Of a stretch of DNA of 64,000 bases, positions 1-64,000 are shown piece after piece. The stretch spans positions 620,001 to 684,000 of the forward strand of contig NZ_JAFBIL020000001.1 of NCBI RefSeq assembly GCF_016809835.1, in the 5' to 3' direction. The stretch's first letter is position 1; the number at the start of each line of letters is the position of its first letter. A program made the position numbers and the translations under genes. The notes under the pieces were generated by a model. The model saw only the letters and a list, made by a program, of their open reading frames with translations. It was not told the origin of the DNA and did not search any database. The DNA comes from Massilia soli (lineage in GTDB: Bacteria > Pseudomonadota > Gammaproteobacteria > Burkholderiales > Burkholderiaceae_D).

Positions 1-114
1 CTCGATCTCGTCAGCAATGTTGAGCCGGTCAATCTGCTCAAGGCTGCCGCTGCGAAGCAAGGCGGCCTGTTCGTAAGCCCACGCGACGAGATCGCCATCG
101 TAGAGTTTGCTCAT
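1..114 (-). CDS. DUF29 domain protein, N-terminal fragment
   Basis: Thirty-eight codons run from an ATG at 114 to the left edge without a stop. The fragment starts MSKLYDGDLVAWAYEQAALL and continues with RSGSLEQIDRLNIADEIE, which matches the opening of the DUF29 family (Y-x-x-D-x-x-x-W-x-x-x-Q-x-x-L-L, then D-x-x-N-I-A-x-E-I-E). DUF29 proteins are small, common in proteobacteria and cyanobacteria, and have no established function. The gene lies 26 bp downstream of the CWC gene on the same strand and may be co-transcribed. The assignment rests on this short motif only. Confidence 0.65.
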   Translation of the reverse strand, partial: MSKLYDGDLVAWAYEQAALLRSGSLEQIDRLNIADEIE

Positions 115-140
115 GGCAGGCTCCTGCTCGGTGATCATGG

Positions 141-332
141 TTAGATCCGGGAGAGTGGAACTGGTTCGGTGGCCGACGCGATATGCTGGCGCAGGCAGTC
201 GGGGCACCAGCAGGCCGCCGCGGCACCCGGTACCGGCACCACCGGCGGCAACTCGGTGCACCAGCATGGCGCGTCCAGGCCATCGGCCATCGCACAGCCG
301 AACTCGGTACCGCAACGTGTGCATATGCTCAT
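141..332 (-). CDS. Cysteine-rich CWC family small protein
   Basis: A 63-residue protein with eight cysteines at 4, 7, 13, 23, 25, 41, 43 and 46, including C-x-x-C, two C-W-C tripeptides and C-P-D-C. This spacing is that of the cysteine-rich CWC family, presumed to bind zinc; its function is unknown. The start is supported by GAGGA about six bases upstream of the ATG. It is the first gene of a probable two-gene unit with the DUF29 gene. A competing plus-strand reading lacks any recognisable family pattern. Confidence 0.75.
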   Translation of the reverse strand: MSICTRCGTEFGCAMADGLDAPCWCTELPPVVPVPGAAAACWCPDCLRQHIASATEPVPLSRI

Positions 333-380
333 GTTAAATCCTCGATAACTGCCTCACAAACGCACCTTAGCCGAGCAGGA

Positions 381-409
381 CTTAAATTTCAACAAGATGG
401 CCCTATAAT
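381..409 (+). promoter_or_regulatory. Candidate argB promoter
   Basis: A perfect TATAAT lies at 404-409, 60 bp before the argB start. The matching -35 position (381-386, CTTAAA, 17-bp spacer) is a poor match to TTGACA. This is a sequence-only call. Confidence 0.4.
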
Positions 410-468
410 GCCCACAAGACCTGCCCGGTTTGCCTGTAAAATCTCGCCAATTCTTTTTCGGACCCGCC

Positions 469-1395
469 ATGACCGCTCCTTTGCCTAATCTGAATCTTGA
501 CCAGCACAATGACCTGACCTCGGTGTCCCCGCAGATCAAGGCACAGATCCTGGCTGAGGCCCTGCCGTACATCCGTAACTTCCACGGCAAAACCATCGTC
601 ATCAAATACGGCGGCAACGCCATGACCGACGAGCGCCTGAAGCACGGCTTCGCACGCGACGTGATCCTGCTCAAGCTGGTCGGCATGAACCCGGTGGTTG
701 TCCATGGCGGCGGGCCGCAGATCGACAATGCACTGAAGAAGATCGGCAAACAAGGCACGTTCGTCCAGGGCATGCGCATCACCGACGAAGAAACCATGGA
801 AGTGGTGGAGTGGGTGCTGGGCGGCGAGGTCCAGCAGGATATCGTGATGCTGATTAATCACTACGGCGGCCAGGCTGTGGGCCTGACCGGCAAGGACGGC
901 GGCCTGATCCGTGCGCGCAAGATGAGCATGCCTGACCGCGAAAAGCCGGGCGAGTTCCTGGACATCGGTTTCGTCGGCGAGATCGACGCGATCAACCCGG
1001 CCGTGGTCAAGGCACTGCAGGACGACGCCTTCATTCCGATCATTTCGCCGATCGGCTTCGGCCAGGATGGCCAGGCCTACAACATCAACGCCGACGTCGT
1101 CGCAGGCAAGATCGCGGAAATCCTGAAAGCGGAAAAGCTGATCATGATGACCAACATCGCCGGCGTGCAAGATAAAAAAGGCAACCTCGTGACCGACCTG
1201 TCGGCGCGCGAGATCGACGAGATGTTTGCCGACGGTACGATTTCGGGCGGCATGCTGCCTAAAATCTCCTCGGCACTCGACGCCGCCAAGTCGGGCGTGA
1301 ACACGGTGCACATCATCGATGGCCGCATCGAGCACTCTTTGTTGCTCGAAGTCTTGACCGAGCAGGCTTTCGGAACTATGATTCGGTCGCACTAA
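469..1395 (+). CDS. argB: Acetylglutamate kinase
   Basis: ArgB phosphorylates N-acetylglutamate, the second step of arginine synthesis, in the cytoplasm. The 308-residue protein shows the family landmarks in order: IKYGGNAM near residue 45 (phosphate-binding lysine and glycines), [10 protein letters not shown] near 77, GLTGKDGG near 140, [13 protein letters not shown] near 205 and GGMLPKI near 255. I chose the ATG at 469 because the family begins close to there; an upstream in-frame start at 430 adds 13 residues of no family character. The gene stands alone, with a candidate promoter before it and a GC-rich hairpin and tRNA-Thr after it. Confidence 0.95.
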
Positions 1396-1401
1396 AGATT
1401 T

Positions 1402-1421
1402 GTGGCGGGGTTCCCCGCCAC
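1402..1421 (+). terminator. GC hairpin downstream of argB
   Basis: A perfect 9-bp inverted repeat (GTGGCGGGG at 1402-1410, CCCCGCCAC at 1413-1421) begins 6 bp after the argB stop. There is no T-tract, so it may be a pause or mRNA-end stabiliser rather than an intrinsic terminator. It lies 6 bp before tRNA-Thr. Confidence 0.45.
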
Positions 1422-1427
1422 TCAGTC

Positions 1428-1502
<75 letters not shown>

Positions 1503-1510
1503 CTCCCCTC

Positions 1511-2401
1511 TCAGTACACCCGCTCCACCGCCATGCCGCGTGCGCGCAGCAGCACCGGTACGCTTGTCTTTCCGACCAGATGCAGCACCCCGACCGCCGC
1601 GACACTGTTGTTTTTCTGCTTGAGCAGCTGCGCCAGCTTGTCCGCCATCGTGACGTTACGCTGATTGAGCACCACTTCGCGCATGAAGCGTCCGCCGCTG
1701 GTCTGGTCTTCCTCGATCCGCTTGGCGATCGCATCGAGTCCCGCCTGGTTCGCCGTTTCCCAGGCCACTACCGCTTCGCGCGCCTCGGAAGCCAGCCTGC
1801 CCTGTTCGGACAGCAGTAGCGCCTCTTCCAGGAAGCGCAGCTGCTCGGCCTCGGACACCGAGCTGAACAAGGCAAGCTGGGCGCCGATCGTTTCCAGCTC
1901 CGTCACCGGCACGCCGCGCTCGCGCGCCAGGTCGGCCAGATGCAGGTCGACGGCCAGGTTGGGACGATAGCCCTGCGCACCGAATTCACCCAGTGTCAGC
2001 AAGGTAGCGGCCAGCCACGGCTGCATATTGGCGACCATCGCAGGATCGAAGCCGACGCGGGCAAGCTCCTTGCGCAGCCGCGCCCCTAGTTCCGGGGTCA
2101 TGCGCTGGTACAGCGTGCCGCCAGGACCGAGCATGCCATGCTCCTTCAAGGCTTGCGACATCGCGGCAGGATCGCGCGCGAGGTCGATCTCCAGCGCCAG
2201 CGTGGAGGCGCCGGCGACCGCCTTGGCGATGCGCGGCTCGAGCGGATAAAACGCCGGCGTGCCGACGTGGATGGTGCCAAACAGGTACATCGTGTGGCCG
2301 TTGGCGCTCACCTTGAACAGCGCGCCGCGGTCCGCTCCCCATGCCGAAGGCAGGGCAAAGCAAAACAGGCTAAGCAAAATCACTATAATCTGGCGTCGCA
2401 T
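1511..2401 (-). CDS. TraB/GumN family protein, exported
   Basis: A 296-residue protein with a signal peptide (MRRQIIVILLSLFCFALPSAWG) followed by the TraB/GumN domain. Two GxxH-type motifs are visible: LFGTIHVG near residue 40 and VGVLHLVG near 275. They are the family's hallmark and are thought to form a metal or catalytic site; the family is related to Tiki-type proteases, but bacterial roles are mostly unproven. The start at 2401 has GAGGA six bases upstream; an in-frame start at 2425 is less well supported. It ends 8 bp from the tRNA-Thr on the opposite strand. Its start is only 26 bp from the divergent nucleotidase gene, so the two promoters must overlap the coding ends. Confidence 0.85.
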   Translation of the reverse strand: MRRQIIVILLSLFCFALPSAWGADRGALFKVSANGHTMYLFGTIHVGTPAFYPLEPRIAKAVAGASTLALEIDLARDPAAMSQALKEHGMLGPGGTLYQRMTPELGARLRKELARVGFDPAMVANMQPWLAATLLTLGEFGAQGYRPNLAVDLHLADLARERGVPVTELETIGAQLALFSSVSEAEQLRFLEEALLLSEQGRLASEAREAVVAWETANQAGLDAIAKRIEEDQTSGGRFMREVVLNQRNVTMADKLAQLLKQKNNSVAAVGVLHLVGKTSVPVLLRARGMAVERVY

Positions 2402-2427
2402 TCGTTTTCCTCGTCGTCTTTGCAAAG

Positions 2428-3162
2428 GTGCCTGTGCCGCATACTAACCCGTCCTCCCCGCTCTGGCTGTTCGATCTGGACAATACCTTGCATGACGCAT
2501 CGCATTCGATCTTCCCGGCCATTACCGCCAACATGAACGTGTTCATCGCGCGGGTGCTGGGCGACGGCGTTACGCCGGCCACACCCGAAGCCGTCAACGC
2601 CGCGCGCCTGCTGTACTGGAAGCGCTACGGCGCCACCTTGCTCGGCATGATCCGGCACCACCAGGTCAGCGCGGCCCACTTCCTTGAAGAGACCCACGCC
2701 CTCGGCGACCTGCAGCAGATGATCCGCAGCGAACGTGGGCTCAAGCGCCTGCTGCGCCACCTGCCCGGCCGCAAGATCCTGTTCACCAATGCGCCGACCC
2801 GCTATTCCACCGACGTGGTGCGCCACCTCGGCCTGCGGCGCCACTTCAGCCACCATGTCGCGATCGAGGACATGCTCGTGCACGGCCAGCTGCGGCCCAA
2901 GCCGTCCAAGCTGATGATGCGCCGCGTGCTGCGCAAATACGGCGTCTCGGCGCGCCGCGCGATCCTGGTAGAAGACACGCTGGACAACCTGCGCAGCGCC
3001 AAGCAGCTGGGCGTGCGCACCGTGTGGATCACCCAGTACCTGCGCATGAGCGACCCGATTGGCGCCGCGGCCCTGCCCAAAATGCTAAAACGCCCCGCTT
3101 ACGTCGATGTCAAAGTAAAATCGCTACGTCAGCTGGCCGCCCGCTTGCATCGGCTGCGCTGA
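2428..3162 (+). CDS. Pyrimidine 5'-nucleotidase, HAD superfamily
   Basis: A HAD-IA hydrolase of 244 residues. Motif I is FDLDNTLHDAS near residue 15 (nucleophile and acid/base aspartates), motif II is the ILFTNAPT strand near 116, motif III includes KPSK near 156, and motif IV is ILVEDTLDNLRSA near 176. This pattern matches the Sdt1/SSM1-like pyrimidine 5'-nucleotidases that dephosphorylate UMP/CMP. The likely start is GTG at 2428; a second GTG at 2434 is possible. The next gene, slmA, follows after 28 bp on the same strand. A close link of this nucleotidase with argB and slmA is common in Burkholderiales, to my knowledge. Confidence 0.8.
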   Translation: MPVPHTNPSSPLWLFDLDNTLHDASHSIFPAITANMNVFIARVLGDGVTPATPEAVNAARLLYWKRYGATLLGMIRHHQVSAAHFLEETHALGDLQQMIRSERGLKRLLRHLPGRKILFTNAPTRYSTDVVRHLGLRRHFSHHVAIEDMLVHGQLRPKPSKLMMRRVLRKYGVSARRAILVEDTLDNLRSAKQLGVRTVWITQYLRMSDPIGAAALPKMLKRPAYVDVKVKSLRQLAARLHRLR

Positions 3163-3190
3163 GCCAATCAACCCAACCCGCAGAGACGAC

Positions 3191-3769
3191 ATGGCAAGCA
3201 CCAAGCCGGGACAGCGCAAGCTGCAAATCCTCCAGGCACTCGCAGCGATGCTGGAGCAGCCCAAAGGCGAGAAGATCACCACCGCGGCCCTGGCCGCGCG
3301 GCTAGGCGTGTCGGAAGCGGCGCTGTATCGCCATTTCGCCAGCAAGGCGCAGATGTTCGAAGGCCTGATCGAATTTATCGAGTCGAGCGTATTCGGCCTG
3401 ATTAACCAGATCTCGGAGCGCGAAGCCAATGGCGTCGAACAGGCGCATGCGATCCTGCAGATGCTGCTGGCCTTCGCCGCCAACAACCCGGGCATGACGC
3501 GGGTGCTGATTGGCGACGCGCTGGTCAACGAAGACGAACGCCTTCAGCTGCGCATGAACCAGTTCTACGACAAGGTGGAACTGGCCTGCAAACAGTCGTT
3601 GCGCATCGCGGTCACCCAAGGCCACGGCAACGAAGCCGATGTCGCGGCCCGCGCCAGCCTGCTGGTCAGCTACACGGTCGGGCGCTGGCACCGCTTCGCC
3701 AAGAGCGGCTTCCGCCAGAATCCTACCGAAGGCACGTCGCTCCAGCTGGCCCTGATGCTCGCCGCATGA
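3191..3769 (+). CDS. slmA: Nucleoid occlusion factor SlmA (TetR family)
   Basis: A 192-residue TetR-fold protein. The helix-turn-helix is TTAALAARLGVSEAALYRHF near residues 31-50, followed by the SlmA-typical ASKAQMFEGLIEFIE. SlmA binds DNA sites spread over the chromosome and blocks FtsZ ring assembly over the nucleoid, a role that depends on sites sparing the terminus. It sits 28 bp after the nucleotidase and 16 bp before pabB-pabC, so the three may form one transcript. Identity is by sequence character along its whole length. Confidence 0.9.
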   Translation: MASTKPGQRKLQILQALAAMLEQPKGEKITTAALAARLGVSEAALYRHFASKAQMFEGLIEFIESSVFGLINQISEREANGVEQAHAILQMLLAFAANNPGMTRVLIGDALVNEDERLQLRMNQFYDKVELACKQSLRIAVTQGHGNEADVAARASLLVSYTVGRWHRFAKSGFRQNPTEGTSLQLALMLAA

Positions 3770-3785
3770 TCGTTCGCGCTGCACC

Positions 3786-5597
3786 ATGAAACTCGCCGAT
3801 TGCTTTGCCCTGCTTGACGATGCCAGCCCCGATGCTGGCCAGGCGCGTTCGCGGCTGTACAGCGACTGCCAAGCGGTGCTGCGCTGCGACGGCATCGGCG
3901 GCTGGCCGCAGCTGCTGGCGGACCTGCAAGGCGCCCTTGCGCGCGGCCTGTACGCGGTGCCGCTGCTGGCGTACGAACTGGGAGGAGCGCTGCAGCGCAT
4001 TCCGGTCAAGGCAGGCGACACGCCGCTGGCGCAAGTGCTGCTGTTTGCCCAATGCGCGCGCCTGACGCCAGCCGAAGTGGCGGCATGGCTCGCTACACAG
4101 GCCGATGCCCGGCCGGCCGGCATATCGGCCGTGCGCGCCAACGTCGGCCAGGACGAATTCACCCGGGCGCTGAACCGCATCCACGACTACATCGCCGCTG
4201 GCGACACTTATCAGGTCAACTACACCTACCGCCTGCGCTTCGACGCATTCGGGTCGCTGCACGCCCTGTACGCACGCCTGCGCGCGCGCCAGCCGGTGCC
4301 TTACGGCGCGCTGGTGGCACTGCCAGGCGGCGACGCGGTGCTGTCGCTGTCGCCCGAGCTGTTTGTGCGCCACGCCGGCGGCGAGCTGGTGACGCGGCCG
4401 ATGAAAGGCACCGCGCCCGCCTCGGGCATCGACGCCGAGGATGCGCGGCGCGCCGCGGCACTGGCGCAGGACACCAAGAACCGCGCCGAAAACCTGATGA
4501 TCGTCGACCTGCTGCGCAATGACCTGGGCCGCATCGCCGCCACCGGCAGCGTCGAGGTACCGGCGCTGTTCGACGTCCAGCGCTACACCAGCGTGCTGCA
4601 GATGACGTCCACGGTGCGCGCAAAGCTGCGGCACGGCGTGTCGCTGGCCGACGTTTTCCAGGCGCTGTACCCGTGCGGGTCGATTACCGGCGCGCCCAAG
4701 CGGCGCACGATGGAAATCATCGACGAACTGGAACCTGCGCCGCGCGGCATCTACACGGGCGCGATCGGCTGGTTCGATCCGCCGGCGAACGGACAGGAAA
4801 TCGGCGACTTCTGCATGTCGGTACCGATTCGCACCTTGATGCTCAAGCCTGAGCGCGACGGTGTCCGCCAGGGAGAGATGGGGGTTGGCGCCGGCATCGT
4901 GTTCGACAGCGATCCGGTGGACGAATTTGCCGAGTGCCGGCTCAAGGCGCGCTTCCTCACCGGCCTGGGGAACGATTTCGAGCTGTTCGAGACGATGCGC
5001 GCGACGCACGACGGCATTGCGCAGCGCGACATGCACCTGGCGCGGATCGGCAAGTCGGCGGCCTATTTTGGTTTCGCGTTCGACCGCGATGCCGCCCTGG
5101 CGGCGCTGAACGAAGCGTGCGGCGAACTGGGCGATGGTGCGTTCCGCATGCGCCTGGCGCTTCAACAGGACGGCGCGATGTCGGTCGGGACGGCGCCGCT
5201 GGCGCCGCTGCAGGAGCCGGTGAAGGTGCTGCTGGCACCCGATGCGACGCATTCGGACGACCTGTTCCTGCGTCATAAAACGAGCGTGCGCGGGCGCTAC
5301 GATGCGGCGTGGCGCGACGCCGAGGCACAGGGCGGGTTCGATACGCTGTTCTTCAACGAACGCGGCGAGCTGACCGAAGGCGGGCGTTCAAACGTATTTG
5401 TGAGGCTGGACGGGCGCTGGTACACGCCGCCGCTGCCGGCGGGCGTGCTGCCCGGCGTGATGCGCGCGGCGATGCTGGCCGATCCGGCATGGGCGGCCAG
5501 CGAGCGTGCGATCACCCGCGCCGTGCTCGACAGCGCTGAAGAGATCGTGGTGTGCAATGCCCTCCGGGGTCCGCTGCGCGCGGTAAAAATTTCGTAG
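3786..5597 (+). CDS. pabB: Fused aminodeoxychorismate synthase component I / aminodeoxychorismate lyase
   Basis: A 603-residue fusion making p-aminobenzoate for folate. Residues 1 to about 380 are the chorismate-binding PabB domain: TRPMKGTAPA (lysine of the active site), NLMIVDLLRNDLGRIA, and ALYPCGSITGAPKRRTMEII. After about residue 395 comes a PabC-like PLP lyase domain: FELFETMRATHDGI, HKTSVRGRYD with the probable PLP lysine, and FFNERGELTEGGRSNVFV. The glutamine amidotransferase partner PabA is not encoded here. The fusion replaces two separate genes of enteric bacteria. The stop codon lies inside an inverted repeat that may end transcription. Confidence 0.9.
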   Translation: MKLADCFALLDDASPDAGQARSRLYSDCQAVLRCDGIGGWPQLLADLQGALARGLYAVPLLAYELGGALQRIPVKAGDTPLAQVLLFAQCARLTPAEVAAWLATQADARPAGISAVRANVGQDEFTRALNRIHDYIAAGDTYQVNYTYRLRFDAFGSLHALYARLRARQPVPYGALVALPGGDAVLSLSPELFVRHAGGELVTRPMKGTAPASGIDAEDARRAAALAQDTKNRAENLMIVDLLRNDLGRIAATGSVEVPALFDVQRYTSVLQMTSTVRAKLRHGVSLADVFQALYPCGSITGAPKRRTMEIIDELEPAPRGIYTGAIGWFDPPANGQEIGDFCMSVPIRTLMLKPERDGVRQGEMGVGAGIVFDSDPVDEFAECRLKARFLTGLGNDFELFETMRATHDGIAQRDMHLARIGKSAAYFGFAFDRDAALAALNEACGELGDGAFRMRLALQQDGAMSVGTAPLAPLQEPVKVLLAPDATHSDDLFLRHKTSVRGRYDAAWRDAEAQGGFDTLFFNERGELTEGGRSNVFVRLDGRWYTPPLPAGVLPGVMRAAMLADPAWAASERAITRAVLDSAEEIVVCNALRGPLRAVKIS

Positions 5598-5624
5598 GGC
5601 GGATCAGCTTGGCTGCCGCCCTAC
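5594..5624. terminator. Hairpin between convergent pabB and peroxidase genes
   Basis: Inverted repeat GTAGGGCGG (5594-5602) and CCGCCCTAC (5616-5624) with a 13-bp loop. It lies between two convergent genes and could act in both directions. Its arms match the outer part of the TAGGGCGGAT repeat family seen at 28.8 and 30.8 kb. Confidence 0.5.
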
Positions 5625-5627
5625 AAA

Positions 5628-6221
5628 TTACGAGCCGAGAGCCTGTTCGATCTTGCTGACGATCTGCTTATCCTCAGGCTTGACCTTGCTCGGATAATGC
5701 TCGATCACCTTGCCGTTACGGTCGATCAGGTACTTGGTGAAATTCCACTTCGGCTCCTGTCCGGTAATCTTGATCAGCTCCGCGTGCAGCGGATTGGCTT
5801 CCGCACCCTTGACCGAGCTCTTGGCGAACATCGGGAACTTGACGCCGTAGGTATTGAAGCAGAAGTCAGCGATCTCTTTCGAATTACCCGGTTCCTGCTT
5901 GCCGAAGTCATTCGACGGGAAGCCAAGCACCACCAGGCCCTTCGGACCATATTTGGCGTACAGCTTCTCCAGCCCCTCGTACTGCGTCGTGAACCCGCAA
6001 TAGCTGGCGGTATTGACGACCAATACCACCTTGCCGGCGTACTGGCAGAGGTCTTGCGGCGCTTCGTCCTGCAGGCGCTTGAAGGTGTGGCGCAGCGTGG
6101 CCGGGCAACTGGTGCGGGCGGTCGCGGCGGGCGCCGCGCTGGCCGTTTGTGCGAACGCTGGCGCGCTGGTCAGCGCGGCGGCGGACAACGCGGCCATGGC
6201 GAATACGGTAGGGTTGAACAT
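5628..6221 (-). CDS. Glutathione peroxidase family protein, periplasmic
   Basis: A 197-residue protein with a signal peptide (AALSAAALTSAPAFA) and a thioredoxin-fold glutathione peroxidase domain. The peroxidatic cysteine lies in VVNTASYCGFTTQYEGLEKLY near residue 75, followed by GFPSNDFGKQEPG and WNFTKYLIDRNGKV, the regions carrying the conserved glutamine and tryptophan. It reduces peroxides, with glutathione or more often thioredoxin as donor in bacterial members. Export is the notable point, since most bacterial homologues are cytoplasmic; the donor in the periplasm is unknown. It converges on pabB-pabC. Confidence 0.88.
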   Translation of the reverse strand: MFNPTVFAMAALSAAALTSAPAFAQTASAAPAATARTSCPATLRHTFKRLQDEAPQDLCQYAGKVVLVVNTASYCGFTTQYEGLEKLYAKYGPKGLVVLGFPSNDFGKQEPGNSKEIADFCFNTYGVKFPMFAKSSVKGAEANPLHAELIKITGQEPKWNFTKYLIDRNGKVIEHYPSKVKPEDKQIVSKIEQALGS

Positions 6222-6301
6222 TTGGCGTCGTCCTGCGGTCTGAGTGAGTGGAATGACTATTATGCCACTGCCGCCGCCAGTACGAGGTCCGCGGCAAACG
6301 C

Positions 6302-7393
6302 ATGCCGGGACAACTCATGCGCGTCGCCCGCTCATTGTCGATGCTGGCCGCCTGGCTATTGGTGGCGCTGGCCGTGCGCACAGAGGCTACCAGCGCGCCG
6401 CGCCTGCCCGCCCTGCAGGCCGACCTGGCGCAGACCACGGTGTCCGGGCTGTCTTCCGGCGCCTATATGGCGGGGCAGTTCGCCGTCATCCACTCCAGCC
6501 TGGTCACCGGCGCGGGCCTGATCGCGGGCGGACCGTATTATTGCGCGGGCCATCCCGGGCGCCCCCCTTTCATCCCTTACCTCGCCAACGCCCTGAGCGT
6601 GTGCATGAACCCGCAAGAGGCCGGTACAGATCCTCCCGATGCCGTGCTGCTGTGGCAGCAGGCGCAGGCGTTCGCGCGCGCGGGCCTGATCGATCATGTG
6701 GGGCACCTGCGCCGCCAGTCGGTCTACCTGTTCAGCGGAGGCGCGGATCGGACAGTGACCACCGTCGTGGTCGACCAGGCGCGCAACTTCCATGCGCTCG
6801 CGGGCGCCAGCCGGATCCGCTATCGCGACAATCTCGACGCGGGGCATGGCATGGTGACGGCGGACGCGCGCGACCATCCCTGCCCGCTGACCGCCGCGCC
6901 CTACTTCAACAATTGCGGGCTGCCGCTGGCACGCGAACTGCTGGCGCACCTGTATCCCGGCCTGGGGCCACCCTCGGCCAGGCTGAGCGCGACGGTGCTG
7001 CGATTCGACCAGCGCCCCTACGCCGGCTTCAGCGCCGGACTGGCTGACACGGGATACGTCTATGTCCCCGCCATTTGCCGTACCCAGCCATGCCACGTGC
7101 ACGTGGCGTTTCATGGCTGCAGGCAGGGTGCGGAGTTAGTGGGCAATCACTTCTATGGCCGGGCGGGGTACAACGAGGTGGCCGATGCGAACCGCTTGAT
7201 CGTGCTGTATCCGCAGGTGCGCACCAGCCGGTTCTATCCGTACAACCCGCGCGGGTGCTGGGATTACTGGGGATACTCGTCGGCGAATCCGTTCCTGCCG
7301 GATTTCCACACGCGCGACGGGGCGCAAGCGAAGGCGGTGCTGGCGATGGTCCAGCGCCTGGGGCAATTGCGATCAATGGACAATGGCGGATAA
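6302..7393 (+). CDS. Secreted PHA-depolymerase-like esterase (permuted type)
   Basis: A 363-residue alpha/beta hydrolase with an N-terminal signal sequence (LSMLAAWLLVALAVRTEA). The serine motif SGLSSGAYMAGQF (G-x-S-x-G) lies early, near residue 52, while the oxyanion-type VAFHGCRQG lies late, near 275. This inverted order is that of catalytic domain type 2 short-chain PHA depolymerases. DAGHGMV near 180 may hold the catalytic histidine. The substrate may be polyhydroxybutyrate or oligomers, but no separate substrate-binding domain is visible, so it could be a general esterase. Start at 6302 or 6317 cannot be decided. Confidence 0.75.
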   Translation: MPGQLMRVARSLSMLAAWLLVALAVRTEATSAPRLPALQADLAQTTVSGLSSGAYMAGQFAVIHSSLVTGAGLIAGGPYYCAGHPGRPPFIPYLANALSVCMNPQEAGTDPPDAVLLWQQAQAFARAGLIDHVGHLRRQSVYLFSGGADRTVTTVVVDQARNFHALAGASRIRYRDNLDAGHGMVTADARDHPCPLTAAPYFNNCGLPLARELLAHLYPGLGPPSARLSATVLRFDQRPYAGFSAGLADTGYVYVPAICRTQPCHVHVAFHGCRQGAELVGNHFYGRAGYNEVADANRLIVLYPQVRTSRFYPYNPRGCWDYWGYSSANPFLPDFHTRDGAQAKAVLAMVQRLGQLRSMDNGG

Positions 7394-7416
7394 GGCGGCG
7401 CACCGGCCGCCGGCCA

Positions 7417-8253
7417 TCATTCGATCTTTAGCCTGGAGAGCTTGCAATCGGGCTCCGGGTACGCCAGCTTCAGCTGCTCGATGATCTCCAGCAGCAGCGT
7501 CGCGACCATCAGGTTGCGGTGCGTCTTGGAGTCGGCAGGGATGATGTACCAGGGCGCCACGCCGGCATCGGTCGCCTCGAACGCCTGCTGGTAAGCGCGC
7601 TGGTAGTCATCCCAGTGCTTGCGCTTGTCGAGGTCCGCCTGATCGAATTTCCACTGTTTTTCCGGGTCGTCGATGCGCGCTTGCAAGCGCTTGCGCTGCT
7701 CGCCGCGCGATAGGTGCAGGAAAATTTTGACGACCAGCGTTCCGGTCTCGGCCAGCATGCGCTCGAAGTCGCGGATATGCCGGTAGCGCCGCTGCACTTC
7801 ATCGCCATCGATGGCGCCTTCCACCAGCGGTACCAGCACATCCTCGTAATGGCTGCGGTTAAAGAGCGCGATCTCTCCGAGCGCGGGCACGTGACGATGT
7901 ACGCGCCACAGATAGTCATGCGCGCGCTCGTCGTCGTTGGGGGCGCGGAAGGCGACGGCGCGCAGGCCGAGCGGATTGATCTGGCTGAACAGCGCCTTGA
8001 TGGTGCCGTCCTTGCCCGACGTGTCGAGACCCTGCAGCACCAGCAGCACCTTGTGCTTGCGCTGCGCGTACAGCATCTCCTGGTGCACGGCGATCTGTTC
8101 GATCAGCTGCGCGGTCAGCTCGCGCTCGCGCTGTTTGACGTCGTCCTTGCCGGCGCCGCCACTGGCGGCGTCGTCGCGCAATGGCTTGGCGCAGGCGTCA
8201 TCTTCGAGCAGCGCGACGCCCTTGCGAAACCGGAAGTGCTCGCGCGCCTTCAT
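7417..8253 (-). CDS. ppk2: Polyphosphate kinase 2 (PPK2), class III-like
   Basis: PPK2 enzymes use polyphosphate to phosphorylate nucleotides. This 278-residue protein has Walker A VLQGLDTSGKDGTIKALF near residue 72, the lid-type FNRSHYEDVLVPLV near 130, RYRHIRDFERML near 155 and KQWKFDQADLDKRKHWDDY near 195. The arrangement resembles class III enzymes, which convert both AMP and ADP; the class call is by eye. The start is 3 bp after the CoA-binding gene's stop, so the two are probably co-transcribed. Confidence 0.88.
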   Translation of the reverse strand: MKAREHFRFRKGVALLEDDACAKPLRDDAASGGAGKDDVKQRERELTAQLIEQIAVHQEMLYAQRKHKVLLVLQGLDTSGKDGTIKALFSQINPLGLRAVAFRAPNDDERAHDYLWRVHRHVPALGEIALFNRSHYEDVLVPLVEGAIDGDEVQRRYRHIRDFERMLAETGTLVVKIFLHLSRGEQRKRLQARIDDPEKQWKFDQADLDKRKHWDDYQRAYQQAFEATDAGVAPWYIIPADSKTHRNLMVATLLLEIIEQLKLAYPEPDCKLSRLKIE

Positions 8254-8256
8254 GAT

Positions 8257-8679
8257 CTACCCCTGCAGCCTGGCATGCTCAATTTTAAGGCAGCGGTCCA
8301 TCACCACGTCGAGCCCCGCGGCAGTGGCCATGTCGGCCGCGGCCTGGTTGTCGATGCCGAGCTGCATCCACAGCACACTGGCCCCGATTGCGACCGCCTC
8401 ATGCGCGACTGGCGCAATATCGGCGGACTTGCGGAAGCAGTCGACGAGATCGATCTTCTGTCCGTCCGCGCCCAGCGCGTTGGCCGCTTCCTGCAACGAC
8501 GCGTAGACCGTCTCGCCGAGGATCTCGGTGCCGGCGTAAGTCGGGTTGACCGGCACCACACGGTAGCCATGCGACTGGAGATAGCGCGCCACGATGAAGC
8601 TGTCGCGCTCGCTCTTGGTCGACATGCCGACCACGGCGATGGTCTTGCTTTCCTGAAGAATTTCTTTTATCGAACGCAT
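8257..8679 (-). CDS. CoA-binding Rossmann protein (YccU-like)
   Basis: A 140-residue CoA-binding domain protein: TIAVVGMSTKSERDSFIVARYL near the start is the nucleotide-binding loop, then GYRVVPVNPTYAG, IDLVDCFRKSADI and VLWMQLGIDNQAAADMATAAGL. The family resembles the N-terminal CoA-binding domain of succinyl-CoA synthetase but lacks the ligase part; the function is not established. I start it at the ATG at 8679 with AGGGA upstream; an ATG at 8688 is possible. The open frame continues far upstream only because stops are rare in GC-rich antisense frames. Confidence 0.85.
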   Translation of the reverse strand: MRSIKEILQESKTIAVVGMSTKSERDSFIVARYLQSHGYRVVPVNPTYAGTEILGETVYASLQEAANALGADGQKIDLVDCFRKSADIAPVAHEAVAIGASVLWMQLGIDNQAAADMATAAGLDVVMDRCLKIEHARLQG

Positions 8680-8811
8680 GCTGGGCATCCCTGGGTTGTC
8701 ATTTGTCAAATCGTAACAGACAGGCATCCCGACGCGGCGCGGCCTTGAAAAACGATTGCCGGGGCGAACCCAACTGTGGAAAGATGACGGCCTGACTGAC
8801 TGGAGAACCCC

Positions 8812-9423
8812 ATGACTATACGCACCACCGTCGCGCTCACCCTGGCCGCCCTGAGCCTGGCTGGCTGTACTTCGTTCGGCGAGGCGCCGCTGGCCAAGGT
8901 CGAACAGCGTATCGTCACAGTGCAGGCCTGGGGCGGCACGCCGGCCGATCCGGCCAAGGTGCGCACGCATACGATCGACCACATCACCCTGCATCACCAG
9001 GGCGAGCCGTTCAAGCCCGGGACCGATCCGCGCGCCTACCTGCGCAAGCTGCAGACCTGGTCGCGCAATACCAGGAACTGGGCGGACATTCCCTACCACT
9101 ACATCATCGACCTGGACGGCAACATCTACGGCGGGCGCGACATCGCCTTTGCGGGCGATACCAACACCAGCTACGACCCGAAGGGCCACGCGCTGATCGA
9201 AGTCGTCGGCAACTTTGAGGAAGTACAGCCCAACACCAAACAGCTCGACGCGGTGGTCGACCTGATGGCCTTGCTGGCGGCGAAGCACAATGTGCCCGTG
9301 GACCGCATCCACGGCCACAAGGACTATGCCCACACCGCCTGCCCAGGCGCCAACCTGTACCGCTACCTGGAAAACGGCTACTTCCACAAGCGCGTGGCCG
9401 AACGCCTGGCGCACGCGCGGTAA
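8812..9423 (+). CDS. N-acetylmuramoyl-L-alanine amidase lipoprotein
   Basis: A 203-residue protein with a lipoprotein signal ending in the lipobox LAGC (Cys19). The rest is a PGRP/Amidase_2 domain: HITLHHQG carries the first zinc histidine, PYHYIIDLDGNIYGGRD the core strand, and HGHKDYAHTACPGANLYRYL the second histidine and the zinc cysteine. It should cut the bond between muramic acid and the stem peptide in the periplasm, for wall turnover or recycling. It is anchored to a membrane by its lipid. A good ribosome site (GGAGAA) precedes the ATG. Confidence 0.85.
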   Translation: MTIRTTVALTLAALSLAGCTSFGEAPLAKVEQRIVTVQAWGGTPADPAKVRTHTIDHITLHHQGEPFKPGTDPRAYLRKLQTWSRNTRNWADIPYHYIIDLDGNIYGGRDIAFAGDTNTSYDPKGHALIEVVGNFEEVQPNTKQLDAVVDLMALLAAKHNVPVDRIHGHKDYAHTACPGANLYRYLENGYFHKRVAERLAHAR

Positions 9424-9430
9424 GCCAGCT

Positions 9431-11110
9431 TTACAGGCGCTTGCCCGGCATTTTCTGGCCGCCCTGGTGCAGCACCATTTGCACCACGCCGTCGGCGTTT
9501 TTCTCGAAGTGGAATTCGGCGTCGACCATGTTCGAGAAGAACACCGTGTCCGACAGCGGCAGGATCTCGACAGCTGGCTGGCCGGTTCCCTGGGCAAGCA
9601 TTTTCTCGCCGTCGCGCTTCACTTCAAGGGCGAATCCGGGCGCCAGCTCGTAGCGGCCCAGATAGGCGTCGAAGGTTGCCGGCGCGATCTTGACCGCGGT
9701 GCGCTCAAGCGGCTTGGCGGCAGTGCGCGCGTGACTGACCGGATCGCCGCCATCGTTGGTCATGTTCAGGTGGCTTACTTCGCCCTTCGCGTTGCGGACA
9801 AACTCGAGGGTGGCAAGGGAATCGGCGAGGTAAAACCCATTCTGCTTGTAGGCCGTCAGCGGAATGCGCTCACGGCCGGTGCGCTGCATGGTGAGCTTGC
9901 CGTCCTCAAGGCGGATCGTGCGCGTGTTGTCCTTGTCGATGGTGTACACGCCGACGTATTGTTGCAGCGTCGCCGGCGCGACCGTGACGGGCTTGTGGTC
10001 CGGGAATGGCTTGCCCATGGCAAGGGCGGCGATCTTGGTCGCGACCATCTCCGGATGGGTCCGCCCTGAGTCGGTGTTCGACAGCACCGCCACATAGACC
10101 TTGTGCGCCGGCACGCTCAGCGCGTAGGTCGAGAACCCGTTGATGCCGCCGCCGTGGGCGATCTTGGCGCCTCCTTGCAGTTTGCCCAATTCCCATCCGT
10201 AGCCATAACCGGTCGATTCGCCGCTGGCCAGTCTGTAAGGCGTGAACGCCTTCTTCCAGCTGGCCGCCTTGAGCAGTTTGCCCGCGCCGATCGCCTTGTC
10301 CCAGCGCGCCAGGTCATCGACCGTCGATACCAGCGAGCCTGCCGCGTACGGCTGCGTCATGCTGAGCGGACGGGCCGCGCCGAAGCCGGAGTCGCCCTTG
10401 CTGTGGCCGGCGGCGCGCACGCCCTTGACCCGTTCATTGCCCTCGAACGCGGTGTGGTCCATGCCCAGCGGCGTAAAAATGCGCTGGGCGAGAAAGTCCG
10501 CGTACGACTTGCCCGACACCTTTTCGATGATGGCACCGAGCAGGAAATAACCCGAGTTGTTGTAGTCGAAGCGCTCGCCCGGGGAAAACAGCATCGGGTC
10601 GTTCTTGAAGCTGTCGATCATCTGGCTGACGGTCAGAACCTTGTCCATCGTGTCGGCGTAGGCCGGCTTGCCGGTATAGCTCTGGATGCCCGAGGTGTGG
10701 GTCAGCAAATGCTCGATGGTGATTTTCTTGCCCTGTGTCGGGTAGTCGGGCAGGAAGCGGGTGATCTCGTCGGTCAGGGCCAGCTTGCCGTCCTCGGCCA
10801 GCATCAGGATGGCGACGGCGGTGAATTGCTTGGTAATCGAGCCCAGGCGCAGCGTCATCGCCGCGTCCATCGGCTGCTTGCTGGCGACATCGGCCAGGCC
10901 GTATGCCTTGCGGAAAACGGTGGCCCCGCCGCGCGTGACGATGATGGTGGCGCCCGGCTCATCGGCCTTGTAATAGCCGCGCACGCTGGCGTCGATGCGC
11001 CCGGCAAGGGCGTCGCTGGCGGGCGCCGCCGCAGGCGCCGCATGGACGGCGCTAAACGAGGCAGGCAATAACAGTAGTGCGGCAAGGCTGACGGCGGTAA
11101 GTCTCGGCAT
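9431..11110 (-). CDS. Exported serine hydrolase, class C beta-lactamase fold
   Basis: A 559-residue protein with a signal peptide (LAALLLLPASFSAVHA). The class C/esterase core shows S-x-x-K as LGSITKQFTAVA near residue 92, Y-x-N as FDYNNSGYFLLGAI near 180, and HGGGINGFSTYAL near 320. After residue 375 come two C-terminal lobes, each with a repeated theme (TLQQYVGVYTI and TFDAYLGRYEL), typical of DUF3471-like extensions. Members act as D-aminopeptidases, esterases or penicillin-binding proteins, so resistance should not be assumed. It ends 7 bp from the convergent amidase gene. Confidence 0.85.
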   Translation of the reverse strand: MPRLTAVSLAALLLLPASFSAVHAAPAAAPASDALAGRIDASVRGYYKADEPGATIIVTRGGATVFRKAYGLADVASKQPMDAAMTLRLGSITKQFTAVAILMLAEDGKLALTDEITRFLPDYPTQGKKITIEHLLTHTSGIQSYTGKPAYADTMDKVLTVSQMIDSFKNDPMLFSPGERFDYNNSGYFLLGAIIEKVSGKSYADFLAQRIFTPLGMDHTAFEGNERVKGVRAAGHSKGDSGFGAARPLSMTQPYAAGSLVSTVDDLARWDKAIGAGKLLKAASWKKAFTPYRLASGESTGYGYGWELGKLQGGAKIAHGGGINGFSTYALSVPAHKVYVAVLSNTDSGRTHPEMVATKIAALAMGKPFPDHKPVTVAPATLQQYVGVYTIDKDNTRTIRLEDGKLTMQRTGRERIPLTAYKQNGFYLADSLATLEFVRNAKGEVSHLNMTNDGGDPVSHARTAAKPLERTAVKIAPATFDAYLGRYELAPGFALEVKRDGEKMLAQGTGQPAVEILPLSDTVFFSNMVDAEFHFEKNADGVVQMVLHQGGQKMPGKRL

Positions 11111-11486
11111 GATGCAATCCTTTGGAGAATTGGAAGCCGCGCTCGGCCTCGCAAGACAATCATCCTAAAAGATTGTGATTCTGAAAAAACAATGTTTCCG
11201 ACAAAACGCCCTTTTTTGACCCTGAAATGCAGCCGGCTTGCGCGAGCCCCATGGCGGTCAGGACATTGAGGCAGAGCAAATGCCAGCTGATCAGCAGGAA
11301 CGCCGCCGCCGCGTGCAACTCCAATGATCAGTACGCGAGAAGTATGGGATGTGCAGGCAGAGTAGAGCGCGTACCGCCGATACCAGCTGGGGCGAACAGC
11401 GTGTGGCTCGTGGAGCTAGTGTAGGCACGGTACTCAGGGGCACGGTTGACCTGGGTGGATAACTCTTCGAGGTAGGAGGAAATTTT
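11111..11486. other. Intergenic stretch without a supported gene
   Basis: About 375 bp upstream of the small-ORF/HsdS/HsdM patch. The open frames here (for example 11227-11424 plus and 11328-11537 minus) have no family character and no ribosome site. GC content falls somewhat near 11150-11215 where AAAA and TTTT runs occur. I see no repeat or RNA gene. Confidence 0.5.
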
Positions 11487-11570
11487 GTGTGTCAGCTTTA
11501 CGCGAAACCTGTTTTGTTGAATTCCATAACGTTGCATTTAGGAGCCTCACATGGACCAGTCATTGATTAA
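11487..11570 (+). CDS. Possible 27-residue leader peptide
   Basis: A GTG at 11487 is preceded by TAGGAGGAAATTTT, one of the best ribosome-binding sequences in the window. It opens a 27-codon frame that ends at 11570, past the ATG of the next small gene at 11551, so translation could be coupled. Nothing about its peptide is recognised. It may be a chance frame behind a purine run. Confidence 0.25.
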   Translation: MCQLYAKPVLLNSITLHLGASHGPVID

Positions 11571-11694
11571 TGTCATCGAAGCGTCGACTCGTGCAATTTT
11601 GATTATCGACGATCATCCCATCGGTGGGCTCATCGTGAGCATAATCCTGCTAGCCGTACTGAGCATGATGCGCGGACGGTCAAAAACGTCCTGA
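11551..11694 (+). CDS. 47-residue membrane peptide upstream of HsdS/HsdM pair
   Basis: An ATG with GGAG 7 bases upstream opens 47 codons ending in TGA at 11692-11694. The peptide has a hydrophilic N-terminus and a membrane segment (GGLIVSIILLAVLSMM, residues 25-40), then a positive tail RGRSKTS, suggesting a single-pass protein with the C-terminus inside. I do not recognise the family. It lies 59 bp before the half-HsdS gene on the same strand and may belong to the same transcript. Confidence 0.5.
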   Translation: MDQSLINVIEASTRAILIIDDHPIGGLIVSIILLAVLSMMRGRSKTS

Positions 11695-11753
11695 GCAGTA
11701 GCCACCGCGCCTTCGCCAGCAGTCCTGGCGGAGGCAGATGCAAAGCGATCAAC

Positions 11754-12335
11754 GTGAAACTCGATGAAATTGCATCCGTCCGAACTTTGATGACGTTCCG
11801 GGACCGCTCTCCGCTTGACGGCGGAGACGGTAACGCCTGCGTGCTCGCCATTCGCGACATCGTCTCGCGCTGGCCGGCCGATTATCCATCGTTGCCAAAG
11901 GTCGATGCCAATGACGACCAGCTGGCCGACCAGCTGCGCGAGGGCGACATCCTGCTGCCCGGACGTGGCTCATCCTACCCGGCACGCCTGTTCAGGGGTG
12001 CGCCGCTGCCGGTGTTCACGTCGGGACAGATCTTCGCGATTCGGCCGCACCAGGGCGTACAGTCAAGCTATCTGTGCTGGTACCTGAACCGCCCCGATAT
12101 CCAGGCCGGTATCACCCAGCTACTGGCCGGCTCGGCGATCCAGGCCCTCAACAAGTCCAGCTTGCTGCGTATCGAGGTCGCCTTGCCGCCGCTTGAACGC
12201 CAGCAGTACATTGCCGAGCTGCAGGCGCTGGCGGAGCAGCGCTCGCGCCTGCGGCAAGAGCTTGAACAACTTGACCACGCCGAGATCGAGCATGCGTGCG
12301 AGGCGCTACTCGCACCACGAGGCTTGCATGGCTAA
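11754..12335 (+). CDS. Half-length HsdS-like specificity subunit
   Basis: A 193-residue protein with one target-recognition domain rather than the usual two. GDILLPGRGSSYPARLF, IFAIRPHQGVQSSYLCWYLN and the closing LPPLERQQYIAELQALAEQRSRLRQELEQL are typical of HsdS: the last part is the conserved coiled-coil region. Type I HsdS proteins choose the DNA sequence that the methylase and nuclease act on; half-size forms can dimerise to make a palindromic-type target. Start is GTG at 11754; no ATG is in frame nearby. It overlaps the next gene by 8 bp, so the two are translationally coupled. Confidence 0.8.
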   Translation: MKLDEIASVRTLMTFRDRSPLDGGDGNACVLAIRDIVSRWPADYPSLPKVDANDDQLADQLREGDILLPGRGSSYPARLFRGAPLPVFTSGQIFAIRPHQGVQSSYLCWYLNRPDIQAGITQLLAGSAIQALNKSSLLRIEVALPPLERQQYIAELQALAEQRSRLRQELEQLDHAEIEHACEALLAPRGLHG

Positions 12336-13758
12336 ACCACCAAAAAAGGATGCGCGAGCGGGTATCAACGACATCTTCAGCCTGCTCCGCCAAGCATTCC
12401 AGCCCGCCCCTTCCGTCCATTTCCTGATCGCCCTCGTCATCCTTCGCTGGTTCGCCGACGCCAAGCGCGAATCGCGCCCCCTGCCCTGTTCGCTCGAACT
12501 GCCCGGCTGCCTTGAGTATCACACCCCGCTGACCCTCGACGACAACCAGCTCGGCCATTGGTTCGTGGCGATGTTCGAGCAGCTTGAGGAGTTGAACAAA
12601 GCCGAACTGGGCGGCCTGTTCACCGGCCTGAACTTCGCGTCGCCTCGTTTCCTGGGCAACGACGACAGTCGCGGCTTGCTGACCCGCATAGTCGAAAACC
12701 TGTGGTTCCGCGATCGCGACCAGTGCAGTTTTGAACTGATGAGGGAAGCGCTCCTCACCTCGCGGCACTGCCTTGCTACGTGTTTCACCGCGCCCGAGCT
12801 GAATACGCCGGCGTCGCTGTGCGAACTGACGGCCCGCGTCATGCAGCCGCAGCGCGATGACACCGTGTACGACCCGTCCTGCGGCACCGGACAGATGCTG
12901 ATTCATATGCAGGGCACGCTCGCCTGCCGGCCGAAGCAAGTCCGGGTGTATGGTTCCGAGCGCAAACCGGCAGCATGGATCATCGCCAAGGTGAGCGCTT
13001 TGTACTACGGATTTTCGTCGCAACATATCCGCATGGCCGACGCGCTGAAGCCCGAAAACGTGCTGGAGTACGAAGGCGGCCAATGCAAGTTCGACGTTGT
13101 GATTGCACATCCGCCCTGGGGCATCAAGGAATGGCGGGCCGAGAATCCGCCGCCGGAACGCCACGAGCGCTTCCGGCGCGGCATGCCGCCGAAGAACAAC
13201 GGCGACTACGCCTACCTGCTGCACATGGCCGCGTCCATGCATGACTTTACCGGACGCATGGCGGCGATCGTATCCAGCGGCGTGTTGTCGCGCGGAGGCC
13301 AGGAGGGGCGTATCCGCATGCGCCTGCTGAAAGACAACCTGGTCGACGCGGTGGTCGGCCTGCCGGAGAAGATGTTCCAAGGCACGGGTGTGGGCGGCGC
13401 CCTGCTCGTCATGCGCCGCAGCCGCAGTGCGCGCGACGTGCTGTTCATCGATGGGCGCGGCTTCGCGACGACTGTGGCTGGAAAGAATGTGTTCTCCCCG
13501 GAAGCGATCGAGTGGATCGCCCGCGCCTGCGCCGAGCGGATCAGCAAGCCGGGCGTATCGGCGCAGGCCAGTATCGAGGCGATCATCGGCAACGATTGCT
13601 CGCTCAGCGTCTCGTTGTACGTGCGTCCGGAGCAAGAGCACGCCAGCACCGATATCCATGCGATCCGGTATCGCCGCAAGCGCCTACGTTGCGAGCTGAG
13701 CAGCGTGAACGAGCGGATCGACGCGATGCTTGACGCGCTGATGGCGCGGCCGGCATAG
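12328..13758 (+). CDS. HsdM-like N6-adenine methylase with HPPW motif
   Basis: A 476-residue protein. The N-terminal helical part (SVHFLIALVILRWFADAKRE) matches the HsdM N-terminal domain. SAM motif I is YDPSCGTGQMLIHMQG near residue 184. Motif IV, normally N-P-P-F/Y/W, reads VVIAHPPWG near 260: histidine replaces the catalytic asparagine. Later SSGVLSRGGQEGRIR and VVGLPEKMFQGTGVGGALLVMRR match the conserved C-terminal HsdM block. There is no hsdR nearby. It may methylate weakly, act on an altered target, or have become a DNA-binding partner of the half-HsdS. The ATG at 12328 lies inside the hsdS-like end. Confidence 0.8.
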   Translation: MAKPPKKDARAGINDIFSLLRQAFQPAPSVHFLIALVILRWFADAKRESRPLPCSLELPGCLEYHTPLTLDDNQLGHWFVAMFEQLEELNKAELGGLFTGLNFASPRFLGNDDSRGLLTRIVENLWFRDRDQCSFELMREALLTSRHCLATCFTAPELNTPASLCELTARVMQPQRDDTVYDPSCGTGQMLIHMQGTLACRPKQVRVYGSERKPAAWIIAKVSALYYGFSSQHIRMADALKPENVLEYEGGQCKFDVVIAHPPWGIKEWRAENPPPERHERFRRGMPPKNNGDYAYLLHMAASMHDFTGRMAAIVSSGVLSRGGQEGRIRMRLLKDNLVDAVVGLPEKMFQGTGVGGALLVMRRSRSARDVLFIDGRGFATTVAGKNVFSPEAIEWIARACAERISKPGVSAQASIEAIIGNDCSLSVSLYVRPEQEHASTDIHAIRYRRKRLRCELSSVNERIDAMLDALMARPA

Positions 13759-13831
13759 ATGCAGCAGTGCGTCGCCGGCGTGGCGGTTCTGCTAAGGTTT
13801 CTCAACCTAATTTCAGAACAGAGGAGCCAGC

Positions 13832-14146
13832 ATGGAACGATTCCTGATTGTCTACCGCGGCGCAGCGGACGGCTCGTCCGATGCACCAGAGCATCATCCC
13901 GGCAAGTGGACAGCCTGGCTCGGTTCGCTCGGCTCATCGGTCGTCGACCGCGGCAGCCTGACGCACAGCAGTGTCGAGGTCCCCAGCCGTTTGCTCGGGC
14001 CGAAGCTGTCGAGCAGTTCCCTGTCCGGCTATTCGATCGTGGAAGCGGCCGATTTCAACGCCGCGGTCAAGCTGGCCGAAGCGTGCCCGATTTTTGACGA
14101 GAAGGGGTCGGTGGAGATTGCGCGGCTGACCGACTCGCTGCGCTGA
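13832..14146 (+). CDS. YciI-like (DGPF-related) protein
   Basis: A 104-residue protein starting MERFLIVYRG and continuing WTAWLGSLGSSVVDRGS, then SGYSIVEAADFNAAVKLAEACPIF. This is the ferredoxin-like YCII-related pattern (an early strand ending in a glycine, and the late I-x-E-A-x-D block). Functions are mostly unknown; some members bind small molecules or act as dehalogenase-like enzymes. AGGAG lies 8 bases before the ATG. Its last codons are the first unit of a 52-bp tandem repeat. Confidence 0.7.
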   Translation: MERFLIVYRGAADGSSDAPEHHPGKWTAWLGSLGSSVVDRGSLTHSSVEVPSRLLGPKLSSSSLSGYSIVEAADFNAAVKLAEACPIFDEKGSVEIARLTDSLR

Positions 14147-14275
14147 CGCGCGAACCGTCGTTCCCGCGAATGCGCGGCTGACCGACTCGCTGCACTGACA
14201 CGCGAACCGTCGTTCCCGCGAATGCGCGGCTGACCGACTCGCTGCGCTGACGCGCGAACCGTCGTTCCCGCGAAT
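14120..14275 (+). repeat. Three tandem 52-bp units, first one inside the YciI gene end
   Basis: Units 14120-14171, 14172-14223 and 14224-14275. Units 1 and 3 are identical; unit 2 differs at two positions. The first 27 bp of unit 1 encode the last residues and stop of the YciI-like protein, so the array copied part of a gene plus half of a GTTCCCGCG palindrome downstream. Confidence 0.9.
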
Positions 14276-14364
14276 GCGGGAACCTATCGGACGCATGATG
14301 GAGATTGCGACGTGGGGAGCACCCGTCGCCGCGGTATAGGTTCCCGCGTTCGCGGGAACGACGG
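14258..14364. repeat. Inverted pair of GTTCCCGCG palindromes
   Basis: GTTCCCGCGAATGCGGGAAC at 14264-14283 and GTTCCCGCGTTCGCGGGAAC at 14340-14359. Each is itself a hairpin, and the flanks (CCGTC left, GACGG right; CTAT/ATAG inside) show that the second is an inverted copy of the first, like a REP/BIME pair. Other copies of the family are at 21703, 43.5-43.77 and 51.9 kb. Confidence 0.8.
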
Positions 14365-14372
14365 TGGTGCAT

Positions 14373-14399
14373 AAAAAAAGGCAGCCGAGGCTGCCTTTT
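14373..14399 (-). terminator. Intrinsic terminator of the ATP synthase operon
   Basis: On the minus strand an 8-bp GC-rich stem AGGCAGCC/GGCTGCCT with a 3-base loop is followed by a run of seven T. It begins 21 bp after the atpC stop. The adjacent A-run on the other side would also give plus-strand transcripts four T. Confidence 0.88.
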
Positions 14400-14419
14400 C
14401 AATGTACTACTGGTATTGC

Positions 14420-14842
14420 TTAGCGCTTTTGACGCAGCTTGGCGATTGCAGCCAGCTGGGCGATCGCGGTGGCCAGTTCCGATTGCGCCTTGGCGTAGTC
14501 GATTTCCGACTCGCGGTTGACCATCAGTTCTTCTGCCTGCTTCTTCGCTTCCAGTGCTTTCGCTTCGTCCAGGTCGCCGCCGCGGATTGCGGTGTCGGCC
14601 AGGACCGTCACCGAATTCGGCTGCACTTCCAGGATGCCGCCGGCGACGAAGACGAACTCTTCTTCCGCCTGGCCAGGCACCTTGATCCGTACAGCACCCG
14701 GCCGAATGCGCGTGATCAGCGGGGTGTGCTTCGGGTAGATACCCAGCTCACCTGCTTCACCCGGCAACGCGACGAACTCGGCTTCGCCCGAAAAGATGCT
14801 CTCTTCGGCCGATACCACGTCAACGTGAAATGTGTTTGCCAT
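14420..14842 (-). CDS. atpC: ATP synthase epsilon subunit
   Basis: The 140-residue epsilon subunit of the F1 central stalk, coupling rotation to catalysis and inhibiting wasteful ATP hydrolysis. N-terminal beta sandwich: [35 protein letters not shown] in pieces from residue 5; C-terminal helical hairpin ends [25 protein letters not shown]. Last gene of the operon, 57 bp after atpD and followed by the intrinsic terminator. Length is normal. Confidence 0.95.
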
Positions 14843-14899
14843 GTGTGTCCTATCGGGTTAAGTCGCCGCGCTGTCGCCAGCGCGGCGCTTGTGCCAGTC

Positions 14900-16333
<1,434 letters not shown>

Positions 16334-17209
16334 TTAGACCGCTGCCGCACCGGCGACGATCTCGGAGAGTTCTTTGGTAATCGCAGCCTGGCGGGTCTTG
16401 TTGTAGATCAGCTTCAGTTCGCCAATGACGTTGCCGGCGTTGTCGCTTGCCGACTTCATCGCCACCATACGCGCCGATTGCTCGGACGCCAGGTTTTCTG
16501 CAACTGCCTGGTAAACCAGCGCTTCAACGTAACGCACCAGCAGTTCATCAATCACGGTCTGCGCTTCCGGCTCGTAGATATAGTCCCAGGAGAGACTATC
16601 CTTGTCAGCCGACAGCTGCGCGGACGACAGCGGGAGCAGTTGCTCGACCATCGCCTCTTGCTTCATCGTGTTGATGAACTTGGTGTAGCACACGTACACC
16701 GCGTCGAGCTCACCTGCCTCGTAGCGGTCGAGCATGACTTTGACAGGCCCGATCAGCTTGTCGAGGTGCGCCTGGTCGCCGATCTGGATCGCGTGCGACA
16801 CGACCTTGACACCCACCCGGTTCATGAACCCCAAACCCTTGTTGCCAATCGCAACAACTTCAATCTTGTTGCCAGCTGTTTCCAGCTCGCGCATTTTTTG
16901 CGTCACCAGGCGCAGCACGTTGGTATTCATACCGCCGCACAGACCCTTGTCGGTCGTGACCACGATGAAACCAATCGTCTTTGCCGACACGCCCTTGGCT
17001 TGCGCCATGAATGCGTGCGTGTACTCTGGATTAGCAGTAGCAAGGTTGGAGGTGATGTTACGAATCTTGTCACTGTAGGGACGAGCCGCACGCATCCGTT
17101 CCTGCGCCTTGCGCATTTTGGATGCGGCGACCATTTCCATCGCCTTGGTGATCTTCTTCGTATTTTCTACGCTCTTGATCTTGCCACGTATCTCTTTGCC
17201 TACTGCCAT
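16334..17209 (-). CDS. atpG: ATP synthase gamma subunit
   Basis: The rotor shaft of F1, 291 residues. It starts with the family signature [20 protein letters not shown] followed by [12 protein letters not shown], and ends with the partner helix [22 protein letters not shown]. These two helices form the coiled coil within the alpha/beta ring. [18 protein letters not shown] near residue 78 is the central Rossmann-like strand. It lies between atpA and atpD, 56 bp after atpA. Confidence 0.97.
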
Positions 17210-17265
17210 GAGTCCTTACTCCTTATGCATTTGGCGCCGCGGTCAACTGCGACGCCGAACCGCCA

Positions 17266-18807
17266 TTAAAATGCGCCGGATTTTTTGAAGTCAGCAATTG
17301 CGGCAGCCATGGCGGCTTCGCCATCTTTGTCCAGTTGCTTGGTCTCTTCAATTTTGCTCAGGAGCGCAGCTTGCTTGGTCTTCATGTAACCATGCAGGCC
17401 TGCTTCAAATGGCAGCACTTTCTTGACTTCGATGTCGTCGAAATAGCCCTTGTTCACTGCGAACAGCGACACGGCCATCAGCGAAACCGGCAGCGGCGAG
17501 TACTGAGCCTGCTTGAGCAGTTCGGTCACGCGGGCACCGCGGTCGAGCTGCTTGCGGGTCGACTCGTCCAGGTCGGAAGCGAACTGCGCGAACGCAGCCA
17601 GTTCACGGTACTGCGCCAGGTCGGTACGGATACCGCCGGACAGGTTTTTGATGACCTTGGTCTGGGCGGCGCCACCGACGCGCGATACCGAGATACCTGC
17701 GTTAATCGCAGGACGGATACCGGCGTTGAACAGCGAGGTTTCCAGGAAGATCTGGCCGTCGGTAATCGAAATCACGTTGGTAGGAACGAACGCCGAAACG
17801 TCGCCTGCCTGGGTTTCAATAATTGGCAGTGCGGTCAGCGAACCGGTCTTGCCGGTGACGGCGCCGTTGGTGAACTTCGACACGTAGTCGGCGTTCACGC
17901 GTGCTGCGCGCTCGAGCAGGCGGCTGTGCAGGTAGAACACGTCGCCAGGGTAAGCTTCGCGGCCTGGTGGACGGCGCAGCAGCAGCGAGATCTGGCGGTA
18001 AGCAACTGCTTGCTTCGACAGGTCATCGTAGACGATCAGTGCGTCTTCGCCGCGGTCGCGGAAGTATTCGCCCATTGCGCAGCCCGAGTAGGCCGAGATG
18101 TATTGCATCGCTGCCGATTCCGACGCCGATGCTGCGACAACAATGGTGTACTCCATCGCGCCGTGCTGTTCCAGGGAACGCACGATGTTCTTGATGGTCG
18201 ATGCTTTCTGGCCGATCGCAACGTACACGCAGGTCATGTTCTGACCCTTCTGGTTGATGATCGCGTCAACTGCCACAGCCGATTTACCGGTCTGGCGGTC
18301 GCCAATGATCAGCTCGCGCTGGCCACGGCCGATTGGTACCATCGCGTCGATCGACTTCAGGCCGGTCTGCATTGGCTGCGATACCGACTCACGGGCGATC
18401 ACGCCTGGTGCGATCTTTTCGATTGGTGCGGTCAGGGTGGTGTTGATTGGACCCTTGCCGTCGATCGGCTGGCCCAGTGCGTTGACCACGCGGCCACGCA
18501 GCTCAGGACCGATCGGCACTTCCAGGATGCGGCCGGTGGTCTTGACCACGTCGCCTTCCGAGATGTGCTCGTAAGCACCCAGAATCACCGAGCCGACGGA
18601 GTCGCGCTCGAGGTTCATTGCCAGGCCAAAGGTGTTGCCTGGGAATTCCAGCATCTCGCCCTGCATCACGTCCGACAGACCATGGATGCGGCAGATACCG
18701 TCAGCGACGGAGATTACCGTGCCTTGGTTGCGAACTTCAGCGGAACCTTCGAGGCCCTGGATGCGGCTCTTGATCAGTTCGCTGATTTCAGATGAATTAA
18801 GTTGCAT
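17266..18807 (-). CDS. atpA: ATP synthase alpha subunit
   Basis: The regulatory, non-catalytic nucleotide-binding F1 subunit, 513 residues. It begins [16 protein letters not shown], has Walker [16 protein letters not shown] near residue 170, and the highly conserved [20 protein letters not shown] near 282. The arginine finger region lies in [13 protein letters not shown]...[17 protein letters not shown] near 360-380. The 69-bp gap to atpH is the second longest in the operon. Normal length. Confidence 0.97.
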
Positions 18808-18876
18808 AATGCTAACTCCTAATAGTTTCTTGATGCGTAGGGCAAGGGCGTTGCCGCGGGCGAGTGCGAATGTCGG

Positions 18877-19410
18877 TCAGGCAGCCAGCGCAACGTGCAT
18901 CTGTTGCAGCTTGGCGCGCACCGAGGTGTCGAGCACTTCATCGCCTACAACCACGCGCACACCACCGATCAGGGCGGAATCCACCTTGACCGTTGGGTTG
19001 AGCTTGCGGCCGAATTTCTTTTCCAACAGAGCGACCAGCTGGGCTACCTGGGCATCCGAGATCTCGAATGCGCTGGTGATCTCAGCGTCAGCGGCGCCGG
19101 CGTCGGCATTTTTCAGTACCTGGAACTGCTCGCCGATTTCCGGCAGCAGCGTGACGCGGCCATTTTCGACCAGCATCTGGACGAAATTGTTCGCTTCAGG
19201 CGTCATCGGCGATTTCACCAGCGAGGCCAGGGTAGCGGCCATGTCGGTGTCGGTGACGTTCGGGTTAGCCGCAAACGCCTGCACATCAGGGTTGGCGCCA
19301 ACCTGTGCCAGTTCGGACACAAGTTCGGACCAGGCTGCCATGTTGCCTTGTTTGGCGACACGGAACAGCGCTTCGGCGTAAGGACGGGCGACGGTTGCGA
19401 GTTCAGCCAT
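18877..19410 (-). CDS. atpH: ATP synthase delta subunit
   Basis: The 177-residue delta subunit forms part of the peripheral stalk, linking the top of F1 to the b subunits. It begins [19 protein letters not shown], the standard opening, and has the late block [27 protein letters not shown] in two parts near residues 142-170. The start is 2 bp after the atpF stop, so translation is probably coupled. Confidence 0.95.
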
Positions 19411-19412
19411 GA

Positions 19413-19883
19413 TTACAGCTCGACAGACAGTTGCGACAGCAGGTCGGCGTGTGCCGCTGCATTCACTTCGCGCTTGAGGATCTGTTCGGCGCCACGGACC
19501 GCGAGGGTCGCGACCTGGCCGCGCAGTTCTTCGCGTGCACGTACTACCTGCTGCTCTGCTTCGGCTTTGGCGCTGGCGATGATGCGTGCAGCTTCTTCCG
19601 ATGCGGTTTTCTTGGCGTCGTCGATGATCGCAGCAGCGCGCTTTTCAGCGTCGCCAATGCGCTTCTGGCCTTCGTCGCGTGCGGTAGCCAGTTCGGCTTG
19701 TGCGCGCTTCTCGGCTGCAGCCATTTCTGCCTTGCCACGGTCAGCGGCGGCGAGGCCACTCGCGATCTTCTCGGCGCGCTCGTCGAGCGCTTTCATCAGT
19801 GGAGGCCACACGAATTTCATCGTGAAACCGGCCAGGATGAAGAAGACCACGAACTGGGCAAACAAGGTTGCGTTTAAGTTCAC
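19413..19883 (-). CDS. atpF: ATP synthase b subunit
   Basis: The 156-residue peripheral-stalk subunit. One N-terminal membrane helix ([20 protein letters not shown], residues 7-26) is followed by a long charged, alanine-rich helix from residue 33 to the end, the dimeric right-handed coiled coil. [10 protein letters not shown] is the standard beta/gammaproteobacterial opening. Placed between atpE and atpH, as expected. Confidence 0.95.
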
Positions 19884-19955
19884 GGTATTTTCCTTCTCAC
19901 AAAAACGGATGCCGAACCGCGATGGTTCGGCTATTCAGTACAACGATGCGTGCTA

Positions 19956-20255
<300 letters not shown>

Positions 20256-20303
20256 CTACAACTTCGTTACAACCACTATCTTTCGAATCTTTTACAGCGT
20301 CGA

Positions 20304-21143
20304 TCAGTGGCCTTCGTGGGCCTGACCGATGTACACCAGCGTCAGCATCATGAAGATGAATGCCTGCAGGAACACGATCAGGATGTGGAAGATCGCCCAA
20401 ATCGAACCTGCCACCACATGGCCCAGGAAGCCGAACGTAGTTGCCATGGAACCGAGCAGTGCAATCAACAGGAACAGCAATTCACCGGCGTACATGTTGC
20501 CGAAGAGTCGCATACCGAGCGACACCATTTTTGCCAAATATTCGATGATGTTCAGAAGCAGGTTGAACGGTGCCATCCAGATGCCGAACGGTGCTGCCAC
20601 CAGCTCGTGCAGCCAGCCGCCAAAGCCCTTGATCTTGATGCCGTAGTAAATCATCAGGACGAACACGCCCAGCGAGATACCCAGCGTACCGTTGAGGTCG
20701 GCGGTAGGCACGACGCGGTGGTAAGCGATCACGCTATCCCAGCCCATCAGTGCGAAGAACGACGAGAACATGTCGACAGGCAGGAAGTCCAGCGAGTTCA
20801 TCAGGGCTACCCAGACGAACACGGTCAGTGCCAGCGGCGCGATGAAGCTGCGGTCGCCGTGGACGATGGCCTTCGACTGGTTTTCAACCATTTCGACCAG
20901 CATTTCAACGGCGGCCTGGAAACGACCAGGAACGCCGGAGGTGGCGCGGCGCGCGGCCAGCCACATGATGAAGCAGCCCAGGGTACCTGCGAAAATCGAC
21001 CAGAAAATGGTATCGATGTTGAAGACGGTAAAGTCGACAACGAAGTCCTGGTGTTTGTTCGAAAGGTGGCCAAGGTGGTGGCTGATGTATTCTGATGCAG
21101 TCGGTGCATGTCCTGCCGCTGCGCCTTCAACTGGTGTGCTCAT
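20304..21143 (-). CDS. atpB: ATP synthase a subunit
   Basis: The 279-residue stator subunit carrying the proton half-channels. The key C-terminal region [20 protein letters not shown], near residue 220, contains the essential arginine (in [10 protein letters not shown]). The N-terminal half has [19 protein letters not shown] and later [21 protein letters not shown] membrane segments. The gene starts 1 bp after the atpI stop, suggesting coupling. Confidence 0.95.
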
Positions 21144-21144
21144 G

Positions 21145-21483
21145 TCAGTGCCTAAATAATAAGATTATGTAACTTTTCAGCGCCACGATGAACCCGGCCA
21201 ACATGGCCAGCCAGTTCAAATCGCGGTAGAGCCACGCGGTCGCCCCGAGGAGCGCCAGCGTTAATGCAATCTTTATAAATTCCCAGATGAAAAACGAGAA
21301 CGGGTTGACCCCGCCTGGCGTTTTCGAATTGACATACAGGCGAAACGCCATCAATCCGTTGGGCACGACACAACATAATCCGCCCAGAACGGTCGAAAAC
21401 ATCGCAGGCAGTCCCCCGAGCAGTGCGGCGATTGCGCCAGCGACTACCGTTACCATCAATTGCAGGGAGACTAAGCGCAACAT
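21145..21483 (-). CDS. atpI: AtpI-type assembly factor of ATP synthase
   Basis: A 112-residue protein with four probable membrane segments: [65 protein letters not shown] and [18 protein letters not shown] in outline. AtpI is the usual first gene of atp operons; it assists c-ring assembly but is not part of the finished enzyme. Immediately downstream of the operon promoter. Confidence 0.88.
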
Positions 21484-21551
21484 GTTTTCTTCTTCGCGCC
21501 AGCCATTGTGAAATGCCGTGTTTCGGGTTCAGGATTACGTGAATCAGCGGG

Positions 21552-21581
21552 ATTATAGCGGTTGATGATGAACTGAGTCAA
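21552..21581 (-). promoter_or_regulatory. ATP synthase operon promoter
   Basis: On the minus strand TTGACT (21581-21576) and a perfect TATAAT (21557-21552) are 18 bp apart, about 69 bp before atpI. This is among the closest matches to a sigma-70 promoter in the window and points to strong constitutive expression. Confidence 0.75.
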
Positions 21582-21702
21582 ACGCAGTGAGTCATCAATA
21601 TGGTGCGAATTGTTGAAAAACCACGATAAATCACAGGCTTATGTGCGCTTGCGGACGTAAGTACGGGTATCCGCACCGTAACGGGGAGACCCGCTTCACG
21701 TC

Positions 21703-21722
21703 GTTCCCGCGAAGGCGGGAAC
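21703..21722. repeat. GTTCCCGCG palindrome
   Basis: GTTCCCGCGAAGGCGGGAAC, a copy of the dispersed hairpin family, preceded by CACGTC and followed by CCATG as at 43.7 kb. It lies between the atp operon promoter and the MITE-like element. Confidence 0.7.
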
Positions 21723-21781
21723 CCATGCTGGGCCAGATCTGGCGATGTTGGTCTTCATGCCCAGTACAGGTTCCCGCTGTC

Positions 21782-22056
21782 GCGCACTGCTGCCCGGAAT
21801 TGTCTTGTTGACAGTGTCATTGCATCAATCGGGTTTGGGCGCTCGCAGAAATCGCGACATTGAGACTTGGAATGCAAGACTTGACGTCGCCCCTGCGAAG
21901 GCAGGGGTCCATACTCGGCACGATTCGTATGGGCCCCTGCCTGCGCAGGGGCGACGTTGGCCTGCTTTGCCGATTTCCTTGTGGCTGCCGCTTCCAAAAC
22001 GACACTTGGCTGCCGAGCGATTCGTGTCAAGCAGAAAATTCTGGACAGCAGTGCGC
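21782..22056. mobile_element. MITE-like element, copy 1 (275 bp, with insert)
   Basis: Terminal inverted repeats at 21782-21801 and 22037-22056 match at 18 of 20 positions. The interior shares long stretches with the second copy at 43547-43727: TTGTTGACAGTG, ATTGCATCAATCGGGTT, GGCGCTC-CAGAAATC and GGCTGCCGAGCGATTCGTGTCA. No open frame encodes a transposase. Compared with copy 2 it carries about 90 extra bases containing a long inverted repeat (21886-21955). The element sits between the halves of a TTCCCGC/GCGGGAA palindrome. Confidence 0.75.
21886..21955. repeat. 29-bp inverted repeat nested in MITE copy 1
   Basis: Arms 21886-21914 and 21927-21955 pair at 27 of 29 positions around a 12-base loop; each arm contains the smaller CCCCTGCG/CAGGGG hairpin. 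This would form a very stable cruciform or RNA hairpin. It is absent from copy 2. Confidence 0.85.
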
Positions 22057-22099
22057 TGTCGCGGGAATGGCGTTCTGGCGCTCGGGTGATTGTTACTGA

Positions 22100-22996
22100 C
22101 TAGGCGCGCAGGCGCGCCAGCACGCCGTCGAGGATGTCGAGGTCGGCAAAGTCGATGATCATCTGGCCCTTGCCCTTGGTGCCCATCTTGAAGACAACCG
22201 GTGTGGCCAGCTTGTCCGACAACTCCTCTTCCAGGCGCACGATGTCGCCTGATTTTTCCTTTTGACGCGCTTCGGCCGGCGGCGACGACTGTTCTTCCAT
22301 CGTGCGGGTGACCAGTTTCTCGGTCTCGCGTACCGACAGGCGCTTGGCGACCACCTGGTTGGCCAGGTTGATCTGGCTGGCCGCGTCGACCGCCAGCAGC
22401 GCGCGCGCGTGGCCCATGTCGATATCGCCGGCCATCAGCATGGTTTGCACCGGGCCGGCCAGGTTGATCAGGCGCAGCAGGTTCGACACCGCGCTGCGCG
22501 AACGGCCCACCGCGTTGGCGGCCTGCTCGTGGGTGAACGCGAAGTCCGAGATCAGGCGCTGGATGCCCTGCGCTTCTTCCAGCGGATTCAGGTCTTCGCG
22601 CTGGATGTTCTCGATCAGCGCCATCGCGGCGGCGGCCTGGTCGTCGACGTCGCGCACCAGCACCGGCACCTGGTCCAGCCCGGCGAGCTGCGCCGCACGG
22701 AAGCGGCGCTCGCCGGCGATGATCTCGTACTTCACTTCGCCGGTGATGCTGTCCTGCCCCACGGGGCGCACCAGCACTGGCTGCATGATGCCCTGGGTTT
22801 TGATCGACGCGGCCAGCTCGGCCAGCGCGCCTTCGTCCATGCGGGTACGCGGCTGGTACTTACCAGGCTGCATCTGGCTCACGGACAGCACCGAAGGCTT
22901 GTCCTGGTCGGCGAGCGCGCCGTTGCCATTGCCGTCAGCGCCGCCGAGCAGTGCGTCGAGGCCGCGGCCGAGGCCCTTGAGTTTTTTGGTTGCCAT
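22100..22996 (-). CDS. parB: Chromosome partitioning protein ParB
   Basis: A 298-residue ParB. The CTP-binding domain has GERRFRAAQLAGLDQVPVLVRD near residue 94 and ALIENIQREDLNPLEEAQGI near 125; the helix-turn-helix is THEQAANAVGRSRSAVSNLLRL near 155-176; the C-terminal dimerisation region ends LDGVLARLRA. ParB loads at parS and spreads as a CTP-dependent clamp, guiding origin segregation with ParA. It follows parA by 19 bp. Two parS sites occur at 26574 and 26613. Confidence 0.96.
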   Translation of the reverse strand: MATKKLKGLGRGLDALLGGADGNGNGALADQDKPSVLSVSQMQPGKYQPRTRMDEGALAELAASIKTQGIMQPVLVRPVGQDSITGEVKYEIIAGERRFRAAQLAGLDQVPVLVRDVDDQAAAAMALIENIQREDLNPLEEAQGIQRLISDFAFTHEQAANAVGRSRSAVSNLLRLINLAGPVQTMLMAGDIDMGHARALLAVDAASQINLANQVVAKRLSVRETEKLVTRTMEEQSSPPAEARQKEKSGDIVRLEEELSDKLATPVVFKMGTKGKGQMIIDFADLDILDGVLARLRA

Positions 22997-23015
22997 TCGT
23001 TGTTACTCTCTCTGA

Positions 23016-23786
23016 TTACATTGTCTTGATACGTTTGACCATCTCGGCGCCGAAAGCGATATACGCCTGCGCGCCTTTCGAGGACGGGTCAAACACAACG
23101 CCAGGGATGCCGTACGACGGCGCCTCGGCGAGCCGCACATTGCGCGGGATGATGGTATTGAATACCTTGTCGCCGAAGTGCTCTTCCAGCTGGGCCGAGA
23201 CCTGCTGCGACAGCGTCATGCGCGGATCGAACATCACGCGCAGCAGGCCGATGATCTTCAGGTCGGTGTTCAGGTTGGCATGCACCTTCTTGATCGTGTT
23301 GACCAGATCGGACAGCCCTTCCAGCGCGTAGTACTCGCACTGCATCGGAATGATCACGCCATGCGCGGCGCACAGGCCATTGAGCGTCAGCATCGACAGG
23401 GCGGGCGGGCAGTCGATCAGCACGAAGTCGTATTCGCTGTCGACCGCAGCAAGCGCATCCTTCAGGCGGCGCTCGCGGTTCTCCAGCTGCACCATCTCGA
23501 CCTCGGCGCCGGCCAGCTCGCGGTTCGACGGCAGCACGTCGAAACGGCCCGCCTCCGAACGCAAGCGCGCCGTCGTCACATCCGCCTCGCCCAGCAGCAC
23601 TTCGTAGATCGATGACTTGAGGCCGGCCTTGTTGATGCCGGCGCCCATTGTCGCGTTGCCTTGCGGATCAAGGTCGACCAGCAGCACGCGCTGGTCAAGC
23701 TTGGCCAGTCCCGCGGCCAGGTTCACGCTGGTCGTGGTCTTGCCTACCCCGCCCTTTTGGTTTGCAACGCAGAATATCTTTGCCAT
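23016..23786 (-). CDS. parA: Chromosome partitioning ATPase ParA
   Basis: A 256-residue ParA/Soj ATPase without an N-terminal DNA-binding extension. Deviant Walker A: NQKGGVGKTTTSVNLAAGLA near residues 9-28, with both lysines; Walker A' VDLDPQGNATMG near 38; Walker B FVLIDCPPALSMLT near 120. It forms a dynamic gradient on the nucleoid that pulls ParB-parS complexes. The upstream gap of about 105 bp to rsmG is AT-rich with repeated TTTATACCGTTTATA, a possible operator. Confidence 0.96.
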   Translation of the reverse strand: MAKIFCVANQKGGVGKTTTSVNLAAGLAKLDQRVLLVDLDPQGNATMGAGINKAGLKSSIYEVLLGEADVTTARLRSEAGRFDVLPSNRELAGAEVEMVQLENRERRLKDALAAVDSEYDFVLIDCPPALSMLTLNGLCAAHGVIIPMQCEYYALEGLSDLVNTIKKVHANLNTDLKIIGLLRVMFDPRMTLSQQVSAQLEEHFGDKVFNTIIPRNVRLAEAPSYGIPGVVFDPSSKGAQAYIAFGAEMVKRIKTM

Positions 23787-23818
23787 GTATGTTCTTATCG
23801 TAGACGCAACAATAACGA

Positions 23819-23896
23819 TTTATACCGTTTATACTATCAAAACCGTTTGTACGATTTATATAGTATATCGGGTATAAACTATTTATACCGTTTATA
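23819..23896. promoter_or_regulatory. AT-rich repeat cluster upstream of parA
   Basis: TTTATACCGTTTATA occurs twice exactly, at 23819-23833 and 23882-23896, with an imperfect palindrome at 23869-23890 (CGGGTATAAAC against GTTTATA-type arms) between them. The rsmG stop codon lies in the second copy. In an otherwise GC-rich region this is a strong candidate for parA-parB promoter and operator sequence. Confidence 0.5.
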
Positions 23897-24548
23897 TGGT
23901 TTGATCGGATCGCTTGATGAAAACGAGATGCCGCTCCGCTTCCAGCCCTGGAACCTTGATCGGCTGAAGCCCTGTCGTTTTCCACTCTGCCGGCAGTCTT
24001 TCCTGCTCCTCCGGCGGGGCCACGCCTTTCAGCGCGATGAATTGCCCGCCCTCGGCCAGCAAGTGTCCCGACCAGTTGACGAAATCGGACAGGTCGGCAA
24101 AGGCCCGCGATGTGATGACGTCGAAAAGCTGCTTCACCTGCAGTTCCTGCACCTTGGCCGTGTAGACCGTGACATTGGCCAGTCCCAGTTCTGCCTTTAC
24201 CTGGGTCAGGAATGCTGTCTTCTTGTGTACCGTGTCGATCAGCGACACTTTCATGTCTGGCCGCGCGATCGCCAGCACAATGCCTGGCAAACCGCCCCCT
24301 GCTCCCACGTCCAGCACATTCTGCGCCTGCGCGAATGCCGGGACCGCGGTCAGCGAATCGAGCAGGTGCAGCGTCACCATCTGCATCGGGTCGCGCAAGG
24401 AGGTCAGGTTGTACACCGAATTCCACTTGAACATCAGCGCGAGATAATCGAGCAGCTGTTCGTGCTGTTTGTCGCTCAGGTCCAGCTTCAGTTCTTTGAT
24501 GCCATTTGCCAGTACAGGCGCCACTGCGGCGCGGTCGAAGAATTTCAT
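23892..24548 (-). CDS. rsmG: 16S rRNA (guanine-527-N7) methyltransferase
   Basis: A 218-residue SAM-dependent methyltransferase (formerly GidB). Motif I is [21 protein letters not shown] near residue 78, followed by [17 protein letters not shown] and the later [16 protein letters not shown]. It methylates the 530 loop of 16S rRNA. The start overlaps the mnmG stop by 4 bp (ATGA), so the pair is translationally coupled. The mnmG-rsmG-parA-parB order is the classical origin-proximal cluster. Confidence 0.95.
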
Positions 24549-26476
24549 CCAGCCAGCTCCTCGTTCAGCGAGGCAAAGCCTTTCGCGCCGCGTTTCTTTA
24601 AATGTACCAGCAAAAGCGAGATTGCGGCAGGTGTCACTCCGGAAATTCTTGACGCCTGGCCCAGGGTTTCAGGGCGCTGCTTGTCGAGCTTCTGGCGCAC
24701 TTCGATCGACAGCGCGGTGACGTCGAGGTAGTTGAAGGTCTCCGGCAGCTTGAGGTTTTCGTAGTGCTCGTGGCGCTCTACTTCCTTGGCCTGGCGGTCG
24801 ATATAGCCTGCATATTTCAGCTGGATCTCGATCTGCTCCTTGACGGCAGGATCTTCGACGCCTGGGCCGGCCAGGGCCTGGCCTTCGGCGCCAACCATGC
24901 CCATCAGGGTGTCGTACTGTACGCCCGGGCGGCGCAGCAGGTCGGCCAGCGAATATTCGCGCTCGATCGCCTGGCCAATGACACGCTCGGATTCGGCCGC
25001 CGCCAGGATGCGCGGATTAACCCACGTCGAACGCAGGCGCTCAAGTTCGCGCGCAACGGATTCGCGCTTGGCCTCGAAGGCTTCCCACTGTGCGTCGCCC
25101 ACGACGCCCAGTTTGCGGCCGATCTCGGTCAGGCGCATGTCGGCATTGTCTTCACGCAGGCTCAGGCGGTACTCTGCACGGCTGGTGAACATGCGGTAAG
25201 GCTCGGCCACACCCTGCGTGGTCAGGTCGTCGACCAGCACGCCCAGGTAGGCTTCGGCGCGGCCGGGCACCCAGGCTTCCTCGCCCTTGGTCTGCAGCGC
25301 CGCGTTGATACCGGCGAGCATGCCCTGCGCCGCCGCTTCTTCGTAGCCGGTGGTGCCGTTGATCTGTCCGGCGAAGAACAAGCCTTTGATGGCCTTGGTT
25401 TCCAGCGATGCTTTCAGGCCGCGCGGATCGAAATAATCGTATTCAATCGCATAGCCGGGCCGCAGGATGAACGCGTTCTCCATCCCTTTCATCGAGCGCA
25501 CCAGCTCCAGCTGGACGTCGAATGGCAGGCTGGTGGAGATACCGTTCGGATAGAACTCATTGGTCGTCAGGCCCTCTGGCTCGAGGAAAATCTGGTGCGA
25601 TTCCTTGGCCGAGAAGCGGTGAATCTTGTCTTCGATCGACGGGCAGTAGCGCGGGCCGACGCCTTCGATCATGCCGGTGTACATCGGGCTCCGGTCGAGG
25701 CCGGCGCGAATGATGTCGTGGGTGCGCGCATTGGTGTGCGTGACCCAGCACGGCACCTGGCGCGGATGCATGGCGGCATTGCCCATCACCGAGAACACTG
25801 GCACCGGATCGAGGTCGCCCGGCTGCTCGGACATGGCGGAAAAATCGATACTGCGGCCGTCGATGCGTGGCGGCGTGCCGGTCTTCAGCCGCCCTTGGGG
25901 AAGCTTCAGCTCCTTCAGGCGGGCCGACAGCGACATCGCCGGCGGGTCGCCTGCCCTGCCCGCTGAATAGCTTTGCATGCCCACGTGGATCTTCCCGTCG
26001 AGGAAAGTACCCGCCGTCAGCACCACCGCGCCGGCACGGAACTGCAGGCCAATCTGCGTGACGGCGCCAACCACACGCTCGCCTTCCACCATCAAGTCAT
26101 CCACAGCCTGCTGGAAAAGCCACAGGTTAGGCTGATTTTCCAGGCGTGAGCGGATCGCCTGCTTGTACAGGATGCGGTCGGCCTGGGCGCGCGTGGCGCG
26201 TACGGCCGGCCCTTTCGAACCGTTCAGGATGCGAAACTGGATGCCGGCTTCGTCGGTGGCAATGGCCATTGCGCCACCCATGGCATCGACTTCCTTGACC
26301 AAGTGGCCCTTGCCGATACCGCCAATTGACGGGTTGCAAGACATTGCACCGAGGGTTTCGATGTTGTGGGTGAGCAGCAAAGTCTTCTGGCCCATGCGGG
26401 CAGAAGCTAAAGCGGCTTCGGTACCGGCATGGCCGCCGCCGACGACGATGACGTCGAATTCAGTTGGAAATAGCAT
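24545..26476 (-). CDS. mnmG: tRNA uridine-5-carboxymethylaminomethyl modification enzyme MnmG
   Basis: A 643-residue FAD protein that with MnmE modifies U34 of several tRNAs. The FAD loop is [21 protein letters not shown] near residue 9; [23 protein letters not shown] near 47 is a signature; the second, [11 protein letters not shown] near 155, and [11 protein letters not shown] near 275 hold conserved residues including a cysteine; the helical C-terminal part carries the conserved [14 protein letters not shown]. Full length. Two parS sites lie 98 and 137 bp upstream of the start. Confidence 0.96.
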
Positions 26477-26573
26477 GATGGAAAGCGCAATACGAGGAGT
26501 GAGGCCAAATTATAGAGTCTTTTCGTATTGAAGACTCGGAAAGGCCCGGAATTACGACGGAAAACAAAGAAAT

Positions 26574-26589
26574 TGTTTCACGTGGAACA
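26574..26589 (+). promoter_or_regulatory. parS site 1
   Basis: TGTTTCACGTGGAACA matches the chromosomal parS consensus (TGTTNCACGTGAAACA) at all but one position, and its reverse complement occurs at 26613. ParB would load here. It lies just upstream of mnmG and about 10 kb from the proposed oriC. Confidence 0.9.
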
Positions 26590-26612
26590 GTCGAGATAGC
26601 GGCCGATGGGTA

Positions 26613-26628
26613 TGTTCCACGTGAAACA
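26613..26628 (+). promoter_or_regulatory. parS site 2
   Basis: TGTTCCACGTGAAACA, an exact reverse complement of site 1, 23 bp away from it. It fits the parS consensus fully. The two sites lie in the gap between mnmG and the convergently arranged TSUP gene end. Confidence 0.92.
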
Positions 26629-26641
26629 ATAGAGCAGAGAA

Positions 26642-27403
26642 CTACTTGAAGAATGCGTCGTAACCCGTTTTCAAGATCAACAGGCACACGACTACCAGGA
26701 ACAATTTGCGGACAAAGGTGGTGCCGTGCTTGATCGCCAGCTTGGTGCCGATCAGTGAACCGGCCACCTGGCAAGCCGCCATCATCAAGCCAAGCTGCCA
26801 CAACAAGTGTCCGCTATAACCGAACCACATCAGCGCCGACAGATTACATGCGACGTTGACGACTTTGGCAGCGGCGGACGCGCTGAGGAAATCGAAGCCG
26901 AAGAAACGCACAAACAGGAACATCAGGAAGCTGCCCGTGCCCGGGCCAAAGAAGCCATCGTAGAAGCCGATGCCCGCCCCCATCGCCACTGCAAACATCC
27001 GCTCGGCATTGCCGCTGTGTACTGGCGCATGGACGCTGCCGAAGTCCTTCTTCTTGAAGGTGTAGATGGCCACGGCGACGAGCAGGATCGGCAGAAGGGT
27101 GCGAACGAAATCGGCAGGAACCTTGGTTACGGTGTAGGCGCCGGCGAACGACAGGGCGAATGCGGCGATCGCGGCCGGCGCGGCGGCGCTCCACGCCACC
27201 CTGACCTGCCGGGCGTAATTGACCGCCGCGGCGCCAGTACCGAAAATGCCAGCCAATTTGCTGGTGCCCAGCAGGGTGGCTGGAACCTCCTTCGAGAACA
27301 CCGAGAACATCACAGGAAGCTGAATCAGGCCGCCGCCCCCTACCACCGCATCCACCAGGCCGGCGAGGAAAGCCGCGCTTCCCAGCATTACCACATCGAT
27401 CAT
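26642..27403 (-). CDS. TSUP (TauE/SafE) family membrane permease
   Basis: A 253-residue integral membrane protein with about eight hydrophobic segments. The first half has the family signature FLAGLVDAVVGGGGLIQLPVM near residue 12; the second has GFYDGFFGPGTGSFLMFLFVRF near 147, the matching repeat. TSUP carriers export or import small sulphur-containing or organic anions such as sulfite or sulfoacetate; the substrate cannot be told from the sequence. It lies 122 bp from the divergent alcohol dehydrogenase gene. Confidence 0.88.
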   Translation of the reverse strand: MIDVVMLGSAAFLAGLVDAVVGGGGLIQLPVMFSVFSKEVPATLLGTSKLAGIFGTGAAAVNYARQVRVAWSAAAPAAIAAFALSFAGAYTVTKVPADFVRTLLPILLVAVAIYTFKKKDFGSVHAPVHSGNAERMFAVAMGAGIGFYDGFFGPGTGSFLMFLFVRFFGFDFLSASAAAKVVNVACNLSALMWFGYSGHLLWQLGLMMAACQVAGSLIGTKLAIKHGTTFVRKLFLVVVCLLILKTGYDAFFK

Positions 27404-27525
27404 TACTGTCCCCGTCCGCGAAAGGTAATATTGTACGGAAGAACGACTGCACCTGCCGGAGGGCGATTTCCTCTGCAGCCGGCTTGGTGTAAGCTGGATG
27501 CTTAACGCACCGGAGCCATTTAGTC

Positions 27526-28692
27526 ATGAGCGAGTTCAAAGCCTTCACCTTCAGCACTGTTCCTCATATCGTCTCCGAGCCGGGCTGCGCAGGGGAATTG
27601 GGCAAGCACGTCGCCGCCCTGTTTCCCAATGCGCGACGGGCGCTGATCGTGACCGATCCGGGCTTCCTTCGCACCGGCCTGGTCGAGGCGCCCCGTCTTA
27701 GCCTCGAGCGTCATGGCCTGGCCGTGCAAGTGTTCTCGGACGTGATGGCCGATCCGCCGGAGTCTGTGGTGCTGAGCGCGGTCGATTTCGCGCGGGCGCA
27801 TGACACCGACATCGTGATCGGGCTGGGCGGCGGTAGCTCGATGGATGTTGCCAAACTCATCGCGGTGCTGGCGGGCAGCGACCAGCCAATTGCCGAAATC
27901 TATGGCATCGGCAATGTGAAGGGTAAGCGCCTGCCCCTGGTACAGGTGCCGACGACGGCAGGGACGGGGTCGGAGGTCACCAACATCGCCATCGTCACGA
28001 CCGGTGAAACCACCAAGATGGGCGTGGTCGCGCCACAGTTGTACGCTGACCTGGCATTGCTGGACGCCGAACTCACCCTCGGGCTCCCCGCGCTGGTGAC
28101 GGCAGCAACCGGCATTGACGCGATGGTGCACGCGATTGAAGCGTTCACCAGCAAGCATAAAAAGAACCCGATGTCGGACAGCCTCGCGGTCCAGGCATTG
28201 AGATTACTTTCTGGCAACATAATGACGGCGTGCGAGCAGGGCACCAGCCTGCATGCGCGCCAGGCGATGCTGCTCGGCGCATGCTTCGCGGGCCAGGCAT
28301 TTTCGAATGCGCCGGTGGCCGCGGTGCACGCGCTGGCCTACCCTATTGGCGGCATCTTCCATGTGCCTCACGGCCTGTCGAATTCCTTGGTGCTGCCGCA
28401 TGTGCTGAGATTCAACCTGGGGGAGGCCGCAGCCCACTATGCCGAGCTGGCCTCGGTTGTCGCGCCGCATGTGTCAGGAAGTGACGAGGCGCGTGCACAA
28501 GCCTTGATTGCTGCGATGCAGCAAGTGGCGCGGATGACCGGGATCGAAACCTCGCTGCGCCAGGTGGGGATCGCGGAGAAAGACCTGGACAGGCTGGCGG
28601 ATGACGCGATGTTGCAGACCAGGCTGCTGGGGAATAATCCGAGGGAGTTGACGCGGGCGGATGCGTATGCGATTTACGCAGCAGCCTTGTAA
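27526..28692 (+). CDS. Iron-containing alcohol dehydrogenase
   Basis: A 388-residue group III (iron) alcohol dehydrogenase. The NAD-binding region is DIVIGLGGGSSMDVAKLIAV near residues 87-106, then PTTAGTGSEVTNIAI. Iron ligands are expected in GIDAMVHAIEAF (aspartate and histidine near 196-200) and AVHALAYPIGGIFHVPHG (histidines near 265-281). It oxidises primary alcohols or reduces aldehydes; the physiological substrate is unknown. It stands alone, followed by repeat-family sequence. Confidence 0.9.
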   Translation: MSEFKAFTFSTVPHIVSEPGCAGELGKHVAALFPNARRALIVTDPGFLRTGLVEAPRLSLERHGLAVQVFSDVMADPPESVVLSAVDFARAHDTDIVIGLGGGSSMDVAKLIAVLAGSDQPIAEIYGIGNVKGKRLPLVQVPTTAGTGSEVTNIAIVTTGETTKMGVVAPQLYADLALLDAELTLGLPALVTAATGIDAMVHAIEAFTSKHKKNPMSDSLAVQALRLLSGNIMTACEQGTSLHARQAMLLGACFAGQAFSNAPVAAVHALAYPIGGIFHVPHGLSNSLVLPHVLRFNLGEAAAHYAELASVVAPHVSGSDEARAQALIAAMQQVARMTGIETSLRQVGIAEKDLDRLADDAMLQTRLLGNNPRELTRADAYAIYAAAL

Positions 28693-28698
28693 TCGTAG

Positions 28699-28849
28699 CG
28701 GCTGACATTCGGCGGATGACGCTGCGCTCTTCCGCGCTACTATCCTGCGTAGTAAAAAAGTAGGGCGGATAAGGTAACGCCGCATCCGCCGAATTTGCGC
28801 CAAGTCGACGCTCATTCGGCGGATGCGGCGTTCGCCGTATCCGCCCTAT
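28699..28849. repeat. TAGGGCGGAT / ATCCGCCGAA repeat cluster
   Basis: Copy at 28760-28794 (TAGGGCGGATAAGG ... GCATCCGCCGAAT), an inverted copy at 28814-28849, and a partial ATTCGGCGGATG at about 28709. The two full copies can pair into one long hairpin. A sister pair lies at 30776-30866, between livH and the binding-protein gene, and a fragment at 5594-5624. Intergenic only. Confidence 0.8.
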
Positions 28850-28859
28850 TCCTTGCTGC

Positions 28860-29840
28860 TTACGCCTGGCGCTTGCGCGCCAGCGCCGCAACCGCGGCGC
28901 CAATCTCGCCCACGATCCCGCGGCGGAACAGCAATACGCAGGCAATAAAGATCAGCCCCGTCACCATCCCGACCGACTCGCCCAGGGTGCCGAACCATTC
29001 AATATTGGTCGCCCTCGCCAGGAACGTTCCGACATCGCCCAGCTTGTTCTCCAGCGTGATGATGATGAACGCGCCCAGGATCGGTCCGACCAGCGTGCCC
29101 ATGCCGCCTACCAGCGTCATCAGGATCACCATGCCCGACATGGTCCAGTGCACGTCAGTGAGCGTCTCAAAGCCCAGCACGACCGTTTTGGTGGCCCCTG
29201 CGAGGCCTGCCAGCGCTGCGGACAGCACGAACGCCATCAGCTTGTAGCGCTCGACGTCGTAGCCCAGCGAAATGGCGCGTGGCTCGTTCTCTTTAATCGC
29301 CTTGAGCACCTGGCCGAACGGCGAATGGACCGTGCGCATGATCAGCGCGAAGCCGGCCACGAAGATCGCCAGCACAACGTAGTACATCGTGATGTCGTTG
29401 GTCAGGTCGACCATGCCGAGCAGCTTGCCGCGCGGTACACCCTGCAGGCCGTCCTCGCCGCCGGTGAATGGCGCGCGCAGCGCCGCGTACGACACCATCT
29501 GGGCCAGCGCCAGCGTGATCATCGAGAAGTAGATGCCTGACCGGCGAATCGCCAGCGAGCCCATCACCAGCCCGATCAGCGCCCCGCCGCCGACGCCGGC
29601 CAGGATCGCCAGTTCGAACGGCAAGCCCATATCACGCAGCATGTAGCCGGTGACGTAGCCGGCAGCGCCAAAGAATGCCGCATGGCCGAACGACAGCAGT
29701 CCTGTAAATCCGATCAGCAAATTGAATGCGCAGGCGAACAGGCCGAAGCACAGCAACTTCATCAGGAATACCGGATAGGCGAAGAAAGGCATGGCCAGCG
29801 CCACGGCCAGTGCAATCAGGTAAAGAATTTTTTTGTTCAT
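28860..29840 (-). CDS. livM: Branched-chain amino acid-type ABC permease LivM
   Basis: A 326-residue inner-membrane permease with about nine to ten segments. The family signature GYDVERYKLMAFVLSAALAGLAGA lies near residue 212 (the EAA-like loop contacting the ATPases), with FGHAAFFGAAGYVTGYML near 52 and GGMGTLVGPILGAFIIITLE near 258. It pairs with LivH to form the channel. It is last in the five-gene transport cluster livG-livF-binding protein-livH-livM. Confidence 0.9.
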   Translation of the reverse strand: MNKKILYLIALAVALAMPFFAYPVFLMKLLCFGLFACAFNLLIGFTGLLSFGHAAFFGAAGYVTGYMLRDMGLPFELAILAGVGGGALIGLVMGSLAIRRSGIYFSMITLALAQMVSYAALRAPFTGGEDGLQGVPRGKLLGMVDLTNDITMYYVVLAIFVAGFALIMRTVHSPFGQVLKAIKENEPRAISLGYDVERYKLMAFVLSAALAGLAGATKTVVLGFETLTDVHWTMSGMVILMTLVGGMGTLVGPILGAFIIITLENKLGDVGTFLARATNIEWFGTLGESVGMVTGLIFIACVLLFRRGIVGEIGAAVAALARKRQA

Positions 29841-29861
29841 GATTTGCTCGAATCTTCTCGG

Positions 29862-30746
29862 TTACTTTTCTTTGCCGAACAGACCGGCGGGACGCAGCAG
29901 AAGGACGATCACCATCACCACGAACACGACCACTTCGGAACCTTGTGGATAGAACACGCGGGTCAGGCCTTCAATGACGCCGAGCCCGAGGCCGGTCAGG
30001 ATCGAGCCCATGATCGAACCCATGCCACCGATCACCACAACGGCGAACACGACGATAATCAGGTGCGAACCCATCAGGGGCGTCACATTGATGATCGGAG
30101 CCGCCAGCACCCCTGCAAAGCCCGCCAAAGCGACGCCGAAGCCGTAGGTCAGCGTGACCATCAGCGGCACGTTGATGCCGAACGCTTCCACCAGCTTGGG
30201 ATTCTCGGTGCCGGCACGCAGGTAGGAGCCGAGCTTGGTCTTTTCGATCACGAACCAGGTGGCCAGGCAAACCACCAGCGAGGCGAACACGACGAAACCG
30301 CGGTAGTTCGGCAGGATCATGAAGCCCAGGTCGGTTGCGCCCGCGAGTGCGTCAGGCACTGGGTAAGGCTGGCCGGAGACGCCGTAGAACGAGCGGAAAA
30401 TGCCCTCAAGCAGCAAGGTGATGCCGAAGGTCAGCAGCAGGCCGTACAGGTGGTCCAGCTTGTAGAGCCAGCGCAGCATGGTCTTTTCGATGACGATGCC
30501 GAACGCGCCAACCAGCAGGGGCGCGACAATCAGCATCACCCAGTAGTTGACCTCGAAGTAGTTGAGTCCCATCCATGCGAGGAAGGCGCCCATCATGTAG
30601 AGCGCGCCGTGGGAGAAGTTAATTACATTGAGCAAGCCGAAAATGACGGCAAGGCCGAGCGACAGCATCGCGTAGAACGAGCCGTTCACGAGGCCCAGCA
30701 GGAGCTGGCTCATCATTGCCTGCAAGGGGACGCCGAAAATTTCCAT
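29862..30746 (-). CDS. livH: Branched-chain amino acid-type ABC permease LivH
   Basis: A 294-residue permease. It shows LLLGLVNGSFYAMLSLGLAVIFGLLNVINFSHGALYMMGAF in sections from residue 15, the LivH opening, and GFGVALAGFAGVLAAPII near 190 and GGMGSIMGSILTGLGLGVIEGL near 238. It lies 21 bp before livM. A repeat-family hairpin separates it from the binding-protein gene, which may reduce permease expression compared with the binding protein. Confidence 0.9.
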   Translation of the reverse strand: MEIFGVPLQAMMSQLLLGLVNGSFYAMLSLGLAVIFGLLNVINFSHGALYMMGAFLAWMGLNYFEVNYWVMLIVAPLLVGAFGIVIEKTMLRWLYKLDHLYGLLLTFGITLLLEGIFRSFYGVSGQPYPVPDALAGATDLGFMILPNYRGFVVFASLVVCLATWFVIEKTKLGSYLRAGTENPKLVEAFGINVPLMVTLTYGFGVALAGFAGVLAAPIINVTPLMGSHLIIVVFAVVVIGGMGSIMGSILTGLGLGVIEGLTRVFYPQGSEVVVFVVMVIVLLLRPAGLFGKEK

Positions 30747-30775
30747 GGATTATGTCTGCTAAGAGGTGGTGCGGA

Positions 30776-30866
30776 CGTAGGGCGAATAAGCGCGCGCGCG
30801 CATCCGCCGAATTCGCGGCGATGCATGCGTTCGGCGGATGCGGGCGCGGCCCTTATCCGCCCTACG
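30776..30866. repeat. Repeat-family hairpin between livH and binding-protein gene
   Basis: CGTAGGGCGAATAAG (30776 on) and CCTTATCCGCCCTACG (to 30866) pair around inner arms GCATCCGCCGAA and TTCGGCGGATGC. Same family as 28.7-28.85 kb. Placement inside an operon after a highly expressed gene is typical of REP-type mRNA stabilisers, by analogy. Confidence 0.7.
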
Positions 30867-30886
30867 ATGATGCTAGAACTAAACGA

Positions 30887-32095
30887 TTACTTCCAGGCCG
30901 CGCACTTGGTTTCCGCCTTGGTGGCATAGGCCTGCTCGCCTGGGATGGTCTGGACGACCTTGTAGTAATCCCATGGGTACTTCGACTCGGATGGCTTTTT
31001 CACTTCCATCAGGTACATGTCGTGCACCATGCGGCCATCGCCACGAATCACGCCGTTCTTGGCGAACATGTCGTTGATCTTGGTCTTCTTCAGATGCGCC
31101 ATGACCGTGTCGGCCGTGTCGGTCTTGGTTGCCTTGACCGCGTTCAGGTAATTCATGGTTGCCGAGTAGTCAGCCGCTTGCAGCATCGATGGCATCTTCT
31201 TCATCTTGCCGAAGTAGCGCTTCGACCAGGCGCGGGTCTCGGCGTTCTGATCCCAGTACCAGCCGTCGGTAAGGTACATGCCCTGGGTCATGTTCAGGCC
31301 GAGCGTGTGGACGTCGTTGATGAACATCAGCAGGCCAGCGAGCTTCATCTTCTTGTTGATGCCAAATTCAGCAGCTGCCTTGATCGAGTTGATCGCGTCG
31401 CCGCCGGCGTTGGCCAGGCCCAGGATCTGCGCTTTCGAGTTTTGCGCCTGCAACAGGAACGACGAGAAGTCCGATGCCGACAGCGGGTGCTTGACGCTGC
31501 CCACCACGGTGCCGCCGTTCTTCTTGATCACGTCGGTGGTGTCGCTCTCGAGCGACTGGCCGAACGCATAGTCGGCGGTCAGGAAGAACCACGACTTGCC
31601 GCCCTGCTTGACGATCGCGCCGCCGGTGCCGCGTGCCAGTGCGATGGTGTCGTACGCGTAGTGGACGGTGTAGGGCGTGCATTCTTCATTGGTCAGGCGG
31701 GCCGAGCCGGCGCCGATCGAGATGAAGACTTTTTTCTTTTCCGCAGCAACCTTGGCCATGGCCAAGTTGGCGCCGGAGTTGGTGCCGCCGATCAGCATGT
31801 CGACGCCTTGCTGGTCGAACCATTCGCGCGCCTTGCTGGCGGCGATGTCTGCCTTGTTCTGGTGGTCGGCCGAAATAAATTCGATTTTCTTGCCGGCGAT
31901 GTTGCCACCTGCATCGGCAATCGCCATCTTGACCGCTTCAGCACCGCCGACGCCGTCGATGTCCGAGTACACGCCCGACATGTCGGTCAACATGCCAATC
32001 TTGATGGTGTCGCCAGAAACCTGCGCAGCTGCAGGCAGGGAGAAGCCGATGGCGCAGGTGGCGGCAGCGGCAATGGCGATAGCTTTACGTTTCAT
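30887..32095 (-). CDS. ABC substrate-binding protein, Leu/Ile/Val-type
   Basis: A 402-residue periplasmic protein with a signal peptide (MKRKAIAIAAAATCAIGFSLPAAA). The mature part is a type I periplasmic-binding fold of the LivK-like family: IKIGMLTDMSGVYSDIDG near residue 33, MLIGGTNSGANLAMAKVAAE near 103, and FLTADYAFGQSLESDTTDVI near 170. Families like this bind branched-chain amino acids, amides, urea or aromatic acids; nothing here decides which. It belongs to the liv-like operon. Confidence 0.85.
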   Translation of the reverse strand: MKRKAIAIAAAATCAIGFSLPAAAQVSGDTIKIGMLTDMSGVYSDIDGVGGAEAVKMAIADAGGNIAGKKIEFISADHQNKADIAASKAREWFDQQGVDMLIGGTNSGANLAMAKVAAEKKKVFISIGAGSARLTNEECTPYTVHYAYDTIALARGTGGAIVKQGGKSWFFLTADYAFGQSLESDTTDVIKKNGGTVVGSVKHPLSASDFSSFLLQAQNSKAQILGLANAGGDAINSIKAAAEFGINKKMKLAGLLMFINDVHTLGLNMTQGMYLTDGWYWDQNAETRAWSKRYFGKMKKMPSMLQAADYSATMNYLNAVKATKTDTADTVMAHLKKTKINDMFAKNGVIRGDGRMVHDMYLMEVKKPSESKYPWDYYKVVQTIPGEQAYATKAETKCAAWK

Positions 32096-32148
32096 TTTGT
32101 CTCCGTTATTGGAATAGTAGTATCAGTAATGAAAATCTTAAGCACTTC

Positions 32149-32853
32149 TTAAACACCGAGCAGCTCGGTTAGTACCGGCATCTTGGCGTCCAATTCGGAT
32201 GAGGCGAAGGTCTCGACGATCTGACCATGCTCCACCACATAAAACCGATCCGCCAGCGGCGCGGCGAAGCGGAAATTCTGTTCCACCATGACGATGGTGT
32301 AGCCCTTGGCCTTGAGCGTGGTAATCATGCGGGCCAGGCCCTGCACGATGACCGGCGCGAGGCCTTCGGAAATTTCGTCGAGCAGCAGCAGGCGCGCGCC
32401 GGTGCGCAGGATGCGCGCCACGGCCAGCATCTGCTGTTCGCCGCCCGACAGCCGGGTGCCCTGGCTGTTGCGGCGTTCCTTCAGGTTCGGGAACATCTCG
32501 TAGATCTCTTCGACCGACATGCCCTTGCCGCTCTCCAGCGCTGGCGGCAGCATCAGGTTTTCTTCGGCCGACAGCGACGAGAAAATGCCGCGTTCTTCAG
32601 GGCAGTAACCGACACCGAGGTGCGCAATCTTGTGCGTCGGCAGGCTGATCGCTTCAACCCCGTTGATCTTGATCGAGCCCTGGCGCGCGCCGGTCAGGCC
32701 CATGATCGCCCGCAGCGTGGTCGTGCGGCCCGCGCCATTACGACCTAACAACGTCACAACTTCGCCCTGGTTGACCGTGAGATTCACGTTGTGAAGAATG
32801 TGCGACTCGCCGTACCAGGCCTGCAGGTTGGTGATTTCAAGCGCAGCCGTCAT
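32149..32853 (-). CDS. livF: LivF-type ATPase with arginine in Walker A
   Basis: A 234-residue ABC ATPase. Walker A reads LLGRNGAGRTTTLRAI near residue 36, with arginine where lysine normally contacts ATP. The rest is standard: signature TRLSGGEQQMLAVARIL near 134 and Walker B LLLLDEISEGLAPVIVQG near 157, and H-loop MVEQN (E/Q-type, normal for LivF). Start at 32853 overlaps the livG stop by one base (TGATG). With LivG it drives LivHM transport. Confidence 0.9.
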   Translation of the reverse strand: MTAALEITNLQAWYGESHILHNVNLTVNQGEVVTLLGRNGAGRTTTLRAIMGLTGARQGSIKINGVEAISLPTHKIAHLGVGYCPEERGIFSSLSAEENLMLPPALESGKGMSVEEIYEMFPNLKERRNSQGTRLSGGEQQMLAVARILRTGARLLLLDEISEGLAPVIVQGLARMITTLKAKGYTIVMVEQNFRFAAPLADRFYVVEHGQIVETFASSELDAKMPVLTELLGV

Positions 32854-33623
32854 CAATGCGCTCCTTCCAGCTCGACGCTCGTGGTACCCATGTAGGCTTC
32901 CATTACTTGTGGATTCTTCGACACTTCCGCATAACTTCCTTCAGCCAGCATGGCGCCGCGCTGGAGCACGGAAATCTTGTCGCAGATACCGGACACGACA
33001 CTCATATTGTGCTCGACCATCAGGATGGTGCGCCCTGCCGATACTTTCTTGATCAGTTCGGTCACGCGGTGCACGTCCTCGTGGCCCATGCCCTGGGTCG
33101 GCTCGTCGAGCAGCATCAGTTCCGGTTCCATCGCCAGCGTGGTGGCGATCTCGAGCGCGCGCTTGCGGCCGTAAGGCATGTCGATCGTGACGGTGTCGGC
33201 AAAGCTTTCGAGATCGACTTCGTGCAACAACTGCATCGCGCGGTCGTTGAGGCGGTCGAGTCCGCGTTCGCTTTCCCAGAAATTGAAAGTATTGCCGAGC
33301 CCGCGCTGCAATCCGATGCGCACGTTCTGCAGCACCGTCAGGTGTGGAAACACCGCCGAGATCTGGAACGACCGGATGATGCCCATGCGGGCAATCTGCG
33401 CAGGCTTGGCGTGCGTGATGTCCTTGCCGTTGAACAGGATTTCGCCCGACGTCGGCACCAGGAATTTGGTGAGAAGATTGAAGCAAGTGGTCTTGCCGGC
33501 GCCGTTTGGGCCGATGAGCGCGTGAATGTGACCACGCTGGACTTTCAGGTTCACGTCACTTACCGCCGTGAAACCTTTGAACTCCTTGGTCAAGCTTTTT
33601 GTTTCCAGAATGACGTCTGTCAT
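32853..33623 (-). CDS. livG: LivG-type ABC ATPase
   Basis: A 256-residue ATPase. Walker A IGPNGAGKTTCFNLLTKF near residue 38 is intact. The typical LivG signature region is PYGRKRALEIATTLAMEPELMLLDEPTQGM near 150-180, and the H-loop is ILMVEHNMSVV. It is the first gene of the liv-like operon; about 160 bp of AT-richer sequence upstream (33624-33784) probably holds the promoter. Confidence 0.92.
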   Translation of the reverse strand: MTDVILETKSLTKEFKGFTAVSDVNLKVQRGHIHALIGPNGAGKTTCFNLLTKFLVPTSGEILFNGKDITHAKPAQIARMGIIRSFQISAVFPHLTVLQNVRIGLQRGLGNTFNFWESERGLDRLNDRAMQLLHEVDLESFADTVTIDMPYGRKRALEIATTLAMEPELMLLDEPTQGMGHEDVHRVTELIKKVSAGRTILMVEHNMSVVSGICDKISVLQRGAMLAEGSYAEVSKNPQVMEAYMGTTSVELEGAH

Positions 33624-33784
33624 TGGGTCTCCAGTATTATGTTTTCATACCGTTTTGCAAGCTTTTAATTTAGATAATACACACAATGGATATGGCTCAC
33701 AACACAGTATAAATACCATGTTTGCATAACCGGCACCCCGCAAAATCGCTCATTTTTTAGGCAACCCTGGCGCGCGAAAGTCGT

Positions 33785-35410
33785 CTAATTACTTTTCTCG
33801 AGGATCATGACGGCGGCTTTCTCGGCGATCATCAAGGTCGGTGAATTGGTGTTTCCCGAAGTAATAAATGGCATGATGGACGCATCGACCACCCGCAGTC
33901 CGCGCACATTTTTTACGCACAGGCGGCTGTCGACGACTGCAGACGGGTCGTCGGCGCGGCCCATCTTGCAGGTGCCGACCGGATGGAAGATCGTGGTGCC
34001 GATCAGGCTGGCCGCTTGCGCCAGTTCGTCTTCGGTGCGGTAGTGAATGCCAGGGCGGTATTCTTCCGGCTCATATTTAGACAACGCGGGCGACGAAACG
34101 ATCTTGCGCGTGACATTGAGCGCGGCGGCGGCAACCTTACGGTCCTCGGGCGTGCTGAGATAGTTCGGCGTGATCTTCGGCGGCGCGTACGAGTCGTTCG
34201 AGGCAATGCGGACATGCCCGCGCGAGCTCGGGCGCAGGTTGCACACACTGGCGGTGAAAGCAGGAAACGGATGCAGCGGGTCGCCAAACTTCTCCAGCGA
34301 TAATGGCTGGACGTGATACTGCAGGTTCGGCGTCACCTGGCTGTCGTCCGACCGGGCAAAGGCGCCCAGCTGCGACGGCGCCATCGACATCGGCCCGCTC
34401 TGGAACATCGCATACTCCATGCCAATCTTCATCCGCCCTACCCAGCTTGCCGCACGCGTATTCAGTGTCGGAACGCCCTTGATCTTGTAGATCATCCTGA
34501 GCTGCAAATGGTCCTGCAGGTTTTCGCCGACGCCAGGCAGGTCGACCTGGGGCGTGATGCCCAGTGCGTGCAAGGCGGCCGCCGGCCCGATGCCGGACAC
34601 CTGCAGGATCTGCGGCGTGCCGATCGCGCCAGCCGTCAGCAAGGTTTCCTTGATGGCGGTCGCGCGCCAGGCTTTACCGCCACCGGTAAATTCGACGCCG
34701 CGGCAGACCTTGCCCTGCGGTGAGTCTTCCAGGATCAGGCGCTCGACATGGCAGCCGGTCATGATCGTCAGGTTCGGACGTTTTGAAGCAGGGCGCAGGA
34801 AAGCCTTTGCCGTATTCCAGCGAATGCCGCGCTTCTGGTTGACGTCAAAATAGGCGCAGCCGCTGTTGTCGCCGCCATTGAAATCATCGGTTTTCGGGAT
34901 GCCCGCCTGTTCGGCCGCATTGCGGAAGGCATCCAGGATCTCCCACGACAAGCGCTGTTTTTCCACACGCCATTCGCCGCCGCTGCCGTGTACCGGCCCG
35001 GCGCCGCCGTGGTAATCCTCGCTTTTCATGAACAGTGGCAGCACCTCGTTCCAGCCCCAGGTGGCGTCGCCCGTCAGCTCGGCCCAGCGGTCGTAATCGC
35101 TGGCCTGGCCGCGCATGTAGATCATGCCATTGATCGATGAGCTTCCCCCGAGCACTTTTCCGCGCGGATAAATCAGCGCCCTGCCACCCAAGCCGGCGTC
35201 GAGCTCGGTCTTGTACAGCCAGTCGGTGCGGGGATTGTTGATGCAGTACAGATACCCGACGGGGATGTGGATCCACATGTAGTCGTCACGTCCGCCTGCT
35301 TCGATCAGCAGGACGTCGATGTCGCGATTCTTGGTAAGACGGTTGGCGAGAACGCATCCTGCTGTTCCGGCCCCAACGATGATGTAGTCGTATTCCCCAG
35401 CCGATTCCAA
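33785..35410 (-). CDS. GMC-family FAD oxidoreductase
   Basis: A 541-residue choline-dehydrogenase-like flavoprotein. N-terminal FAD loop YDYIIVGAGTAGCVLANRL, then VLLIEAGG; GMC signature PRGKVLGGSSSINGMIYMRG near residue 82; late FHPVGTCKMG and the closing VVDASIMPFITSGNTNSPTLMIAEKAA. The catalytic histidine should be in HPVGTCKMG. Substrate is an alcohol of unknown type. I take the TTG at 35410, since GAGGAG lies 6 bases upstream and no ATG occurs in frame before the family start. It follows the nitronate monooxygenase by 11 bp. Confidence 0.85.
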   Translation of the reverse strand: MESAGEYDYIIVGAGTAGCVLANRLTKNRDIDVLLIEAGGRDDYMWIHIPVGYLYCINNPRTDWLYKTELDAGLGGRALIYPRGKVLGGSSSINGMIYMRGQASDYDRWAELTGDATWGWNEVLPLFMKSEDYHGGAGPVHGSGGEWRVEKQRLSWEILDAFRNAAEQAGIPKTDDFNGGDNSGCAYFDVNQKRGIRWNTAKAFLRPASKRPNLTIMTGCHVERLILEDSPQGKVCRGVEFTGGGKAWRATAIKETLLTAGAIGTPQILQVSGIGPAAALHALGITPQVDLPGVGENLQDHLQLRMIYKIKGVPTLNTRAASWVGRMKIGMEYAMFQSGPMSMAPSQLGAFARSDDSQVTPNLQYHVQPLSLEKFGDPLHPFPAFTASVCNLRPSSRGHVRIASNDSYAPPKITPNYLSTPEDRKVAAAALNVTRKIVSSPALSKYEPEEYRPGIHYRTEDELAQAASLIGTTIFHPVGTCKMGRADDPSAVVDSRLCVKNVRGLRVVDASIMPFITSGNTNSPTLMIAEKAAVMILEKSN

Positions 35411-35421
35411 TCCACTCTCCT

Positions 35422-36459
35422 CTACTCGGTTCGCATCTCTGCAACGAGGGTTTGCATCAGTTTTGCCGCCGGCATGGCGCGGGCGCGCCGCACTTCCGCC
35501 CCGGCCCACAGCGACATCAGTTCGGTATCGCCGCTGGCAGTGGCTGCCGCGCGGATTGATGTCGTTAAAGCATTTTGTACAGGATACGCGGGAAGTTGTT
35601 TTTCAACATCTTCTAATTGCTTCATGAAACGGTTTTCGAGGCCACGGGCATAACGTCCGGAGAATGCGCGGGTCAGGCGGGTGGGCGTGTCGCCCGCATT
35701 AATCAGGCGGAACTTGTAGTCGGGAGAGATTCCGGACTCGTCGCAGACCAGGAACGCGGTTCCCATCTGCACCGCTGTTGCCCCGGCAGCAAGGGCTTCG
35801 TTGATGTCGATCCCGGTCATGATGCCGCCGGCGGCGATCACCGGAATCTCGACGGCGCGGGCAACCTTTGGCCACAGCACACGCGCCTGCAAGGTTGCTT
35901 CTTCCTGCGCGCCGATGAAAGTGCCGCGGTGTCCGCCTGCTTCGATGCCGGAGGCGACCACCGCATCAGCGCCAACTTGTTCCCAGGCCTCGGCTTCTTC
36001 CACCGTGGTAACCGTGCCGATGACAAGGATGCCGGCGTCGTGCAAGCGTTCGACCTGTGTCGCTGTGAGGATATCGAAGGTGAAACTGGCGGCCGCAGGT
36101 TTCAGGTCGATCAGCGTGGCGAACTGGGCCTCGAAGTCCTGGCACCATTGCGAAGGAGTCGGAAGCCCGGTCCAGCCCAGGCTTTCCCATATCGGACGCA
36201 TCAGTTCGGCGGCCCGGTCAATCTCTTCGCGGCTAGGCTGCGGCGTCTTGAGGACAAACAGGTTGATCAGGAAAGGGCGATCGGTGAGCTGGCGAATCCT
36301 GGCGGCCTGGTCGCGCATCGCGTCCGGTGACAGCAGCGAGGCCGGCATCGCCCCTAGCCCACCCGCGTTCGAGACCGCGGCAATGAGCTCGGGTGTGCAA
36401 GACCCGCCCGCCATCGGTCCCTGGACGATCGGAAACTTGAACAGCGATTGCAATTCCAT
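35422..36459 (-). CDS. Nitronate monooxygenase family (NPD) protein
   Basis: A 345-residue TIM-barrel FMN protein. It opens FPIVQGPMAGGSCTPELIAAVSNAGGLGAM, the family's FMN-binding start, and has GADAVVASGIEAGGHRGT near residue 182, IPVIAAGGIMTGIDINEALAAGA near 208 and VQMGTAFLVCDESG near 235. Such enzymes oxidise toxic alkyl nitronates, although many members have other or unknown substrates. It is the first gene of a two-gene unit with the GMC oxidoreductase and the last gene before the proposed oriC. Confidence 0.88.
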   Translation of the reverse strand: MELQSLFKFPIVQGPMAGGSCTPELIAAVSNAGGLGAMPASLLSPDAMRDQAARIRQLTDRPFLINLFVLKTPQPSREEIDRAAELMRPIWESLGWTGLPTPSQWCQDFEAQFATLIDLKPAAASFTFDILTATQVERLHDAGILVIGTVTTVEEAEAWEQVGADAVVASGIEAGGHRGTFIGAQEEATLQARVLWPKVARAVEIPVIAAGGIMTGIDINEALAAGATAVQMGTAFLVCDESGISPDYKFRLINAGDTPTRLTRAFSGRYARGLENRFMKQLEDVEKQLPAYPVQNALTTSIRAAATASGDTELMSLWAGAEVRRARAMPAAKLMQTLVAEMRTE

Positions 36460-36531
36460 GGGCCCTCCCTCGTCTGAAACACAAGATTAACAGAAGCGAA
36501 AGCACTTGGGCAGGGGGCAGGACGAGCAGGG

Positions 36532-36754
36532 TGTGGATAACTCTATGAATATCCACAGGTACGGTTTGTGGATAAACCTGACTTTATTCACAAGCCGATT
36601 TTTGTCCAGAATTGATACCAGCCACATACAGAGTTGGCCGCTGGCTTATAAAACGCGTAAACGCTTGATTGCAGTGGAAAATATGGGCTTATCCACAGAA
36701 AAGTGCCTGCGTTAACCATTACTACTATGCTTGTATACATACCTTTTAAGTAAA
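36532..36754. repeat. Origin module L
   Basis: First copy: inverted DnaA-box pair separated by 8 bp (36532-36557), further boxes at 36567 and 36584, CGATTTTTGTCCA at 36597, TTATCCACA at 36689, ATTACTACTATG at 36718-36729, TTGTATACATAC at 36731-36742, and AAGTAAAC to 36754. AT-rich, purine-rich sequence follows (36743-36773), a possible unwinding region. Confidence 0.75.
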
Positions 36755-36926
36755 CAAGAAACAAAAAGAAAAGCACCGCGGCTTCGCCTGCGATGCAAAA
36801 TCGTCACACCCGGCCTCCGTTTGCAAAACTTGTTTTAAAGAAATTCACGATGCGTTTGAAAAAGCGGAAGTCCTGTCTTTTTTTAAAAGCTCGACCCTGG
36901 CAAGCCCAAAAGCCAACCTGACAAAC

Positions 36927-36951
36927 CAAAAAACCGGCGCTACGCGCCGGT
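36927..36951 (-). terminator. Intrinsic terminator between the two origin modules
   Basis: ACCGGCGC (36933-36940) and GCGCCGGT (36944-36951) form an 8-bp stem with a 3-base loop; on the minus strand six T follow. It would stop leftward transcripts between module R and module L. No minus-strand gene precedes it. Confidence 0.75.
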
Positions 36952-36956
36952 CGATC

Positions 36957-37180
36957 TGTGGATAAGTCACTGTATATCCACAGGATGAGATGTGCAGAAG
37001 CCACCTTCCTGTGAACAACGCGATTTTTATCCACCAACCATCCTTGCTAGATACAATCCTTGTTCAGCAGTTTACAAGTCACCTAAGTCGATGATCGTAA
37101 AGATGTAAACAGACTTATCCACAAAAATAAGCGCGTTTACTATCACTACTATTTTTGTATACATACTTACTATGTAAACC
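36957..37180. repeat. Origin module R
   Basis: Second copy: inverted DnaA-box pair with 8-bp spacer (36957-36982), weaker boxes at 37010 and 37027, CGATTTTTATCCA at 37021, TTATCCACA at 37115, ATCACTACTATT at 37142-37153, TTGTATACATAC at 37155-37166, and GTAAACC to 37180. First-to-last box distance is 158 bp, against 157 in module L. Confidence 0.75.
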
Positions 37181-37273
37181 AACAGAACAGCGGAACTTCG
37201 GGGACAACTCAACTGCCAGCAAACCGGCAGCACCGAAAACCGGTCTTCCAGAACGACAAACACGGAAAAAAAT

Positions 37274-38065
37274 ATGCGTTTAGGTATCATCAGCGCTCTC
37301 CACGAAGAACAGCGGGGTCTCGTGGAAGCCATGCAAGGGGCCACCACGCTCATCCATGGCATGCGTGACTACACCCAGGGAACACTCTTTGGAATCGACG
37401 CTGTGTGCGTCCTGTCGCGTATTGGGAAGGTTGCAGCAGCCACCACTGCTACGATGCTTGTGGAAAAGTTCGGAGTTACCCACATCCTGTTTACCGGGGT
37501 TGCCGGAGCTGGAGACGCGGGGGTGGCCGTTGGCGACATCGTGGTGGCCGATTCACTGGTTCAGTACGACATGGATGCCAGTCCTTTGTTTCCAAAGTTC
37601 GAGGTGCCGCTGACCGGCTTGTCGCATTTCCCGTCCGATGTCCACATCAGCAACCGGGTTGCGGATGCTGCGCATCAGTTCCTGGCACACGACTTTGAAG
37701 CTTCCATCGACGGCCAGGAACGGGCGGTCTTCCGCCTGGCGCTGCCACGGGTTCACCGCGGGCTGATCGGAAGCGGCGACCGCTTTGTCAGCTGCGGCAA
37801 GCATATGTCGCAACTGAATGAATCATTAACGGGTTTACTGGCTGTGGAAATGGAGGGGGCGGCGGTGGCCCAGGTCTGTTTCGAACTGGGCGTGCCGTTT
37901 GCGGTCATCCGTACGATTTCGGACAACGCCAATGAAGACGCGGCCACCGATTTCATGCGATTCGTGAAATCGGTGGCCGCGCGGTATGCATTTCACATCG
38001 TCCGGCGTTATTGCCAGACGACGGCGATTGGCAATCAGCCCAGCATGGAATCGGCCGGCGCGTAG
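37274..38065 (+). CDS. mtnN: 5'-methylthioadenosine/S-adenosylhomocysteine nucleosidase
   Basis: A 263-residue purine nucleoside phosphorylase-fold protein. [20 protein letters not shown] is the usual start; [24 protein letters not shown] near residue 76, [23 protein letters not shown] near 190 (with the binding-site glutamates and methionine), and [10 protein letters not shown] near 220 (catalytic aspartate) follow. It splits methylthioadenosine and S-adenosylhomocysteine for methionine recycling. It is the first gene right of the origin and its 3' end overlaps ald by 31 bp on the opposite strand. Confidence 0.92.
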
Positions 38066-39150
38066 TCGTAGCCCAGCGCCTGCGCCACCGCGGCGTAGGT
38101 AACCTTGCCCTTGCAAACGTTCAGGCCGTTCTTCAGGTGCGGGTCGTCGATCATCGCCTGCTGCCAGCCTTTGCTCGCCAGGGCCACTGCATGGCCGATG
38201 GTGGCGTTGTTCAGCGCGAAGGTCGAGGTACGGGCCACCGCGCCCGGCATGTTCGCCACGCAGTAGTGGATGACGCCGTCGACGACATAGGTCGGATCGG
38301 CATGGGTGGTGGCGTGCGAGGTCTCGAAGCAGCCGCCCTGGTCGATCGCCACGTCGACGACAACCGCGCCCTTCTTCATCCTGGAGATCATTTCGCGCGT
38401 CACCAGCTTCGGCGCCGCGGCGCCTGGCACCAGCACGCCGCCGATCACCAGGTCTGCCGACAGCACGGCTTCTTCGATCGCATGCGCGTTCGAATACTGG
38501 GTCGAGATGCGGTTGCCGTAAATGAGATCGAGCTGGCGCAACCGGTCGACGTTTTTGTCGAGCACCGTGACGCGCGCGCCGGTTCCCACAGCCATCTGCA
38601 TCGCGTTGGCGCCAACCACGCCGGCGCCGATGATCACGATATGGCCGGCGGCCACGCCAGGCACGCCGCCAAGCAGCAGCCCCATTCCACCTTTTGATTT
38701 TTCCAGATGCGCAGCGCCGGCCTGGATAGCCATGCGGCCGGCGACTTCGCTCATAGGCGCGAGCAGCGGCAAGCCGCCGCCCTGGCCGGTGATGGTTTCG
38801 TAAGCGATGCAGACCGCCCCCGATTTGACCAGCGCAGCGGTCTGCTCCGGATCGGGAGCAAGGTGCAGATAGGTGTAGAGAATTTGGCCTTCGCCCAGCA
38901 TGGCGCATTCGCCTGGCTGCGGTTCCTTGACCTTGACGATCATGTCGGCGCGCGCGAAGATTTCCCTGGCCGTGTCGACCATGGTGGCGCCTGCGGCGAC
39001 GTACTGCTCGTCGAACAAGCCGATCTCGCCGCCAGCGTTTTTCTGGACCAGGACCTGGTGCCCGCGCTGCGTCAGTTCGCGGACACTCGGTGGCGTGAGG
39101 CCAACCCGATACTCGTTATTCTTAATCTCTTTTGGAACGCCTACTATCAT
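38035..39150 (-). CDS. ald: Alanine dehydrogenase
   Basis: A 371-residue NAD enzyme interconverting alanine and pyruvate plus ammonia. [20 protein letters not shown] is the family opening with the substrate-binding arginine; [15 protein letters not shown] near residue 94 has the catalytic histidine; [29 protein letters not shown] near 170 is the NAD loop; [14 protein letters not shown] near 268 has the catalytic aspartate. It lies 68 bp downstream of putA on the same strand, so amino-acid catabolism may be co-expressed. Confidence 0.95.
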
Positions 39151-39218
39151 GTGAAACCTCCAAGTTTTATTAAAGCAACGGCTCGGGTTGTCCCCGTTTT
39201 TTTTACATCCTCATACTA

Positions 39219-42200
39219 TTACAGACCGAGGGTCATCAGGCTTGCGTTTCCGCCAGCCGCAGTGGTGTTCACGCAGACCGCGCGCTCGGCCACCAGGCGC
39301 CACAGCGGGATGGCTGCATCAGCCGACGTTTCGATCACGCCCACGATCGCCCATGCATTAGCGGCAAGCGCAGGACGCAGGCTTGGCGCCAGCGGAGCTT
39401 CAACCAGCGCGATCTGATAATCGTACTTGCAATTTTCAACGCTGGCGACGACCTCGATACGATCGTTGACTTCTGGCGGCAGGCTGTCCGGAATCACATC
39501 GCGCGATGCCGCGACCAGCACGACGCGGTTGCCGGTAGCCAGTGCGGCTGCCACTTGATTCATCAGGGCGGCGGTGCTGGTTGCAGCGCACAGCACGACA
39601 CCGCGCGCAAAGAACGACAGCGTATTGCGCTCGCCGGTCGGTCCTGGCAAGGCCAGGGTTGACCCGAGCAAGGTGGTGCGCATGTATTCGGTGCCCAGTT
39701 CGACGATGCGATTGTGGCCGTTGGCTTTGGCCCAGACCATCAGCGCGTCGAAGCATGCAGTTGGCTGGCGCTGATGCTGCAGCAATGCAGGCGCGGTGCG
39801 CTGCAGGCGCTTGATATACAGCGGGCCGCCAGCCTTCGGACCAGTGCCCGATTTGCCTTCGCCGCCGAACGGCTGCACGCCAACCACCGCACCGACGATA
39901 TTCCGGTTCACGTAGATGTTGCCAACGTGTGCGCGCGAGACGATGAAGTCGATGGTCTCGTCGATGCGCGAATGGATACCCAGCGTCAGGCCGAAGCCAG
40001 TGGCATTGATCGAGTCGATCACCTTCGGCAGGTCGGCGCGGCGATAGCGGATCACGTGCAGCACCGGTCCGAACACTTCCTGCGTCAGTTCGGACAGCGC
40101 GCCGATTTCAATCACCGTCGGCGGCACAAAGGTTCCGGCAGCGGCAGCGGCTGGCGACAGCGGCAGCGAATAGTGAGCGGTGGCTTTTCCCTTCATCCGA
40201 TCGATGTGCGCCAGCAGGTTGCCTTGCGCTTCGCTGTCGATCACCGGGCCGATGTCGGTCGACAGGCGGTCTGGCGAACCGACCCGCAGTTCCAGCATCG
40301 CGCCCTTGAGCATCTTGATGGTCTTGTCGGCGATTTCCTCCTGCAGGAACAGCACGCGCAGCGCCGAGCAGCGCTGGCCTGCACTGTCGAAGGCAGACGT
40401 CATCACGTCCTGTACCACCTGCTCGGGCAGTGCCGACGAATCGACGATCAGCGCGTTCTGGCCGCCGGTCTCGGCGATCAAGGCGATATCGCACGATTCG
40501 CGCACCGACCGTTCGGCCAGCGTCTTGTTGATCAATTGCGCCACTTCGGTCGACCCGGTGAAGATCACGCCCTTGACGCGCGCATCGTTACACAGGCCTG
40601 CGCCCACCACTTCGCCGCGGCCCGGCAGGAACTGCAGCGCCGCTTTCGGGATGCCCGCTTCGTGGAACAGCTGCACGGCGCGGTGCGCGATGATCGGCGT
40701 TTGCTCGGCCGGCTTGGCCAGCACCACGTTGCCTGCGGCCAGTGCCGCGGCGATCTGGCCGGTGAAGATCGCCAGCGGGAAGTTCCATGGGCTGATGCAG
40801 GTAACCGGGCCAAGTGCGAGGATGTTTTTCGCGCCGTGAACCTGGGCCGCGTAATAGCGCAGGAAGTCGACCGCTTCGCGGATCTCGGCAATTGCGTTCG
40901 GCAGCGACTTGCCTGCTTCGCGCACGGCCAGCGCCATCAGCTCGTCGCGATGTTCTTCGAACAGGTCGGCAACGCGCGCGATGATGCCGGCGCGTTCTGC
41001 CGGCGGCGTCGCCTGCCAGTCCATCGCGAACGCATCGGCGCGCGCCAGTGCCGTGTCGACGTCGGCAGCGGTGGCGTCGCTGACGTGGCCAACAATGTCA
41101 GCATGGTTGGCCGGGTTGACGATCTCGGTCCAGCTTTCGGAAACCACGGGTGCGTCAATCAGGGGAGCCACGTCGTAGGTGCGCGGTGCGGCCAGGGCCT
41201 CGCCCAGCGCGCGCAGTACGTTTTCGTCGGTCAGGTCGATGCCAGCCGAGTTTTTGCGCTCGAGGCCAAACAGCTCCAGCGGCAGCGGAATACCAGGGTG
41301 CGGCACGCCGCCCTGCTTGCGCGATGCTTCGAACGGATCGGTGATCAGGGTATCGATCGACACCTTCTCGTCGACGATCTGGTTGACGAACGACGAGTTG
41401 GCGCCGTTTTCCAGCAGGCGGCGCACCAGGTAGGCCAGCAGCGTTTCGTGCGAACCGACCGGCGCGTAGATGCGGCAGGCCTTGCCGAGGTTGTCGGCGC
41501 CGACCACCTGGTCGTACAGCGTCTCGCCCATGCCGTGCAGGCACTGGAACTCGTAGTCTTCAATGCCCTTCTCTTTCGCCCAGGTGTAAATGACCGACAG
41601 CGTGTGCGCGTTGTGGGTGGCGAACTGCGAGTAGATCGAGCCCGATGCGCCAAGCAGTTTCTGTGCGCAGGTGAGGTAGGACACGTCGGTGTAGACCTTG
41701 CGGGTGTACACCGGATAGCCAGGCATGCCGTCGACCTGGGCGCGCTTGATCTCCGCATCCCAATAAGCGCCCTTCACCAGGCGCACCATGAATTTGCGGC
41801 CGCTGCGCTTGGCCAGGTCGATCAGGTAATCGAGCACGAACGGGCAGCGCTTCTGGTAAGCCTGCACCACGAAGCCGATGCCGTCGAAGCCGGCCAGGTC
41901 AGCGTCGAAGGCCATCGCTTCCATCATGTCGAGCGAGATTTCGAGGCGGTCGGCTTCTTCGGCATCGATATTCAGGCCGATGTTGTACTTCTTGGCCAGC
42001 AGGACCAGGGTTTTCACGCGCGGCAGGAGTTCGTCCATCACGCGGGCGTGCTGGGCGCGGCTGTAGCGCGGGTGCAGTGCCGACAGCTTGATCGAAATGC
42101 CGGGGCCATCCTTGATGCCGCGGCCGTTCGATGCTTTGCCGATCGCGTGGATCGCCGCTTCGTACGAGGCGTAGTAGTTCTTGGCGTCGGCCTCGGTGAG

Positions 42201-42851
42201 CGCCGCTTCGCCGAGCATGTCGTACGAATAGCGGTAGCCGCGCGCTTCGTTGTCGCGGCTGTTCTTGAGCGCTTCGCCGATGGTCTGGCCGGTGACGAAC
42301 TGGTTGCCCAGCATGCGCATCGCCATGTCGACGCCCTTGCGGATCAACGGCTCGCCGCCCTTGCCGATCAGGCGCGTCAGCGCCGAGCCAAGGCTGTTTT
42401 CGCTGTTGGTCGAGACCAGTTTGCCGGTGATCAGCAAGCCCCAGGTCGCCGCGTTGACGAACAGCGAAGGCGACTCGCCAAGGTGCTTGCGCCAGTCGCC
42501 CTTGCTGATTTTGTCGGCAATCAGGCGGTCGGCGGTCTGACTGTCGGGAATGCGCAACAGTGCTTCGGCCAGGCACATCAGCGCCACGCCTTCTTCGGAC
42601 GACAGCGAAAACTCGTGCATCAGCGCGTCCACGCCGGACGAGCGGGTGCGTTTTTCGCGCACCGCCGACACCAGGCGGTGGGCCAGCGGCGCGGCCTGCG
42701 GGGACGGTGTCGCGCCTTGCGCCAATAGCCAGTCCACAGCCTCGGTTTCACTGCGGCGGTAGGCGCCAGTGATGGCGGCACGCAGCGGCGATTGCTCGTG
42801 TTTGATCTCGGCTTGGAGTGCGGAAAAAGGGACGGTTGGCGCTGTATGCAT
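39219..42851 (-). CDS. putA: Bifunctional proline dehydrogenase / glutamate-semialdehyde dehydrogenase PutA
   Basis: A 1210-residue enzyme taking proline to glutamate. Residues about 150-530 form the FAD proline dehydrogenase barrel (NIDAEEADRLEISLDMMEAMA; MVRLVKGAYWDAEIKRAQ), and about 560-1050 the aldehyde dehydrogenase (SPWNFPLAIFTGQIAAALAAGN; GFTGSTEVA-type loop; catalytic Cys in SAGQRCSALRVLFLQ). A C-terminal lobe closes it. It lacks the N-terminal ribbon-helix-helix DNA-binding domain of enteric PutA, so it should not repress itself. A divergent Lrp-type gene is 214 bp away. Confidence 0.96.
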   Translation of the reverse strand: MHTAPTVPFSALQAEIKHEQSPLRAAITGAYRRSETEAVDWLLAQGATPSPQAAPLAHRLVSAVREKRTRSSGVDALMHEFSLSSEEGVALMCLAEALLRIPDSQTADRLIADKISKGDWRKHLGESPSLFVNAATWGLLITGKLVSTNSENSLGSALTRLIGKGGEPLIRKGVDMAMRMLGNQFVTGQTIGEALKNSRDNEARGYRYSYDMLGEAALTEADAKNYYASYEAAIHAIGKASNGRGIKDGPGISIKLSALHPRYSRAQHARVMDELLPRVKTLVLLAKKYNIGLNIDAEEADRLEISLDMMEAMAFDADLAGFDGIGFVVQAYQKRCPFVLDYLIDLAKRSGRKFMVRLVKGAYWDAEIKRAQVDGMPGYPVYTRKVYTDVSYLTCAQKLLGASGSIYSQFATHNAHTLSVIYTWAKEKGIEDYEFQCLHGMGETLYDQVVGADNLGKACRIYAPVGSHETLLAYLVRRLLENGANSSFVNQIVDEKVSIDTLITDPFEASRKQGGVPHPGIPLPLELFGLERKNSAGIDLTDENVLRALGEALAAPRTYDVAPLIDAPVVSESWTEIVNPANHADIVGHVSDATAADVDTALARADAFAMDWQATPPAERAGIIARVADLFEEHRDELMALAVREAGKSLPNAIAEIREAVDFLRYYAAQVHGAKNILALGPVTCISPWNFPLAIFTGQIAAALAAGNVVLAKPAEQTPIIAHRAVQLFHEAGIPKAALQFLPGRGEVVGAGLCNDARVKGVIFTGSTEVAQLINKTLAERSVRESCDIALIAETGGQNALIVDSSALPEQVVQDVMTSAFDSAGQRCSALRVLFLQEEIADKTIKMLKGAMLELRVGSPDRLSTDIGPVIDSEAQGNLLAHIDRMKGKATAHYSLPLSPAAAAAGTFVPPTVIEIGALSELTQEVFGPVLHVIRYRRADLPKVIDSINATGFGLTLGIHSRIDETIDFIVSRAHVGNIYVNRNIVGAVVGVQPFGGEGKSGTGPKAGGPLYIKRLQRTAPALLQHQRQPTACFDALMVWAKANGHNRIVELGTEYMRTTLLGSTLALPGPTGERNTLSFFARGVVLCAATSTAALMNQVAAALATGNRVVLVAASRDVIPDSLPPEVNDRIEVVASVENCKYDYQIALVEAPLAPSLRPALAANAWAIVGVIETSADAAIPLWRLVAERAVCVNTTAAGGNASLMTLGL

Positions 42852-42971
42852 GGGTAAAGCTCTTCACAAAAGAATCATGGAAACGTGAATGCGCGCAGCT
42901 CCCGCTCCCGCTTTTGATGAAAGAAAGGAGAGAAAGTTGCGCGAAAAGATGATTCGATTGTAGAGCGAAAT

Positions 42972-43054
42972 CTTCTGGATTAATTCTGGTATTACAGAAG
43001 ACTAGCCATAGATAGTTTTTGGTGAGAGAATTTAACCAAATAATATTAATTTGG
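42972..43054. promoter_or_regulatory. Candidate operators in the putA-lrp gap
   Basis: Two inverted repeats: CTTCTG (42972-42977) with CAGAAG (42995-43000), and CCAAAT (43036-43041) with ATTTGG (43049-43054), the second touching the lrp ribosome-binding site (GGGGA). They are AT-rich, as Lrp-family sites often are. Sequence-only inference. Confidence 0.4.
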
Positions 43055-43065
43055 GGACGATTCGC

Positions 43066-43521
43066 ATGCTGGATAAGATTAGCAAAAAAATTCTTTCAGA
43101 GCTACAAAATGATGGCCGCATCAGCAATGTTGAGCTCGCTGCCCGGGTGAACTTGTCGCCGGCCGCCTGCCTGGAGCGGGTACGCAAGCTGCATGAATCG
43201 GGCTACATCATGGGGTACACGGCGCAGCTGAATCCCACCTTGCTCGATGTGTCGTTGCTGGTATTCATCGAGGTGGTGTTGGACCGGACGACACCGGAGG
43301 TGTTCGATTCGTTCAAGAGCAGCGTGCAGATGATTCCCGAGGTGCTGGAATGCCACATGGTGGCCGGGGGCTTCGATTACCTGGTCAAGGCGCGCGTGAA
43401 GGATATGGCGGCGTACCGCGAATTCCTGGGCAAGACGCTGCTGCAGAAGGGTGTGCGCGAAACGCACACGTATGCGGTGATGGAAGAAGTGAAGAACTCG
43501 ACCAAGCTGCCGATCAAGTAA
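43066..43521 (+). CDS. Lrp/AsnC-family regulator, probable putA activator
   Basis: A 151-residue protein with an N-terminal helix-turn-helix (NGRISNVELAARVNLSPAACLERVRKL in sections from residue 15) and a C-terminal RAM ligand-binding domain (EVLECHMVAGGFDYLVKARVKDM near 98). It resembles PutR/BkdR-type Lrp regulators. Start ATG 43066 with GGGGA seven bases upstream; an in-frame TTG at 43051 is less likely. Divergent from putA, whose product lacks its own repressor domain, so proline-dependent control by this protein is a reasonable inference. Confidence 0.85.
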   Translation: MLDKISKKILSELQNDGRISNVELAARVNLSPAACLERVRKLHESGYIMGYTAQLNPTLLDVSLLVFIEVVLDRTTPEVFDSFKSSVQMIPEVLECHMVAGGFDYLVKARVKDMAAYREFLGKTLLQKGVRETHTYAVMEEVKNSTKLPIK

Positions 43522-43546
43522 GCACTGAGCCGTCGTCCCCGCAAAC

Positions 43547-43727
43547 GCGCACTGCTGTCCGGAATATTCTTGTTGACAGTGCGATTGCATCAATCGGGTT
43601 CGGGGCGCTCACAGAAATCACGACGTTAAGTCTTGCATTGCCGATGTCGTCGTGTCTAGACCTTCTAAAATGATGCCTGGCTGCCGAGCGATTCGTGTCA
43701 CGCAAAATATTCCGGACAGTAGTGCGC
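43547..43727. mobile_element. MITE-like element, copy 2 (181 bp)
   Basis: Terminal inverted repeats at 43547-43568 and 43706-43727 match at 21 of 22 positions. Interior blocks are shared with the copy at 21782-22056. It lies 25 bp after the lrp stop and is framed by CCGTCGTCCCCGCAAAC and GAACGCGGGAACCC, i.e. halves of the dispersed palindrome family. No coding potential. Confidence 0.8.
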
Positions 43728-43773
43728 GAACGCGGGAACCCATGCATCGCGCCCATACGCGGGAACGACGCGG

Positions 43774-44724
43774 TCAGTCGCTTTCCATCGCCGACTTGAT
43801 CGACGTGGTATTCATGCCTTCCAGATGCTTGCGCAGCCAGCGGTGGGCCGGGCTGCGGGCGTCGCGTTCGTGCCACAGCATGTCCAGGTGCACCGCCGGC
43901 ATCTGGAACGGCAATTCGCGCCAGGTCAGCGCGTTGGTCATGCCGGTCGACGCCATCAAGTGCTTCGGCAGCACCGTGATCAGGTCGGAATTCGCCACCA
44001 CCTTGCCCGCCGTGAAGAACTGGTTGACGGTCAGCCAGATCCGGCGCTCACGCCCCAGCTGCGCCAGCGCCTCGTCGACCAGTCCGTGCGCCCGTCCCGA
44101 GAAACTCACCAGCAGGTGGTTCGCCTTGCAATAGCTATCGAGCGTCAGCTCGCCCTTGGCCAGCGGGTGATCCTTGCGCATCACCGAGACATATTGTCCC
44201 GAATACAGGCGCTCGTGCCGGATCGGCGAGCTCATTTCGCTCGACAATTGGGCCGCGACACCGGGGAAAAAGCCCACGGCCAGGTCGATATCGCCGCGCA
44301 GCAGCATCGGCCGCGGTTCGCGCGTGGTCAGCGGCACCATGCGCACGTTCACCTTCGGCGCCTCGCGCTCGATCGAGCGCATCAGGGAAGGCAGCCACAG
44401 CACTGCGGTCGCGTCCGCCATCGCCATCCGGAAGGTAGCGTGAGCCTGCGACACATCGAACGTTTCCGGCATCACGGCAGCTTCCAGCCCGGCAAGGGCG
44501 GAGCGCACCGCCGGCCACAGCGCTTCGGCGCGCGGTGTCGGTTTGACGCCGTAGGCGGTACGGATCAGCAGTTCGTCACCGAGGCTCTCGCGCAGGCGCT
44601 TGATGGCGTTCGACACGGCCGGCTGGGTCATCGCCAGGTGGCCGGCGGCGCGGGTGAGGTTTTGCTCGGTCATCACTGCGTCGAAAACGCGCAGCAGGTT
44701 CAAGTCAAGCGTCAGGAAGCTCAT
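43774..44724 (-). CDS. LysR-family transcriptional regulator
   Basis: A 316-residue regulator. The winged helix is LNLLRVFDAVMTEQNLTRAAGHLAMTQPAVSNAIKRLRE in sections from residue 7; the rest is the periplasmic-binding-like effector domain (AHATFRMAMADATAVLWLPSL near 90; DIDLAVGFFPGVAAQL near 145). Resembles NodD/LinR-type subgroup members by the LDLNLLRVFDAV opening. Targets and ligand are unknown. A candidate operator lies 42 bp upstream. Confidence 0.9.
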   Translation of the reverse strand: MSFLTLDLNLLRVFDAVMTEQNLTRAAGHLAMTQPAVSNAIKRLRESLGDELLIRTAYGVKPTPRAEALWPAVRSALAGLEAAVMPETFDVSQAHATFRMAMADATAVLWLPSLMRSIEREAPKVNVRMVPLTTREPRPMLLRGDIDLAVGFFPGVAAQLSSEMSSPIRHERLYSGQYVSVMRKDHPLAKGELTLDSYCKANHLLVSFSGRAHGLVDEALAQLGRERRIWLTVNQFFTAGKVVANSDLITVLPKHLMASTGMTNALTWRELPFQMPAVHLDMLWHERDARSPAHRWLRKHLEGMNTTSIKSAMESD

Positions 44725-44765
44725 GGGGAAACCGAAATAAATGGTGTTACCAAATAGTACCGCAG

Positions 44766-44786
44766 ATTATTCACAAAGCGAATAAT
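44766..44786. promoter_or_regulatory. Candidate LysR-type operator
   Basis: ATTATTC (44766-44772) and GAATAAT (44780-44786) form a perfect 7-bp inverted repeat with a 7-base centre, containing T-N11-A, the general LysR-type box. It lies between the LysR gene and the divergent small membrane protein gene. Confidence 0.5.
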
Positions 44787-44867
44787 GCATATCGGAAATT
44801 GGAATTGGCATTATATGCTGCACCGCCGTATAGTCATGGATAACGATAATTGGCTTTAGGAAATAAC

Positions 44868-45155
44868 GTGTCAACAACTGCTACACTACTTCAAAGCGCT
44901 GCCGGCGTGCAGATTTTTCCACTGGTGCGCGGGGTGTTCAGCCTTGCCGCCGTGGCCGCACTGCTGGTGTTCTTCAAGCCGCTGCTGGTCGGCATCGCGC
45001 GCGCCATGCTGCTGGTCGTGCGCCCACGCCTGACCAAGGAAGAGCGCCTGGCGCGCCGCCAGATGCGCGACGCACAGATGCTGCAAAACATGATCAATGC
45101 ATCGCAGGGTCCTAGCCATGCGGCTGAACTGCGTGCGCTGGCTGCCCGCAGCTAA
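44868..45155 (+). CDS. Small membrane protein of unknown function
   Basis: Ninety-five residues from a GTG at 44868 with AGGA seven bases upstream; an in-frame TTG at 44850 is less likely. One or two hydrophobic stretches (VRGVFSLAAVAALLVFF and PLLVGIARAMLLVV, residues 20-53) are followed by a charged helical tail (RPRLTKEERLARRQMRDAQMLQNMI). I do not recognise the family. It is followed by an intrinsic terminator, so it is a complete single-gene unit, perhaps controlled by the divergent LysR protein. Confidence 0.7.
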   Translation: MSTTATLLQSAAGVQIFPLVRGVFSLAAVAALLVFFKPLLVGIARAMLLVVRPRLTKEERLARRQMRDAQMLQNMINASQGPSHAAELRALAARS

Positions 45156-45170
45156 ACGGCAGCGGTGAAG

Positions 45171-45208
45171 AAAAACGCGGCGTCCGGGTAACCGGCGCCG
45201 CGTTTTTT
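45171..45208 (+). terminator. Bidirectional intrinsic terminator
   Basis: AAAACGCGGCG ... CGCCGCGTTTTTT, an 8-bp GC stem (CGCGGCGC-type, with a longer loop) and a T-run of six on the plus strand, and an A-run that gives the minus strand T five. It serves the small membrane protein and possibly the convergent chalcone-isomerase-like gene. Confidence 0.85.
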
Positions 45209-45221
45209 ATTGCGCGCTTGA

Positions 45222-45821
45222 TTAGCTCTTGGCGCCCAGCAATGCTGGTTTGAGCGAGCTGTCGGCCGGCTTGTCGCCGATCCAGATGCGCAGGATCGCG
45301 TTGTAGAAAGCAACGTCAGGGACGGTTTCGCCGATCTTTTTGCCGTTCAGTTCGGTCTGGGTGCCGGTGGCCGGGATCCAGTCGATGTTCAGCACGTCGC
45401 CTTTCTTCAAGCCATCGATGCTGGCGAACATCTCGCCGAACTTGCTGATCTGGCTGACGATCTTGGTCTTTTCAGCCTGGGACAGGTTGTTGTTCAGGCC
45501 AGTCATGAAGGCCTGGCCGAATTCGTCCGATGTCAGGTCGCGCATCATGACCAAGGTCACGCGGCGCGGGCCCTGCACCGCCAGGATGTCGGCCGGGGTG
45601 GTTTTCTTCTCGGTCAGGTAGAGGCCGGCGGCATAAACCTTGAACACGACTTTGGTGCGCATGCCCAGGCCGTTCAGCTTGAGGTCGCTACCGCCAACCT
45701 TGACGGTATCGGCGAACTTGACGCCGTTGATCTCCGCTGCCAGGGCTGGCAATGCCAGCGAACAAGCCAGCGCCAGGCCGGTCAACACGCTCTTGAAACC
45801 AATGTTTTTTGAAGCAATCAT
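45222..45821 (-). CDS. Chalcone-isomerase-like exported protein
   Basis: A 199-residue protein with a signal peptide (LTGLALACSLALPALAAE). The mature part fits the chalcone isomerase-like family (Chalcone_3 type): GLGMRTKVVFKVYAAGLYLTEK near residue 52, RRVTLVMMRDLTSDEFGQAF near 86 and VAFYNAILRIWIGDKPADSSLK near 170. Bacterial members are not flavonoid enzymes; they probably bind a small lipid-like ligand in the periplasm, function unproven. Conserved next to motility or stress genes in some Burkholderiales, but no such link is seen here beyond the neighbouring chemoreceptor. Confidence 0.8.
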   Translation of the reverse strand: MIASKNIGFKSVLTGLALACSLALPALAAEINGVKFADTVKVGGSDLKLNGLGMRTKVVFKVYAAGLYLTEKKTTPADILAVQGPRRVTLVMMRDLTSDEFGQAFMTGLNNNLSQAEKTKIVSQISKFGEMFASIDGLKKGDVLNIDWIPATGTQTELNGKKIGETVPDVAFYNAILRIWIGDKPADSSLKPALLGAKS

Positions 45822-45856
45822 GGTGTCTCCATTATTTAACTATTATCGGACTGATG

Positions 45857-47542
45857 TCAGCACTCTTCAGCGGCGGTCAGTTCAGGTTCCTGCTTTACTA
45901 CCGTTTTCGCCCTCTGAGCCAGGGCAATCTGTTTCCTTAACGCAGGCGGACGCCGATTGGTAGACACGGGCGCTGCAATTGGCGCCTTCGGCGGTGCCGA
46001 ATCGACCTTGAAGATGCCGACCACGCGTGCCAGATTGGCCGCCTGGTCCTGCATCGACGCCGCCGCCGCTGCCGCTTCCTCTACCAGGGCAGCATTCTGC
46101 TGGGTTGTCTCGTCCATTTCAAGGATCGTTTGCTTCACTTCAGCGATGCCGCTGCTCTGTTCCTGGCTGGCGGCGGTGATTTCGGCCATGATATCGGTCA
46201 CCTGGCGCACGCTGGCCACCACTTCCTGCATCGTCGCGCCGGCCTGTTCGACCAGCATGCTGCCCTCGCGCACCTTGCCGACCGAATCGCCGATCAGCGT
46301 CTTGATTTCCTTGGCCGCCGCGGCGCTGCGCTGGGCCAGGTTGCGTACTTCGGACGCCACCACGGCGAAGCCGCGGCCCTGTTCGCCGGCGCGCGCGGCT
46401 TCCACCGCGGCGTTCAGCGCCAGGATGTTGGTCTGGAACGCGATACCGTCGATGACGGAAATGATATCGACAATCTTCTTCGACGAATCGGTAATCGAGC
46501 CCATCGTCACCACCACGCTGGATACCACCTTGCCGCCGCGCACCGCCACTTCCGACGCGTTGGCGGCCAGCTGGTTGGCCTGGCGCGCGTTGTCGGCGTT
46601 CTGCTGGACGGTATCGGTGAGTGCGCGCATCGCGCCGGAGGTCTGGCCCAGCGACGCGGCCTGTTGCTCGGTGCGCGACGACAGGTCGAGGTTGCCACTG
46701 GCGATTTGACCCGAGGCCGAAGAAATTGATTCCGTACCCAGACGGACATCGCCAACGATCTTGATCAGGCTCGCGTTCATGTGGTTGAGCGCGTCGAGCA
46801 TCTGACCCATTTCGTCACGGCTGTTGACCTTGATTACGCTGGTCAAGTCGCCTTCCGCGACGCGCCGCGCGACCTTGACCGCGTAGCTGAGCGGGCCGGT
46901 GATGCCGCGTGTGGTGATGACGGCGATGCCGATCGAGATGGCCGCGGCCACGCCGGCCAGGATCAGGATCAGGGTCTGGGTGCGTTGGCTGGCTTTGGCG
47001 GCCTCGGCGCCGGCCTTGGCCATGACCGCATCCTGATAGGCGATGAACTGGTCGATCTGGGCGAAATACTTGGCTTGCTGGGGACGCAGCGAGAACATGA
47101 ACTTGACCATCGCGTCATCCTTCAGGCCGTCATTGACGAGCTTGACGAACGCTGCCTGCGCCGGCAGGAACTTGGCGCGGATGGTGGCGATGTCGGCCAA
47201 TATCTCCTTGCCGCGCGCGTCCTGGGTGGTGGCGGTCAGCGCCGCGATCGCCGCGGTGGCGCTGGCACTGCGGGCCTCGACGTTCGCCAGTTCCTTGGCG
47301 ATCTGATCCGGGTCGCCCATCACCAGCACACTGAGCATGCTGCGGGTAGCCTCGCTGACGTCCGCCTTGACCTGGTTGGCGGCGACCGTCTTGGGCAAGC
47401 GCTCGCCGATCATTGCCGCCACTTCCTTGTTCAGGGTGGCGATCTGGTTGTAGGAAATCCCGGCAAGCATTACCAGCAAGGTAATCACAATGCCAAAACC
47501 AATGGCCAAACGCTGGCCGATCCGCATGTCTCTGACTTTCAT
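45857..47542 (-). CDS. Methyl-accepting chemotaxis protein
   Basis: A 561-residue chemoreceptor. TM1 at about 11-30, a four-helix-type periplasmic sensor domain to about 188, TM2 at about 190-210 ([20 protein letters not shown]), then HAMP ([20 protein letters not shown]) and the signalling hairpin with its tip at [27 protein letters not shown] near 370. Periplasmic part resembles 4HB_MCP. No C-terminal pentapeptide tether (NWETF-like) is seen. Ligand unknown; no che genes are nearby, so the receptor works with a pathway elsewhere. Confidence 0.93.
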
Positions 47543-47738
47543 TTTCTCCGTAAGCCTCTAAAAAGTATGGGCGTGCTAATTTTTTATCAAACAAATATAG
47601 CATTCATTAATTATTAGAAAGTAACTCAATGGCATTATTTCCATGCTGCACAGCCGCATTGGCGTGTACAAACAACGCGCAGCGGTGCGCGCCATGGACA
47701 CCGGTTTTGGCAAACTGGCGCTGAAAGGAGGACAGCCG

Positions 47739-47960
47739 ATGCCTTACAAATCAATCGCCGATTTGCCCGACAGCGTGCGCGACAACGTGCCGAAGCACGC
47801 CCAGGAAATCTACAAGGAAGCGTTCAACAGCGCCTACGAGCAATACCTGGAGCGCGGCGCCGACGAGCGTGAGGAAACTGCGCACAAGGTTGCCTGGAGC
47901 GCAGTGAAAAAGAGGTACCGGAAGGATGAAACAAGCGGCAGATGGGAACTGGCCGGCTGA
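47739..47960 (+). CDS. ChaB family protein
   Basis: A 73-residue protein: MPYKSIADLPDSVRDNVPKHAQEIYKEAFNSAYEQY in sections, then AHKVAWSAVKKRYRK. This is the ChaB signature (PxxxxDLPxxVRxxLPxHAQxIYxxAFNxA). E. coli ChaB is linked to cation transport by ChaA but has no clear activity. The ATG at 47739 has a near-perfect ribosome site (AAGGAGGA); the longer frame from 47643 is not supported. It is next to the ferredoxin gene on the opposite strand. Confidence 0.9.
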   Translation: MPYKSIADLPDSVRDNVPKHAQEIYKEAFNSAYEQYLERGADEREETAHKVAWSAVKKRYRKDETSGRWELAG

Positions 47961-47970
47961 GCGGCCCTGA

Positions 47971-48762
<792 letters not shown>

Positions 48763-48844
48763 TTAAACGCGCATTATGCCTGATTTCGGCCAGCCACCCC
48801 TCGGTGGGGCGCTTGCCACACTGTTAAGCACTCAACTGTGGCGT

Positions 48845-49495
48845 TTATGCCGACTTTTCGTGCAGCTTGAGCAGATGATAGAACACGATGCCCGCTTTGT
48901 CAGCGCGTACCTGTTCCCAGGGGGCCAGCCAGTCGGGCGCCGCGCCGTCGCTGGGCGAGAAAGGCAGGGGCTCGCCCGCTTCGGCGTACACCAGTCCGCC
49001 CTCGTTAAGCAAGCTGGCACACAGCGGCAAGGCCTTGACCAGGAATTGCTCCCCATACGGCGGATCCAGGAAGATCAGGTCGAAACGCTGGCCGCGCTGC
49101 GCCATGCCGAGCGCGGTAACGAACGCATCGCCGCGCATGATGGTTACCGCGCCTGCCTTGAGTTTGTCCTTGATGACTTCCAGCTGGCGCACGACTGGGG
49201 TGTGGCTGTCGAGCATCAGCACCGAGCGGGCGCCGCGGCTGGCGGCCTCGAACCCGAGCGCGCCGCTGCCGGCGAACAAGTCCAGCACGGCGGCATTGTT
49301 CCAGTCGCCGCCGCGCAGATGGTTAATCCAGTTGAACACGGTTTCGCGGACCCGGTCAGGGGTCGGGCGCAGGCCCAGCGCATCGAGCACCGGCAACGGC
49401 GTGCGTTTCCACTCGCCTCCGATGATGCGCACCTGCTGGGGAGGCGGGGCGCGGTGGACCGGGACTTTGGCGGGCTTGGCTGGTTTCTTAGGCAT
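48845..49495 (-). CDS. rsmD: 16S rRNA (guanine-966-N2) methyltransferase
   Basis: A 216-residue methyltransferase. RIIGGEWKRTPLPVLDALGLRPTPDRVRETVFNWI in sections from residue 24 is the RsmD signature; motif I is VLDLFAGSGALGFEAASRG near 68; the catalytic motif is LIFLDPPYG near 139. It methylates G966 of 16S rRNA during 30S assembly. rsmD-coaD-fdx in this order is a conserved Burkholderiales block. The N-terminus is extended by a basic PKKPAKPAKVPVHRAPPP tail. Confidence 0.93.
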   Translation of the reverse strand: MPKKPAKPAKVPVHRAPPPQQVRIIGGEWKRTPLPVLDALGLRPTPDRVRETVFNWINHLRGGDWNNAAVLDLFAGSGALGFEAASRGARSVLMLDSHTPVVRQLEVIKDKLKAGAVTIMRGDAFVTALGMAQRGQRFDLIFLDPPYGEQFLVKALPLCASLLNEGGLVYAEAGEPLPFSPSDGAAPDWLAPWEQVRADKAGIVFYHLLKLHEKSA

Positions 49496-49564
49496 GGGTA
49501 TCAGGTGAAATTAACGCGGCGCGACTATACCATGCGCCTTTCCAGCCGCCCGCGCCGGCCGGTC

Positions 49565-50464
49565 CTAGTTCTGCTTGCTGGCGGCCAGCACATTAAAGTC
49601 GTCGATCCAGCCTTGCATGCGTTTGTGGGCATGGGCTTTCTGCTCAGGCGTGGCGATTTTGATCGCGGTCAGCATCATCTTGGTGGTGCCGTCCAGCGAT
49701 GCATCGTAGAACGCCTTGCGTTCCGGCGAGTCCATGCGCGTAAAGACGTCGCGCACCAGCTGCTGGACCAGCGGCATCGCTGCTTCCTTGCTCAGCTTCT
49801 GATCGTGCACCTTGCGCAGCATGGCCAGGATCATCTGCTGGCGGCGCATGCGCTCGTCGAGCCACATCTCATTGTCGAGCGGACGGGCGTCGGAGGCCTT
49901 GCGCAGCGCGGCCTCCTGCTCGCGGCTGAAGTTGCCGAACCACAGCTCGAACTGCTCCATTGCCTTTTTGTAACGCACCTTGTTGCGGTCGTCGCGATCG
50001 CCGCGCAGGAACTTCTTGCGGTACTTGTCGTTGTTCGACTCGAACTTGCGGGCCAGGGTATTGATCTGATCGGGCTTGAGCGAGATCGCCAGCTGGGCCA
50101 GATCGGGCACCGCCTTGTTGGCCAGCTTCTCGCCACGCTCGCGCACTTCACGGTAACTGGCCAGCAAGTCGGCCTGGGTCATGTTGCCGGCCAACTGGCG
50201 CTGCCCTTTTTGCAGCAGCTGCACGTAATCCTTCAGCTGGGTGCTACGGTGCCACTGGAACAGGTCGTCGATGTCCTGCTTGACCCAGTCCGACTGATCG
50301 CTGTCGATGTCGACATAGGCGTTCAGCCAGTAATAAAGAAGGCTGTCGCCGTTGTTATAGGTCAGGCGAATGCTGCTGCAGGCGGCGACGGTCAGCACGA
50401 GGCCGATCATGCACAGCAATCGAATCCGGTGGAATAAGTTATCTTGCGTGTTAAACTTTTTCAT
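49565..50464 (-). CDS. DUF6279-family lipoprotein
   Basis: A 299-residue protein with a lipoprotein signal ending LTVAACSS (lipobox AAC). The mature part is all-helical and charged: [27 protein letters not shown] and later [18 protein letters not shown] follow the pattern of the DUF6279 family, for which no function is established. The start at 50464 gives the correct signal length; the longer frame is not supported. Divergent from glmU by 27 bp. Confidence 0.85.
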
Positions 50465-50491
50465 CTTTTCAACTTTTCTGAACGACTGCTC

Positions 50492-51868
50492 ATGAATGTA
50501 GTGATACTCGCCGCTGGTATGGGGAAGCGGATGCAATCCGCGCTGCCGAAAGTACTTCACCCGCTGGCCGGCAAGCCGCTGTTGGCGCACGTGATTGACA
50601 CCGCGCGCGGGCTGTCGCCGAGCAAATTATGCGTGATTTACGGACACGGCGGCGCAGCGGTGCCCGAGATGGTCGCCAAACAGAATAATGGCACGCGCAC
50701 CAGCATCGACACCGCGCTGCAACAGCCGCAACTGGGCACCGGCCACGCCGTCATGCAAGCGCTGCCGCAGATCGACGAAGATGCGCCGACACTGGTGCTG
50801 TACGGCGACGTTCCGCTGACCACCCTCGATTCGCTGCAACGCCTGGTGGCCGCTGCCGGCACCGACAAGCTGGCGATCCTGACGGTTGAGCAGCAAAACC
50901 CGTTCGGCCTTGGCCGCATCGTCCGCGAAGGCGGCCAGATTGTGCGCATCGTCGAGGAAAAGGACGCAACGCCGGAAGAACGCGCGATCCGCGAAATTAA
51001 CAGCGGCATCATGATGATGCCGACGCGCCACCTCAAGCAATGGCTGTCTTCGCTGCAGAACAATAATGCCCAAGGCGAGTACTACCTGACCGACATCGTG
51101 GCGCGCGCGGTAGCGGACGGCGTGCCGGTGGTCTCGGCCCAGCCGTCGGGCGAGTGGGAAGTGGCCGGCGTCAACAGCAAGGTACAACTGGCCGAGCTCG
51201 AGCGACGTCACCAGCTCAACCTCGCGAATGCCCTGCTGGAAAAAGGTGTCACGCTGATGGACCCGGCCCGCATCGACATCCGCGGCGAGCTGGTCTGCGG
51301 TCGCGACGTCACCATCGACGTCGGCTGCGTGTTTGAAGGCAAGGTAGAACTGGCCGACGGCGTGACTGTTGGCGCGCACACGGTGATCGTCAATGCCAAG
51401 GTCGCCGCTGGCGCCCAGATCAAGCCGTTCTGCCATATCGAGGACGCGGTAGTGGGCGCCAAGTCGGTGATCGGGCCGTATGCGCGCCTGCGTCCCGGCA
51501 CGGAGCTCGCCGAAGACGTTCACATCGGCAACTTCGTCGAAATCAAGAACAGCCAGATTGCCGCGCACAGCAAAGCCAACCATTTGGCCTACATCGGCGA
51601 CGCCACGGTCGGATCGCGGGTTAACATCGGCGCCGGCACCATCACCTGCAATTATGACGGCGCCAACAAGTTCCGCACGGTTATTGGCGACGATGCCTTC
51701 ATCGGTAGCGACAGCCAGCTGGTAGCGCCAGTGACGGTCGGCGCCGGTGCGACCTTGGGAGCCGGCACGACGCTGACAAAGGATGCGCCGGCTGGACAGC
51801 TGACGATCTCGCGCGCCAAGCAGATGACCATCGAAGGCTGGAAGCGCCCTGTCAAGGTCAAGAAATAA
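50492..51868 (+). CDS. glmU: Bifunctional GlcNAc-1-phosphate uridyltransferase / GlcN-1-phosphate acetyltransferase
   Basis: A 458-residue enzyme making UDP-GlcNAc for wall and LPS. The N-terminal half is the pyrophosphorylase: [20 protein letters not shown] with methionine where most members have lysine-glycine (A-A-G-K-G-T-R-M), then [13 protein letters not shown] and [13 protein letters not shown]. The C-terminal half from about 255 is a left-handed beta helix ([40 protein letters not shown]) with the acetyltransferase histidine in [12 protein letters not shown]-type region. ATG at 50492. With glmS at 54.7 kb it serves amino-sugar synthesis. Confidence 0.93.
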
Positions 51869-51879
51869 ACGGATAGCGT

Positions 51880-51966
51880 CAGGTCCACCGTCGCTCCCGC
51901 GCAGGCGGGAGTCCATCGCGCCCATGCGCAGGCGCGCTAGGGATTCCCGCCTCCGCGGGAATGACG
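51880..51966. repeat. Two GTTCCCGCG-type palindromes after glmU
   Basis: CTCCCGCGCAGGCGGGAG at 51894-51911 and ATTCCCGCCTCCGCGGGAAT at about 51943-51962, with CCACCGTCG and TGACG flanks, and CATCGCGCCCATGCGC-type text between (also seen at 43.74 kb). They are diverged copies of the same hairpin family, in opposite orientation, between convergent glmU and the ABC permease gene. Confidence 0.7.
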
Positions 51967-51967
51967 T

Positions 51968-53152
51968 TTACGCTAAAGCGTCGGCAATGCCGCCGCGCGC
52001 GGCCTTGAAGGCGGGCACCAGCGCCGCCAGCAGCGCCACCGCCATCACCGTCACCACCGCCATCGCCATCCGGTTCAGGTCGAGCTCGACCAGCATCGGC
52101 GCCGGCCGCAGCGCATGGTGGGCGGAATAAGACAGCGCCGCCCGGTTCACCACCCACGCGATCAGTCCGCTGGCGACCAGGCTGACCACCACGCCAATGG
52201 CCGTCATCCACAGCGCTTCGGCCGCGAACATCAGGAATACCGATACGTTGCGCATGCCCAGCGCGCGCAGCGTGCCGACCTCGCGCCGGCGTTCGAAGGC
52301 GTTCATCGAGATGGTCGCGGCAATGGCGGCGGCGATGACGGCGAACGCCATGCCCGCCACACTGTCAAACGAGACCTTGGCAGTTTTTTCTTCGACGATA
52401 AACGTCTGCGACTGCTCTTTCCAGGTGCGCACTTCCGCCGCCACGCCACCGCTTATCAGCGCGCGCCTCAGCTCGTCGCGCTTTTCTTCCATCTGTTCCG
52501 GATTCGACAAGAAAATAACGAAGCGCTCGGTGCGCTGGGTGTCGAGCAGGCTCTGGGCCATCTCGAAGGGCATCAGCACCGAACGCGCGTCCGGGTTCAG
52601 GCCGGCCGTGCTGAAAATGTCCACCACTTCCGCGCTGAGCGGGCGCCCCGGGGCGTCGGGCGCGGCGCCCGTCAAGGTCACATTGCTGCCGTTGCGCAAA
52701 CCGAGCGTGCGCGCATGGCCGATGCTGACCGCAATGCCGTTACGCACCCCTGCCTTGAGCTTGCCGGGCGCATCCGCCGGCGTGCCGGAATCGACGCCTT
52801 CGCCGTGGAACAGGGCCGAGCGTTCGCCGGTGGAGGCCAGGCCGCCTACGCTCATCTGCGGCAATAGCAACAACACCCCGGCGGTGCCTTCGACCAGCTG
52901 GCGAATGCGCGCCGCCTCTTCCTGGTCGAACATCGGCGCCCTGTTATCGTGCTTGCCGCGCGGACGCTGGACGGCCAGATGGCCGAGCCGGTCGCCAATG
53001 ACGGCACGGTATTCGAGGCGCGCGCGGTTACTGGCGATGTGGCCGGCGAACAAGTCCAGCGCCGACAGGCTGGCCGCGATGACCAGCACGGCCAGCACCG
53101 TGCGCGGGCGCCCCAGCAGCACCGTGCGCAGCGCCAGCCGCTGCGGGCTCAT
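51968..53152 (-). CDS. ABC transporter permease (FtsX/MacB type)
   Basis: A 394-residue membrane protein: one N-terminal membrane segment (VLAVLVIAASLSALDLFAGHIA), a large periplasmic domain of MacB type (residues about 45-260), then three membrane segments with the FtsX signature ISMNAFERRREVGTLRALGM near 285. Systems of this kind do not carry substrate through the membrane; they drive periplasmic events or lipoprotein release. It overlaps the ATPase gene by 4 bp and depends on it. Confidence 0.85.
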   Translation of the reverse strand: MSPQRLALRTVLLGRPRTVLAVLVIAASLSALDLFAGHIASNRARLEYRAVIGDRLGHLAVQRPRGKHDNRAPMFDQEEAARIRQLVEGTAGVLLLLPQMSVGGLASTGERSALFHGEGVDSGTPADAPGKLKAGVRNGIAVSIGHARTLGLRNGSNVTLTGAAPDAPGRPLSAEVVDIFSTAGLNPDARSVLMPFEMAQSLLDTQRTERFVIFLSNPEQMEEKRDELRRALISGGVAAEVRTWKEQSQTFIVEEKTAKVSFDSVAGMAFAVIAAAIAATISMNAFERRREVGTLRALGMRNVSVFLMFAAEALWMTAIGVVVSLVASGLIAWVVNRAALSYSAHHALRPAPMLVELDLNRMAMAVVTVMAVALLAALVPAFKAARGGIADALA

Positions 53153-53919
53153 ACCTGCACCCGGAGCGGGCGCCGCCGCGCCTCAGTGGGGGTTGCCGAG
53201 AGCCGGCCTTCGTTTAGCTGCAGGGTTCGGTTGACCCGGCTGAACTGGCGCTGGTCGCGGGTCGAGATCACGAAACCGGTGCCATGCTCATATTGAAAGC
53301 GCGCAAACAGGTCCATCACCAGCCGTACGCAGCCGTTATCGAGGCGCGAGGTCGGCTCGTCGGCCACCACCAGGCGCGGATGGGTCACCAGCGCCCGCGC
53401 GATCGCCACCCGCTGGCTCTGGCTGGGATCGAGGCGGGCCGGATAGTGGCGCATCTGTGTTGCCAGGCCCAGCCGTGAGAGCAGGTCGGCGGCGCGCTGC
53501 TCTGCCGCTTCGAGCGCGGCCTCGTCAAGGTGGCCGCGCAGCATCAGCGGCAGCAGGACGTTTTCATGCGCGGTCATGACCGGTATCAGGCTGAAGGACT
53601 GGAACACGAAGCCGATCATGTCGCTGCGCAGGTCGGTCCGGGCCTGGTCCGGCATCTGGGACACCAGCAGCCGTCCGATCACCACGCTGCCTTCGCTGGC
53701 GGTATCGAGCATGCCGATGATGTTGAGCAGGCTGGTCTTGCCGCTGCCGCTGGGGCCGCAAATGGCCACCATTTCGCCCTGCGCCAGCGTCAGGTCGATG
53801 TCGTGCAGCGCCTGGACGCCGGACAGTCCCAGCCCGTGCCGCTTGTGCACACCTTTCAACTCGACAATTGCCTGTGCCACCACTGGGGGCCCGCCATGCA
53901 GATTGGGGATCGTGTCCAT
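53149..53919 (-). CDS. LolD-like ABC ATPase with degenerate signature and H-loop
   Basis: A 256-residue ATPase for the adjoining FtsX-type permease. Walker A CGPSGSGKTSLLNIIGMLD near residue 55 and Q-loop VFQSFSLIPVMTAHENV near 100 are intact, and Walker B LVVADEPTSRLD near 178 is present. The signature that should read LSGGQ/E is RLDPSQSQRVAIARAL, and the H-loop that should read V-x-T-H-D is VISTRDQRQF: the switch histidine is arginine. Either the ATPase is weak or catalysis is organised differently. The gene is intact otherwise. Confidence 0.85.
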   Translation of the reverse strand: MDTIPNLHGGPPVVAQAIVELKGVHKRHGLGLSGVQALHDIDLTLAQGEMVAICGPSGSGKTSLLNIIGMLDTASEGSVVIGRLLVSQMPDQARTDLRSDMIGFVFQSFSLIPVMTAHENVLLPLMLRGHLDEAALEAAEQRAADLLSRLGLATQMRHYPARLDPSQSQRVAIARALVTHPRLVVADEPTSRLDNGCVRLVMDLFARFQYEHGTGFVISTRDQRQFSRVNRTLQLNEGRLSATPTEARRRPLRVQV

Positions 53920-54021
53920 CGCAACTCGCCTCGCATCGTCAGCGGCCAGCAGGGCGCTGGCTTATCTGTTGCCAGTAGACACTATTTCCTCGTGGCACGA
54001 GTTGTGACGCATCAATTCATG

Positions 54022-54495
54022 TCAGACTGCGATGCGGGTTTCGAATTTGCTGCGGAAGGTCGAAAAGTAAGTCTTCACATTGCGTACGTTGGCGTGTGCC
54101 GCGAACAGGCGGTGCGCTAGCGCGTGATAGGCCGGCATATCGGCAACCTGGACGATCAACACGAAATCGGGTCCTGGCGAGACCCGGTAGCACTGCATCA
54201 CGGCGGGGTCGGCGGCGACATGGCGTTCAAACTCATCCATGCGCTCGGCGGCCTGGACGTCCAGCGTGATCTCGACGATGCCGGTCAGCCGCGCGCCGAC
54301 TTTTTCCGGGGCGACGATCGTCACCTGTCGCGCGATGATTCCTGCCTCATGCATCTGTTTGACACGCCGCAGGCAGGTCGGCGGCGAGACATGCACCAGT
54401 TCTGCCAGTTCGGCGTTGGTGTGCGATGAGTCAAGCTGAAGCGTATTGAGGATGCGACGATCCAAATCGTCCATCTCGTACTGTTGTTCTGTCAT
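54022..54495 (-). CDS. Lrp/AsnC-family regulator
   Basis: A 157-residue regulator. HTH: LDSSHTNAELAELVHVSPPTCLRRVKQM in sections from residue 20; RAM domain with AADPAVMQCYRVSPGPDFVLIVQVADM near 95. Likely octameric. Its start is 165 bp from the glmS start. Upstream lies an array of TGAAATA/TATTTCA half-sites, so it probably regulates itself. It does not neighbour an obvious amino-acid gene. Confidence 0.87.
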   Translation of the reverse strand: MTEQQYEMDDLDRRILNTLQLDSSHTNAELAELVHVSPPTCLRRVKQMHEAGIIARQVTIVAPEKVGARLTGIVEITLDVQAAERMDEFERHVAADPAVMQCYRVSPGPDFVLIVQVADMPAYHALAHRLFAAHANVRNVKTYFSTFRSKFETRIAV

Positions 54496-54501
54496 GGCTT
54501 T

Positions 54502-54605
54502 TGAAATAAAAATTCAGATAATCTGTTAAATTGAAATAATATTTCATCATTCTAAACAGGTGAAATAATATAACGAATATTGGCGTATTTAGAAAGCTTA
54601 TTTCA
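54502..54605. promoter_or_regulatory. Array of TGAAATA/TATTTCA half-sites
   Basis: TGAAATA at 54502-54508, a perfect 15-bp palindrome TGAAATAATATTTCA at 54532-54546, TGAAATA at 54561-54567, and TATTTCA at 54599-54605. First-to-third spacing is about 30 bp, near three helical turns. The array lies between the lrp-type gene and glmS, so it may affect both. Confidence 0.5.
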
Positions 54606-54660
54606 TCGGCTCTATCTTAGTATTGCCCTACTGTTAATTTACCAATTCAAAGAGGTCTTT

Positions 54661-56490
54661 ATGTGCGGCATCGTCGGCGCAGTAGCGCAACGCAACATCA
54701 CCCCGATTCTGATTGAAGGCCTGAAGCGCCTCGAATACCGCGGATACGATTCCTGCGGCGTCGCGCTGCACATTGACGGCCGCCTCAAGCGATCGCGCAG
54801 CACCTCGCGCGTTGCGGACCTCGAAGTCCAGATGGCGGAAGCCAACCTGGGCGGCTTCACCGGCATCGCCCACACCCGCTGGGCAACCCACGGCGCCCCG
54901 GCCTCGCACAATGCGCACCCGCACTTTTCGCCAACCGAAGAGTCCGCCCGCATCGCCCTGGTTCACAACGGCATCATTGAAAACCACGACGAACTGCGCG
55001 CCGAACTGACCGCCCTCGGCTATGTATTCCAGAGCCAGACCGACACCGAGGTAATCGCTCACTTGGTCGATCACATGTACAACGGCGACCTGTTCGACAC
55101 CGTCCAGCAAGCCGTCAAGCGCCTGCACGGCGCCTACGCGATTGCCGTCTTCAGCCGCGAAGAGCCGCACCGCGTGATCGCCGCGCGCCAGGGTTCGCCA
55201 CTGATCCTCGGCGTTGGCGAAGGCGAAAACTTCGTCGCTTCCGACGCAATGGCACTGGCGGGCACCACCAACAACATCATCTATCTGGAGGAAGGCGACG
55301 TCGTCGACCTGCAGATCGGCAAGTACTGGATCGTCGACAGCGAAGGCCGTCCGGTCGACCGCGAAGTCAAAGTCGTCCACGCCCACACCGGCGCGGCCGA
55401 ACTCGGCCCTTACCGCCACTACATGCAGAAAGAAATCTTCGAGCAGCCGCGCGTCATCGGCGACACCCTCGAGGGCGTCACCGGCATCATGCCGGAGCTG
55501 TTCGGCGACAACGCCTACAAAGTCTTCAAGCAGATCGACCGCGTGCTGATCCTGGCCTGCGGCACCAGCTACTACGCCGGCCTGACCGCCAAGTACTGGA
55601 TCGAATCGATCGCCAAGGTACCGGTTAGCGTCGAGATCGCCAGCGAATACCGCTACCGCGACAGCGTGCCGAACCCGAACACCCTGGTCGTGACGATCAC
55701 CCAAAGCGGCGAAACCGCCGACACCCTGGCCGCGCTGAAGCACGCGCGCAGCCTGGGCATGGAACACACGCTGACCATTTGCAACGTGTCGACCAGCGCG
55801 ATGGTGCGTGAGTGCGCGTTGTCGTACATCACCCGTGCCGGCGTCGAAGTGGGCGTGGCATCGACCAAGGCCTTCACCACCCAGCTGGCCGCGCTGTTCC
55901 TGCTGACACTGACGCTGGCGCAAGTCAACGGCCGTCTCAGCGACGACGAGGAAGCTGCCTACCTGAAGCAGATGCGCCACCTGCCGGTGGCCATCGCCGC
56001 GGTGCTGGCGCTGGAGCCGCAGATCATCGCCTGGGCAGAAGAGTTTGCCCGCAAGGAAAACGCGCTGTTCCTCGGCCGCGGCCTGCACTACCCGATCGCC
56101 CTCGAAGGCGCGCTGAAGCTGAAGGAGATTTCGTATATTCACGCCGAAGCCTACCCAGCCGGCGAGCTGAAGCACGGCCCACTGGCGCTGGTCACCGATG
56201 AGATGCCAGTTGTCACCATTGCGCCGAACGACGCGTTGCTCGAAAAACTGAAGTCGAACATGCAGGAAGTGCGCGCCCGCGGCGGCCAGCTGTACGTGTT
56301 TGCCGACGTCGACTCGCGCATCAACTCGGGCGACGGCGTCCACGTGATCCGCCTGCCGGAACACTACGGCCAGCTGTCACCGATCCTGCACGTGGCCGCG
56401 CTGCAATTGCTGGCGTACCACACCGCGCTGGCGCGTGGCACCGACGTCGACAAGCCGCGCAATCTGGCCAAGTCGGTGACCGTCGAGTAA
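54661..56490 (+). CDS. glmS: Glutamine-fructose-6-phosphate aminotransferase
   Basis: A 609-residue enzyme starting hexosamine synthesis. The N-terminal glutaminase has the Cys nucleophile directly after Met ([21 protein letters not shown]) and [16 protein letters not shown] near residue 68. Two SIS sugar-binding domains follow ([19 protein letters not shown] near 297; [20 protein letters not shown] near 472), and it closes with the conserved AKSVTVE. ATG at 54661 with AAAGAGG upstream. Its 3' end is the classical target of Tn7-type elements. Confidence 0.96.
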
Positions 56491-56535
56491 TCGAAGCGTT
56501 GCATACGACGTGATTGTGCGGGCAAAATAAACACA
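56466..56535. other. attTn7-type site and candidate Tn7-like end
   Basis: The last glmS codons (GCCAAGTCGGTGACCGTC and GAGTAA) match the sequence that TnsD recognises in other bacteria. At 56515, 25 bp after the glmS stop, TGTGCGGGCAAAATAAACAC begins; Tn7 itself inserts at about this distance and its ends start TGTGGGCGGACAAAATA. This may be an end of a Tn7-like element; internal TnsB repeats are not clear. Confidence 0.4.
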
Positions 56536-56899
56536 CTTACCAGCAAACATTGGCGGTTACCGAAGAACACGGTCAGTTACTGACTGTGCTTCATCGACCT
56601 TGCACTTTTTGCTAATGTTAAATTCACCTCAAGAGCCAATCCGCATTGCCCTCTGAAGTTTAGGAGCCAAAGTATTGACTTGGGGTGGGCGCCGGTTCGA
56701 TGGCGGGTCGTGGTGTACTCGGAGCAGCTGGTCCGGGGCAAAGCAGGTGACTTCCCATTCAACGGGCCATCGTCATCACCTTGGACTTCCAATTTGTTGC
56801 GGGTGTACAATTTGCCCCACCCACAAGGCCGGTTTCCCGGCCTTTTTCACTTTGGCCGGCGCCGATAAGTTGTCGGAGCCGACGGACTTTTAGGTAGCA
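56536..56899. other. Non-coding stretch between glmS and the RM operon
   Basis: No supported gene. Short frames here are shadows. An intrinsic terminator lies at 56825-56847 and a possible -10 (TACAAT) at 56804-56809. Base composition is less GC-rich than glmS, fitting imported DNA. Confidence 0.5.
56825..56847 (+). terminator. Intrinsic terminator before the RM operon
   Basis: GGCCGG (56827-56832), TTTC loop, CCGGCC (56837-56842), followed by five T. It would isolate hsdM from upstream transcription. No gene is clearly served by it; glmS ends 335 bp earlier. Confidence 0.8.
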
Positions 56900-58510
56900 A
56901 TGGCAAATCAACTCACCCTCGAAGCCCTCGAATCATGGCTTTGGGAATCCGCAAATATCTTGCGCGGTTCCATCGACTCATCTGACTTCAAGAACTACAT
57001 CTTCGGCCTCTTGTTCCTAAAGCGTTTCAACGATGTTTTCGAAGAGCGCATCGCCCAGTTGGTGAAGGATGAGGGCCTGACCGGCAAAGAAGCCGAGGAA
57101 GAGGTCGAAGACAAGTGGGGACGCTTCCCCATCAGCGCTCGTTGGCACGAATTAATTGCTCGAACTGAGAACATCGGCGAGGCGCTGGACAAAGCCTTCG
57201 CTACCATCGAAGCCAACAACCCCGAACTGCAGCACGTGCTGACCGCCACCCAGTATGGCGACAAGCGTGTTCTGTCCGACGCTACCCTGCAGCGACTTCT
57301 GCGCCACTTCAACCAGTACAAGCTCGGTAACGCCGACTTGTACAAGTCGGACATGCTGGGTGACGCCTACGAGTACCTCATCAAGCAGTTTGCTGACGAC
57401 GCCGGCAAGAAGGGTGGCGAGTTTTACACGCCCAAAACCGTGGTGCAACTGGTTGTCGAACTCATCGACCCGCAACCGGGTCATTCGGTGTATGACCCAA
57501 CCTGCGGCAGTGGCGGCATGCTGGTGGAAAGCGCCCATCATGTTGCCAGTCTGCCCGACGGTACCATCATGGGCAAACCGAATGTGCTGTTGTTTGGCCA
57601 AGAGAAGAACCTTGGCACCTGGGCTATCGCCAAGCTAAATCTCTACCTGCACAATATGCGCGCCGAGATTGAGCGCGGCGATACGCTAGTCGAACCCAAG
57701 CATCTGGATGGCGATTACCTCAAGACCTTCGACCGCGTGATTGCGAATCCTCCGTTCTCGGCTAAATCCTGGTGGGCACCGCTGGAACTGGCCAATGAAG
57801 CAGAGCAGAACAGCGATAAGAAGCCCAAAGCACCCAGCTATAAACAAGTCAGCGACCCCTATGGCCGCTTTGTCTATGGCATCCCGCCGCGCGGTTATGC
57901 CGACCTCGCTTTTGCCCAGCACATGCTGGCCAGCCTGAAGGCCGACGGCCGCATGGGCATTATTCTGCCGCATGGCGTACTGTTCCGTAGCGGCGAAGAA
58001 GGCAAGATTCGTGAGGGGCTGCTGTTCGGCACCGATGCCGCCGACGGCAACCAGCCCGGCGACCTCATTGAAGCCATCATTGGCCTGCCCCCGGCGCTCT
58101 TCTACAACACCCCCATTCCGGCCTGTGTGCTAGTTCTCAACAAGCAGAAACCGCCCGCACTTAAGGGCAAGGTAGTCATCATTGATGCAAGTGCTGACTT
58201 TGGTAATGACAAGGTTCAGAACAGCCTGCGCGTTGAAGACATTAACCGCATCGTTAGCACCCACACGGCTGCGTTCGACCAGCAGACGGAGGTGGAGAAC
58301 TACTGCCGGGTGGTGACGCTGGACGAAATCCGCAGCAACGACGGCAACCTGAACATCACGCGCTACATCGACAACGGTGAGACCGAGGAAGCCGTCGATG
58401 TGGTCGCGACCTTGGCGCAACTGGCAGCACTGACCGAGGAACAGGCGCAGATTGACGCGCGGTTAAATGACTATCTGGCTGAACTAGGGTTGCTGGAGGC
58501 CGGAGTATGA
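56900..58510 (+). CDS. hsdM: Type I restriction-modification methylase subunit HsdM
   Basis: A 536-residue N6-adenine methylase. N-terminal helical domain: [34 protein letters not shown] in sections; [20 protein letters not shown] near residue 172; motif [19 protein letters not shown] near 197; motif [15 protein letters not shown] near 280, intact. It acts with HsdS as a methylase and with HsdR as a nuclease. The ATGA overlap with hsdS (58507-58510) shows coupling. Codon use looks less GC-rich than in neighbouring core genes, suggesting horizontal origin. Confidence 0.95.
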
Positions 58511-59811
58511 GCCTGTTGGGTAAATCCGGATATCAGGAAACCGCATGCGGCTGGATTCCCACTGAGTGGAAAGCGACGCAAATCGGAGAGATGACAGAGG
58601 TCAGTGCAGGCGGCACGCCTGCTACCGGCAATGAGGAGTATTGGAATCCACCAGAGGTGCCATGGATGAGTTCTGGCGAGGTTCGCTTGCGGAGAATCCA
58701 TTCGACCGAGAAGAAAATTTCATACCTTGGACTGAAGAACTCGGCAGCAAAAATCTTCCCCAAAAAGTCAATTGTCATGGCGTTGGCTGGACAAGGTAAG
58801 ACGAGGGGATGTGTGGCTGTCCTGGAATCGGAAGTCGCGACTAACCAGTCACTGGCTGCCATTTATCCGTCTGACCAGTTTGAGACAGACTTTCTTTTCC
58901 ACAATCTTGATTGGCGATACAAGGAGTTGCGCTCACTGTCGTCTGGTGAAGGTGGACGGGGTGGCCTCAATTTGTCAATCATTAAATCAGTCCCTATTGG
59001 TCTTCCACCAATCCCCGAACAACAAAAAATCGCTGCCATTCTCACGGCCGTGGACGACAAGCTGAACATCATCGCCCGCCAGATTGTGGCCACGCAGAGT
59101 CTCAAACGCGGGCTGATGCAGACTCTGTTCAGCCGGGGCGTTGGCATCCAAAACGCCGATGGCCGCTGGGTGCCACATACTGAGTTCATAAACAAATCGT
59201 CGCTAGATATACCTGCCGTGTGGAATGTAAGACGGCTTGGCGACATAGCGCCGTTGATTAGGCGTCCCGTTGATATCAATCCTGACTCCGCCTACCCAGA
59301 GGTTGGACTGCGTTCCTATGGCAAGGGAACATTTCATAAGCCAGCACTTCTTGGCAAAGAGGTAGGCAACAAGCGGCTATTTGAAATCAAAGCTGGCGAC
59401 CTTCTGTTTTCAAACGTATTTGCGTGGGAAGGTGCTGTGGCGGTAGCAAAGCGTGAAGATGACGGACGATTTGGTTCACACCGATATATGACCTGCGTCG
59501 TGAACAAGTCTCAAGCTGATACCTCTTATGTATTCAGATATCTGACTACACCTTCAGGAATTGCCTCACTTACGCTGGCCTCTCCCGGAGGAGCTGGTCG
59601 AAACAAAACGCTTGGGTTGGGTGCATTGGCTAACATCACCATACCTTTGCCACCGCTAATTGAGCAGCAAAAGATTAGTCAAATTCTTGATGGGGTCGAC
59701 GCCAAACTTGAAGCGCTTGAATTGAGACGGACAAATGTTGAAACTCTCAAACGTGGCTTGATGCAAAAGCTCCTTACTGGAGAATGGCGGGTCAACGTGT
59801 CAAAGCAATAA
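58507..59811 (+). CDS. hsdS: Type I specificity subunit HsdS
   Basis: A 434-residue protein with two target-recognition domains: the first about residues 15-170 closing with [24 protein letters not shown], the second about 215-410 closing with [24 protein letters not shown]. The matching pairs of coiled-coil ends are the conserved regions that set the spacing between half-targets. AGGCCGGAG precedes the ATG. Contrast with the half-length HsdS at 11.75 kb. Target sequence cannot be read from this. Confidence 0.93.
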
Positions 59812-59853
59812 TTGCCCGAACGGGCACAATCACAAGAAAAAGAGGAAGAGCAT

Positions 59854-62800
59854 ATGGGGGGCGCAGAGAAAGTGGGTGTCGAAATCCCAGCAATCAATTT
59901 GCTGGTCAAGCTGGGTTACACTCATCTCCCCGGCAATAAGTTTCAGGTCGAACACCGCCACCTTGCCCCGATACTCGAAACCATACTCCGTCCCAGACTC
60001 CTAATTCTGAACCCTTGGTTGAGCGTCGCACCTGGCGGCGTCGATGCGGCGCTAATTGAGCTACGTAAGCGGGTGAACGACGACCTGATGCCCGCGAATA
60101 GATTGTTTTGGGAACAGGTCATACACCGCTCCGACATCCAGGTTAAGGGTGCCGACGGCAAACCTCGGAGCGTGCGTTTCCTCGACTCGACCTCGGCGGC
60201 CAATAACGACTTCTGCGTAGTGGACCAGTATGTGGGAAGGAATGCTAACGGTGACGTATTTCGCCCTGACCTGCTGTTGTTCATCAACGGCCTGCCGCTG
60301 GCGATTATCGAATGCAAGGCCAGTCATCATCGGCTGGATGAAGCATTGGCGCAACTGGACGGATATCAAGCGAGTTTTCCAGCGCAGTTTGTATTCAATC
60401 AGGTCTGCGTGGGCCTGAACCGGCGCGAGGGTTTGTACGGTGCCATCCTCACCAAGCCAGCGTTCTACGCACGTTACCGCTTGCAGGACACCGAAATGGC
60501 GACAGTTTCCAGTGTGCTAGGGGCGGACCCGAGCGCACAAGACCAGTTGTTGTGGGCACTTTTTGAGCCCAGCCGTCTTGTGGAGTTGGTTACCCATTTC
60601 GTGCTGTTCGAAACACGCGATGGCAAGACGGTCAAGAAGCTGCCGCGTTACCAACAATGGCGCGCGGTGCGCAAAACCATCGCCCGGCTGGCGGCGCCCA
60701 AGCCCATCGGCGGCGTGGTGTGGCACACGCAGGGCAGCGGCAAATCGCTGACCATGGCGCTGCTGGCCCGGATGCTGCGGGCCGATAGCACGGGACTGAA
60801 CAACCCGACCGTGCTGGTACTCACCGACCGCAAAGACCTCGACAAGCAAATCTTCGATACCTTTCACGCCGTCGGCATTAAGGCGATTCAGGCCGTGTCG
60901 GTGGATGGTTTGTTTAAGTTGCTGGGCAATGACTACGGCAGTATCTTCACCAGCACGGTACAAAAGTTTCAGGAGAACGAACAGTCGGACGCCCCCGCCG
61001 AGGCCTCTTCGGATGCGGACGCCACCACCCTTGAACCAACGCGATATCGGCGCGTGCGCGAGGGTAAGGACTTCTTCATTGTGGGGGAACGCAATGTATG
61101 CTTCGGTCAGTTTGACAACGACGGGGTAATGCAGGACGCCCAGTGGGAAGAGGTGAGCCGGGAGCAGGTCAACTTCAGGGTGCTGAGCGCAAAGCCGAAT
61201 TTCTATGTGCTGGTCGATGAAGCACACCGCAGCCAGTACGACTTCCTGGCCGCATTCATGCGCGCGAGTTTGCCCAACGCCAAATTTATTGCCTTCACTG
61301 GCACACCGCTGCTCAACGACGACAAGCACACGCTGGCCGAGTTTGGCGGGGACGCGTACATCGACGAATACCGCTTGCATGAGGCTGTGGCCGATGGCGC
61401 GACCCTGCCCATAAAGTATCAGGACGCCTGGGTGGACTTGACCCCCGATGCGCAGCTGGACCAGGCGTTCAAGGACCAGTTCGACAACGAAGTGGAGGGA
61501 CGACAGCAAGCCCTAAAAAAAGCGTTGCTGGCCCGGTGGAGGCAGGCTGGCGACCGTATGGAACAGGTCGCAGCCCATCTGCTCGAAAACTTTGTCGCTA
61601 ACGTCCAGGCCAAAGGGCTGAAGGCTATGCTGGTCTGCGACGGCCGCGACATGGCTGTGCGCTACAAAGATTTGCTGGACGGATTGATGGAAGAACGGAA
61701 AGCCAACGGCTTGCCGACCTTCGAAAGTCGAGTTGTCATCTCGCTAGCGAGTGCGACCGCGTCACGCACCGGCCTTTCGGTGCAGGAAGCCGCCGCCGAG
61801 TACAAGTTGGGCCGGGAACAGATTCAGACCATCGAAGAACGTATCCGGGCAGAGCTGCGTGACGGCAAACCACCGGTTGCCGTACCCGCGGAACAAGTGG
61901 CGAACTTCGTCAGCAAGTTGTTCCCGCTTCCTTATGGCGACGAGACCAAGGGCCGGGACGGTCTGCCCCAGGGGAATAATGTGGGCCTCATCATCGTTTC
62001 GGATATGCTGTTGACGGGATGGGACGCGCCGATTGTCGGAACCATGTACCTCGACAAGCCATTGAAGGAACACACGCTGTTGCAAGCGATTGCTCGGGTC
62101 AACCGCACCATGGCGGGTAAGAATGCGGGCTATATCGTCGATTACCATGGGGTGGTGGAACACCTCGACCATGCGCTGAAAGTCTACGGTGGTGCAGTGC
62201 AGCCAGCCCAAGTGTGGGAAGGCGTCGAGACCGAATTACCGAAGCTGCAAGCGACACTCGACCGTATTCTTAAACTTCTGCCGAAAACGCACGACCCGGC
62301 CGGGCAGCGCGAGGATTACAAGGATGATGCTGAGCGCTTCCTTGACCCGTCAAGTAGGCTGGACGCGGTAGAAGACTTCCTGGAGTTGGTCAAGCAGTTT
62401 AACCGCAGCATCGACATCATCTTGCCCGATGCGCGTGGCGTACCCTTCAAGCCGTACTTCACGCTGTTCGCGGAAATCCGCCTCATGCTGCGTGACAAGC
62501 TGCCGGGCAACACCTACCGCGAGCGCATCACAAAGCTAGAGTCTGTACTTTTGCAGCAACTGCTGGATGAGTATATCGCCGCGAGCCCGGCCAAAAGTCT
62601 GCTGGGCAAGGAGGTTTCGATTCTGGATGCCAGCGATATGGCCCGTCTTCGGAAACTGGCGAGCCCGGGTAGTCAGGCGCTGGTGATGAAAAACCAGTTG
62701 AAGCATACCATTGTCACCGGCAGAGACAAAGACCCAGCCTTCTTCGACAAGCTGGCCGAGGAACTGGAAAAGCTGCTGGCGGAAGAAGCCGCCGGCCGCA

Positions 62801-63135
62801 TCAGTCAGGCCCAGTTTCTGGAGCAGCTCGACCTGTTTGGTCAACGTATCAAAGACAAGGACAATACCGGCTTCTCTCATCCGGCGCATTCAGCCGTGTA
62901 TCACTACTTGGCCGCCTTATTGGCGGATGAAACAGCCAGGGTGGCAACTACCAAGCTGTTCCAAGATGTCCGCCTAAGTAGCGCAATTGCTGCGGCCAAC
63001 TGGAAACTGATGCATGACCTCCACCCGGAAGTCCGCGACTTGCTGCGCAAGTTGTTGATGCCCTTGGGCGGTTGGGAGCGCTCGGTCGCGCGCGACCACG
63101 CAAGCCGCATCCTGGATATTCTGCTCAAGAACTGA
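59854..63135 (+). CDS. hsdR: Type I restriction endonuclease subunit HsdR
   Basis: A 1093-residue motor-nuclease. The nuclease core is [21 protein letters not shown] near residue 140-160 (PD-(D/E)xK: D and E-x-K). The helicase has Walker [21 protein letters not shown] near 285, DEAH as [18 protein letters not shown] near 450, then [12 protein letters not shown] and the later [13 protein letters not shown] (motif VI). The ATG at 59854 has GAGGAAGAG upstream; the frame begins with a TTG at 59812, directly after hsdS. Full length. Confidence 0.95.
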
Positions 63136-63137
63136 CC

Positions 63138-63848
63138 ATGCCCGTTTTGCAATACGGCCAGACCATCATCGAATGGCGCTTTCAACCCGATACCAAGCTG
63201 AAGCGCCATTACGTCACCGTGGAGCGGGGGCAGTCCGTGTTGTTGCGTGGGCCGATAGTGGACGAGGCACTACAAGAGACCCTAGTGCGCCGTCGTGCCC
63301 GTTGGATACGGGAAAAGCTGGCATTGGTAAACATGCCACAGAGCGCCGAGGCCATCACCACGGGAAGCCGGCTACGCTACTGCGGCCGGACATACTTCAC
63401 CGAGGTGCGACATTGTCCGGACCTGTCCAAACCCCGCCTAACCTTTACCGCATCGCGTTTCGTAGTCGAGAATCCAAATGGCATCAGTATTCAGCCCGAT
63501 GCACTGATGCCCGTACTGGAGAGTTTCTATCGTGACCGCGCACATGACAAGCTGCCGTCGCGGGTTCGTCATTGGGAGCGCCAGACTGACTTGAAGGCGC
63601 AAGGTGTTCGTGTGCGCTATTTCCAGAGCCGATGGGCCAGCTGCAATGCGCAGGATGTGCTGGAGTTTCATCCAAGGGTAATGGAGCTTTCCTCGAGCGT
63701 TCAAGACTATGTGATTCTTCACGAGCTCTGCCACACCGTGGAAAAGAACCACACAAGGGCGTTCTGGGCCTTGCTCGCTCGACACATGCCCGATTGGCAG
63801 CGGCAACATGAGGCGTTGGAACACACACTTTATGGAGATGCGATTTGA
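63138..63848 (+). CDS. YgjP-type (M48/SprT-like) metallopeptidase
   Basis: A 236-residue protein. The zinc site is YVILHELCHTVEKNHTRAFW near residue 193: H-E-x-x-H with a third histidine six residues later, as in the YgjP (DUF45) family. RYFQSRWASCNAQDVLEFHPRVM just before it is also typical. The protein starts 2 bp after hsdR and is probably the fourth cistron of the restriction operon. YgjP-like genes often accompany type I systems; the substrate and role are not known. ATG 63138. Confidence 0.88.
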   Translation: MPVLQYGQTIIEWRFQPDTKLKRHYVTVERGQSVLLRGPIVDEALQETLVRRRARWIREKLALVNMPQSAEAITTGSRLRYCGRTYFTEVRHCPDLSKPRLTFTASRFVVENPNGISIQPDALMPVLESFYRDRAHDKLPSRVRHWERQTDLKAQGVRVRYFQSRWASCNAQDVLEFHPRVMELSSSVQDYVILHELCHTVEKNHTRAFWALLARHMPDWQRQHEALEHTLYGDAI

Positions 63849-63928
63849 CATCAAAAGGGATGGTTGAAAAGCATTGGAATGCGACTGGCCGCTGGCTTGG
63901 TCGGTCCAACACGCCGAGTGTTTGCGCG

Positions 63929-64000
63929 CTAATCCGGCGAGACCGCGTTATCCAGCAGTTCTCTGCCGAGCCCCAGCGCCCGTGACAACGCGCAACCGCT
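63929..64000 (-). CDS. C-terminal tail of an unidentified gene
   Basis: Twenty-three codons and a TAG (63931-63929) run in from the right edge: ...LSRALGLGRELLDNAVSPD. The reading lies on the strand opposite to the RM operon, 80 bp from the peptidase stop. It is too short to identify, and could be a chance frame. Confidence 0.3.
   Translation of the reverse strand, partial: SGCALSRALGLGRELLDNAVSPD

Follow-up and report, generated by a model that had tools for sequence, protein, structure and literature searches.

The replication origin of Massilia soli appears to be a compound one. A single gene-free gap of the chromosome, which is very probably oriC, holds two complete candidate unwinding units in tandem, and we give a probability of about 60% to the reading that both are opened and used, at least at times.

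The gap and its two modules

The window, that is, the whole stretch of 64 kb that was analysed, belongs to a genome of 4.99 Mb in 39 contigs. Within it, a gap of 814 bp (36460-37273) holds both modules, called L and R here. It is flanked on one side by a gene that we take to be FabK/nitronate-monooxygenase-like (its NCBIfam matches lie below their cut-offs), and on the other by the gene of a 5'-methylthioadenosine/SAH nucleosidase (MTAN), whose product has Massilia agrisoli and M. polaris as its nearest named relatives. The window also contains parB, parA, gidB and gidA, together with atp genes. Farther away, about 22 kb from the origin, lower-GC DNA at 59812-63135 encodes the R subunit of a type I restriction enzyme (Pfam HSDR_N, SWI2_SNF2).

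Each module is about 227 bp long and consists of an inverted DnaA-box pair, a second TTATCCACA, a short spacer, DnaA-trio-like triplets and AT-rich DNA (Table 1). The two are spaced by about 425 bp and have the same orientation, with the opening side facing the MTAN gene. The equal layout described in the earlier note was recovered in full: the inverted pairs with their 8-bp spacers, the distances of 157 and 158 bp, a CGATTTTT-TCCA element in both modules (at +65 and +64) and, after the last box, ACTACTAT (36721, 37145), TTGTATACATAC (36731, 37155) and GTAAAC (36750, 37174). Its count of ten DnaA-like 9-mers lies between the nine boxes that the gap holds at up to one mismatch and the thirteen at up to two. 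The window has seven occurrences of TTATNCACA, where 0.54 would be expected, and six of these are inside the gap. The gap thus combines clustered DnaA boxes with AT-rich DNA and contains no genes, as expected of a bacterial oriC.

Table 1. Features of the probable origin region (positions in the window)
Feature	Position	Strand	Basis or remark
Module L (type A, GTTAAC)	36532..36758	+	leave-own-genus-out profile, E 2.4e-50; extent from match edges
Module R (type B, GTTTAC)	36956..37186	+	leave-own-genus-out profile, E 1.3e-48; extent from match edges
Exact TTATCCACA boxes	36532(-), 36567(-), 36689(+), 36957(-), 37115(+)		sequence
One-mismatch boxes	36549, 36584, 36974, 37027		sequence
Two-mismatch boxes	36602, 36673, 36991, 37010		sequence
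Inverted DnaA-box pair of L (TGTGGATAA, 8 bp, ATATCCACA)	36532..36557	.	sequence; kept in unit consensus
Second pair of L	36567..36592	.	exact box on - at 36567, TTATTCACA on + at 36584; first member conserved in type A
IHF-like site of L	36658..36670	-	no mismatch to consensus; 31 bp before second box
DUE-proximal DnaA box of L	36689..36697	+	sequence
Triplet region of L	36713..36727	-	top strand TAA CCA TTA CTA CTA; last three alone fit trio rule
AT-rich candidate unwinding stretch of L	36716..36765	.	72% AT
Inverted DnaA-box pair of R	36957..36982	.	sequence
Box TTATCCACC of R, inside TTTTT-TCCA element	37027..37035	+	sequence, unit consensus
IHF-like site of R	37084..37096	-	two mismatches; same offset as L
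DUE-proximal DnaA box of R	37115..37123	+	sequence
Triplet region of R	37137..37151	-	top strand TTA CTA TCA CTA CTA; third imperfect
AT-rich candidate unwinding stretch of R	37136..37185	.	74% AT
parB, parA, gidB, gidA	22100..26476	-	origin-side neighbours; parA match under family cut-off
Two parS sites	26574..26628 (starts 26574, 26613)	.	perfect matches to consensus

Several results indicate that L and R are true copies of one unit. Their alignment scores +39, with 145 of 224 columns identical (65%), while the best of 500 shuffles of R reached -47. Identity computed with cheap gaps was dropped as a test, because it gave 72% against a shuffled mean of 73%; it was the score with dearer gaps that separated L and R from chance. 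A profile of 77 modules, all from other genera, recovers both modules with very low E-values (Table 1) and has no match in 10 shuffled windows; elsewhere in the window its matches are weak (best E 0.021) and mostly on the reverse strand of the same locus. A 62-position core model, R1, whose training set includes L and R of the window, finds these two and nothing else in the whole genome, even at E <= 10.

The earlier note had set the possibility that the gap shows no more than random conservation in relatives as a ground for giving up its reading. Instead, it is the two modules that are specifically kept: in comparison with two close relatives they are 91-92% identical, versus 79% for the DNA between them. 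In distant relatives, the limits of many matches coincide roughly with the module edges (query 73-299 and 497-727, that is, window 36532-36758 and 36956-37186).

Probable position of the origin

The gene dnaA lies 283 kb from the modules (C11:939436). Three lines of indirect evidence bear on where replication starts, and because the sole parS pair is nearby and, in most relatives compared, the modules are closer than dnaA to the antipode of dif and the skew changes sign at them, we consider that the locus is very probably the chromosomal origin, as the note had supposed.

The parS pair listed in Table 1 is the only one in the genome at up to one mismatch. It is situated beside parAB-gidAB, about 10 kb from the modules.

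A dif-like site was found in 15 of the 16 genomes searched. The comparison of distances covers 12 of the 16, leaving aside G000 (a draft), G033 (in which no dif appeared) and, for want of module coordinates or exact lengths, G028 and G026. G123 has two dif-like sites, of which the better one entered the comparison. The 12 relatives are not independent, since G048 and G123 belong to one genus and G117 and G130 to another. The modules are closer than dnaA to the antipode of dif in 11 of them, and the median deviation is 0.7% of the chromosome for the modules versus 5.8% for dnaA (Wilcoxon p = 0.0015). dnaA is slightly closer in G130, and neither place fits in G138. In that complete relative (G138:C1), the dif-like site is off the antipode of the modules by 0.32 and off that of dnaA by 0.26 of the chromosome, which suggests unequal replichores or a large insertion.

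For GC skew, four relatives were sampled at 20 stretches of 20 kb per genome. In the interval from dnaA to the modules, the skew amounts to -0.017 +- 0.006 in G048, +0.016 +- 0.006 in G001 and +0.010 +- 0.007 in G030; in all three the sign is that expected for a start at the modules, and the flanks agree. The fourth, G070, has the right sign at a weak value (-0.008 +- 0.008), with flanks near zero. The skew switch that the earlier note had named as a check therefore falls at the modules, not at dnaA, in three of the four relatives, and the pattern of a bacterial oriC, a skew switch with the terminus opposite, is found in most of the relatives compared by either measure. In the window's own contig, which is draft sequence, there is hardly any GC skew around the locus, too little to decide, and skew at fourfold sites is noisy per 20 kb. 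The coding share of the + strand is 0.31 and 0.39 to the left of the modules and rises to 0.50 on their right, in weak agreement.

Two other sites of the genome involve DnaA or its boxes. At G000:C22:322255-323221 (L012, about 10255-11221) there is a tandem array of eight DnaA boxes in the same orientation, five exact and three with one mismatch, and in front of seven of the eight, at a constant distance, stands an IHF-like ATCA-N-TT element. A search of 60 relatives, own genome included, matched the DNA of the array in 26, and the array looks like a datA- or DARS-like locus for DnaA control, judged by its motifs. As a second origin, this cluster (G000:C22:322315-323213) was set aside because core model R1 finds nothing there. 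At G000:C22:58484-58822, a short DnaA-family match, presumably Hda, has one exact DnaA box about 340 bp downstream, at 59159.

A unit shared across the family

To describe the unit, 40 loci of relatives were hand-picked from the 93 of 145 family genomes that match the gap, giving 41 loci with the window. A pattern found 87 cores in them (window included), and two missed ones were added by hand; the resulting set of 89 units is incomplete, as the genomes of L095 and L103 have one unit more by R1 count. The shared plan starts with TGTGGATAA and, 8 bp on, (A)TATCCACA. A third box follows at about 35 bp from the unit start and is stronger in type A; then come the TTTTT-TCCA element near +64, the IHF-like YAANNNNTTGATW site and, 156-160 bp after the first box, the second box TTATCCACA. 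After the spacer, GTTAAC (type A) or GTTTAC (type B) leads into triplets ending in A and then into TATA-rich DNA. Type A comprises 55 units (one GTCAAC and one GTAAAC among them) and type B 34.

How many units a genome carries varies. With R1, 113 of the 145 family genomes match (20 with one unit, 72 with two and 21 with three) and 32 do not, in a search with the stricter filters of a large search, over many draft genomes, some of them in the training set, and with units counted per genome rather than per locus. Two or three units are thus found in 93 of the 113 matching genomes; since 20 of the 113 have a single unit and 32 of the 145 none, two are not required in general. At the level of the order, 20 of 300 genomes match R1, 9 within the family (own genome included) and 11 outside, with E-values from 1.2e-8 to 7e-4. 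Two units are present in Massilia agrisoli, M. polaris, M. atriviolacea, M. rubra, M. aquatica, M. frigida and M. arenosa, among others, and three in M. psychrophila, M. horti and three Rugamonas species. M. cavernae has one, on a contig that ends about 175 bp before it. Among 25 MTAN-relative loci, 18 carry units, and the seven without are Myroides and other distant MTAN matches.

Order and orientation are well kept. The MTAN-linked set consists of 25 of the 41 loci, window included, the other 16 having no MTAN match; 56 of its 59 units are on the MTAN strand. In all 19 MTAN-linked loci with both types, A precedes B towards MTAN (AB in 10, ABB in 7, AAB in 2), and the remaining ones are AA (2), BB (1) and AA in opposed orientation (3). 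L121, outside this set, has the order A-B-A. The units are 2-3.6 kb apart in L093, L094, L116, L101 and L102, and in L114 the MTAN gene itself lies between them. Two loci have near-identical units in opposed orientation (L099, 4111-4328 and 4875-5092; L114, 4311-4528 and 5534-5751), which suggests recent copying or gene conversion between units.

In a tree of the 89 units, the types stand mostly apart, with 5 changes where shuffles average 27. A supported clade (95/84) unites the 23 Massilia-like A units, and the 19 B units are its weakly supported neighbour (94/55). Because the tree keeps A and B mostly apart and places the Massilia-like units in separate groups, we regard L and R, on this comparison, as old paralogues, each of which has been kept.

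Triplets, IHF-like sites and AT-rich DNA

According to excerpts of PMC8287927, a DnaA-trio element requires three or more 3'-NAN-5' triplets in a row, no more than 16 bp after a box, a longer spacer being accepted if a weak box intervenes. The triplets of R begin 13 bp after the box; those of L begin 15 bp after it, and its three good ones 21 bp after. With the imperfect triplets left out, the trios of the window lie far from the box, that of L most, and by the strict rule both copies would count as imperfect, again L most. Good fits exist among the relatives, for instance L107:4845, with TTA CTA TTA CTA CTA 13 bp after the box. In the alignment of 65 cores, every third column is an invariant A across five triplets, a pattern that we read as the DnaA-trio period on the other strand. 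The duplicated basal unwinding unit of the earlier note therefore holds for layout and homology and less well for the triplets of the window; unwinding itself is a prediction.

The IHF-like sites, scored with the consensus, are a regular part of the unit. At up to one mismatch, a site is present in 68 of the 89 units, versus about 5.9 of 89 in first-order shuffles, and in 63 of these 68 (63 of the 89 units) it lies exactly at -31 from the second box; in a control, the first 60 bp of the unit, the score was reached in 2 of 89. An IHF-like site at a set distance from the DUE-proximal box, the E. coli arrangement, is thus recognizable by sequence. Four genes of the HU/IHF family were found in the genome, by a search that does not separate HU from IHF.

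Both AT-rich stretches fall within the lowest 0.02-0.22% of the window in duplex stability. The window has several further gaps that would melt as readily, and a few that are less stable.

Proposed working and alternative readings

The model that we propose joins the BUS of B. subtilis (excerpts of PMC8287927) to the IHF-assisted left half of E. coli oriC (excerpts of PMC10380432). DnaA would attach to each unit at two places, the distal inverted box pair and the DUE-proximal TTATCCACA, and IHF would bend the DNA at the site 31 bp before the proximal box, so that the DnaA groups are brought together. From there, a DnaA oligomer would grow along the complementary strand over the triplets and melt the AT-rich DNA, on which the helicase may be loaded. 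With two units some 425 bp apart, there would be two possible opening points. Binding, melting and the use of both units are deduced here from motifs and their conservation. The separate ancestry of the units, their fixed order and their differing spacer and triplet detail suggest unequal, complementary roles rather than a passive copy.

The question arises whether a single unit may suffice. One unit alone, more likely R, could be opened, the other being an auxiliary DnaA/IHF platform or a titration site relevant to timing. R has the shorter spacer and the better-fitting triplets, while L has its three good triplets at the end; the arrangement can be likened to the DUE-less part of bipartite origins, and the genomes with a single unit point the same way. 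An auxiliary unit would need neither triplets nor an AT-rich stretch, yet both types keep them across the 89 units, and we therefore consider this reading possible but rather doubtful. That the second unit is a recent neutral duplication, yet to decay, has in its favour the near-identical inverted copies of L099 and L114, in which copying recurs. In the window, however, L and R are far less similar to each other than each is to its counterpart in two close relatives (65% against 91-92%), and in the tree they group with different units of other genera, which leaves this explanation the slightest of chances.

It may also be asked whether the true origin is at dnaA, where many bacteria initiate replication. 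The module cluster would then be a DnaA-titrating or -regulating locus, and datA and DARS2 do have DnaA boxes and IHF sites (excerpts of PMC10380432). Such loci combine these two elements without an unwinding element, whereas triplets and AT-rich DNA are present at the modules. Moreover, the 20 kb around dnaA contain one DnaA box at up to one mismatch, core model R1 has no match there, and skew and dif put the origin at the modules in most relatives tested. On these four grounds (boxes, core model, dif and skew) we tend to exclude an origin at dnaA, which we hold to be highly improbable. The reading of a compound oriC with two units in use is the one that we favour.

Relation to known origins

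The E. coli oriC, with its DUE, box R1 and IHF site, shares the gidA neighbourhood with the present locus; it has one DUE and is not known to have a second complete unit. Its left half resembles the unit described here in having AT-rich DNA by a high-affinity box, with an IHF-like site some helical turns further in and additional boxes past it (excerpts of PMC10380432), the difference being that the unit is repeated here. With the BUS of B. subtilis and many bacteria (excerpts of PMC8287927), the likeness resides in the box, the spacer and the period-3 triplets on the complementary strand; in contrast, most matching genomes here have two to three units per origin, and the triplets of the window are imperfect. 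The BUS survey program, as these excerpts present it, narrows each origin to one candidate, so that multiplicity of units would not show.

The origins of Helicobacter pylori and Bacillus subtilis are bipartite, with dnaA lying between two parts, one of which contains the DUE (excerpts of PMC8235120). Two box clusters per origin are common to both systems, and in some relatives here the units are likewise kilobases apart. However, both parts of the present origin have opening elements and dnaA is distant, and it was accordingly not assigned to the Bacillus/Helicobacter type. Among other Burkholderiales, a survey of double origins places a hemE-side candidate origin 291 kb from the dnaA-side one in Ralstonia pickettii (excerpts of PMC4403523), and in Cupriavidus metallidurans a skew transition about 90 kb from dnaA has three perfect boxes in 213 nt (excerpts of PMC2864759). 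These are, like ours, candidate origins away from dnaA, likened here by description alone; a repeated unit, trios and an IHF site do not figure in the excerpted descriptions.

In the literature searched, most subscription journals and bioRxiv being outside it, we came across no account of an origin with repeated complete unwinding units, and none of the origin in Massilia or its close kin. What is new here is the spread of one to three units, the IHF-like site at -31, and the age and order of the A and B units. The spread, the IHF-like site and the age of the duplication also go beyond the earlier note.

Significance

Across the family, we tentatively envisage a single oriC built of one to three complete, separately evolving units and amounting to several potential origins clustered at one locus, with the Massilia-like A and B as distinct partners that both open or alternate, a generalization to which we would give somewhat less than an even chance. 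If it is true, A and B may, for instance, load one helicase each, or answer different levels of DnaA or IHF. Known origins, bipartite ones included, are described in the excerpts cited above with one place of strand parting. A multi-unit origin would raise the question of how many DnaA-driven openings are needed, how two helicases are loaded, and how initiation is kept to once per cycle. The relatives offer natural versions with one, two and three units, in tandem, inverted or spread out. The modules also provide a usable oriC position for the genomes of the group; in several of these the numbering starts at dnaA, which lies tens to hundreds of kb away.
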